35,951 bases of DNA from Nanobdellota archaeon (GTDB lineage: Archaea; Nanobdellota; Nanobdellia; Woesearchaeales; GCA-2686295): NCBI GenBank assembly GCA_018819065.1, contig JAHJQL010000017.1, forward strand, positions 1-35,951, in the 5' to 3' direction. Under the pieces are notes generated by a model, which made no database searches, was not told where the DNA came from, and saw only the letters and a list, made by a program, of their open reading frames with translations. This document shows, piece by piece, positions 1 to 35,951 of this stretch. A program made the translations under genes and the position numbers. Every line of letters starts with the position of its first letter. Position 1 is the first letter of the stretch.

Positions 1-22
1 TCTTAAAAGTCGAATTTTTGGG

Positions 23-139
23 ATTAAAAATCTCAACCTGAAGGTCGGGGTACAGAGAAATGGAACATTTCTAGTACCAGAAATCACAAATGATTTCTGA
101 GTATTAAACCCCAACAAAATCTCTGTTGAGATTTTTAAT
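23..139 (+). promoter_or_regulatory. Candidate structured leader RNA with mutually exclusive helices
   Basis: Bases 23-37 are perfectly complementary to 125-139, a 15-bp closing stem. Inside are two hairpins: one with stems 49-53/74-78 and 56-62/66-72, and a second with stem 79-86/91-98 and a CAAA loop. An 8-bp local hairpin, 116-123/128-135 with loop TGTT, uses the same bases as the right arm of the long stem, so the two folds exclude each other, as in attenuators and riboswitches. The element ends about 30 nt before the start codon of the next gene. Ligand, and even transcription of this region, are not shown. It could instead be an independent small RNA or a relic of a palindromic element. 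I do not recognise a known riboswitch family. Confidence 0.45.
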
Positions 140-169
140 AATAAAAGAAAAGATAGAAGGTGGAAAAAA

Positions 170-1375
170 ATGAGGAAAGAAATATTATTTACAATGATTT
201 TTTTAGTAATAGCAACGAGTATAGTATCAGCGGCAGGCGAACAAGCATACTTAGAGGCAACGATTATGAAATACGAGCCTCAGCCAGCACAACCAGGAAA
301 GTATGTAAAAGTGTACATCAAGCTTGAAAATAATGGAACAGCCAATGCAAAGAACGTGGCTTTGGAAGTAAATCCAGAGTATCCGTTCAGCCTTGACCCT
401 GGAAAAAGCAATAGAAAAGAAGTAGGACTGCTTGGGCCAAAAAGCGTTTACGTGGCAGAGTTTAGCCTTCGAGTAGACGAAAAAGCCGTTGAAGGAACAA
501 ACAAGCTTAAAGTGAGATATAACATTGATGAAAAGCAGCAATCATGGGCTGAACAACAGCTTGATATTAGCGTGCAAACAGACAACCCAGTCCTCTCGAT
601 TGACTCAATAACAATAGAACCACAGCAAATAATCCCGGGAAGCACAGGAACAATCAAGTTAAGAGTAAAAAACTTGGCAGACACGTTCTTATCAGATATA
701 AATGTAAATATAGACTTGTCATCATCAACACTGCTCTTTGCACCCATGAACTCTCCTTCAGAGAAGAACCTCTACCAATTAAATTCACAAGCAACCTACG
801 AATTTGATTTTGAAATAATAGCCTATCCAAACACGCCAGCTGGAATCTACAAAATACCAGTAGAAATAACCTACAGCAACAACGTAGGAACAAAGTACAC
901 GAAATCAGACATAATAGGAGTCATCGTGAATAGTGAGCCAGACATCAAAGTCGTGGTTGACAGCACAACACTAGTTCAGGAGCAAAGAGTAGGAAACATA
1001 GTGTTAAAGATAATTAATAAAGGATTAAACGATGTCAAGCTAATGAACTTGAAGATGGTTCAAACAGATGATTTTGAGATTTTATCAGCGACAAACGAGG
1101 AATATATTGGAAACCTTGACTCTGACGACTTTGAAACAGCAGAATTCAGAATACTATTAAAAGAATCAAACACAGTAGAAATTCCTCTCGAATTAGAATA
1201 TAGAGACTACAACAACAAGCTCTATCACAAAGATGTTAAGCTAAAGCTAAATGTTTACAGTTCAAAAAAACTCGGGCTTACAAACGGAAGCAACTGGTGG
1301 GTATACCTAATAATAGTAATAGTCATAGCCGGAGTATTCATCTACAAAAAGAGAAAGAGCAAGAATAAAAAGTAG
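170..1375 (+). CDS. Membrane-anchored CARDB/S-layer-like surface protein
   Basis: A 401-residue exported protein. The N-terminus (about 1-22) is a signal peptide with a hydrophobic core ending in VSAAG. The body is beta-rich with repeated patterns such as 'LENNGTANAKNV' and 'KIINKGLNDVKL', typical of CARDB/NEW3-type immunoglobulin-like modules of archaeal envelope proteins (COG1361-like). The C-terminus has one TM helix (about 376-394, WWVYLIIVIVIAG) followed by a Lys/Arg-rich tail, so most of the protein would face outside. The start is supported by the SD-like AAGGTGGA at 157-164. The gene is followed after 4 nt by two ABC permeases, which suggests it is the extracellular partner of that transporter. 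Substrate unknown. Confidence 0.8.
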   Translation: MRKEILFTMIFLVIATSIVSAAGEQAYLEATIMKYEPQPAQPGKYVKVYIKLENNGTANAKNVALEVNPEYPFSLDPGKSNRKEVGLLGPKSVYVAEFSLRVDEKAVEGTNKLKVRYNIDEKQQSWAEQQLDISVQTDNPVLSIDSITIEPQQIIPGSTGTIKLRVKNLADTFLSDINVNIDLSSSTLLFAPMNSPSEKNLYQLNSQATYEFDFEIIAYPNTPAGIYKIPVEITYSNNVGTKYTKSDIIGVIVNSEPDIKVVVDSTTLVQEQRVGNIVLKIINKGLNDVKLMNLKMVQTDDFEILSATNEEYIGNLDSDDFETAEFRILLKESNTVEIPLELEYRDYNNKLYHKDVKLKLNVYSSKKLGLTNGSNWWVYLIIVIVIAGVFIYKKRKSKNKK

Positions 1376-1379
1376 TGAA

Positions 1380-2585
1380 ATGAGACTTTCTGATTTTTTT
1401 CTAATAAGCCTCCAAAGCCTCAAAAGAAGGAGGCTTAGATCCTGGCTAACAGTAATAGGTATATTCATAGGAATAGTCGCAATTGTAACTCTCATAAGCC
1501 TAGGACAAGGACTTGAAGCAGTAATCGTCGGACAATTCAGCCTTGCAGGGGTAGATGTAATAGTCGTACAGGCTAAAGGGACTAGTTTTGGCGCACCAGG
1601 AACAGGAGTAATAAAGCCATTAACCCAGAAGAATCTGGATGCAATACAAAGAATATCAGAAGTTGAATATGCAGTTGGTAGAATAGTAAAAACTGGATTA
1701 GTGGAATTTAATGACAGAATAGAAGTTAGGTTTATAGGGTCATTATCTGAAAGCGCAAAAGAGAACGAACTACTCAACCTTGAAGCTGAAAAAGGACGAC
1801 TGCTAAAGGGCAGCGACCGAGGAAAAGTAACTGTTGGTCATGAGTTAATGAACAAGGACTTGTTTGGAAAACCAGTTCAGATAGGCTCAACCCTGATAAT
1901 TAAAGAAGAAAAATTTGAAGTTGTTGGCATACTAAAAAAGAAAGGAAGTTTCATAACCGATACAACCATTCTAATGTCAGAAGAGGATATAAAGAGAATA
2001 TTTGAAGAAGAAAACTTCAATGCAGTGGCTGTAAAAGTAAAACAAGGAATCGATATTGGAGAAGCAAAGACGAGCATAGATAAAGTTATGAGAAAAGAAA
2101 GGGACGTAAAAATTGGAGAAGAGGATTTTAGCGTTGAAACAAATGAAAACGCTGTGAAAAACCTTAAATCAACCTTGTTTGCAGTCCAACTCTTCGTATA
2201 CATAATAGCTGCAATATCAATTATAGTTGGTGGTATAGGTATAATGAACACTATGTACACATCCGTCCTTGAAAGAACAAAAGATATAGGAATAATGAAA
2301 GCGATAGGGGCCAAGAACAGCACTATATTCACTCTTTTCTTCATAGAATCAGGACTCATTGGAACAGTTGGGGGGGTTGCAGGGATAATAATAGGTGTTG
2401 GCGTTGCAAAAGGACTCGCATTCATAGGGCGAACAGTGCTGGACACGAATCTGATAAGCGCACACATACAGCCGTGGCTTTTAATCGGCGCATTAGTGTT
2501 CTCATTTGTGGTTGGAACAATATCAGGACTACTCCCTGCCAGAAAAGCATCAAAGATGCCGCCAGTCGAAGCTTTAAGAGAATAA
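1380..2585 (+). CDS. MacB/FtsX-type ABC transporter permease (first copy)
   Basis: 401 residues with the MacB architecture: N-terminal TM helix (about 22-42) after a basic stretch (LKRRRLRSW), an extracytoplasmic MacB-PCD-like domain (about 45-260), then three TM helices of an FtsX domain (about 265-395). The conserved FtsX signature 'MNTMYTSVLERTKDIGIMKAIGAKN' region and the C-terminal 'GLLPARKASKMPPVEALRE' are present. Such permeases work with a LolD/MacB-type ATPase in export, or in mechanotransmission across the envelope. No ATPase is encoded in this window; it may lie upstream. The gene sits 4 nt after the CARDB-like gene and 3 nt before its paralogue, so the three form one operon. Confidence 0.9.
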   Translation: MRLSDFFLISLQSLKRRRLRSWLTVIGIFIGIVAIVTLISLGQGLEAVIVGQFSLAGVDVIVVQAKGTSFGAPGTGVIKPLTQKNLDAIQRISEVEYAVGRIVKTGLVEFNDRIEVRFIGSLSESAKENELLNLEAEKGRLLKGSDRGKVTVGHELMNKDLFGKPVQIGSTLIIKEEKFEVVGILKKKGSFITDTTILMSEEDIKRIFEEENFNAVAVKVKQGIDIGEAKTSIDKVMRKERDVKIGEEDFSVETNENAVKNLKSTLFAVQLFVYIIAAISIIVGGIGIMNTMYTSVLERTKDIGIMKAIGAKNSTIFTLFFIESGLIGTVGGVAGIIIGVGVAKGLAFIGRTVLDTNLISAHIQPWLLIGALVFSFVVGTISGLLPARKASKMPPVEALRE

Positions 2586-2588
2586 AAA

Positions 2589-3803
2589 ATGAACAAAGAC
2601 TTACTATCATACGCAATAAAAAGCCTCACAGGAAAAAGAACTAGAACATTCCTAACCACTCTTTCCATATTAATAGGGATAATGGCTATATTTACTCTTA
2701 TAAGCTTTGGACAGGGGCTTTCAACCTATGTAAATGATATATCAGCTGAGATGGGAACTGATAAGTTAATGATACAATCAAAAGCAACCAGCGGAGCAAT
2801 ACCTCAGGATCCGTTAACAAAGGAAGACCTTGAATTTATAAAAAAGATAAAAGGAGTAGAAGAGGCAAGCGGCTGGATGATGGCGTCAATAAAGATCCAG
2901 CCGGATTCAAACACTAAAGAAAAATACGCGTTCCTCGCAGGAATGCCAACAGACAAGAACGAGATGAGAATGACCCAGGAAATGATGACTGTTAACATCA
3001 TGAAGGGTCGAGATCTCAAAAAAGGCGACAACCAAAAGATAGTTCTTGGATCATTATACAGCGAGCCAAATAAAGTCTTTGAAAAACCACTTGAATTAGG
3101 ACAAAAAATACTTGTCAACGACGCTAAAGTTGAAATTATAGGCTTTTATGAACCAATTGGAAACCCTCAAGACGACACTAACGTATACATAACTTACGAA
3201 GGATTTGAAGAATTGATGAACATAAAAGATGAATACTCAATACTCATTGTTAGAGCTGAAAAGAATGTTAACGTTGGAGACTTAAGTGAGAGGATAAAAC
3301 ACCAATTCAGGAGATATAAAAATCAAGAAGAGGGAAAAGAAGACTTCACAGTTCAAACATTTGAAGAGTTAATAGCACAGTTTCAAACAATACTTGGAGT
3401 GCTAAACGTCGTTCTTATAATGATAGCATTAGTATCAGTTGTAATATCAGCCATAAACATCACAAACACAATGTACACATCCGTTCTTGAAAGAACAAAA
3501 GACATAGGGATAATGAAAGCGATAGGTGCAAAGAACAAAGACATACTATTAATATTCGTCATTGAATCAGGATTCTTAGGATTTGTAGGAGGCGTGATGG
3601 GTGTCTCCTTAGGCTATTTGATATCGAGTGCTGGTGCAAACATAATAGCAGCCACTGGTTATGGATTCTTAAAGCCAGCATTTACACCTGCACTAATAAT
3701 TGGATGCATATTATTCGCAACAATTGTAGGCGCAATCTCCGGACTTGCACCTGCAAAACAAGCTTCGATGCAAAAGCCTGTTGATTCACTAAGGTATGAA
3801 TAA
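2589..3803 (+). CDS. MacB/FtsX-type ABC transporter permease (second copy)
   Basis: 404 residues, paralogous to the preceding permease and with the same plan: TM1 (about 22-42), MacB-PCD-like external domain, and a C-terminal FtsX domain with three TM helices ending 'SGLAPAKQASMQKPVDSLRYE'. Both copies share the FtsX stretch 'TSVLERTKDIGIMKAIGAKN', and the encoding DNA is nearly identical (2253-2308 versus 3471-3526). The two probably form a heterodimeric permease. It is the last gene of the operon; an A/T-rich gap with the promoter of the next gene follows. Confidence 0.9.
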   Translation: MNKDLLSYAIKSLTGKRTRTFLTTLSILIGIMAIFTLISFGQGLSTYVNDISAEMGTDKLMIQSKATSGAIPQDPLTKEDLEFIKKIKGVEEASGWMMASIKIQPDSNTKEKYAFLAGMPTDKNEMRMTQEMMTVNIMKGRDLKKGDNQKIVLGSLYSEPNKVFEKPLELGQKILVNDAKVEIIGFYEPIGNPQDDTNVYITYEGFEELMNIKDEYSILIVRAEKNVNVGDLSERIKHQFRRYKNQEEGKEDFTVQTFEELIAQFQTILGVLNVVLIMIALVSVVISAINITNTMYTSVLERTKDIGIMKAIGAKNKDILLIFVIESGFLGFVGGVMGVSLGYLISSAGANIIAATGYGFLKPAFTPALIIGCILFATIVGAISGLAPAKQASMQKPVDSLRYE

Positions 3804-3825
3804 AAATATTGTACTTTCCAAAAAT

Positions 3826-3840
3826 TATTTAAACTTATAA
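3826..3840 (+). promoter_or_regulatory. TATA-type promoter of the GalT-like gene
   Basis: TATTTAAACTTATAA is centred about 27 nt upstream of the ATG at 3857. This is the distance expected between an archaeal TATA box and the transcription start, so the mRNA is probably leaderless. The spacing supports ATG 3857 over the upstream TTG at 3842. Confidence 0.6.
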
Positions 3841-3856
3841 CTTGAGAAATCAATGC

Positions 3857-4915
3857 ATGAAAACAATAACAGATATTTCTAAATACATAAACAAACTATC
3901 AAAAAAAGACAAGGAATTATTCTATAGAATATACAATTTCACAGAAGACTTTGGAACCCTAAAAATCCCATTAGAGATGCGAGAATGGACCCTTAAAACA
4001 TTTGGAGATGTTAAATCAGTTGAGAAACAAAAGATAATAAGAATCGACAACAACGTGATGTTTGAAACAGCGCTTTTTAACGAGTTAAGAACTAAAAGAC
4101 CAATTGATATGAAGACTACCGAAGATGTAGAAAAAATCATAAAAGAAAAGATAGGCGACCCATTCTGCAAACCATTAACTGCAACACCAAAAGATTCTTT
4201 TGGAAGGATTAAAGGAAAGAAGTGCATTACTGCAAGCAACATAGCAAAGTACGACGCAATGCATGGACTAGTAATATTTAACGAGCACAACCCCTTAAAA
4301 TTTTCCTTAGAGGACATAAAGGATTATATTGACACAACCGATAAGTGGATTAAGAAAGCACACAAAGAAAATCCTGATAGAAAATTCCCGTTCATCACAT
4401 GGAACTGCCTATGGAAAGCAGGGGCAAGCATACTACATGGCCACATACAAATCTTGATTGCAAAAAATAAGCACTATCAAGGAATTGAATGCTTGAGAAA
4501 AAAATCCGAAGAATACCATGAAAAGTTTAAATCAGATTATTTTGAAGATTTGTTTGCAATTCACAAATCACTAGGTCTTGGTGTGAAAACAAAAAACTGC
4601 AAAATATTAGTGCACCTAACCCCAAGAAAGGAAAAAGAGGTTATAATAATATCAAGAGAGTTAAAAGATGTTTCAGAGCAACTTCACAGCGTTTTAAAAG
4701 CATACAAAGAGATGGGTGTTGAGAGCTTTAACATAGGAATATACCTCTCGCCGATTGACAAGTCCTGGAAGATGCCAGTCATAACAAGGATTGTTGACAG
4801 GGGAAACCTGTTTGAAAAAACAGCTGACTTTGGAGGAACAGAAGTCTTTGCAGCAACAAGTGTGATAGGCTTTGACCCCTACAAAGTAATTGAACAGTTA
4901 AAAAAAGAATTATGA
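3857..4915 (+). CDS. GalT-like / HIT-superfamily nucleotidyltransferase
   Basis: A protein of 352 residues from ATG 3857. It carries the HIT-superfamily motif HxHxQ as 'LHGHIQ' (His194-Gly-His196-Ile-Gln198), preceded by 'NCLWKAGAS', matching the active-site region of galactose-1-phosphate uridylyltransferase and related sugar-phosphate nucleotidyltransferases or phosphorylases. The central His of HxHxQ is the nucleotidylated residue in the family. Canonical GalT has HPHxQ; here Gly replaces Pro. A four-Cys GalT zinc site is not obvious. The gene converges on the glycogen synthase with a 6-nt overlap of the 3' ends. The neighbourhood suggests a role in sugar-nucleotide supply or glucose-1-phosphate recycling. 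The substrate (UDP-, ADP- or other) cannot be read from the sequence. Confidence 0.7.
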   Translation: MKTITDISKYINKLSKKDKELFYRIYNFTEDFGTLKIPLEMREWTLKTFGDVKSVEKQKIIRIDNNVMFETALFNELRTKRPIDMKTTEDVEKIIKEKIGDPFCKPLTATPKDSFGRIKGKKCITASNIAKYDAMHGLVIFNEHNPLKFSLEDIKDYIDTTDKWIKKAHKENPDRKFPFITWNCLWKAGASILHGHIQILIAKNKHYQGIECLRKKSEEYHEKFKSDYFEDLFAIHKSLGLGVKTKNCKILVHLTPRKEKEVIIISRELKDVSEQLHSVLKAYKEMGVESFNIGIYLSPIDKSWKMPVITRIVDRGNLFEKTADFGGTEVFAATSVIGFDPYKVIEQLKKEL

Positions 4916-6697
4916 CTTCTTATCAAAAGCCATGTTGTGAGCTGTTATGTAGTTTTGCACGAAGTACTTCCAGTCAGTCAAAGCAGCCAAGTTCTTTGCA
5001 ATGAGCTTGTTTTTAACTCTGTCTTCGTGTGATAGATTGACAAAATCAAGCATCGTCTTAAGCAAGTCATTAATAAACTGCTCTTCAGATTTGTTAAATC
5101 TCTTCAGAACATAAATACCTTTTAAGGCATTTTTTTTTCTGGTTACTTTCTTTTCAATAAACCTTCCAAAGCCTGAGAGGTCTGTTGTTATAGATGCAAC
5201 TCCTAAAGCTGCTGCCTCAACAGGGGTATACCCCCATGGTTCGTAATAGCTTGGAAATATTCCAAGGTGGCTTCCGGCCAGTGCATCATAGTATGGAAGA
5301 TCAAGTAGTCCGTCAGCGCCTGTTAGGTAAACAGGGTATAAAATCACTTTAACCTTGTCATCTTCCCTGTTATCCAGACCTTGGGCTTGTAACTCATTTA
5401 AAAGCGGATCGTTTTCAGCCCCTATGACGTTGTGGGTTGAAATAGGAGGGTTTCCCTGCCTCTTAAACATCACCAAGTCTTTTTCAAGGTTCTTTAAGAA
5501 ATCCCTTGTAAACAGCGTTTTTACACCTGGTGTTTTCGAGTTTATAACATCTAAGATTATCTTGTCAAGAATGTCCTGTGAGTTAGATTGAACATAAGTC
5601 TTTATGTGACGATAGCTGTTCTTGTTCTCAAGAAGCTCCACATTGACTCCTTTCACACCCATTGGTATCCAGAAGAACACTGAGACAGTCCTTTCACTGT
5701 TCTCTTTTTTTAGCTCTTCATTTAGTTTTCCAAGGGTCTTTATCATTACATCAATACCCTTATTCTTGTATTCATACCTCCCAACAATAAAGAAAGTCAG
5801 GTTATGCTCAAGGTCAAATGTGTAGTAAGGAAAGAAATAGAAAGTCAAGAATTCTCTTATCATAGTCTTTGTAATATGATGCCTAATGGATGTCTCCTCG
5901 ATTGTTGGAAAGCTCTTAATAGTCAGTCCATTATTGAGTATTACATCTGGTTTTCTTAGAAGTATCTTTTCTGCTTCAATGCCAGTTATCTCTGAAACTG
6001 TTGTGAATATGTCTGCTTTGTTTGCTGAGGCTCTTTCAGCCAAGAACTTGTCTTGAACCCCGTAACGGTAAGCCCTCTCCTCAGGGTTTATTGAATCTAA
6101 AATGTTGTAGAGGTCCTCGCCTGAGCCTGCAATTGTCCTTCCAAGCATGGTTGCGTGAGTTGTAAAGACAGTCTTTATGTTTGAACCACAATTCTTCAAG
6201 AACAAGACTGCAAAACCTGATAGCCACTCGTGAAACTGGCCAACAATCTTTTTTTCAGGCAGCTCTTTTTCTATAAATGACAATAGCATGCCAACTGACC
6301 ATGACCAAAGCATCGGCTCCTCAAAACCCCAGTCAGCATTAAGAGAATCAATCTTATAATCATCCCAAAGCATCTTTTTTATATCATTCTTTTGAGGTAT
6401 TAACTCTTTAAAATCTATGAGTATTACGTTTGGAGAAGAATCTGCATTCCAAGAGCCATAATAACATTTAATACCTAACTTTTCCATCTCGACAAAAGCT
6501 TTTGCTAATTCTTTAGGAGGATCTTTTTCTGAAAGCTCCAATCTTGCTTGTTTTTCAAAATAAGGCCCTATAAGGAAATAATCCTTATAAAACTCCTTCA
6601 TCATAGGGGCTTTTCCCCTAACAACAGTGTATATCCCGCCTACTTTGTTGCATACTTCCCATGATACTTCAAATAAATAATCTGCTGTCGGTTCCAT
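4910..6697 (-). CDS. Glycogen synthase, GT3 (eukaryote-like) family
   Basis: 595 residues. The N-terminal 'FEVSWEVCNKVGGIYTVVRGKA' region (about 9-30) is the signature of GT3 glycogen synthases, with the KVGG sugar-nucleotide loop. 'HEWLSGFAVLFLK' and 'TTHATMLGR' follow in the first Rossmann domain. The C-terminal domain contains 'EPWGYTPVEAAALG', with the two Glu of the E-x7-E retaining-transferase motif at 486 and 494. GT3 enzymes extend alpha-1,4-glucan from UDP-glucose. It is the last gene of a four-gene minus-strand operon, 3 nt after the DUF5752-like gene, with no strong SD. The length is shorter than eukaryotic GYS (about 700), consistent with absence of the regulatory tails. Confidence 0.9.
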   Translation of the reverse strand: MEPTADYLFEVSWEVCNKVGGIYTVVRGKAPMMKEFYKDYFLIGPYFEKQARLELSEKDPPKELAKAFVEMEKLGIKCYYGSWNADSSPNVILIDFKELIPQKNDIKKMLWDDYKIDSLNADWGFEEPMLWSWSVGMLLSFIEKELPEKKIVGQFHEWLSGFAVLFLKNCGSNIKTVFTTHATMLGRTIAGSGEDLYNILDSINPEERAYRYGVQDKFLAERASANKADIFTTVSEITGIEAEKILLRKPDVILNNGLTIKSFPTIEETSIRHHITKTMIREFLTFYFFPYYTFDLEHNLTFFIVGRYEYKNKGIDVMIKTLGKLNEELKKENSERTVSVFFWIPMGVKGVNVELLENKNSYRHIKTYVQSNSQDILDKIILDVINSKTPGVKTLFTRDFLKNLEKDLVMFKRQGNPPISTHNVIGAENDPLLNELQAQGLDNREDDKVKVILYPVYLTGADGLLDLPYYDALAGSHLGIFPSYYEPWGYTPVEAAALGVASITTDLSGFGRFIEKKVTRKKNALKGIYVLKRFNKSEEQFINDLLKTMLDFVNLSHEDRVKNKLIAKNLAALTDWKYFVQNYITAHNMAFDKKS

Positions 6698-6700
6698 TTT

Positions 6701-7063
6701 TCAAATAAGCAAGTCTAATAGTAGCCCGATGAGGATTCCTAAAAGCAATCCATATATGAAGTCTTTTGCAAGCACTCTTTTAAAGTTGTCAACTGTTAAA
6801 AGCTCTTTTTCCTTCATTAGCCCTTCTTCTATTAGACTCAGCACCTCTTCTTTTGAATTTGTTTTTTGGACTTTCTCTGCTAAAAAGTCCATGTGAAGTA
6901 TGTTTTTTATCCAGTTTGCAAAGTCATTTCTGCCATTGGTGTGGTGGTGAAAATCATCACTTGACATCCTGGTGATTATCTGTTTTAAATCTGATAGTGT
7001 CTCAGCCTGATGGCCGTTAACACTAAAAAACCTTTTATGCTTTGGTATCACTAAACCACTCAC
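6701..7063 (-). CDS. Small DUF5752-like protein with C-terminal membrane anchor
   Basis: 120 residues. The soluble part has the pattern 'FFSVNGHQAETLSDLKQI', 'DDFHHHTN' and 'GRNDFANWIKNIL', which I associate with DUF5752, a family seen beside archaeal and bacterial glycosyltransferases; this assignment is from memory of the pattern. The C-terminus (about 102-119, YGLLLGILIGLLLDLLI) is one hydrophobic helix. Biochemical function is unknown. The start is GTG 7063, forming a GTGA overlap with the GH57 stop; a second GTG at 7051 has a better-spaced GAGGTGA. Its place between GH57 and GT3 suggests it tethers or regulates the glucan enzymes at the membrane (inference). Confidence 0.7.
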   Translation of the reverse strand: MSGLVIPKHKRFFSVNGHQAETLSDLKQIITRMSSDDFHHHTNGRNDFANWIKNILHMDFLAEKVQKTNSKEEVLSLIEEGLMKEKELLTVDNFKRVLAKDFIYGLLLGILIGLLLDLLI

Positions 7064-8286
7064 CTCTTATTTAATAACTCACTTGGTCTTTCGACCACGA
7101 AGCTTACCTCTTTTTTATTATCAGCATTTAGCCTGTGAGTTAAATCGTTTAGTATATTCATAAAGTTTATGTATGCATCATAAGGGCTATCATAAGGATT
7201 AAAGTATTTGTGGACATCTCCATCATCAAACCACTTTGTGCACATATAGTAGAAGTGATCTGAAGTGGTTAGTTTTCGCCACTCAGCTAACAATAAAGGA
7301 TTATTGGTCTCTTTTACACTCTCACCTATCTTGTACAGCTCTGATATAGCTGTTTTTTGTATGCTGTTACCAATCCAAGCACTTAAGTCTCTCTCAACAT
7401 CAGCCCATGAAACAAAGTTATGCATATCTATCTCATCCTTTGACTCAAACGCTAACAAGTCAGAAGGATTCACAAAAGAGACTCCTCTGTTAATCAGTTC
7501 TTGTGGCATTAATTCAAGAAACTGAAATATTCCAGTCTCATCCCACTGGTGCTCCCCAAAAGTCTCGTAATCCATGAATAAGTTTATAGTTTCTCCAGGA
7601 CTTTTTGTAATCCAGTCAGCGAATTTCTCAACTGTCAAAGGATGGTCTTTCCAGCTTCGTTCACTAAACCTAAAAGCGATGTCATCGCTTAACTTATAGT
7701 TCTTTAACAATAATTTCAAGTTTTTAGTGTTTTTTGCCTTGTAAACATAGTTTGGAGACCTCCAGTCTAAGATGTGATCAGCTCCTTCTGCAACCGCTCC
7801 CTTATAGCCCATCTCTTCCACAAACCCTGCAAGCTCATTATTAAATATTAGCTCAGTGTTTCTAAATATCTTTGGCTTTATCCCGAACAGTTCCTTCATT
7901 TTCCTCTCATGCATAAGCACTTGTTCTTTAAACTCTTCTTTTGAATAGATGTATGACAATGAATGATAATATGTTTCTGAGAGAAACTCAACAGCCCCAG
8001 TCTTTGAAAGCTTCTTAAAAGAGTCTAGCACTTGCGGAGCATATTTTTCAAACTGCTCTATTGCTGTACCTGTGATGCTAAAAGCAACTTTGAATTTTCC
8101 TTCAGAGTCATTTATGAGTTTTAACAAAAGATTGTTTGTCGGCAAGTAGCATTTTCTAGCAACTTTCTCCATTATTTCCCGATTCTTTTTTTCATCAAAA
8201 TATTCTGAATTATTACCTATCTCAAAGACGCTGTATTTCCTCATCCTGAAAGGCTGGTGAACCTGAAAGTATAAACAAATGTTCAT
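7060..8286 (-). CDS. GH57 family glucan hydrolase / alpha-amylase-like
   Basis: 408 residues with GH57 landmarks: the N-terminal 'QVHQPFRMRKYS' (His10-Gln-Pro), 'FRNTELIFNNEL' with the likely nucleophile Glu145, and 'MDYETFGEHQW' with the likely acid/base Asp239. GH57 enzymes are retaining and act on alpha-glucans (alpha-amylase, 4-alpha-glucanotransferase, amylopullulanase, branching enzyme). The short length and 'DYETFGEH' favour the alpha-amylase-like subgroup over the longer branching enzymes. There is no signal peptide, so it acts in the cytoplasm on stored polysaccharide. The start ATG overlaps the GT4 stop as ATGA, giving translational coupling. Confidence 0.9.
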   Translation of the reverse strand: MNICLYFQVHQPFRMRKYSVFEIGNNSEYFDEKKNREIMEKVARKCYLPTNNLLLKLINDSEGKFKVAFSITGTAIEQFEKYAPQVLDSFKKLSKTGAVEFLSETYYHSLSYIYSKEEFKEQVLMHERKMKELFGIKPKIFRNTELIFNNELAGFVEEMGYKGAVAEGADHILDWRSPNYVYKAKNTKNLKLLLKNYKLSDDIAFRFSERSWKDHPLTVEKFADWITKSPGETINLFMDYETFGEHQWDETGIFQFLELMPQELINRGVSFVNPSDLLAFESKDEIDMHNFVSWADVERDLSAWIGNSIQKTAISELYKIGESVKETNNPLLLAEWRKLTTSDHFYYMCTKWFDDGDVHKYFNPYDSPYDAYINFMNILNDLTHRLNADNKKEVSFVVERPSELLNKR

Positions 8287-9497
8287 CTCATCAATTCCTC
8301 ATAAACTTTTAAGCATTTTTTAGCCGGAATATTCCAGTCAAACTTCTTAACTTCTAAAGAGCCATGCTCTTTTAGTTCTTTATTAAGGATTTCATAGTGG
8401 ATTAGTGAAATAATTTTTCCAGCGATATCATCAATATCCCAAAAATCAACCTTTAAAACGTGGTTTACCACTTCACTTACCCCTGACTGTTTTGATATTA
8501 TCACGGGAGTTCCTGCTTTCATCGCTTCAAGAGGGGTAATTCCAAAAGGCTCACTAACTGATGGCATTACATAAACATCTGCCATTTGATAAGCTTTGTA
8601 GACATCTTCTCCTTTTAAGAACCCTGCAAAAAGAACGTTTCGTGCTATTCCTAAGTCTGCAGCCATATCTATCATTCTTGACTCCATATCCCCGCTTCCA
8701 GCAAATACGAACTTTATGTCTGGATCCTTGTCAATCACCTTTTTTGCTGCAAAAAGGAAGTATTCTGGCCCTTTCTGAAGCGTGATTCTGCCTAGGAAGA
8801 GCACTATTTTGTCTTTTTTTTCAATCTTGCAAGGGTTGTAACTTTCAAATTCGACTGCGTTATGAACAACAGTTATTTTTTCAGGTGATACACCGTAATG
8901 CTCTACAACCTTATTCTTTGTATAGTTACTAACAGCAACTATTCTATCAGCCTGGTGAAAACCCATCCTTTCAATATCGTAAACGTGTTGGTTTAGTTTG
9001 TTTCCACCAGTTCTGTCAAACTCTGTTGCGTGGATATGCACAACTAAGGGTTTTCCAGAGGCTTTTTTTGCAATTATTCCTGCTTCGTAGGTAAGCCAGT
9101 CATGAGCGTGGATTACATCAAAAGTCTCTTTCACAGCCATCAATTTGACTCTTTGAGCGTATCTTTGCACTTCTTCAAACAAATCTCTGCCATAGAGCAG
9201 ACTTGTTCCTGCATCAACCCTTGAATGGCGCACATATTCTTTTGTGTAAGAGTCAGAAGTTACGTAAGGAGAAAGAAGTGTATCAATTCTTTTTATCTTG
9301 AAATTCTCATCTTGAAAAAGATACTCTGCAACTACAAGGTTCACGTATTCACCTTTTAAATTTGAAGGGCCTTTTGGCATTACAAAAGTCACTTTTACCC
9401 CTTGATTGTTCAAACCTTTTGTAAGTCCAAAACAAGCAGTACCAAGACCGCCTGAAAAGACTGGTGGAAACTCCCACCCAAGCATTAACACTCTCAT
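8283..9497 (-). CDS. GT4 family glycosyltransferase (glycogen/starch synthase-like)
   Basis: 404 residues. The N-terminal 'MLGWEFPPVFSGGLGTACFGL' region is the GGLG acceptor/donor loop typical of GT4/GT5 glycogen-synthase-like enzymes. 'HAHDWLTY' and 'HIHATEFDRTG' follow. The C-terminal domain has 'LFLGRITLQKGPEYFL' and 'SEPFGITPLEAMKAG', with the E-x7-E pair at Glu316 and Glu324. It is the first gene of the operon and has SD GAGGGGAG (9501-9508) about 4 nt before the ATG. The pairing with a GH57 enzyme and a GT3 synthase indicates alpha-glucan metabolism. Whether this is a second glycogen synthase, a priming enzyme or a branching partner cannot be decided here. Confidence 0.85.
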   Translation of the reverse strand: MRVLMLGWEFPPVFSGGLGTACFGLTKGLNNQGVKVTFVMPKGPSNLKGEYVNLVVAEYLFQDENFKIKRIDTLLSPYVTSDSYTKEYVRHSRVDAGTSLLYGRDLFEEVQRYAQRVKLMAVKETFDVIHAHDWLTYEAGIIAKKASGKPLVVHIHATEFDRTGGNKLNQHVYDIERMGFHQADRIVAVSNYTKNKVVEHYGVSPEKITVVHNAVEFESYNPCKIEKKDKIVLFLGRITLQKGPEYFLFAAKKVIDKDPDIKFVFAGSGDMESRMIDMAADLGIARNVLFAGFLKGEDVYKAYQMADVYVMPSVSEPFGITPLEAMKAGTPVIISKQSGVSEVVNHVLKVDFWDIDDIAGKIISLIHYEILNKELKEHGSLEVKKFDWNIPAKKCLKVYEELMR

Positions 9498-9530
9498 ATC
9501 TCCCCTCTTTTTTTATATAGCTTAATCTAA

Positions 9531-9542
9531 CTATATTTATAA
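9531..9542 (-). promoter_or_regulatory. TATA box of the glucan operon
   Basis: On the minus strand this reads TTATAAATATAG, about 40 nt upstream of the GT4 start codon. A transcript starting about 25 nt downstream would have a short leader containing the GAGGGGAG SD. A second AT-rich candidate (CTATATAAAAAA at 9509-9520) is too close to the start codon. Confidence 0.5.
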
Positions 9543-9599
9543 TTATATGTCACACTTTAAATAATTTCTTGAAGTTCATCAAATACTTAATTCATTAGT

Positions 9600-9623
9600 T
9601 TAGTTAATTTAGCAATTAACTAA
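9600..9623. promoter_or_regulatory. Inverted repeat, possible operator
   Basis: TTAGTTAAT (9600-9608) and ATTAACTAA (9615-9623) are perfect 9-bp inverted arms around a 6-nt spacer. The site lies between two divergent promoters, upstream of the winged-helix regulator gene, with further TTAGTT copies on each side. Confidence 0.4.
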
Positions 9624-9638
9624 TTTAGTTTTTCATAA

Positions 9639-9664
9639 AATAGAAATATTTATATATTTCTATT
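9639..9664. promoter_or_regulatory. Perfect 11-bp inverted repeat overlapping the TATA box
   Basis: AATAGAAATAT (9639-9649) and ATATTTCTATT (9654-9664) are perfect inverted arms with a TTAT spacer. The repeat contains the TTTATATA element (9649-9656) about 33 nt before the ATG at 9686. A dimeric winged-helix repressor bound here would block TBP, so autoregulation by the downstream protein is the simplest reading (inference). Confidence 0.55.
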
Positions 9665-9685
9665 AACAAATAACAAAAACAGCAA

Positions 9686-10357
9686 ATGAACTACAACACC
9701 ATATTAACGGACTCAAGATGGGAAATAATAAAAGCCATATCTGAAGAAGACCTCTCAGCAACAGAGCTAGCCAAACACACAAAGACAAGCATAGCAAACG
9801 TCAGCCAACAACTAAGACTTCTAGAAGCGTACGGACTCATTAAAAAAATCTCAAAGATAAACAACGGCATTGGAAAGCCAAAAACCAGATACACAATCTC
9901 AAAAGAAGTAATAGAAACACTAATAGTATCAAAGAATCATTGCGAGAAAAAAAGCCTTGACCTAGACTACCTGCAAAAAGCAATACTCAACCTCTGGCTG
10001 CACACAAAAAAAGAAAACCATTACTTCCTAGAAAAATTCTTAACAACGTACGAAGAAGTGACAGTTAAATGCCAAGCAATATACATAATAAAGATAACCA
10101 TTGAAAGCATAGAACTCCTCCTAGTAACAGAAAAACTAGATGAAATAAGACAAAAATACAGCAGCCAAAAAATAAGCAACTTAGAAGGACAGATAAAAAC
10201 AATAATTTGCTGGACACATTCAACAAAAGAGATTGAAGAAGGTCTAAAAAGAAAAGAAAATCACTTCATCCAGCTAGTCACGAATCTAAAACCATTCCTA
10301 GACAAAGAAGAAATAACAAAGAAGATTAAACAAGCAGAAAATGGAACATCAAAATAA
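9686..10357 (+). CDS. ArsR-like winged-helix transcriptional regulator
   Basis: 223 residues. The N-terminal winged helix (about 8-75) reads 'RWEIIKAISEEDLSATELAKHT', then the recognition helix 'SIANVSQQLRLLEAYGLI' and a wing with 'GKPKTRYTIS', typical of ArsR/MarR-like archaeal regulators. The rest (about 85-223) is helical and of unknown function; the few Cys are not arranged as an obvious metal site. It is the first gene of a three-gene operon, overlapping the next gene by 17 nt. The inverted repeat over its promoter suggests autorepression. Confidence 0.8.
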   Translation: MNYNTILTDSRWEIIKAISEEDLSATELAKHTKTSIANVSQQLRLLEAYGLIKKISKINNGIGKPKTRYTISKEVIETLIVSKNHCEKKSLDLDYLQKAILNLWLHTKKENHYFLEKFLTTYEEVTVKCQAIYIIKITIESIELLLVTEKLDEIRQKYSSQKISNLEGQIKTIICWTHSTKEIEEGLKRKENHFIQLVTNLKPFLDKEEITKKIKQAENGTSK

Positions 10358-10607
10358 CTTAATAGAAAAGCTGACAATTGAAGAATTAACAGAGCTAAAA
10401 AGAATTATAAAAGAAGGAATGGTAGAAAAACTAATCGAGAACAAATTAGAAAAATTTAAAAACAACAATAAGATATGTCCAGTTTGTAACACTCAAATAG
10501 AAGATAACGGGTTAACATTAATATTTGGTCCAACAGACTTTAGAAAAAAAGCAACTTTTGACGCTGCTGACTGTCTGGAATATTTCATTTCAAAAATAAG
10601 AAAATGA
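10341..10607 (+). CDS. Small CPVC-motif protein, probable zinc-binding
   Basis: 88 residues. The N-terminal half is a charged helix (about 1-45). The C-terminal half has 'ICPVCNTQI' and then 'FGPTDFRKKATFDAADCLEYF'. The two Cys of CPVC and the later Cys in DCLEYF could form an incomplete zinc site or complete one through a partner. I recall similar RKK..FD..DCLEYF proteins in DPANN genomes but know no function. The ATG lies inside the end of the regulator gene and the stop overlaps the next start as ATGA, so translation is coupled. Confidence 0.7.
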   Translation: MEHQNNLIEKLTIEELTELKRIIKEGMVEKLIENKLEKFKNNNKICPVCNTQIEDNGLTLIFGPTDFRKKATFDAADCLEYFISKIRK

Positions 10608-10882
10608 CACTAACAGAAATAAAAAGGGTTCTAGAAAAAAGGAAGTACAACTTAATAAGCACTCTGGAAAACGGAAGAGAAGAAATAGACCTCTCAAGAC
10701 AGCACCAAATATACGGTGCGATAAAAGAAATCCAAAACATTCTAAAGACTATAGATTATCATCATGAAGAAGAAATGAGGAATAACTTTAATTTAGAATT
10801 AAGCCAAGAGCAAGAAAACACTGTCCTTCAAAAAATAAGCTTAAAATTCAAGAAGAGCATCAGAACAAATATTGAAGAATAA
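10604..10882 (+). CDS. Unrecognised small helical protein
   Basis: 92 residues, highly charged, predicted mostly helical, with no Cys, no TM and no signal. It begins 'MTLTEIKRVLEKRKYNLIST' and contains 'GREEIDLSRQHQIYGAIKEI', a pattern of two long helices. It is the third gene of the regulator operon, joined by an ATGA overlap. I do not recognise a family; position suggests it works with the regulator or the CPVC protein. Confidence 0.6.
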   Translation: MTLTEIKRVLEKRKYNLISTLENGREEIDLSRQHQIYGAIKEIQNILKTIDYHHEEEMRNNFNLELSQEQENTVLQKISLKFKKSIRTNIEE

Positions 10883-10899
10883 AATCAAATAAATCAAGT

Positions 10900-12345
10900 C
10901 TAAAACATTTTTTCTAAAGATTTTTCATAAAGCAAGACCGTCACGAAATAAATGGGAGTCGCCACAAATACCAACACAAACAATATAACCTTAAAAAGCA
11001 ATAATAAACTATGCTGGGCAACCAAAGAACCTAGAGGTATGAAAACTAAGAGTGGGATTGTTAAAAAGACTCCCAAGAATGAAAAGTAAACACTTCTCTC
11101 CTGCTCGGATAAAAGCTTTTTAGCAAAAAAACCTTGAGCCATTCCAAGAATAGACGCGCCAATAATAGAAAGCGCAGTTGCAACCACAACCACCAAGAAG
11201 TGCGGGTTAAAAACCAAAGATAAAGGAAGCATTCCAGTCAAAAGAGTGCCAAAGACGAGCATGGGAGAAATTCCTATATGCTTATGCAAAACCTTCATAA
11301 ACCAAGGACCTGTAAAAGAGAACAAAGCAGCAACAGAAAAAACAACTGCTACATTCAAAAAACCTCCAAAAAAGTCATTCTTAAAATAATCATATATGAA
11401 AATGCCATAAAAAGAATTCCCAAGCATCTGAACCATCCCCGTGATTAAAGATGACAACGCCAACAAGAAAACAGCTTTATTCTTGAAGAAGAATTTGAAA
11501 TGAACATTCACTGAATCTAAAAACTTTGGCAAGAAAGACGAAAAAGTGTGCTCCACAACAAACTCTTTCTGCTTGATATAAGAAAGCATCAAACCAGATA
11601 TTATGAACACGATAGCTGTAATCTCAAAAGATATCAAATAACCATAAATGTTGACGTTAAAAGCAAATCCAAACAAAGAAAAGGACAAGACTTTTCCATA
11701 AACAGGAAACAAATCCATTATGAAGCCTGATACAATCATTGAAATAATAGTTATAATTATCCCAAACTTTGAAAGAAAACAAAGCATTCCACCCATACAC
11801 TCCCTTCTAAGATTACGCTTCAAAAAACCAGTGTATAATTCTCCGTGGATAACAACACCAATACCACCCATCAAGAATGCGAGTGCATAAAACAAAGGAG
11901 ACTTAAGAACAACTCCAAAAGACATCAAAAGAAAAGAAAACCCATACAAAACACCTGCCAGGCTTATAAATTTCTTGCTCAAATCCTGTAGTTTAGAAAA
12001 CTCTTTTAGAAAAGAAGATAACAGCAAAGAGAATATCATCCTTAAACCATTCACAAGGCCAATCACTAAATAAGACGCTCCTGAAAGAGAAAACAAGATG
12101 TTTATGAACGGGTGAGAAACAAAACCATAACCAATCCTATCAAAAAGCTCCTTCCAGCCAATCTGCTTAAAAAACCTCTTGTTTGAATCCTCCTTTAAAC
12201 TGTTTAACTTCCTAACAGCCTCACTCAACACATCATCAATATCCGAATCTAACAAACCTTTATTTGAAAGTATTTGTTTAATCTCTTCAAAAGAGTAATT
12301 CTTAGACAACAAATCCTTTGCTTGAGACAAAATAGCATCATTCAT
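10900..12345 (-). CDS. MFS-like membrane transporter with N-terminal helical domain
   Basis: 481 residues with about 11-12 TM helices spread from residue 80 to 475 and a break near 265-285 between two halves, the usual MFS plan. The first 60 residues are soluble: 'AILSQAKDLLSKNYSFEEIKQI' followed by 'LDSDIDDVLSEAVRKLN', which looks like a small three-helix UBA-like domain. The substrate is not apparent. The gene converges on the regulator operon (17-nt gap) and is divergent from the beta-propeller gene. TATA-like ATTTAAATAA (12373-12382, minus) lies about 30 nt upstream of the ATG. Confidence 0.75.
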   Translation of the reverse strand: MNDAILSQAKDLLSKNYSFEEIKQILSNKGLLDSDIDDVLSEAVRKLNSLKEDSNKRFFKQIGWKELFDRIGYGFVSHPFINILFSLSGASYLVIGLVNGLRMIFSLLLSSFLKEFSKLQDLSKKFISLAGVLYGFSFLLMSFGVVLKSPLFYALAFLMGGIGVVIHGELYTGFLKRNLRRECMGGMLCFLSKFGIIITIISMIVSGFIMDLFPVYGKVLSFSLFGFAFNVNIYGYLISFEITAIVFIISGLMLSYIKQKEFVVEHTFSSFLPKFLDSVNVHFKFFFKNKAVFLLALSSLITGMVQMLGNSFYGIFIYDYFKNDFFGGFLNVAVVFSVAALFSFTGPWFMKVLHKHIGISPMLVFGTLLTGMLPLSLVFNPHFLVVVVATALSIIGASILGMAQGFFAKKLLSEQERSVYFSFLGVFLTIPLLVFIPLGSLVAQHSLLLLFKVILFVLVFVATPIYFVTVLLYEKSLEKMF

Positions 12346-12372
12346 GTTAAAAATTTATTAAGAGTAAGCATT

Positions 12373-12382
12373 ATTTAAATTT
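12373..12382 (-). promoter_or_regulatory. TATA-like element of the MFS gene
   Basis: The minus strand carries AT-rich TTTAAATAA-type sequence centred about 32 nt upstream of the start codon at 12345, which predicts a leader of only a few nucleotides. Confidence 0.45.
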
Positions 12383-12414
12383 ATTGAAAACAAGCACACA
12401 CGATAAAACAAAAA

Positions 12415-12424
12415 TTTTTTAAAC
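12415..12424 (+). promoter_or_regulatory. TATA box of the propeller/KaiC operon
   Basis: TTTTTTAAAC is centred about 28 nt upstream of ATG 12449, predicting a leaderless mRNA. This favours ATG 12449 over the TTG at 12443. Confidence 0.55.
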
Positions 12425-12448
12425 TATGATAACATAAAATATTTGAAT

Positions 12449-13711
12449 ATGAAAATAACTTTTGGACTCAAAAAAATTCTAGGCAGAGAAAAAGAAGGAT
12501 TGCTAAGAGAAAAGTGGAAGTTTGACTCCAAAAACACCCTTCTAGCACCACCAACAATATGCGACTTAAAAAACACCGGAGAAAAAAACATACTTTTTGG
12601 CACAAAAGAAGGCAAGATATACTCACTTGACAAAAACTCGAATATAAAATGGATTTTTGACGCCCAAGAACAAGTAGATCAGATAGAGATAATGTTTCTA
12701 GACGTTGAGAGTGCAAACAGCATACAAGCATCACCAAACATATATGACTTGACAGGAGATGGAAGAAAAGAAATAGTGTTTGGAACAGAGATGGGAGTTG
12801 TCTACGCCCTAAATTCAGAAGGAAAACCAGTCTGGAAATTCAAAGCTGAAGGATCAATAAGAGGGGGAGTAATCATAAAAGACGTTGATGGTGATGGAAA
12901 ACCCGAAGTGATATTTGGCTCGGGAGACAAAAACCTGTACATACTAAACGCGAAAGGAAAGCTGATAAACAAGTTTGAAGTTGACGAGTCAATAGAATCA
13001 ATGCCTGAAGTTATGGATGACAAGATAATATTTGGAACCAACAACGGCAAAATACACTGCATAAGCTTTGAAGGAGAAGAAATATGGACATTTAAAACTA
13101 AAGACAAAGTGCTAGCACAACCAGTCATAGGAAAACTGTTTGGAGGGGATGAAAGATACATCATCATAGGCTCAACAGATCAATACTTATACACTCTTGA
13201 CGAACAAGGAGCGCTCATATGGAAATTCAAGACAGAAGGTGCGATATACTCAAAGGCAGCGCTTGCAGATATAAACAACGATAAAAAACTAGAGATAATA
13301 TTTGGTTCATGTGATAACAAAGTATACGCAGTCGATTCTCGAGGAGAGAAGATGTGGTCTTATGAAACCAACTTCTGGATAGTTGCCCCAGTAATAGTAT
13401 CAGACATTGATGATGATGGAAACTTGGAAATAATAGCTGGTTCATACGATCATAACTTATACGTGCTAGATGCGAAAGGAAACTACATATTAGACTACGT
13501 GCCAGGACTTGCAGGTGTAATGCAACAAACAGGCTCATACTCAGATATAACAACATCAGAAGCCGGAAAAATGACTGGGAAAAAGATATGGCAATACCAA
13601 ACAGAAGGAATAATAGTTGGCTGCGCAATGATAGATGAGACAAAAGATATAATCATAAACACTCAAAAAGGATATGTTAATAATATAGGATATGAGAAAA
13701 AGAGGGATTAA
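12449..13711 (+). CDS. PQQ-like / FG-GAP-type beta-propeller protein
   Basis: A protein of 420 residues from ATG 12449. It contains about seven repeats of 'IFGSxDxxLYxLDxxGxxxWxFxT', alternating with 'DVDGDGKPEVIFGS'-type segments (also 'DINNDKKLEIIFGS' and 'DIDDDGNLEIIAGS'), which are the Asp-rich calcium-binding loops of FG-GAP/VCBS repeats joined to PQQ-like blades. A closed propeller is predicted. There is no signal peptide or TM helix, so it appears cytoplasmic, which is uncommon for this repeat type. The stop is 2 nt before the KaiC-like gene, so the two proteins are probably co-produced and may interact. Confidence 0.8.
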   Translation: MKITFGLKKILGREKEGLLREKWKFDSKNTLLAPPTICDLKNTGEKNILFGTKEGKIYSLDKNSNIKWIFDAQEQVDQIEIMFLDVESANSIQASPNIYDLTGDGRKEIVFGTEMGVVYALNSEGKPVWKFKAEGSIRGGVIIKDVDGDGKPEVIFGSGDKNLYILNAKGKLINKFEVDESIESMPEVMDDKIIFGTNNGKIHCISFEGEEIWTFKTKDKVLAQPVIGKLFGGDERYIIIGSTDQYLYTLDEQGALIWKFKTEGAIYSKAALADINNDKKLEIIFGSCDNKVYAVDSRGEKMWSYETNFWIVAPVIVSDIDDDGNLEIIAGSYDHNLYVLDAKGNYILDYVPGLAGVMQQTGSYSDITTSEAGKMTGKKIWQYQTEGIIVGCAMIDETKDIIINTQKGYVNNIGYEKKRD

Positions 13712-13713
13712 GA

Positions 13714-14508
13714 ATGGAAAAAACAATTAAAAGAGTAAAAACATACATTCAAGGATTAGATGACGCAATGCAAGGTGGAGTACCTGCAGGCCACGTAATT
13801 CTTGTAAGCGGAACAGCTGGGTCAATGAAATCATCTGTAACATTTAACATTTTATACAATGAAGCTCTAAACGGAAAGACCGGGCTATACATCTCACTAG
13901 AACAAAGCTATGAATCACTAAACCAGCACCTTTCAAACATGGGTCTTAGGCTTGATAAGATAAATATACAGCCAGTTAAAAACTTAACAAGGATTGAAGA
14001 AGTCATACACACAGTAAAAAACAATAGCACAGGATCAATAATAGTAGTTGATATAGGAACAATTAGAAAAGAGATAAAAGACATAAAAATAGCTGACAAC
14101 AAGAGTTGGCTAAATGTTATAAAGAACGTGGTGAAAAAAGTGAAGATGGAGACGAACTGCAGCTTATTCGTTCTTGACTCATTATCAGCATTATACACGC
14201 TGTCAAGGTTTGAAGATCCCCGTGTAGAGCTATTCTACACTTTTGAATTCTTAAGAGACATGGATCTTACAACATTCTTAATTTCAGAGATGCCACTTGA
14301 CGAAAGCAAATACTCAGAATACCAGATAGAAGACTTCCTCTCAGATGGAATAATACATCTAAGACTGACCCCTTTTAGAAGGAATATTATTAAAGAAATA
14401 ATGGTTGTTAAGATGAGAGCAACCAACTGCAACAACGACGTATTCTCGTTAGAGTTCAAGAATGGACAATTCCAAGCATTATACGGAGGGCAAAACCCTT
14501 TATTATGA
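13714..14508 (+). CDS. KaiC-like RecA-superfamily ATPase (single domain)
   Basis: 264 residues, one RecA-like domain. 'GLDDAMQGGVPAGHVILVSG' precedes the Walker A motif GTAGSMKSS (33-41). 'LYISLEQS' has a candidate catalytic Glu near 63, and Walker B is 'LFVLDSLSAL' with Asp155. The C-terminal part 'GIIHLRLTPFRRNIIKEIMV' followed by 'KMRATNC' is the usual KaiC-family end. Archaeal single-domain KaiC homologues are widespread and mostly uncharacterised; some act in signalling linked to motility or stress. It lies 2 nt after the propeller gene, with AGAGGGA upstream as a possible SD. This is not a circadian KaiC: it has one domain only. Confidence 0.85.
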   Translation: MEKTIKRVKTYIQGLDDAMQGGVPAGHVILVSGTAGSMKSSVTFNILYNEALNGKTGLYISLEQSYESLNQHLSNMGLRLDKINIQPVKNLTRIEEVIHTVKNNSTGSIIVVDIGTIRKEIKDIKIADNKSWLNVIKNVVKKVKMETNCSLFVLDSLSALYTLSRFEDPRVELFYTFEFLRDMDLTTFLISEMPLDESKYSEYQIEDFLSDGIIHLRLTPFRRNIIKEIMVVKMRATNCNNDVFSLEFKNGQFQALYGGQNPLL

Positions 14509-14541
14509 TTTATTTTTATTAAAATAATTTTTTATTTAGGT

Positions 14542-14559
14542 ATGAAAAAAGAGGCATAA
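14542..14559 (+). other. Five-codon upstream ORF overlapping the next start (TAATG)
   Basis: ATG AAA AAA GAG GCA TAA (MKKEA) ends with its TAA sharing a base with the ATG of the surface protein. It contains the GAGG that would serve as SD for the main gene. It may be chance in AT-rich DNA or a coupling device. Confidence 0.25.
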
Positions 14560-16496
14560 TGAAAAAAAGCATTAACTTGTTGATTACAATTATCATTCTA
14601 AGCGCTTTTTCAGAAGCATCGCTAGTAGCTTATATACAGTTCCCCGCAAATGATCCAACAACGATAAAATTTGGTGAGGGAGCCTCATTCCAAGGATACG
14701 CTTCTAATGGCACCGAGCCTTACACTTATGCATGGATATTCTGCGCAGCATGCACTCCTGACGTGTCAATAAGCAAAACACCAGGACTAGTAATGTTTGG
14801 TACACCTGGAAGTTATAATATAAGCTACACAGTCACTGATAATATAGGAAAAATAGTCAAAGACAACACCATAATAAGAGTCAAACTCGCAGAAATAACA
14901 TACCCTGCAAATAATACTTACTGGGGTTCTAATGAAACCATTCCTTTTGAAGGTAAAGGATTATACGTTGATAACACAACAACATTTACTTATTGGTGGG
15001 ACTTTGGAGACACAACCGTAAATAATAACTTCGCAGCACAAAGATCAAGCCAAAAACCTGTTGGTGTAAATTATCCCTCTGCAGGAAAATACAATGTATC
15101 ATTGCAAGTCACCCATCCTTTGACATCTGCTCAAGAAACCACAAATATAACAATAAGAATGGTTGCACCAATAGATAAAAATTTTACATGCACAATCAAG
15201 CAAAACAGCTGCTTACCTTCTGAAATAGAACTCCTGAGATTGTTTAAACCAACTAATAGTCAGACAAGGTCAGTAGATGACCTTGAAAAAAACTGGTATA
15301 CATATCCTTTATGCTGTCAATCACCAAGCCTAACAGTGCAAAGAACTGACGATCACAACTCACCAGCGATATATTTAACTCTAGAAACAGACTTAGACTC
15401 ACAGATAGGGGGTTCACACATAACAGAACAATCAAATCCAAACAATCAATATTATGAACTAACAAGTAATGAAGGAACAGCGCCTGTATGTGAAGTATAT
15501 TTTCTAGGTCTCAACGGAAAATGTTCTGATTACAACAAACTAAAATGTCTTTATGAATTCTACCCAGGACCTGAAAGCATTTCAAGGAGTCACTTATCAA
15601 ACTGCACAATAGATTCTCAGCCAAATAGTTTTGGAACAGAAACATGGGGGATGTGCTGTGATATTGCAGAGGACTGCACAAACAACCTTGACGATGATGA
15701 GAACATCTGGTTTGACTGCAACGATGCAAAAGTCTGCACAGTCAAAAACAATGAAAGACCTTGCGGCACAAGTGATGAGCTGCTACAAAACCCTACTTGC
15801 AACTGGATGCAAACAGAATGCACAGAAGAAGGATGTGACTTTACAAACTATTCAACGCCTTACTGGGATAATACATCAAATACATGGGGATTTCTACTCT
15901 CAACAGAAGCGAATCACTGCAGAGCATATTTTCTAAACAACAATTGGCAATTCGCCGATTGTCCGATAGGAACTAATGAATCAAGCATAATAATACCTCA
16001 ATCAGCAGAAAACGCTGTTAGCAGCGTAAACGTATTGTATTATCCATTAAATACAACTGCGAAAGAGTTGTACTTCAAATGTAGATATTATTTCTGCAGT
16101 GCAGGAAAAGATGATAGCAGACCATTGCCAGCTTTTGTTGACAACATGGCTATTTATGGAAATGAAACCAGGCACTGCTGTCCACTAGGAACTTACTGGG
16201 ATCCTGCAGAAAATAATGACTTTAATGAAAGTGGAAAATGCATGCCATTCGCTCAATGCTACGACCAATTCGACTCAACCAACCAATATCCATGTCAAAA
16301 CGACTTCTTAATAGACTTCTTTGGATGGGCAGAAAATGTTAATGGAACAACTAACCCTGATCACATTCCAAAAGACTGTATCAGAGACGACTTGATAAAC
16401 GCAGGGATAAAAGAGAGTACTCTCTGTTGTCCTGTCTGGAGAAACAACGAAAACACTTATGATATGATAGATATAGTTTATTATAGAGTGCCTTAA
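14559..16496 (+). CDS. Secreted PKD-domain, cysteine-rich surface protein
   Basis: 645 residues. A signal peptide covers about 1-20 (MKKSINLLITIIILSAFSEA). Two PKD-like domains follow (about 25-110 and 112-205), with 'YTYAWIFCAAC' and 'FTYWWDFGDTT'. From about 205 to the end the protein is Cys-rich with several Cys-Cys pairs (PLCCQ, GMCCD, RHCCP, TLCCP) and one 'DCTNNLDDDENIWFDCND' segment, resembling the DC-NG-DDD-G-DC calcium-loop repeat of many surface proteins. Even-spaced cysteines suggest disulphides outside the cell. No C-terminal anchor is visible. The start is preceded by GAGG (14551-14554) and by a five-codon upstream ORF. Confidence 0.75.
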   Translation: MKKSINLLITIIILSAFSEASLVAYIQFPANDPTTIKFGEGASFQGYASNGTEPYTYAWIFCAACTPDVSISKTPGLVMFGTPGSYNISYTVTDNIGKIVKDNTIIRVKLAEITYPANNTYWGSNETIPFEGKGLYVDNTTTFTYWWDFGDTTVNNNFAAQRSSQKPVGVNYPSAGKYNVSLQVTHPLTSAQETTNITIRMVAPIDKNFTCTIKQNSCLPSEIELLRLFKPTNSQTRSVDDLEKNWYTYPLCCQSPSLTVQRTDDHNSPAIYLTLETDLDSQIGGSHITEQSNPNNQYYELTSNEGTAPVCEVYFLGLNGKCSDYNKLKCLYEFYPGPESISRSHLSNCTIDSQPNSFGTETWGMCCDIAEDCTNNLDDDENIWFDCNDAKVCTVKNNERPCGTSDELLQNPTCNWMQTECTEEGCDFTNYSTPYWDNTSNTWGFLLSTEANHCRAYFLNNNWQFADCPIGTNESSIIIPQSAENAVSSVNVLYYPLNTTAKELYFKCRYYFCSAGKDDSRPLPAFVDNMAIYGNETRHCCPLGTYWDPAENNDFNESGKCMPFAQCYDQFDSTNQYPCQNDFLIDFFGWAENVNGTTNPDHIPKDCIRDDLINAGIKESTLCCPVWRNNENTYDMIDIVYYRVP

Positions 16497-16505
16497 ACAA
16501 AAACC

Positions 16506-16514
16506 TTTTTTAAT
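16506..16514 (+). promoter_or_regulatory. TATA box of herA
   Basis: TTTTTTAAT is centred about 28 nt before ATG 16538, so the herA transcript is probably leaderless. Confidence 0.5.
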
Positions 16515-16537
16515 CCAACAACGTTTTCTCTAAAAGA

Positions 16538-18058
16538 ATGATTAAAGGACAGATTATTTCTGGCAGGTTTGGAGAGATAATAGCAAGGCAAAAGTCAGAT
16601 GAGGAGCTTGAACTTGGAGAATTATTAGTCGCTGACACAGAGAAAGGAAAGATACTTTTGCAAGTCTATGACCTTCTTTATGGCAGCCAGATATCACAAC
16701 AAAACTTAGAATTAATATCTGGCATGAAGCTTGAGGAGCACAACAACCTTGAATTCATGGAGCCACACCTTCGAAACTATAAGTTGGCAGTGATGAAAAA
16801 CTTGATAACGATTAATGAAAAAAAAGCAGTCTCATCAAAAAACCTCCCCGTATTTTTCTCAGAGATAAGAGAAGTTACAAAGGAAGATTTATCATTCTTA
16901 ACAAAGCCAGAAGACGCTTTCATGATTGGAAACCTCCGGTCAGGAACTAAAAGCTTAGACTTTCCAATATATCTACCTGGAAAACAAGTATTCTCACATC
17001 ACATACTAATAACTGGCACAACCGGAAAAGGAAAAAGCGTTCTTATGAGCAACCTGATATGGGATTGTGTTGAAAAGGATTACTGCGCATTGCTCGTTCT
17101 TGATCCTCATGATGAATATTATGGGAGAAACAAGATAGGTCTAAAAGACCACCCATCAAGAAAAGTTGTTTATTACACATCAAAAAATGTTCCTACAGGC
17201 GCAAGAAGTCTCAAGATAAACTTAAGTGCTGTAAAGCCTGAGCACTTGTCATTCATGGATTTTTCCCCACCACAAACACAAGCGATGAATGCGTTTTATA
17301 AAAAGTACGGAGAGAAATGGGTTGAGTCAATTATTCTTGAAAAACCATTAAACGTCGAGTTCAACGATGCAACAGTCGCTGTATTAAAGAGGAGGATTGT
17401 GTTCTTGCTAGACCTTGATTTTGATGGTGAACAACTGTATTGTGAAGGAATATTTGACTTAAAAGCAGGGGAGACAACTATAAGTGACATTTGCTCTGAG
17501 CTAGAAAAAGCAGGAACAGTAATAATAGACACGAGCAACTTTTCAGGTCAGACGGAGTTGCTTGTCGGATCTTTGATTGCAAGCGAAACGCTCAGGAGAT
17601 ACAAAAACTACAAAGTACGTGGAGAGCTAAAAGACAAACCTATAATTAGTGTTGTCCTTGAAGAAGCGCCAAGAGTACTTGGAAAAGAAGTGCTTGAACG
17701 AGGAAGCAACGTTTTTGCAACAATTGCAAGAGAAGGCAGAAAATTCAAAGTCGGACTTGTCGCAATAACCCAGATGCCAAGCCTAATACCTAGAGTTATA
17801 CTTGCAAACATAAACACCAAAGTAATACTTGGAACAGAGATGAGTACTGAAAGACAAGCAATAATAGAGTCTGCATCCCAAGACTTAAGCTCTGATAACA
17901 GAGCAATAGCTAGCCTTGATAAGGGAGAAGCCATAGTCTCAAGCAACTTTGCAAGGTTCGCCCTTCCAATAGCAGTTCCATTCTTTGATGAAGAAGTGAA
18001 GAAGCATATAAAAAAGAAGAATGAAACAAACAATTTTTCAGGTGTAAAAATAGAATGA
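16538..18058 (+). CDS. herA: HerA-family hexameric DNA translocase
   Basis: 506 residues. An N-terminal HAS-barrel-like region (about 1-100, '[18 protein letters not shown]') precedes the ATPase. Walker A is '[12 protein letters not shown]' (about 158-169), followed by '[12 protein letters not shown]', the HerA/FtsK hallmark. Walker B is '[12 protein letters not shown]'; '[20 protein letters not shown]' and 'NTKVILG' with downstream Arg residues supply the sensor and Arg-finger region. HerA works with nuclease NurA, Mre11 and Rad50 to make 3' overhangs at breaks. Here mre11 follows after 36 nt, while nurA and rad50 are not in the window. Confidence 0.92.
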
Positions 18059-18077
18059 ATTATAGCTTGATAAAAAA

Positions 18078-18098
18078 ATGGAGCATTATTTTAGATGA
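18078..18098 (+). other. Six-codon upstream ORF overlapping the mre11 start
   Basis: ATG at 18078 opens MEHYFR, whose TGA (18096-18098) overlaps the mre11 ATG (18095-18097). There is no clear SD for mre11, so translation restart from this mini-ORF is possible but unproven. Confidence 0.25.
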
Positions 18099-19300
18099 AA
18101 TTCGCACACATAGCTGATTGTCACATAGGCGCCTGGAGAGATCCTAAATTAAAGGATTTGAGTATGCAGGCATTTATTAAAGCTACTAATATCTGCATTG
18201 AAAAAAATGTTGATTTCATTCTAATTGCAGGAGACCTTTTTAACACATCAATGCCTGGAATTGATTATCTTAAGGAAACCACAAAAAGACTAAAAGAGCT
18301 CAAAGAAAGAGATATTCCAGTCTATATAATACCAGGAAGTCACGATCAAAGTCCTAGTGGCAAGACAATGCTTGATGTACTTGAAGAAGCAGGATTGATG
18401 ATTAACGTTGTTAAAGGAACTATCAAAGACAACAAGCTACAACTAAAATTTACTATTGATAAAAAAACAGGAGCTAAAATTACAGGTCTTCTTGGAAGAA
18501 GGGGAATGCTTGAAAAAAAGTATTACGAGCAGCTTGACAATACTAATTTAGAATCAGAAACAGGAACAAAGATATTCATGTTTCACACAGCATTAACTGA
18601 ATTAAAGCCAAAAGAGCTTGAAAAAATGGATTCAAACCCAGTCTCATTCCTTCCAAAAGGCTTTGAATACTACGCAGGCGGACACGTCCACATAGTTCGC
18701 AAAGAAACAATTGAAGGCTATAAAAACATAGTCTATCCTGGACCTTTGATGCCATCAAACTTCTCTGAACTTGAAAAGCTTAGAAGAGGAACTTTTTATA
18801 TTTATAACCACGGAAAACTTGAATTAATCCCAATAGAAATAGTCAAAACGTATCCATTAGAGATAGATGCCAATCATAAAACACCAGAAGAGGTTCACGA
18901 GTTTATCGAGCAATGCATAAAAAACCAGGATTTCACAAACACAATAGTACTTATAAGAATTGAAGGAAAACTAAAAAGTGGAAGACAAACAGACATAAAC
19001 TTCAAGGCAATATTTGAAACATTGTATAAACAAGATGCTTTTTTTGTGATGAAGAACACCTCAAAGCTGTCAAGTGAAGAGTTTGAAGAGATAAAGATAA
19101 ATACATCCTCTGTTGAAGAAATAGAGAATGTTATAATAAGAGAACATTTAGGGCAGATAAAAACATATTTCTCAGACACCGAGGAAGAAGTGACCAAGAA
19201 TATTATGAATAGCCTTTCTGAAGAGAAGAATGAAGGTGAAAAAGTCTATGAGTATGAGGAAAAAGTAAGAAAAGAAATAAATAAAATACTAAACCTCTAA
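18095..19300 (+). CDS. mre11: Mre11 double-strand-break nuclease
   Basis: 401 residues. Calcineurin-like phosphoesterase motifs are in order: 'FAHIADCHIG' (Asp8, His10), 'FILIAGDLFN' (Asp47), 'IPGSHDQSPSG' (Ser82, His83), 'MFHTALTE', and 'YAGGHVHIV'. The family normally has GNHD at the third motif; here Asn is Ser, a change at a metal ligand of the Pyrococcus enzyme. The C-terminal part ends in charged helices, likely the Rad50-binding region. It is co-directional with herA. The 3' end overlaps the convergent gene by 4 nt. A six-codon upstream ORF (18078-18098) overlaps the start as ATGA. Confidence 0.9.
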   Translation: MKFAHIADCHIGAWRDPKLKDLSMQAFIKATNICIEKNVDFILIAGDLFNTSMPGIDYLKETTKRLKELKERDIPVYIIPGSHDQSPSGKTMLDVLEEAGLMINVVKGTIKDNKLQLKFTIDKKTGAKITGLLGRRGMLEKKYYEQLDNTNLESETGTKIFMFHTALTELKPKELEKMDSNPVSFLPKGFEYYAGGHVHIVRKETIEGYKNIVYPGPLMPSNFSELEKLRRGTFYIYNHGKLELIPIEIVKTYPLEIDANHKTPEEVHEFIEQCIKNQDFTNTIVLIRIEGKLKSGRQTDINFKAIFETLYKQDAFFVMKNTSKLSSEEFEEIKINTSSVEEIENVIIREHLGQIKTYFSDTEEEVTKNIMNSLSEEKNEGEKVYEYEEKVRKEINKILNL

Positions 19301-19932
19301 TTTCGGTCCATTCTTGAAAATTCGTGCTCATAAGCGTGAGAACTATCAAGCCAATTTGACCTGTAATTTTCTTGAGCTAATTTTTCTAAAGGCAGATTAT
19401 AATCTTTCTGCACTACATCAAATGCTGATTCTTCAGGAGTGTTTCCTGGAGATTTTTTGTAAAGCATTATTTGCTCGTCAACATTCTTGTTTTGTAGTGG
19501 AGACGAAAAGTCAAAGAAATCTCCAACTTTCAAATGATTGTCTAGTTTGAATGCTATGTTAAATGAGTTTGTCAAAGTTTTTCCTCTTGTATAACCTTGT
19601 GACGCAATAGTGTGAACTATTTGAGACCAACTTGTAGTGTTATTAACAGATAGTTTTTTGTAGAGTTTAACATGCTCTTGAACAGGCACCATACTCATAT
19701 CATCAACGTTTTTTGAAAGAATCTTTTGAGTGGCAACATAACCATCAAGTAAATCAACAACTTTTTCAAAATGCATAAGTTTTTTTGCCACAAAACAAAT
19801 ATCTTTTACTGTTAGGCCATACTTAGAAAATTCTTCTGTCATTTCTGCTACTTGTGTTGCAAAATAAGAATCTGCTGGAATATCTGTATGAACAACCTCT
19901 TTTATATCTTCTAAAACTTTTTTTGAATTCAT
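19297..19932 (-). CDS. Unrecognised protein of 211 residues
   Basis: The start is chosen as ATG 19932 because a strong SD, GAGGAGG (19939-19945), lies 6 nt upstream; an ATG at 19950 would place the SD inside the gene. The protein is soluble, without signal or TM. The first half is helical ('VVHTDIPADSYFATQVAEMT', 'FVAKKLMHFEKVVDLLDGYV') and the second half has 'SWSQIVHTIASQGYTRGKTL'. A tail rich in Ser/His/Arg ends 'HEFSRMDRN'. I do not recognise a family. It has its own likely promoter (TTTTTATAC on the minus strand near 19998-20006). It converges with mre11 and overlaps its end by 4 nt. Confidence 0.65.
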   Translation of the reverse strand: MNSKKVLEDIKEVVHTDIPADSYFATQVAEMTEEFSKYGLTVKDICFVAKKLMHFEKVVDLLDGYVATQKILSKNVDDMSMVPVQEHVKLYKKLSVNNTTSWSQIVHTIASQGYTRGKTLTNSFNIAFKLDNHLKVGDFFDFSSPLQNKNVDEQIMLYKKSPGNTPEESAFDVVQKDYNLPLEKLAQENYRSNWLDSSHAYEHEFSRMDRN

Positions 19933-19938
19933 TCTTTT

Positions 19939-19945
19939 CCTCCTC
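19939..19945 (-). promoter_or_regulatory. Strong Shine-Dalgarno deciding the start at 19932
   Basis: GAGGAGG on the minus strand, 6 nt before ATG 19932, matches the 16S anti-SD well. Confidence 0.7.
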
Positions 19946-20044
19946 TGCATTTATCTCTTTATTTTTCTAAAAAAACATTTTATTTGCTTTTTAGTATAAA
20001 AATATTCTTGAGGAATAAAAACCAATTAATAAATGTTACTATTA

Positions 20045-20626
20045 TTAAGTAACCAAATTTAGGTTATTCTTCAATTTTGAAATCTTATCCCACGTCTTTT
20101 CAAGATGTTTATTTGCTTGTTGGACTAATACTTTAATGTAATCATCTGAAACAAGAACAACACCATTTTTTGAAATTATAGAATCAATCCTCTCTGTAGA
20201 TACTAATTCCATCAAAAATCTTTTTTCAACTTCAAAAATTCCAGACCGCTTAAATCCTATTCGACGAGCAATTCTTAAAAATACAGATGCATCTTTTAGA
20301 GTTCTGGCTGCAACATGAATTATTGCAGGTTCCTGTCTAAACCATACAGCATCAGTTGAATCGATGTTCTTAACAACTTTTGCAACTTCTTTTACTGTTA
20401 CTTTTTTATGAGTTCTGAAAATAAACTCTGCTTCTTTTTTCTTGCCACTCTTTGGAATTCTTATAATAATTATTCTACCAGAACAAGAGCTAGTACTATA
20501 ATAATTATCAAGAGAATTAATTTTTTTAAGCAATTTTTTTATAGGCTCATCAACTGAACCCTTATTACTTTTGTCATCAAAAAGCATCTTATTTAGAGTT
20601 TGTTTTTTTAATTCATCAAAATTCAT
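20045..20626 (-). CDS. taw3: Taw3/TYW3 wyosine-pathway tRNA methyltransferase
   Basis: 193 residues from ATG 20626; a GTG at 20635 overlapping the previous stop (GTGA) is the alternative. The family core is clear: 'KGSVDEPIKKLLKKIN' and 'YYSTSSCSGRIIII' near the N-terminus, then 'DAVWFRQEPAIIHVAARTL' and 'RRIGFKRSG'. TYW3/Taw3 N4-methylates the wybutosine intermediate at position 37 of tRNA-Phe using SAM, a pathway restricted to archaea and eukaryotes. It is the last gene of the corA operon. Other wyosine genes (taw1, taw2) are not in the window. Confidence 0.9.
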   Translation of the reverse strand: MNFDELKKQTLNKMLFDDKSNKGSVDEPIKKLLKKINSLDNYYSTSSCSGRIIIIRIPKSGKKKEAEFIFRTHKKVTVKEVAKVVKNIDSTDAVWFRQEPAIIHVAARTLKDASVFLRIARRIGFKRSGIFEVEKRFLMELVSTERIDSIISKNGVVLVSDDYIKVLVQQANKHLEKTWDKISKLKNNLNLVT

Positions 20627-20631
20627 TTTAT

Positions 20632-21144
20632 TCACTTTATTTTATCCTTTAAATCACTCAAATTAATGTATTCAACAAAAACATCCTTTTCAATCTCAAG
20701 ATGCAAACGACCACTTATAAATTCTTCAAAGATATAAACTTTTTTTACCTTAAACCATTTAGAGTAGCAAATCTCGACCATTGCCCCGGGAGATAATCCA
20801 AGAACAAGCAGAATATCAGATTCTTCACACAGTTTTTCAGGCTGATTCCTCCAAGTTTTACAATCAACAACTTCATCAGGCAAACTTAAATCAAGATTCT
20901 TAACACCAAACTCATCATCATCTAAGGGAACTATTCCAAAAACTCTTTTGCCATAAAAATCTTTGTAAGTGCGCACAAGCATTTCTTGAACGCTACCAAC
21001 ATCAGGTGTAATTACTAGTTCATGTCCAGTCGAAGCCAAGTATTCACTAAGTTTATAGATAAAGTGTTCATAATCAACCTTCTCAATTTTTAATACTTCA
21101 CAAAACTTATCAATCCTTAAAGGACCAACTATTCCTATCTTCAT
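20632..21144 (-). CDS. Rossmann-like nucleotide-binding protein, SLOG-like
   Basis: 170 residues from ATG 21144; a GTG at 21153 is possible. It starts 'MKIGIVGPLRIDKF', a beta-strand and Gly-rich turn. Later 'HELVITPDVGSVQEMLVRTY' and 'ESDILLVLGLSPGAMVEICY' alternate strands and helices as in SLOG/LOG-type or deoxyribosyltransferase-like folds. I do not see a clear catalytic motif of either family, so the function is open. The ATG shares one base with the corA stop (TGATG), and the stop overlaps the next gene, so it is coupled on both sides. Confidence 0.6.
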   Translation of the reverse strand: MKIGIVGPLRIDKFCEVLKIEKVDYEHFIYKLSEYLASTGHELVITPDVGSVQEMLVRTYKDFYGKRVFGIVPLDDDEFGVKNLDLSLPDEVVDCKTWRNQPEKLCEESDILLVLGLSPGAMVEICYSKWFKVKKVYIFEEFISGRLHLEIEKDVFVEYINLSDLKDKIK

Positions 21145-22082
21145 CACAACCACTCAGTTTTTTTAAATATTACAAACATGATGACTGCAAAAAGAACCAT
21201 GAAACCAGTCACTATAAAAAAGCCGTACTCCGAATCAGCAAATGGAACCTTTAAATTCATCCCAAAAAGACCCGTTATAAGGGTTGGAATCATAATTATC
21301 AACGCTAAAGAAGTGAGTTTCTTCATAAAATTATTAAGCTTGTGAGTCGCTACAAGAGTCTGAAAGTTAAAGAGGTTAGTTATTACTTCTCGCTGAACTT
21401 TCTCAGTGTCAAGAATCTGAAGTTTTTCATAGTATAAATCATTAAACAACTCCAAGTTCTCCTTTGTAAATTTCTTAAAATAACTCTTTTTAAGACCGGC
21501 TAACACTTCTAAGTTAGCCATTAAAGCTTGGTTGAAATGAGTTAAAGTAACATTGTAATTGTAAAGCTTCATCAACTGCTCGTTTGAAACGTGCGCCCCC
21601 TTGCTTTCAAGAACATCAGTTAGGTTTGCAATCTTATCTATGGAATGCAAGAAGTTATCATTAATCTTGTCCAAAAAGTAATACAAGAATTCTCCAATTG
21701 TTCTCTTGAACAGGAATCTTAGCTTGTTGTTCTTCATCAAAGAAGCAGTCTGCTCTATAGTAACAATTTTTTCTTTTTCAACAGTTATGAACAAGTTACC
21801 TATTATGAAAATGTTGATTGGAATTGTTTTTATCTCATCTTTTTCATTAAAAGGAGACTCATAAGTAAGCTCTAAAAATCTTCCCTGTTCAAGTCTAGAC
21901 CTTTCTTCAAACTTAAAAAAATTAGAGAACTCCTCTGCTGGGATTCCGGTGAATTCTGACAAAGATTTTATCTTCTCTTCTGAATATTCTAAAAATCTAA
22001 TCCAATTAAGCCGATTTTTATTTATGTCTTTAAGTTCTTGTGTGAAAACAATATTTTTTCCATCAAAAAAGAAGATGTCCAT
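21144..22082 (-). CDS. CorA-family divalent cation transporter
   Basis: 312 residues from ATG 22082. A long cytoplasmic helical domain (about 1-250) is followed by two C-terminal TM helices. The signature 'ALIIMIPTLITGLFGMNLKV' contains the GMN selectivity motif after TM1, and the C-terminus ends KKTEWL. CorA proteins are pentameric Mg2+/Co2+ channels. The start is supported by TTTTTAAATAG on the minus strand (22103-22113), about 26 nt upstream, which predicts a leaderless mRNA; the upstream GTG at 22100 would precede the transcript start. First gene of the corA-SLOG-taw3 operon. Confidence 0.88.
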   Translation of the reverse strand: MDIFFFDGKNIVFTQELKDINKNRLNWIRFLEYSEEKIKSLSEFTGIPAEEFSNFFKFEERSRLEQGRFLELTYESPFNEKDEIKTIPINIFIIGNLFITVEKEKIVTIEQTASLMKNNKLRFLFKRTIGEFLYYFLDKINDNFLHSIDKIANLTDVLESKGAHVSNEQLMKLYNYNVTLTHFNQALMANLEVLAGLKKSYFKKFTKENLELFNDLYYEKLQILDTEKVQREVITNLFNFQTLVATHKLNNFMKKLTSLALIIMIPTLITGLFGMNLKVPFADSEYGFFIVTGFMVLFAVIMFVIFKKTEWL

Positions 22083-22102
22083 AAAACAAGAGTAGAACAC
22101 AA

Positions 22103-22113
22103 CTATTTAAAAA
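22103..22113 (-). promoter_or_regulatory. TATA box of the corA operon
   Basis: TTTTTAAATAG on the minus strand, centred about 26 nt upstream of ATG 22082. Confidence 0.55.
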
Positions 22114-22122
22114 GGTTAGTTT

Positions 22123-23424
22123 TCAAGGCTTCCATCTAAGCATAGTTCTTGGAAATGGTATTGCATCTTTAATGTTGTCAAGGCCGCACAACCACGCAAC
22201 AACTCGTTCTACGCCAACACCGTATCCAGAGTGAGGAACTGAACCATATTTTCTTAAATCAAAGTACCAGTCATAGTTCTCAACGCTTTCGCCTTGTTTT
22301 CTTAATTCATCAGTCATCTCTTTGACATCTGTGCTTCTCTGGCTTCCACCAATTATCTCACCATACCCTTCAGGAGCTAGCATGTCAAAGCAAAGTGCTT
22401 CATCAGGATTTTTTGGGTCTTTTGGCTTGTAGAAAGCCATGACTTCTTTTGGATAATGCGTAACGACTACTGGTGTATTAAAGTGCTTCATCAATTCATC
22501 CTCTTCAATTGTTCGAAGATCTTTTCCAAAAGATATGTTTATCTTAGATTTTTCTTTTAATATCTTTAACGCTTCTCGATACTTCATGGTTGGCCAATCT
22601 TTGTTTGCAATTTCTAAGAGCTTTTGTGAGTCACGACCAAGAAGCTTTAAATCTTCTATTCTCTCTTCACAAACTTTCTTCATGCAGTACTTAATCTCTT
22701 TCTTAGCAAACTCAGTTACATCTTTTAAGTCAAACCATGCAGCTTCCATTTCAGCCATCCAAAACTCTGAGAGGTGCCTTGAAGTCTTAGACTTTTCAGC
22801 CCTAAAAGTTGGGCCCATATTGTAAATCTTTTCAAGAGCAAACACACCTGCTTCTGCGTATAACTGCCAGCTTTGGGAGAGATAAGTCTTTTCCTTGTAA
22901 TATTTTACTTCAAAAAGCGTACTTCCACCTTCGCACTGACTTGGTTGGAGAATTGGAGCGTCAAAGCGGTAGAAACCTTCATTCCTGAAGAACTCATCTC
23001 TTGCCTGAATATATGTGCTCCTTACTTTGAGTATTGCAGTCATCTTTCGACTTCTAAGCCATAAGTGGCGCTTGTCAAGGAGAAATTCAGGACTTTGGTC
23101 CTTTGTAATTGGAAAAGTATCAGACGCACCTATTATCTTAAATTCCTTAACTGATAGTTCATAGCCTGTTGGTGCACGCTCATCCTTCTTTATCGTACCA
23201 GTAATCTCCATGGATGCTTCGATTTGCACACTAACAGCTTCTTGAAATTTATCATCAGAAAAATCATCTTTTTTTATTACGCACTGCAAGATGTTTGAGC
23301 TATCCCTTAAGACTACAAATTTTATATTATTTGAACCACGCTCACGATAAACCCAACCTCTGATGGAGACTTCTCCGCTGCCCTTGTTCATCGCTTCCTG
23401 AATTGATATGAAATCTGTCATCAT
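22123..23424 (-). CDS. asnS: Asparaginyl-tRNA synthetase
   Basis: 433 residues from ATG 23424, with a second ATG at 23421. The N-terminal OB-fold anticodon-binding domain (about 10-110) has 'VSIRGWVYRERGSNNIKFVV'. Class II motif 2 is 'GPTFRAEKSKTSRHLSEFW', whose wording (AEKS, RHL, EFW) is that of AsnRS rather than AspRS. 'CEGGSTLFEV' and 'YLSQSWQLYAEA' are AsnRS hallmarks. Motif 3 is 'GYGVGVERVVAWLCGL', ending 'IPFPRTMLRWKP'. The OB domain rules out the truncated archaeal AsnRS-related asparagine synthetase. TATA-like TTTTTTAAAG (23442-23451, minus) is close to 25 nt upstream, suggesting a leaderless mRNA. Confidence 0.92.
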   Translation of the reverse strand: MMTDFISIQEAMNKGSGEVSIRGWVYRERGSNNIKFVVLRDSSNILQCVIKKDDFSDDKFQEAVSVQIEASMEITGTIKKDERAPTGYELSVKEFKIIGASDTFPITKDQSPEFLLDKRHLWLRSRKMTAILKVRSTYIQARDEFFRNEGFYRFDAPILQPSQCEGGSTLFEVKYYKEKTYLSQSWQLYAEAGVFALEKIYNMGPTFRAEKSKTSRHLSEFWMAEMEAAWFDLKDVTEFAKKEIKYCMKKVCEERIEDLKLLGRDSQKLLEIANKDWPTMKYREALKILKEKSKINISFGKDLRTIEEDELMKHFNTPVVVTHYPKEVMAFYKPKDPKNPDEALCFDMLAPEGYGEIIGGSQRSTDVKEMTDELRKQGESVENYDWYFDLRKYGSVPHSGYGVGVERVVAWLCGLDNIKDAIPFPRTMLRWKP

Positions 23425-23441
23425 ATAAGAAAACAAAAAGG

Positions 23442-23453
23442 TCTTTAAAAAAT
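23442..23453 (-). promoter_or_regulatory. TATA-like element of asnS
   Basis: The minus strand reads TTTTTTAAAG in an AT-rich tract, about 24 nt before ATG 23424. Confidence 0.45.
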
Positions 23454-23472
23454 TTTAGGATTTCTTTTCATT

Positions 23473-25539
23473 TCAATCCTTATGAATAAGTTCTGTTTTT
23501 ATTCCCTCACTAATTTTTTTAGCAATAAATACTAAGTCATCTATTGATTTAAATCCTGCTGGAAAATACTGTGTGGTTATGTTTTTTTCTCTTATTCTTT
23601 CATAAGCAGATATAAGTTGAGGATTTCTGTTACCTTCATTATACTTTCTGCTTATTTTAAAAAAATCCTGTCCAACAAGATCACCCCAAACTTGTTTTAA
23701 TGCTCTTTCTTCCCTATTTGAAAGAGGAGTCTGAGGGTTGAAAGGATTTGGTCTTTTTATCTCTCCAGATTCTATCCTGTGTGCAACATCTATTATAGTC
23801 TTGTATCCTGCGAATAATCTTTGACTATAACAATAAGTACCTGAAACATAATTTAAAATGTGGTTTCGATTAACCCAACCTTCGAGAATATCATTTATTG
23901 CATGACCGGTCTTTTTACTCATACCTTTTGTAGTTTCAAAATGAAGATTAGGTGCTAAATCACCTTCTGTGTAAAGCCTATTTATGCCCTTAACTTCTGG
24001 ATTAAAAGAATCAGGTGAACCTCTTGATAACTTATACCAAGCAGGCTTAACTGTAAAAACATAATTTTTTGTTTTTTCAAGGAACGGAAAAAGGCTTAGC
24101 GCTTCTTCAACAGTTTCTTCAGGATAGCCAATGAGAAGGAATACATGGTTCATTATCCCTGCATCATGAGTGTTTTTGAGAATTTGGTAAATATTTAAAT
24201 TATCAGTTCCTTTGTTCATGCTGTCTAAAGACTTTAGTGATAGTGATTCCACGCCGAATTGCTTGAAGAAAGAACCGCCTTTAAATATGGTCGCAACAAG
24301 ATTCTTGTCCAAAAAACCATCTTCTATACGGTCATAGGATGTCCATTGAAAATGCAAATTGTTATCAGAGAGTAATTCTGAAATAATCATTTGATCTTTT
24401 GCAAAGAAAGTCTCATCTGTTAAGTTGATAAATTTGTAACCCTTGCTTTTAAAATTTTTAAAATCATGGATTATAAGGTCATATGATCTATGCCTTGGCT
24501 GGAAAAGTGAAGGATTATCCTTGCTTCTTTGGGAAAATGTATCATATCCGTCCATTAAGCCACAGAAGCCACACTTGCCATAATTACATCCTCTTTGAAA
24601 GTTGTATGCAATAACCGGCTCAGGAGTCCATGATTCAAGGCCATCAAATAAAGGTGTTGGAGTTTCATCAAGGTTTAAATATTCTTTTGAAGGGTTGAAG
24701 TTTATCTTGTTGTTCTCATACCAGATTGTTTTTTCAGAGCTAATTGGACGATTTTGTGAAACATCCTTTACAAGCCGTGGAAATGCCTTGTCTGCTTCAA
24801 GTATTTGCATAAAATCAACATGTGAGAACAAATACTTGTTTATTTCATCATTCTTGATTAGAACATCTCTATTTCTACTTATAAAATTCCCTCCAATAAC
24901 AGTTTTAATATCTTGGCTTCTTTCTTTTATCATACTTGAGAGTATGAATCCGGGTATGACTTGCTTTCGATCTGTTATGGCTATTCCTACTACTTTGAAA
25001 TCTGTTTCTTCTTTGAGTTCTAATAATTGTGGAACAAGATATCTATCAAAATATTCATAGAAGAGATTTGATTTTTTATCCTCAAGTGCATCAATTATGC
25101 CCTGTCTTGTTTGTGCATCATATTTTGGTATATATGTTATTGTATTTCTTCTAAGTCTAAAGTTCTCTTCTGATTTCATTGATGCTTTAAGTGAAAGTAA
25201 TTCTATCACATCCTTGGTATTTTTGAAAGCTTCAAAATTTTCTGGTAGATATGACTTTTTTTCTTTTAGAAAGGAAATGGCTTTTTTTGTTCTTATACCA
25301 TTAATAAAATTTGACAAAAACCAACTACCACTATTAGAAAGTACATATTCAAGTCCGCCAATGTTTGCATCTATAATCTTTGTCTTGATTCCTGCATGAT
25401 TTGCAAAAGCATTTATTGCAGCAATTCCCGGCTGAAGTTCTGTATATACATATGGGGGAGTAAAAATTAGTATAGCATCCAAACTTTCTGGCTTTTTGAT
25501 CTTTTCTTTTGAAAAGTGCACATCAACAAATTCAATCAT
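23473..25539 (-). CDS. B12-binding-type radical SAM protein with CX4CX2C cluster motif
   Basis: 688 residues from ATG 25539; GTG 25548 is possible. The N-terminal part (about 20-260) is a Rossmann-type B12-binding-like domain ('ILIFTPPYVYTELQPGIAAI', 'VVGIAITDRKQVI', 'KTVIGGNFISRNRD'), but no DxHxxG cobalamin-ligand motif is visible. The radical SAM core starts 'AYNFQRGCNYGKCGFCGLMD'. The cysteines (318, 323, 326) are spaced CX4CX2C, not the canonical CX3CX2C. 'INLTDETFFAKDQMI' and 'HVFLLIGYPEETVEEALSLF' are typical of the barrel in B12-type family members. The C-terminal 150 residues are unassigned. The substrate is unknown. It is divergent from a tandem Lrp regulator. Confidence 0.8.
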   Translation of the reverse strand: MIEFVDVHFSKEKIKKPESLDAILIFTPPYVYTELQPGIAAINAFANHAGIKTKIIDANIGGLEYVLSNSGSWFLSNFINGIRTKKAISFLKEKKSYLPENFEAFKNTKDVIELLSLKASMKSEENFRLRRNTITYIPKYDAQTRQGIIDALEDKKSNLFYEYFDRYLVPQLLELKEETDFKVVGIAITDRKQVIPGFILSSMIKERSQDIKTVIGGNFISRNRDVLIKNDEINKYLFSHVDFMQILEADKAFPRLVKDVSQNRPISSEKTIWYENNKINFNPSKEYLNLDETPTPLFDGLESWTPEPVIAYNFQRGCNYGKCGFCGLMDGYDTFSQRSKDNPSLFQPRHRSYDLIIHDFKNFKSKGYKFINLTDETFFAKDQMIISELLSDNNLHFQWTSYDRIEDGFLDKNLVATIFKGGSFFKQFGVESLSLKSLDSMNKGTDNLNIYQILKNTHDAGIMNHVFLLIGYPEETVEEALSLFPFLEKTKNYVFTVKPAWYKLSRGSPDSFNPEVKGINRLYTEGDLAPNLHFETTKGMSKKTGHAINDILEGWVNRNHILNYVSGTYCYSQRLFAGYKTIIDVAHRIESGEIKRPNPFNPQTPLSNREERALKQVWGDLVGQDFFKISRKYNEGNRNPQLISAYERIREKNITTQYFPAGFKSIDDLVFIAKKISEGIKTELIHKD

Positions 25540-25573
25540 TTTTACCACTTAGCAGTAAATAATTATCAAAACA

Positions 25574-25583
25574 CTTATATAAA
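25574..25583 (-). promoter_or_regulatory. TATA box of the radical SAM gene
   Basis: TTTATATAAG on the minus strand, centred about 30 nt upstream of GTG 25548 and 39 nt upstream of ATG 25539. With the ATG start the leader would be about 12 nt and contain AAGTGGT. Confidence 0.6.
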
Positions 25584-25598
25584 TATTTTCAATTAAAA

Positions 25599-25617
25599 TT
25601 TTATCGGAATAACAAAA
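25599..25617. promoter_or_regulatory. Imperfect palindrome between divergent promoters
   Basis: TTTTATCGGAATAACAAAA has TTTTAT/ATAACAAAA arms around CGGA, with one extra base in the right arm. It lies between the TATA boxes of the radical SAM gene and the Lrp-type regulator. It is a plausible operator for the latter, but AT-rich palindromes arise easily by chance. Confidence 0.3.
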
Positions 25618-25625
25618 TTTATATA
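25618..25625 (+). promoter_or_regulatory. TATA box of the tandem Lrp gene
   Basis: TTTATATA is centred 25 nt before ATG 25647, so the mRNA is predicted to be leaderless. Confidence 0.65.
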
Positions 25626-25646
25626 AAAAAAGTTATTTTGATGTAA

Positions 25647-26654
25647 ATGATGAGTAAACAAGAGCAGGAAATAAAACTAGATAAAATAGATAGAAAAATA
25701 CTATACGAACTTGATGTAGACTCAAGACAAACAAACTCACAAATAAGTAAAAAAGTAGGAACAAGCAAAGAAGTAGTTAATTACAGAATAAACAAACTTG
25801 AAGAAAAAGGAGTTATAATAAGATATTCAACAATAATAGATTTATTTAAAATAGGATACAAAAAATACAAAATTTACATCAAACTAAGAGGTGCAAGCAA
25901 AGAAAAAAAAGAAGAAATAGGAAAATATTTTTTTGAAAACAAAAATACTGAATGGGTCATAATAGGCTCGGGGAGATGGGAAGTTATTGCAAACTATTTC
26001 TCAAGAAACGAGCAAGAATTTGATGATGAAGTACAAGAGTTTATGAACAAATATCATGAATACATACAAGAAAAAGCAACAGTAACAACATTACAAATAT
26101 CACACGCAACAAGAGAATACCTAGGAGAAAAAAAATCTCCTAAGAAAGAATATATAGAATACAACATCGAACGAAGCGCAGAGTCAATTGACGAAACAGA
26201 CAAACAAATATTACACACAATAGCAAACAATGCAAGAATGTCAATAATAGAAATTGCAAAACTAGCAAAGACGACTGCGAGAATAGTACAATACAGACTA
26301 AAAGAAATGAAAAGAAAAAAAATAATTTTGGCATACAAAGTGACAATAAATCCCGCCAAAATTGGAAAAATGTTATGTAAAGCTTGTTTTTACCTCGGGG
26401 CAGCCGATAGAAAAAGAATAAAAGAATTTATGAAATATCTACACAACATAGAAGAAGGAATATGGCCACAAAAAATACTTGGGCCATGGGATGTTGAACT
26501 AGATATGGAAGTATCAAGCTATGATCGATTCAATGAAGTAATGATGGACATAAAAGAACAATTTGGAGATATCATAATAAATGATGAGTTCACAATAGTA
26601 TCAAAAGAGTACAAACTTGATTTTTACCCGGGCTGCTTAAGAGAAATCAAATAA
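25647..26654 (+). CDS. Tandem Lrp/AsnC-type transcriptional regulator
   Basis: 335 residues made of two Lrp-like halves. Half one has an HTH 'LDKIDRKILYELDVDSRQTN' to 'SKEVVNYRINKLEEKGVI' (about 9-60) and an alpha/beta region to about 160. Half two repeats it: 'IDETDKQILHTIANNARMSI' to 'TARIVQYRLKEMKRKKII' (about 177-230), followed by a second ligand-domain-like stretch. Ordinary Lrp proteins are about 150 residues with one HTH, so this is a fused duplication. It would present two HTHs per chain. Its head-to-head position with the radical SAM gene suggests that gene is its main target (inference). The convergent gap to aspS is 35 nt. Confidence 0.85.
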   Translation: MMSKQEQEIKLDKIDRKILYELDVDSRQTNSQISKKVGTSKEVVNYRINKLEEKGVIIRYSTIIDLFKIGYKKYKIYIKLRGASKEKKEEIGKYFFENKNTEWVIIGSGRWEVIANYFSRNEQEFDDEVQEFMNKYHEYIQEKATVTTLQISHATREYLGEKKSPKKEYIEYNIERSAESIDETDKQILHTIANNARMSIIEIAKLAKTTARIVQYRLKEMKRKKIILAYKVTINPAKIGKMLCKACFYLGAADRKRIKEFMKYLHNIEEGIWPQKILGPWDVELDMEVSSYDRFNEVMMDIKEQFGDIIINDEFTIVSKEYKLDFYPGCLREIK

Positions 26655-26689
26655 GAAAAAGCACAATAACAAAAAGTTATTAAAATATC

Positions 26690-28444
26690 TTATTTCTTCT
26701 TTTTTAGATCTATGTGAAGCTCTTTTAATTGCAGAGTTGAGATTTCTGCAGGACTGCCATCCATTGGACACTCTGCGTTTTTGTTCTTTGGAAAGGCAAT
26801 GACTTCTCTTATATCATTTGTTCCAACCATTAAAGCAACGCTTCTGTCAAGTCCAAGCCCCATTCCTCCGTGAGGTGGACCTCCATACTTGTAAGCGTCA
26901 AGTAAAAACCCAAATTTTTCATGAGCTTCTTTTTTATCAAGTCCGATAAATTTCATGATTCTTTCCTGCACTGAAGGGATGTTTACACGAATAGAGCCTG
27001 AGCCAAGTTCAACTCCATTTAAGGTCAAGTCCCAAAGATCGCCAATAACGTCTCCAGGTCTCTTCTCAAAGTTATCTATGAACTCTGGTTTTGGCATTGA
27101 AAACATGTGGTGTTCTGGCTCCCATTTACTCTCATCTTCGTTCCATGCAAATAGTGGAAAGTCTTTAACCCATGAAAACTTAAACTCTGCAGGATTATAC
27201 AGTTTTAAATCATCTGCAAGCTGCAGCCTAAGCCTTGAAAGTATGTAATTGCACTTCTTTGGCTTATCTGCAATAAATATCAAAATTGATCCTGGCTTTG
27301 CATCAACTTTTTTTATTAATTCTTTTTGAAGCTCTTTTGAGAAGAACTTTGCAATGTTTGACTCAAGACCATTCTTTGTCACTTTCATCCATGCAGTTCC
27401 TCTTGCACCGTTTTTCTGACAAATATCTGCGTATTTGTCAAGTTCATTTCTTGAAAAGTCTTTTTTTGGATTTATGCATTTTATGATGCCTCCATTCTTA
27501 TGAACATCTTTAAACACTTGAAAGTCTGACTTAACAACAATATCAGTAACATCATGTAAAAATAGTTCAAATCTTATGTCTGGCTTGTCAATTCCATACT
27601 TACCCATTGATTCTGCATAAGTAAATACTGGGAAATCAGCTAACTTCACACCTAAGACTTTCTTAAAAATATGCTTGTATAATCCTTCAACAAACTCTCT
27701 TATGTCATCAGACGTGACAAAACTCATCTCAAGGTCCATCTGAGTGTGCTCTGGCTGCCTGTCAGTTCTTAAGTCTTCATCCCTAAGACAGATTGCTACT
27801 TGATAATACCTGTCAAAGCCTGCAATCATTAGTATCTGCTTGTAAAGCTGTGGGCTTTGTGGAAGCGCGTAAAACTTTCCAGGATTAACTCTTGAAGGAA
27901 CAACATAATCTCTTGCACCTTCAGGCGTTGATTTCACAAGCATTGGAGTTTGGATGTCAATGAACCCATTAGCGCTGAAATACTCTCTTGCAGCAACCAA
28001 GAAGTCATGCCTTAGTTTAAGATTTTTTTGCATGGTTGGTCTTCTTAGGTCAAGATATCTGTATTTTAGTCTTGCATCTTCTCCTGCAACCTTTCGATCA
28101 TCAATTTCTATTGGAGGAGTTTCTGACTTGTTTAGAATTTTAAGTTCATCAACGAGAACTTCTATTTCTCCTGTTAAAAGTTTAGGGTTGATTAGTCCTT
28201 CTCCTCGAAAGCGAACAATTCCCTTTACCTGCAAGACATCTTCTCTGCTTAATCCTTCGGCAATTTTGTGAACATTTTTATTATGAGATGGATCAAAGAC
28301 AACTTGTGTCAAACCATAGCGATCTCTTAAGTCTATGAATATTACTCCGCCATGGTCTCTTCTTGCATTATTCCAGCCGCACAGAGTTACTTTCTTCTTC
28401 ACAGCACTTTTTCTTAACTCTCCACATGTGTGTGTTCTCAGCAT
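26690..28444 (-). CDS. aspS: Aspartyl-tRNA synthetase, bacterial type with GAD insertion
   Basis: 584 residues, the bacterial length; archaeal AspRS is about 430. The N-terminal OB domain has 'GWNNARRDHGGVIFIDLRD'. Catalytic motifs are 'ALPQSPQLYKQILMIAGFDR', motif 2 'LRDEDLRTDRQPEHTQMDLE', and motif 3 'GGPPHGGMGLGLDRSVAL', ending 'IREVIAFPKNKNAECPMDG'. The stretch about 285-410 between motifs 2 and 3 fits the GAD domain. His in RRDHGG has been linked in bacterial AspRS to relaxed tRNA discrimination (Leu in discriminating forms), so this enzyme may charge tRNA-Asn too (inference, from memory). SD AAAGGTGA precedes the ATG. A bacterial-type enzyme in an archaeal setting points to transfer. 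Confidence 0.93.
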   Translation of the reverse strand: MLRTHTCGELRKSAVKKKVTLCGWNNARRDHGGVIFIDLRDRYGLTQVVFDPSHNKNVHKIAEGLSREDVLQVKGIVRFRGEGLINPKLLTGEIEVLVDELKILNKSETPPIEIDDRKVAGEDARLKYRYLDLRRPTMQKNLKLRHDFLVAAREYFSANGFIDIQTPMLVKSTPEGARDYVVPSRVNPGKFYALPQSPQLYKQILMIAGFDRYYQVAICLRDEDLRTDRQPEHTQMDLEMSFVTSDDIREFVEGLYKHIFKKVLGVKLADFPVFTYAESMGKYGIDKPDIRFELFLHDVTDIVVKSDFQVFKDVHKNGGIIKCINPKKDFSRNELDKYADICQKNGARGTAWMKVTKNGLESNIAKFFSKELQKELIKKVDAKPGSILIFIADKPKKCNYILSRLRLQLADDLKLYNPAEFKFSWVKDFPLFAWNEDESKWEPEHHMFSMPKPEFIDNFEKRPGDVIGDLWDLTLNGVELGSGSIRVNIPSVQERIMKFIGLDKKEAHEKFGFLLDAYKYGGPPHGGMGLGLDRSVALMVGTNDIREVIAFPKNKNAECPMDGSPAEISTLQLKELHIDLKKKK

Positions 28445-28477
28445 TTTTTCACCTTTTGTCGTTTTATGTTTTGTTTT

Positions 28478-28490
28478 TATTTAATATTTT
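28478..28490 (-). promoter_or_regulatory. AT-rich promoter candidate close to aspS
   Basis: AAAATATTAAATA on the minus strand, about 40 nt before the aspS ATG. It is weaker than the TTTATATAT element farther upstream, so aspS may have two promoters or only the distal one. Confidence 0.3.
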
Positions 28491-28620
28491 TCCTTTTAGA
28501 GCTCTTTCTAGTGTTTTTAACAGCAGTTTAGAATAAAACTGCAACACTTAATTATCATTATTTGTGTTATTATCTAGAGAGAACTCGTTGCAAAATCCAG
28601 TCAAGGATTGTTCATGCATA
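28490..28620 (-). ncRNA. Candidate structured RNA or long leader between idi and aspS
   Basis: A strong minus-strand TATA box (28641-28650) predicts a start near 28620, about 175 nt before aspS, in a window where most leaders are near zero. The predicted RNA has a short hairpin (28594-28598/28605-28609) and a 13-bp stem pairing 28574-28586 with 28499-28511, with one mismatch and one wobble. Inside the stem is a perfect 7-bp hairpin (28523-28529/28536-28542). An AACAC block (28543-28547, plus strand) can pair with GTGTT on either side (28511-28515 or 28564-28568). I recognise no known family, and C/D box motifs are not convincing. It could be an independent small RNA or an aspS leader. Confidence 0.4.
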
Positions 28621-28640
28621 GGTAAAGAGAAGAATAAATA

Positions 28641-28650
28641 ATATATAAAG
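28641..28650 (-). promoter_or_regulatory. Strong TATA box without an adjacent ORF
   Basis: CTTTATATAT on the minus strand, just downstream of the idi stop. It is as good as the best gene promoters here, yet the nearest start codon is about 200 nt away (aspS). Confidence 0.55.
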
Positions 28651-28664
28651 TTTTGTTTATTGTT

Positions 28665-29168
28665 TTATTTATGCAGTTTTTTTAGTGCCATCTTAAACCA
28701 CGAAGTGTAATCATCAGGGTTTTTTAATATGTCTTTTTTCAGGTCAGAAATGGATATCAACTTATAATCCTCAACTTCTTGCAAATTTATGTTTGGTGTT
28801 TTGTCTGAGAAACCTACAAAAACATGGTCGAGTTCATTTTCAGTCAAACCATTGTCAAATTTCGCTTTGTATAAAAAACTAAATTTTTCTTTTAGCTCAC
28901 AGTCAAATCCCATCTCTTCTTTTAATCTTCTGTGAATGGCATCTTTTAACTCCTCACCTGGTCTTGGATGACTACAACAAGTGTTAGTCCATAATCCTCC
29001 ACAGTGATACTTTGACTTTTCTCTTTGCTGTAGTAATAATTCTCCTTTTGAGTTATACACAAATATTGAGAATGCACGATGAAGCTTTCTTTTTATGTGT
29101 GCATCCATTTTTTCTTCTATTCCAACTTCTTTGTCGTTTTCATCTACGAGTATAACATATTCAACCAC
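28665..29168 (-). CDS. idi: Isopentenyl-diphosphate delta-isomerase, type I
   Basis: 167 residues, Nudix-fold type I IDI. 'WTNTCCSHPRPGEELKDAIH' contains the catalytic Cys65 and His67; 'RRLKEEMGFDC' is the Nudix-like helix. 'GLTENELDHVFVGF' has the metal and catalytic Glu residues (110, 112). 'KLHRAFSIFVYNSKGELLLQ' is also typical. It interconverts IPP and DMAPP, feeding archaeal lipid synthesis with divalent metal as cofactor. Many archaea use the unrelated FMN-dependent type II enzyme instead. The start is GTG 29168 with SD GAGAGG (29178-29183). It is last in the gat cluster, 33 nt after gatA. Confidence 0.93.
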   Translation of the reverse strand: MVEYVILVDENDKEVGIEEKMDAHIKRKLHRAFSIFVYNSKGELLLQQREKSKYHCGGLWTNTCCSHPRPGEELKDAIHRRLKEEMGFDCELKEKFSFLYKAKFDNGLTENELDHVFVGFSDKTPNINLQEVEDYKLISISDLKKDILKNPDDYTSWFKMALKKLHK

Positions 29169-29201
29169 TGTATCTTTCCTCTCTTATTTGTCTCTGCTAA
29201 A

Positions 29202-30557
29202 TCACAAAGAATTTAAGACTTCAAACAATAATTTTTCCTTAAAAGCTGGAGCCATGACTTGTAAGCCCACAGGCACCCCATCAATTGTTCCTGCAGGTAT
29301 CACTCCTGCACATATGCCTGCTAGATTTGCAGGAATGGTAAATGCGTCATAAGCGTACATATCTTTAAAGGATACTTTCTCACCTATTTTGTGAGGTAGC
29401 TTTGGAGTTACAGGAGTTATAATCACATCCACTTTTTTGAATGCTTCTTCTAAGTCTTTTGCTATCTCTTTTTTTGCAGCCAAGCTTTTTCGATAATATT
29501 GACCACCATACTCTGCACGAGATATTTCTCTTCCGCCAAGAATCCTTCTTAACACTTCTTCACCACAAGAGTTTTCTATCTTCTCTCCATATCTTCTCCC
29601 GTCAAACTTCCTTGTTCCTGAGAAGAATTCAACATATACAAGCGGATAGTATGTTTGAACTGCTAATTTTACGTGTTTCAAATCAACATTTAATATGTTT
29701 GAGTTAGTCTTCTTAATTAATTCAGCTACTTTCTTCATTATCAATTCATAGATTCTCTTATCTACACATAAGCTTTCAAAGTCTTTGCTCAGTCCAACTT
29801 TAAGATTTTTTATGTTCTTAAAACTCGAGTACGAATCCGTTTTTTCTTCATAAGTTGTTGAGTCTTTATCTGATTTTCCAGCGATTACTTCAAGCATTAA
29901 TGCAGCTCCATAAACATCCTTGCAAAGAGGGCCTATCTGATCTAAGCTCATGCTTAAATCTACAAGACCGTATCTTGAAACTCGTCCGTAACTTGGTTTT
30001 ATTCCAACAACTCCACAATGAGATGCAGGGTTTCTAATGCTTCCACCAGTATCTGTTCCTAGCGCAATATCACAAAATCCCGCTGCAACAGCAGCTGTGC
30101 TTCCGCTGCTTGAACCACCAGGAATCCTTCCTTTAGCCACTGGGTTTTGTATTAGACCATAAGCACTTGTTTCACCTGAGCTTCCGCATGCAAACTCATC
30201 CATGTTAGTCATACCTATAATTATCCCATCTTCCTCTTTTATCTTTTTTATAACGTCTGCATCATAAGTTCCCACATACTTTTTCAGTGTTCTTGAGGCA
30301 CAGGTAATAGGCATTCCCTTAACATTTATGCATGATTTTACAGCTACTGCAAGACCTGCAAGCCTACCAACTTTTTTGTTCTCGCGTATTTTCTTATCAA
30401 CAATTTTTGCCTGTTCCAAAGCTTCTTTTTCTGCTACATAGATAAAAGAATTTATTGATTTATCTTCTTTTTTTATCTTTTCAAGGAATGATTTTATGTT
30501 ATCAACTGCTAAAAGCTTTCTTTCCCTTATTAATAACTGTTTTTCTTTAATGTTCAT
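29202..30557 (-). CDS. gatA: Aspartyl/glutamyl-tRNA amidotransferase subunit A
   Basis: 451 residues with the amidase signature. The Ser-cisSer-Lys triad is visible: Lys74 in 'LAVAVKSCINVKG', Ser149 in 'RIPGGSSSGSTAAVAAG', and nucleophile Ser173 in 'GTDTGGSIRNPASHCGVVG'. GatA frees ammonia from glutamine for transamidation of Asp-tRNA-Asn or Glu-tRNA-Gln in the GatCAB complex. The length is slightly under the bacterial 480-490. It lies 23 nt after mazG, separated from gatB and gatC by two small hydrolase genes. Confidence 0.93.
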   Translation of the reverse strand: MNIKEKQLLIRERKLLAVDNIKSFLEKIKKEDKSINSFIYVAEKEALEQAKIVDKKIRENKKVGRLAGLAVAVKSCINVKGMPITCASRTLKKYVGTYDADVIKKIKEEDGIIIGMTNMDEFACGSSGETSAYGLIQNPVAKGRIPGGSSSGSTAAVAAGFCDIALGTDTGGSIRNPASHCGVVGIKPSYGRVSRYGLVDLSMSLDQIGPLCKDVYGAALMLEVIAGKSDKDSTTYEEKTDSYSSFKNIKNLKVGLSKDFESLCVDKRIYELIMKKVAELIKKTNSNILNVDLKHVKLAVQTYYPLVYVEFFSGTRKFDGRRYGEKIENSCGEEVLRRILGGREISRAEYGGQYYRKSLAAKKEIAKDLEEAFKKVDVIITPVTPKLPHKIGEKVSFKDMYAYDAFTIPANLAGICAGVIPAGTIDGVPVGLQVMAPAFKEKLLFEVLNSL

Positions 30558-30580
30558 TTTCTTATTTGTTCCTTATTTCT

Positions 30581-30946
30581 CTATTCTTTTTCTTTTTTCT
30601 TTATCTCGTTCCAAAGTTTTGATTCTTCTTCTTTGGACAATTTTTTTCCTGTGAATATCCATGGTTTTCTTCTCTTTAATTTCTCCATTGCATCGTTTAT
30701 CACTTCTTTTCCTGAGAATAGTTTTTGTTCTTCAGCAATAACTATCATAAACAGTAAGTCCCAGAGTGCATCTCCAAGCTCTTCTCTTAAATTCTTAACA
30801 TCATCATTTTCTAGTGCTTGCTTTATTTCAAGCACTTCTTTGTACAACTCTTCTGCTCGTTCTTTCATGGAGTGTTCTCTTGACCACTCAGAGTTTTTCC
30901 TATCAATCTTTAGCGACTCGTATAATTCTTGAAATTTTTCTTTCAT
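30581..30946 (-). CDS. mazG: MazG-like NTP pyrophosphohydrolase
   Basis: 121 residues, all-alpha. 'AEELYKEVLEIKQALE' and 'LREELGDALWDLLFMIVIAE' carry the MazG metal-binding pattern (Glu37/Glu40, Glu56/Asp59). 'LKRRKPWIFTGKKLS' matches the MazG C-terminal basic segment, and the Trp residues near the end resemble bacterial MazG C-domains. The family hydrolyses (d)NTPs to NMP and PPi and is thought to clear aberrant nucleotides. The ATG overlaps the Nudix stop as ATGA. It is a single-domain version. Confidence 0.88.
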   Translation of the reverse strand: MKEKFQELYESLKIDRKNSEWSREHSMKERAEELYKEVLEIKQALENDDVKNLREELGDALWDLLFMIVIAEEQKLFSGKEVINDAMEKLKRRKPWIFTGKKLSKEEESKLWNEIKKKEKE

Positions 30947-31323
30947 TTTATTTTAACCTTTAAGTTTGGAGCAATATCTTTTTCTTTTTTAATGTCAACA
31001 TATTTTATGTCATCAAAAACGTCTGGTTCAGTTACTCTTGGCTCTCCGTTTATTATTCTTGCTTTGAATTGATGGCTTTTAACGGTTTTTCCCAAAAACT
31101 CGTAAATGATTGGCTTTAACTCTTCAATTATTTTAACATCACAACCAGTCTCTTCTTTTGTTTCTCTAATCGCTGCTTGTATTGGTGTCTCACCAAGGTC
31201 AATCTTTCCTCCAGGCAGCTCCCAGTAGTTATGTTTAATTCTATGCAGCAAAAGAGTTTTGCCGTCTTTTTCTATTCTGCAACCAGCCAATTCTTTCATC
31301 TTCACTAATTCATTCATATTCAC
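30943..31323 (-). CDS. Nudix hydrolase
   Basis: 126 residues. The Nudix box is complete: Gly39, Glu45, Arg53-Glu54, Glu57-Glu58 and Gly60, in 'GGKIDLGETPIQAAIRETKE' then 'ETGC'. The preceding 'LLLHRIKHNYWELPGG' is typical of MutT/ADP-ribose-type members. The substrate is not predictable. The start is GTG 31323 forming GTGA with the gatC stop; ATG 31317 is an alternative. It sits between gatC and mazG in one operon. Confidence 0.9.
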   Translation of the reverse strand: MNMNELVKMKELAGCRIEKDGKTLLLHRIKHNYWELPGGKIDLGETPIQAAIRETKEETGCDVKIIEELKPIIYEFLGKTVKSHQFKARIINGEPRVTEPDVFDDIKYVDIKKEKDIAPNLKVKIK

Positions 31324-31550
31324 CAGCTCTTCTTCTCTGCAACTATGAATCCTTTTCTCTCTTTTGGAGCATTTTTAAACATTCTTTCCCTAAATTCGCT
31401 TTCGCAATCATTTTCAAAAGATTCTCTTGTCTGAAATGTTCGCTTCGTACCAAATTCTTTTGTAAGCTGTATCTTATCAAGCTCTTTTATGAACTCATCC
31501 ATTATCTTCTTTGCTTCTTTTTCTATCTTTTCTTGATCCATTTTATTCAT
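31320..31550 (-). CDS. gatC: Probable GatC subunit (short form)
   Basis: 76 residues. The C-terminal 'FRERMFKNAPKERKGFIVAE' segment matches the GatC tail, where NAP followed by a charged stretch, Gly and a hydrophobic 'FxV' is conserved. The N-terminal helix 'IEKEAKKIMDEFIKELDKI' fits the GatC helical region. The protein is shorter than bacterial GatC (about 95), and similarity is weak elsewhere, so the call leans on the tail and on position between gatB and gatA. The ATG overlaps the gatB stop as ATGA. Confidence 0.75.
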   Translation of the reverse strand: MNKMDQEKIEKEAKKIMDEFIKELDKIQLTKEFGTKRTFQTRESFENDCESEFRERMFKNAPKERKGFIVAEKKSW

Positions 31551-32911
31551 TTTATCAGTTCTTTAATTATTCTGTTGACTTTGTCAGGAGTGGCTTTTCC
31601 TTTTGTTTTAGCCATGACTTGTCCAACGACTGCGTTTAAGGCTTTTTCATTTCCTTTCTTGAAATCATCCACGGCTGCTTGTTTTTCTTTTATGGCTTCT
31701 TGACAAAGCTTTTTTAGTTCCAAATCATCAGAAACAGACTCTAAACTGTGTTGTTTGACATATTCTTTGATGTTAAAATTCTCCTTGATAAACTTTGATA
31801 ACAATTCTTTTAAAACTACTGGCGACACCTCTTTTTTTTCGAGAAGCAAAAACCAATCTATCAAATAACTAACGTCTATGTTAACATCATCATAATCCAT
31901 GTTATTATCATTTATCGCTGCAATAACATCTCTTCTAAACCATCTGCTTGCAAAGACTGGATTAATTTCTTTTATCACTTTCTCAAATAACTCTGCAAGG
32001 ACTAGTTCTGAGCTTATAGTTTTTGCATCAACTTCATCAATTCCCAAACAAAGGTATTTCTTGTATTTTTCAGATGGTTTTTCAGGAAGCTTTGAAGCTA
32101 TTTCTTTTACAAGTCCTTCATCAACCTTTATCACAGGCAAGTCAGGCTCTGGAATGAACATGTAGTCTTGAGCAGTCTCTTTACTTCTCATAAATATGGT
32201 TTCTCCGCTATTATCATCATAGGTTCTTGTCTGCTGAATGTTTTTGTGTTCTCTTCTTTGTCTTTGCTCCTCGTAGTTTATCGCTTTTACAATGTTGCTT
32301 ATCGAGTTGACGTTCTTAACCTCTGTTCGCACATATCTTGGAGCTATCGAAACGTTAACATCGGATTTTATCCCTGCTTTTTTATCAACTGCCCTTATAT
32401 ATGAAAGAGTTGTAAGAAGGGTTTTTAACCAATGTTTAACCTCTTCTGCTGATTTAAAGTCTGGCTTTGTGACTATTTCAACAAGTGGAAATCCTGAACG
32501 GTTATAATCAACATTGCCAGTCAAGGGGTCCCACCGAGCAGGATCTTCCTCTAAATGTACTTCTTCAATCCCTATTCCTAAAAAATCTCCATTCACCCCT
32601 ACTGGAAGGCCAAAGCTCCCACTCATAGTTCTCTGATAGCCTGAAGGCAAGTCTGGCCAAGAATAATGTTTTCTTTGAAATAACAACTTATTGTTTATCT
32701 TGCATCCAAGCATCAGACCAACGGCTATTATTTTTTCCACAGCCTCCTTGTTTGGAAGCATTGGCTTTGAACCTGGTTGAGAAGTACAAATAGGACAGAT
32801 ATTGGTGTTTGGCTCAGCTTCATGAACTATCTTACAATTGCAGAACAACTTTTTAGTGTTTGTCATGTTGAGATACCCGTGTATCTCCAAACCAATCTTT
32901 AAATCCCCCAT
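31547..32911 (-). CDS. gatB: Aspartyl/glutamyl-tRNA amidotransferase subunit B
   Basis: 454 residues. 'KIGLEIHGYLNMTNTKKLFC' and 'FQRKHYSWPDLPSGYQRTMS' are classic GatB, with a zinc knuckle from LFCNC and ICPIC. The kinase-like cradle has 'GIGIEEVHLEEDPARW' and 'VDYNRSGFPLVEIVTKPDF'. The C-terminal tail (about 300-454) has the helical and YqeY-like domains ('NAVVGQVMAKTKGKATPDKV'), binding tRNA. GatB phosphorylates and amidates the mischarged aminoacyl-tRNA. TATA ATTATATAAA (32936-32945, minus) about 29 nt upstream predicts a nearly leaderless mRNA. First gene of the gatB-gatC-Nudix-mazG-gatA-idi cluster. Confidence 0.94.
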   Translation of the reverse strand: MGDLKIGLEIHGYLNMTNTKKLFCNCKIVHEAEPNTNICPICTSQPGSKPMLPNKEAVEKIIAVGLMLGCKINNKLLFQRKHYSWPDLPSGYQRTMSGSFGLPVGVNGDFLGIGIEEVHLEEDPARWDPLTGNVDYNRSGFPLVEIVTKPDFKSAEEVKHWLKTLLTTLSYIRAVDKKAGIKSDVNVSIAPRYVRTEVKNVNSISNIVKAINYEEQRQRREHKNIQQTRTYDDNSGETIFMRSKETAQDYMFIPEPDLPVIKVDEGLVKEIASKLPEKPSEKYKKYLCLGIDEVDAKTISSELVLAELFEKVIKEINPVFASRWFRRDVIAAINDNNMDYDDVNIDVSYLIDWFLLLEKKEVSPVVLKELLSKFIKENFNIKEYVKQHSLESVSDDLELKKLCQEAIKEKQAAVDDFKKGNEKALNAVVGQVMAKTKGKATPDKVNRIIKELIK

Positions 32912-32935
32912 AAACGTGAAAAAATAAGAAAGAAG

Positions 32936-32945
32936 TTTATATAAT
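32936..32945 (-). promoter_or_regulatory. TATA box of the gat operon
   Basis: ATTATATAAA on the minus strand, centred about 29 nt before the gatB ATG. Confidence 0.6.
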
Positions 32946-32960
32946 TTACTATAAAACCCG

Positions 32961-33605
32961 CTATAAAATTTCGACTCTGCAAGGGGCTAATCGTTTAAAA
33001 GTTTCAGCGTCAGTGGTAGTTCCTACGATTGAGCCATAATGCATTGGTATTGCTAATTTGGGATTTATTAGTTTGCAGGCTTGTGCAGCTTCAGTTGCTG
33101 TCATCACGTAAGTCCCTGACACTGGTAATAAGGCTACATCTATGTCTTTTAAGTCAGACATCTCCGGTATCTTGTCAGTGTCTCCTGCATGGTATATCCT
33201 CTTGTCATTCACTGTGATTATAAAGCCCACCCAATTATTTTCCTTAGAATGAAAAGGAATGCCTGGACTTCTAAACTTATCAACATTATAAGCAGGAACA
33301 ACCTCTATTTCAAGCCCTAACAGCCTCACCTTGTTTCCTGGCTCCACAAGAGTTATATTTTTTACATCTAAACCTGACAGTTTACTCTGGCAATCTGCAA
33401 CAGTTATTATTATAGTGTTTTGGTTTGATACTTTTTTCACATCATCTATGCTGCAATGATCATAATGTTCATGCGTTATCAACACTAAATCTGCTTTCTC
33501 AGACTCTGATTCTAACTTGAAAGGATCAATATAAACAACTTTGTCAGCTTTTATCTTAAAACCATCATGGGCTAATTTTGTTATAACTATGCCTTCATAA
33601 TTCAT
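32961..33605 (-). CDS. MBL-fold metal-dependent hydrolase (UPF0173/UlaG-like)
   Basis: 214 residues. The metallo-beta-lactamase motif 'LVLITHEHYDHCSIDDV' (HEHYDH, 45-50) binds two metals. Further ligands are in 'RIYHAGDTDKIPEM' and in the C-terminal 'AIPMHYGSIVGTT'. The short form with YIDPF near the N-terminus belongs to the UPF0173/UlaG-like group, whose substrates are mostly unknown. The start is confirmed by a near-perfect SD, GGAGGTGTT (33612-33620). It is divergent from the membrane-protein array. Confidence 0.88.
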   Translation of the reverse strand: MNYEGIVITKLAHDGFKIKADKVVYIDPFKLESESEKADLVLITHEHYDHCSIDDVKKVSNQNTIIITVADCQSKLSGLDVKNITLVEPGNKVRLLGLEIEVVPAYNVDKFRSPGIPFHSKENNWVGFIITVNDKRIYHAGDTDKIPEMSDLKDIDVALLPVSGTYVMTATEAAQACKLINPKLAIPMHYGSIVGTTTDAETFKRLAPCRVEIL

Positions 33606-33611
33606 AAAAAC

Positions 33612-33620
33612 AACACCTCC
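33612..33620 (-). promoter_or_regulatory. Near-perfect Shine-Dalgarno of the MBL gene
   Basis: GGAGGTGTT on the minus strand, about 8 nt before ATG 33605, the strongest SD in the window. Confidence 0.75.
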
Positions 33621-33694
33621 GATTAGTTTTAGAAAACAGTTGACTTATTTTAAATTAACCTTTTTGCAAATATTTTTTTGTGAAGTTTTCATAT

Positions 33695-33718
33695 CAATAA
33701 CTAATCCAATAACTAATC
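33695..33718 (+). repeat. Tandem 12-bp direct repeat upstream of a TATA box
   Basis: CAATAACTAATC occurs twice head-to-tail (33695-33706, 33707-33718), 6 nt before TTTATATA. A 10/12 copy, CAATAATTAATT, is at 33742-33753 on the other side of the TATA box. The spacing of about one helical turn suits cooperative binding by a regulator. Confidence 0.6.
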
Positions 33719-33724
33719 AAAACA

Positions 33725-33732
33725 TTTATATA
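33725..33732 (+). promoter_or_regulatory. TATA box of the membrane-protein array
   Basis: TTTATATA is centred about 29 nt before ATG 33758, predicting a leader of a few nucleotides at most. This supports ATG 33758 rather than the TTG at 33752. Confidence 0.65.
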
Positions 33733-33757
33733 TTAATCAGCCAATAATTAATTGAAT

Positions 33758-34312
33758 ATGGCTCAAACAATGTTAGGAGGAGCACTCTCATTCATGAATG
33801 ATTTAGGAATTTATGATGTAGTCCTCCCGTTCTTGCTGGTTTTTACGATAGTATTTGCTATTTTAGAAAAGACGAAGATTTTTGGCGTTGAGGATTTTGA
33901 CGGTCATAAAATAACGAGGAAAAACATGAACGCAATGACTGCGTTTGTCATGGCTTTCTTCGTCGTTGGATCTGCAAAGCTTGTCGGGCTAATAAACCAG
34001 GTTGCAAGCCAAGTATTTCTTCTAATGCTTTTGTTTGTATTATTCTTGATGCTTGCAGGAGTGCTTCAAAAGGATGGAGAATATGAGTTAGCATCTGGAT
34101 GGAAAAAAGCGCTTATGGGAATAGCATTCACAGTTATAGTATTAATCTTTTTAAACGCAATAGGTTGGCTTGAAGACATCTACGAGTTCCTAACAAACTA
34201 TTGGGATACGCAAGCAGTCTCGACAGTCATCACATTAATATTCATTGGATTATTCATATTTTGGATTACAAAAAGTCCGGCTCCAACTAAAAAAGCTGAA
34301 AAAGGTGATTAA
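33758..34312 (+). CDS. Five-TM membrane protein, array member 1
   Basis: 184 residues from ATG 33758. Five hydrophobic helices are visible: 'VLPFLLVFTIVFAILEK', 'TAFVMAFFVVGSAKLVGLI', 'VFLLMLLFVLFLMLAGVL', 'MGIAFTVIVLIFLNAIGWL' and 'VITLIFIGLFIFWITK'. Helix 1 ends in the pattern LPFxxVFTIVFAxLxKxxIxG, shared with array members 2 and 3. There is no signal peptide and no recognised catalytic or transport motif. A polar loop (about 40-60, DFDGHKITRKNMNAM) separates TM1 and TM2. I do not recognise the family; I recall similar proteins in DPANN genomes without function. Confidence 0.75.
   Translation: MAQTMLGGALSFMNDLGIYDVVLPFLLVFTIVFAILEKTKIFGVEDFDGHKITRKNMNAMTAFVMAFFVVGSAKLVGLINQVASQVFLLMLLFVLFLMLAGVLQKDGEYELASGWKKALMGIAFTVIVLIFLNAIGWLEDIYEFLTNYWDTQAVSTVITLIFIGLFIFWITKSPAPTKKAEKGD
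34301..34310 (+). promoter_or_regulatory. Shine-Dalgarno of array member 2 inside the end of member 1
   Basis: AAAGGTGATT matches the anti-SD and lies 4 nt before ATG 34315, overlapping the stop codon region of the previous gene, which couples the two. Confidence 0.65.
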
Positions 34313-34314
34313 TT

Positions 34315-34902
34315 ATGGTTTGGAATTTTGAATATTTTATATACAACCTCGACCAAATGGGCGTTGTCGACGTCATTTTGCCGTTTGTCATAGTGTTTAC
34401 AATAGTTTTTGCAGCACTGCAAAAATCGCTAATTCTTGGAAGAGAAAGCAAAAAGTTCAACATAGTCATTGCTATAGTGATGGGACTGGCAGTAGTCATT
34501 CCTCACGTGATGGGAATTTATCCGCCAGAATCTGACGTTGTGGAGATAATGAACTCCGCACTCCCAAATATTTCACTAATAGCAGTTGCATTCATAATGG
34601 TCATGTTGTTGCTTGGAATTATTGGTGGAGAGCTTGACTTTGCAGGAAAATCCCTTGGAGGAATAGCTGCGTTCATATCAATTATTGCTGTTGCAGTAAT
34701 ATTCGCCTCATCTGCAGGCTGGTTTAGAATTACTCCAAGATGGCTTCAATGGATATACGACCCTTACACTAGAGATATCATCGTTGCAATACTGGTGTTT
34801 GGAGTAATCATCTGGTTCATTACAAAGGATGATACAAAAGTAAAAAATAAAGAGAAAGGATTCATGCAAGAATTATCAACTATTTGGAAAGGACCAAAAT
34901 AA
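34315..34902 (+). CDS. Five-TM membrane protein, array member 2
   Basis: 195 residues, paralogous to member 1: 'VVDVILPFVIVFTIVFAALQ' aligns with its first helix, and four further helices follow ('NIVIAIVMGLAVVIPHVMGI', 'ISLIAVAFIMVMLLLGIIGG', 'IAAFISIIAVAVIFASSAGW', 'IVAILVFGVIIWFITKD'). 'AGWFRITPRWLQWIYDPYTR' is a Trp/Arg-rich loop before TM5. The C-terminal cytosolic tail is basic. The gene starts 2 nt after the member 1 stop. Function unknown. Confidence 0.75.
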   Translation: MVWNFEYFIYNLDQMGVVDVILPFVIVFTIVFAALQKSLILGRESKKFNIVIAIVMGLAVVIPHVMGIYPPESDVVEIMNSALPNISLIAVAFIMVMLLLGIIGGELDFAGKSLGGIAAFISIIAVAVIFASSAGWFRITPRWLQWIYDPYTRDIIVAILVFGVIIWFITKDDTKVKNKEKGFMQELSTIWKGPK

Positions 34903-34945
34903 ATTAAAACATATAAAACACACATGAAAAGGAAGTGAGACATAG

Positions 34946-35533
34946 ATGGCTACTTTTTTAGATATTGGAATAGTAGAGAATTTTAGCATAGTATTTGTAT
35001 TCATACTAATATTTACAATAATCTATGCACTCCTAGAATACAGTAAACCATTTGGAAGCGCCAATAAAGGACTGCACGGACTAATAGCTATTGCAATATC
35101 CTTCTTGTTAGTAATCTCAAAAGCAGCCGTTTTAATGATTAATTTCATGACTTCTTGGTTTGTAGTATTATTCTTGTTCATCGTATTCTCGCTCTTTGCA
35201 ATAAGAATATTTGGAGTTTCAGAAAGCGACACTGTAGCATTAATCAAAAACACGCAGTTATACCCTTACTTGATAGTGTTAATAGTAATAATTGGAATTG
35301 CAGGGATTGCATCAGTCTACGGACAATCACTGCTTGAGAAAGGAACTGGCGTAACACCAAAGAATGTTACCGACGGAGATTTAATACCATCAAACATAGA
35401 TGGTGGGTCAACAAAGACGACTAGCTTTGGAGAAAACGTGCTAAACACATTAGTCCATCCAAAAGTTTTAGGCTTCATAGCAATAATGGTTCTTGGAACT
35501 TTAACATTGGCATTCTTAACAAAGCTCACATAA
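34946..35533 (+). CDS. Five-TM membrane protein, array member 3
   Basis: 195 residues and more diverged. Helix 1 'SIVFVFILIFTIIYALLEYS' followed by KPFG matches the family motif. Four more helices follow, with 'YLIVLIVIIGIAGIASVYGQ' and the C-terminal 'FIAIMVLGTLTLAFLTKLT'. A long polar loop between TM4 and TM5 (about 133-168, Gly/Thr/Ser-rich) distinguishes it. SD GGAAGTGAG (34931-34939) precedes the ATG. An AT-rich ACATATAAAA at 34909-34918 might be an internal promoter. Convergent with the coiled-coil gene, 5-nt gap. Confidence 0.75.
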   Translation: MATFLDIGIVENFSIVFVFILIFTIIYALLEYSKPFGSANKGLHGLIAIAISFLLVISKAAVLMINFMTSWFVVLFLFIVFSLFAIRIFGVSESDTVALIKNTQLYPYLIVLIVIIGIAGIASVYGQSLLEKGTGVTPKNVTDGDLIPSNIDGGSTKTTSFGENVLNTLVHPKVLGFIAIMVLGTLTLAFLTKLT

Positions 35534-35538
35534 AAGTT

Positions 35539-35951
35539 TTAAGGAGCTTTCTTCTTCAAAGAGTCAGAAATTCTAGATAATGTATTAACATTCTCAGTGA
35601 ATACTGGGAGGACCTTTGAGAAGACTTTCTCCATGGCCTTTACTTCAGCTCCAACAGTTAAAATATTCTTATCATACTCGCCAATCTTTCCAATAACTGC
35701 TTGGTGAAGCTTATCAAACTCTTCTTTTAAATTAAGAAAGTCTTGCTCCATAGAACTAATTTTTGACTCCACCTTGTTCTTCCAGCCAATTATCCGATTT
35801 ATATCCTTGACAAGTTCAGTCCATTTCTCCTCTATGATAGATTCGACAAGCTCTTCAACGCCTGAAGCTCCTGGTTGTAGTTGAGAATCATCCATTCCTT
35901 CGTGAGGTTGATGAATGGGTGGCTCTTGATTGTATGGAGTTTGATAATCAA
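35539..35951 (-). CDS. Coiled-coil protein, partial at the window edge
   Basis: The frame is open from the stop at 35539 to the window end, so the 5' end is missing. An internal ATG at 35895 would give 118 residues, but the upstream codons also read as protein: a Pro/Gln-rich stretch DYQTPYNQEPPIHQPHEG. The body is helical: 'VEELVESIIEEKWTELVKDI' then 'IIGWKNKVESKISSMEQDFL', with heptads of a coiled coil to about residue 110. The layout (Pro-rich N-terminus, EEKW, WK, coiled coil, 'GEYDKNILTVGAEVKAMEKV') resembles a conserved DPANN protein of unknown function, reminiscent of FlaC-like archaellum accessory proteins. No TM. Confidence 0.7.
   Translation of the reverse strand, partial: DYQTPYNQEPPIHQPHEGMDDSQLQPGASGVEELVESIIEEKWTELVKDINRIIGWKNKVESKISSMEQDFLNLKEEFDKLHQAVIGKIGEYDKNILTVGAEVKAMEKVFSKVLPVFTENVNTLSRISDSLKKKAP

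Follow-up and report, generated by a model that had tools for sequence, protein, structure and literature searches.

A probable leader-peptide switch sensing tRNA charging before an archaeal aspS gene, with cognate leaders before other synthetase genes in related archaea

Ribosome-mediated attenuation is a textbook bacterial mechanism, and the T-box riboswitches of Firmicutes, which are marked by a specifier loop and a T-box sequence, likewise sense tRNA charging for synthetase genes. Among the bacterial leader-peptide attenuators that precede synthetase genes, PMC1262725 describes those of pheST in γ-proteobacteria and of trpS and leuS in Streptomyces. For archaea, according to a 2021 paper on archaeal transcription, no mechanism of either transcription attenuation or antitermination was known (PMC8448881). 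A search of the open-access literature, with most subscription papers and all bioRxiv preprints outside its scope, likewise found leader-peptide attenuation reported for no archaeon. A form of promoter-proximal elongation control involving aCPSF1/FttA has been described in this domain, and the passages of PMC8448881 that describe it mention no leader peptides; premature termination near the promoter is an output that it might share with the element considered here.

In the window, a stretch of archaeal DNA 35,951 nucleotides in length, the region upstream of aspS contains features of bacterial ribosome-mediated attenuators (PMC1262725): a short ORF with a cognate codon run and a synthetase gene downstream, with alternative pairings that are predicted to depend on ribosome position. 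Unlike the bacterial attenuators, this element occurs in an archaeal host, has an archaeal TATA promoter and an apparently leaderless ORF, places strand 1 of its long-range stem in the codons just before the run, and has no intrinsic terminator that we could find before aspS. It differs from T-box riboswitches in carrying an ORF with a codon run instead of a specifier loop and a T-box sequence, and the window yields no Rfam matches at gathering thresholds. Sequence and computation show an ORF that ends in an Asp/Asn run and keeps its place before aspS, folds that change with the position of the ribosome, and cognate leaders in relatives; together these observations lead us to conclude that the element is probably a cis-acting, leader-peptide attenuator-like switch that senses tRNA charging and controls aspS. 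Its parts are as follows.

28650-28641, minus strand: TATA box CTTTATATAT of the leader transcript, 21 nt from box to leader ATG
28548..28619, minus strand: leader ORF MHEQSLTGFCNEFSLDNNTNNDN, 23 codons plus TAA (28550-28548), with homologs in genomes G007 and G072
28589..28618, minus strand: 5' hairpin; its UGCA...UGCA closing pairs are kept in G007, and its inner stem AAUCC/GGAUU is not fully conserved
28586-28574, minus strand: strand 1 of the long-range stem, GAGTTCTCTCTAG, within the ORF (codons 12-16)
28551..28574, minus strand: Asp/Asn codon run GAT AAT AAC ACA AAT AAT GAT AAT (two Asp, five Asn, one Thr), preceding the stop codon
28568-28564, minus strand: first AACAC, able to pair with GTGTT
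28547-28543, minus strand: GTGTT, the switchable strand, directly after the leader stop codon
28523..28542, minus strand: hairpin GCAGTTT-TATTCT-AAACTGC, 7 bp (arms 28542-28536 and 28529-28523)
28515-28511, minus strand: second AACAC, the predicted partner of GTGTT while codons 15-20 are read
28511-28499, minus strand: strand 4, CTAGAAAGAGCTC, which pairs with strand 1
28454-28449, minus strand: AGGTGA, Shine-Dalgarno-like site of aspS, after an A-rich spacer
26690..28444, minus strand: aspS, encoding a bacterial-type aspartyl-tRNA synthetase with a GAD domain (NF001750, 793 bits; TIGR00459, 734 bits; PF02938 GAD)

An earlier note on this DNA had described a TATA box firing into about 175 non-coding bases. 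The box is present where it was placed, but the bases behind it are not all non-coding, because the stretch holds the 23-codon ORF (28619-28548), which had been overlooked in the gap upstream of aspS. By the usual archaeal distance from TATA box to start site, and given the 21-nt spacing, the transcript would begin at about ATG 28619, and the ORF is thus a candidate leaderless ORF. Asp and Asn make up seven of its ten final residues, a proportion equalled in none of 5000 dinucleotide shuffles of the window's own intergenic sequence.

Asn codons outnumber Asp codons in the run, though the gene downstream is aspS. A simple explanation for this mixture, that the genome lacks AsnRS, was rejected, as asnS is encoded within the window at 22123-23436. 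The AspRS may be a non-discriminating enzyme that also supplies tRNA-Asn, a possibility raised by the adjoining gatA, gatC-like and gatB genes (29202-32911), which lie on one side of aspS with asnS on the other. Both routes to Asn-tRNA are represented by genes in this one neighbourhood. Also beside aspS, at 25647-26654, is a gene for a 335-amino-acid protein with two Lrp/AsnC-type helix-turn-helix stretches (PF13404), a tandem Lrp-like regulator.

The leader strand is predicted to fold with an energy of -38.1 kcal/mol, compared to -20.8 +/- 3.3 for shuffled sequences (z -5.18; 0 of 200 as good). The 13-bp closing stem noted earlier lies where it was claimed to be, but consists of 12 standard pairs, including one G-U, plus one C-A mismatch. 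The perfect 7-bp hairpin is there as described, as are the switchable pairings, with two possible AACAC partners for the one GTGTT. When the window's own stem, which contains a mismatch, was subjected to a test for uninterrupted stems, 62 of 300 shuffles were as good, which is not significant.

The 5' strand of this stem resides inside the ORF and the 3' strand downstream of it. Stalling on the Asp/Asn codons would therefore leave the 5' strand hidden under the ribosome. We computed the consequences by setting a ribosome on the leader codon by codon and folding only the RNA ahead of it. Strands 1 and 4 are paired when the RNA carries no ribosome or has one at the start. A ribosome on codons 15-20 covers both strand 1 and the first AACAC; the second AACAC then becomes the partner of GTGTT, so that the 7-bp hairpin is extended and strand 4 is left single. 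A ribosome at the stop codon would have strand 1 behind it, where, judging from the distances, this strand could pair again. The leader of G007 gives alternative folds that are similar, but not identical, to those of the window.

The sequence of events that we infer, from translation of the leader through stalling to the response of aspS and its output step, is as follows. Transcription would start at or next to ATG 28619 to yield a leaderless mRNA, and a ribosome would translate the 23-codon leader. When charged tRNA-Asp or tRNA-Asn is scarce, the ribosome would stall on the Asp/Asn codons and cover strand 1 (28586-28574), GTGTT would pair with the second AACAC, strand 4 would stay single, and aspS would be expressed. 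When charged tRNA is plentiful, the ribosome would reach the stop codon and leave, strand 1 would pair with strand 4, and expression of aspS would fall.

A similar leader precedes aspS in two relatives. An AspRS-like match is found in 97 of 99 genomes near the window's. The leader itself is rare and occurs in 3 of the 352 genomes of the order. In G007, which belongs to the same family, an AspRS of 80% identity is preceded by the leader MQNLNIFGYCNEFFLVDNSNNNDNY and a stop codon. In G072, from another family, the leader MSTSKIFKACSLFSLEFNINNNDN and its stop codon lie directly before aspS (E 0.006). This last match came from a covariance model built from the elements of the window's genome and G007 and searched in all 352 genomes. 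Eight weaker covariance hits (G151, G286, G033, G045, G303, G030, G095 and G162; E 0.03-0.96) were dropped as chance because none of their loci, L114-L121, was seen before aspS, as judged from neighbouring ORFs and, for L115, also by sequence. A second match of the intergenic DNA in G000 (L002) was likewise dropped; it is on the opposite strand, immediately behind a gene that is DNA-ligase-like.

In all three genomes the leader ATG is found at -173 to -183 from aspS, and C, F and L residues are conserved among the peptides. A profile built from the three sequences returns E values below 1e-12 for the window's genome, G007 and G072, which are its own training set, and nothing better than E 0.001 elsewhere among the 352 genomes. 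We tried 117 aspS loci and obtained the upstream region for 113; within these, at least six D/N in the last ten residues are present only in the window's genome, G007 and G072 (four loci, G007 being represented twice). The congeners G002-G005 have an AspRS match without its middle part and no such leader upstream. The part in which they do not align with the window's AspRS is the one that holds the GAD domain.

Compensatory changes, whose absence the earlier note had named as a refutation, are weakly positive in these homologs. Between the window and G007 the long stem exhibits one both-sided change and one repaired mismatch, and covariation is thin. G072 has an 11- to 13-bp stem of different composition at the corresponding place.

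These comparisons bear on the proposal that the locus encodes a new small RNA, which they do not favour: the element has the same place before aspS in three genomes, adjoining the gene in 3 of the 3 that have it, and an ORF whose peptide has conserved features makes up its 5' half. No terminator-like site was found in 28300-28900. The other earlier proposal, an aspS leader sensing aminoacylation or aspartate, finds support through the leader codon run as far as aminoacylation is concerned, but not as an RNA that binds tRNA or aspartate directly. The strong fold, and the long stem in all three homologs, would be explained by a structured non-coding RNA, either a leader or a small RNA, that has AspRS, tRNA-Asp or aspartate as its direct ligand and contains the ORF only incidentally. 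We nevertheless find it improbable: the window has no Rfam match at gathering thresholds, the ORF of G072 retains N/D-rich C-terminal residues even as its stem differs in sequence, and direct binding does not predict cognate leaders before other synthetase genes.

Such leaders do exist. When 33 synthetase loci of G000, G007 and G072 were scored for cognate residues in the last 12 positions, at least six were found for aspS in all three genomes and, in G007 only, for thrS (MKKTNATQTKNFLNTTTTTTTV), ileS (MKAKYANKKMFITCITSIISIIM) and leuS (MILNLTVHKLVLLLLI); the window's genome has no cognate leader before the other synthetase genes looked at. The thrS gene of G001 carries the Thr-run leader MKRTKTTKAKILTSTTTTTTTTETTN, and 6 of 40 further thrS regions of relatives have Thr runs as well (G167, G168, G187, G201, G069 and G016). 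For ileS, leuS and valS we chose 22 genomes that had thrS leaders, belonged to families with them, or were close relatives, and the fractions obtained there are therefore no estimates of prevalence. Poly-Ile leaders stand before ileS in G004 (MRQTIIANISIIIIS) and G143 (MKSNLYLLPFNISCIISFISIIIII), among others, and poly-Leu leaders before leuS, for example MKLNGLDLLLLLVL in G069. Poly-Val leaders precede valS in G051 (MRLAKDHVTAVGVVVVA) and G162 (MNIILKSVFVVVVN). Among 30 Trp and Tyr loci, a cognate run was found at one, the tyrS of G004, where the Tyr-run leader MNKQTSNQSRDFSSLQTGFYYYQ precedes a tRNA gene and then tyrS. This intervening gene (locus L323; Rfam RF00005, 47.5 bits) looks by eye like an intron-containing tRNA-Tyr.

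The match between leader and gene was examined by shuffling gene labels among 259 regions (97 aspS, 70 thrS, 23 ileS, 23 leuS, 20 valS and 26 others). Five or more of the last ten residues were cognate in 30 of the 259, compared to a mean of 6.0 and a maximum of 14 for shuffled labels, with 0 of 5000 shuffles as high; related genomes are not independent, and some were picked since leaders had already been seen there. The positives comprise nine thrS, eight ileS, seven leuS, four aspS (D+N) and two valS regions, and two of the 30 are doubtful (L067, MNNINNNIK, and L265). With a threshold of at least six the count is 17, compared to a mean of 3.75 and a maximum of 10 (0 of 5000). Left out of the 259 were duplicate aspS loci (L003, L004, L073 and L125, replaced by L092, L093 and L113), the named loci L073-L087, aspS upstream regions shorter than 120 nt, Trp/Tyr loci, L185 (upstream masked), and loci with an ORF start within 60 nt of the locus edge.

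Chance deserves consideration here, for AT-rich DNA readily yields Asn codons and pairing A/T-rich strands. AAT and GAT codons are easily made in such DNA, and the short N-rich ORF MNNINNNIK of another genome is an example. Chance is, however, a very unlikely explanation given that no shuffle reached seven D/N in ten, that three genomes have a similar peptide at the same position, and that label shuffling never reproduced the cognate match across genes.

Alternatively, the leader might be translated while its peptide acts by sequence, through nascent-chain arrest or as a small protein, rather than by the counting of cognate codons. The conserved C, F and L residues of the aspS leaders agree with this, as do those thrS leaders that have only one or two Thr and end in a conserved IFLLxT(R/C). 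Yet the C-terminal run varies with the synthetase (D/N, T, I, L, V or Y), as an arrest peptide need not, and we give this alternative little credence. The thrS leaders with the IFLLxT(R/C) ending form a second type, located at about -153 to -190 in families f7, f80, f45 and f75 (L218, L222, L224, L229, L217, L210 and L248), and could be arrest-type peptides.

Upstream of the leaders, 29 of 35 ATGs have a TATA-like box between -36 and -20, compared to 7.9 expected from shuffles, a few of these leaders having been listed with the TATA flag in view. Instead of a TATA box, GAGGTGG lies before the ATG in the thrS leader of G007 and AGGTGG in that of G001.

A stem between the codon segment and a downstream strand beats shuffles at p<=0.05 in 2 of 3 aspS, 6 of 10 ileS and 1 of 1 tyrS leaders (16 bp in the last), and in none of the 9 leuS, 9 thrS or 4 valS leaders. 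We consequently rejected a universal strand 1/strand 4 architecture, its support being limited to aspS, ileS and tyrS. A hairpin across the stop codon was rejected as a common feature too, since p<0.02 is reached in few leaders (3 of 9 thrS, 1 of 3 aspS, 1 of 10 ileS and 1 of 9 leuS). The ileS leaders (n=8) have one clearly covarying column, with C-G, G-C and T-A pairs; when strand 4 was re-dealt among genomes, 185 of 20,000 trials matched the true pairing, the automatic choice of strand being suboptimal for two leaders.

The output step of bacterial attenuators, an intrinsic terminator, is not what we find here: no terminator hairpin with a T run lies between the leader and aspS (0 terminator-like sites in 28300-28900), and across the set of leaders T runs follow the stop codon in 12 of 36, no enrichment over the 9.2 that shuffles give on average. 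We favour premature transcription termination, perhaps dependent on FttA/aCPSF1 acting on ribosome-free RNA, and give it about an even chance; mRNA decay and translation initiation are the alternative outputs. A tRNA-charging sensor that works through either of these, with transcription termination uninvolved, would be a variant of our best explanation that differs in the output step, and we view it as a tentative possibility. It accords with strand 4 having no T run after it, with the lack of a terminator-like site, and with the Shine-Dalgarno-like site at 28454-28449. However, about 106 nt separate the leader stop from the aspS ATG, which exceeds the 30-40 nt range of coupling that PMC12548453 reports from measurements in Haloferax volcanii and E. 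coli, and about 45 nt lie between the end of strand 4 and the Shine-Dalgarno-like site.

Taken beyond aspS, these observations make it likely that Woesearchaeota-type archaea have a general system for controlling aminoacyl-tRNA synthetase genes through leader peptides, in which codon runs would read cognate charging, mostly on leaderless mRNAs, with an output that does without the bacterial intrinsic terminator. If this is true, ribosome-mediated attenuation would be described in archaea for the first time. A set of such leaders, matched to six kinds of synthetase gene, would mean that archaea evolved or acquired attenuation logic with a eukaryote-like polymerase and TATA promoters. Natural leader elements would also make archaeal transcription-translation coupling testable, and cognate leaders would offer a simple means of annotating regulation in DPANN genomes without genetics.

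Two further features of these regions were observed. Mini-ORFs similar to one another, MIDTKNKLFLDLQNSGDKF (L170, serS of G000) and MIDIKKQSFLNLQNNR (L186, leuS of G007), each closed by a stop codon, abut or overlap the start of the synthetase gene. Finally, 13 of 36 leaders (shuffle mean 0.5, maximum 4) carry the motif TCATTG (or TCAGTGG), beginning 1-6 nt past their stop codon; all 13 (L237, L243, L245, L250, L259, L303, L304, L305, L306, L322, L293, L302 and L353) belong to thrS, leuS or valS and come from families f10 and f63.
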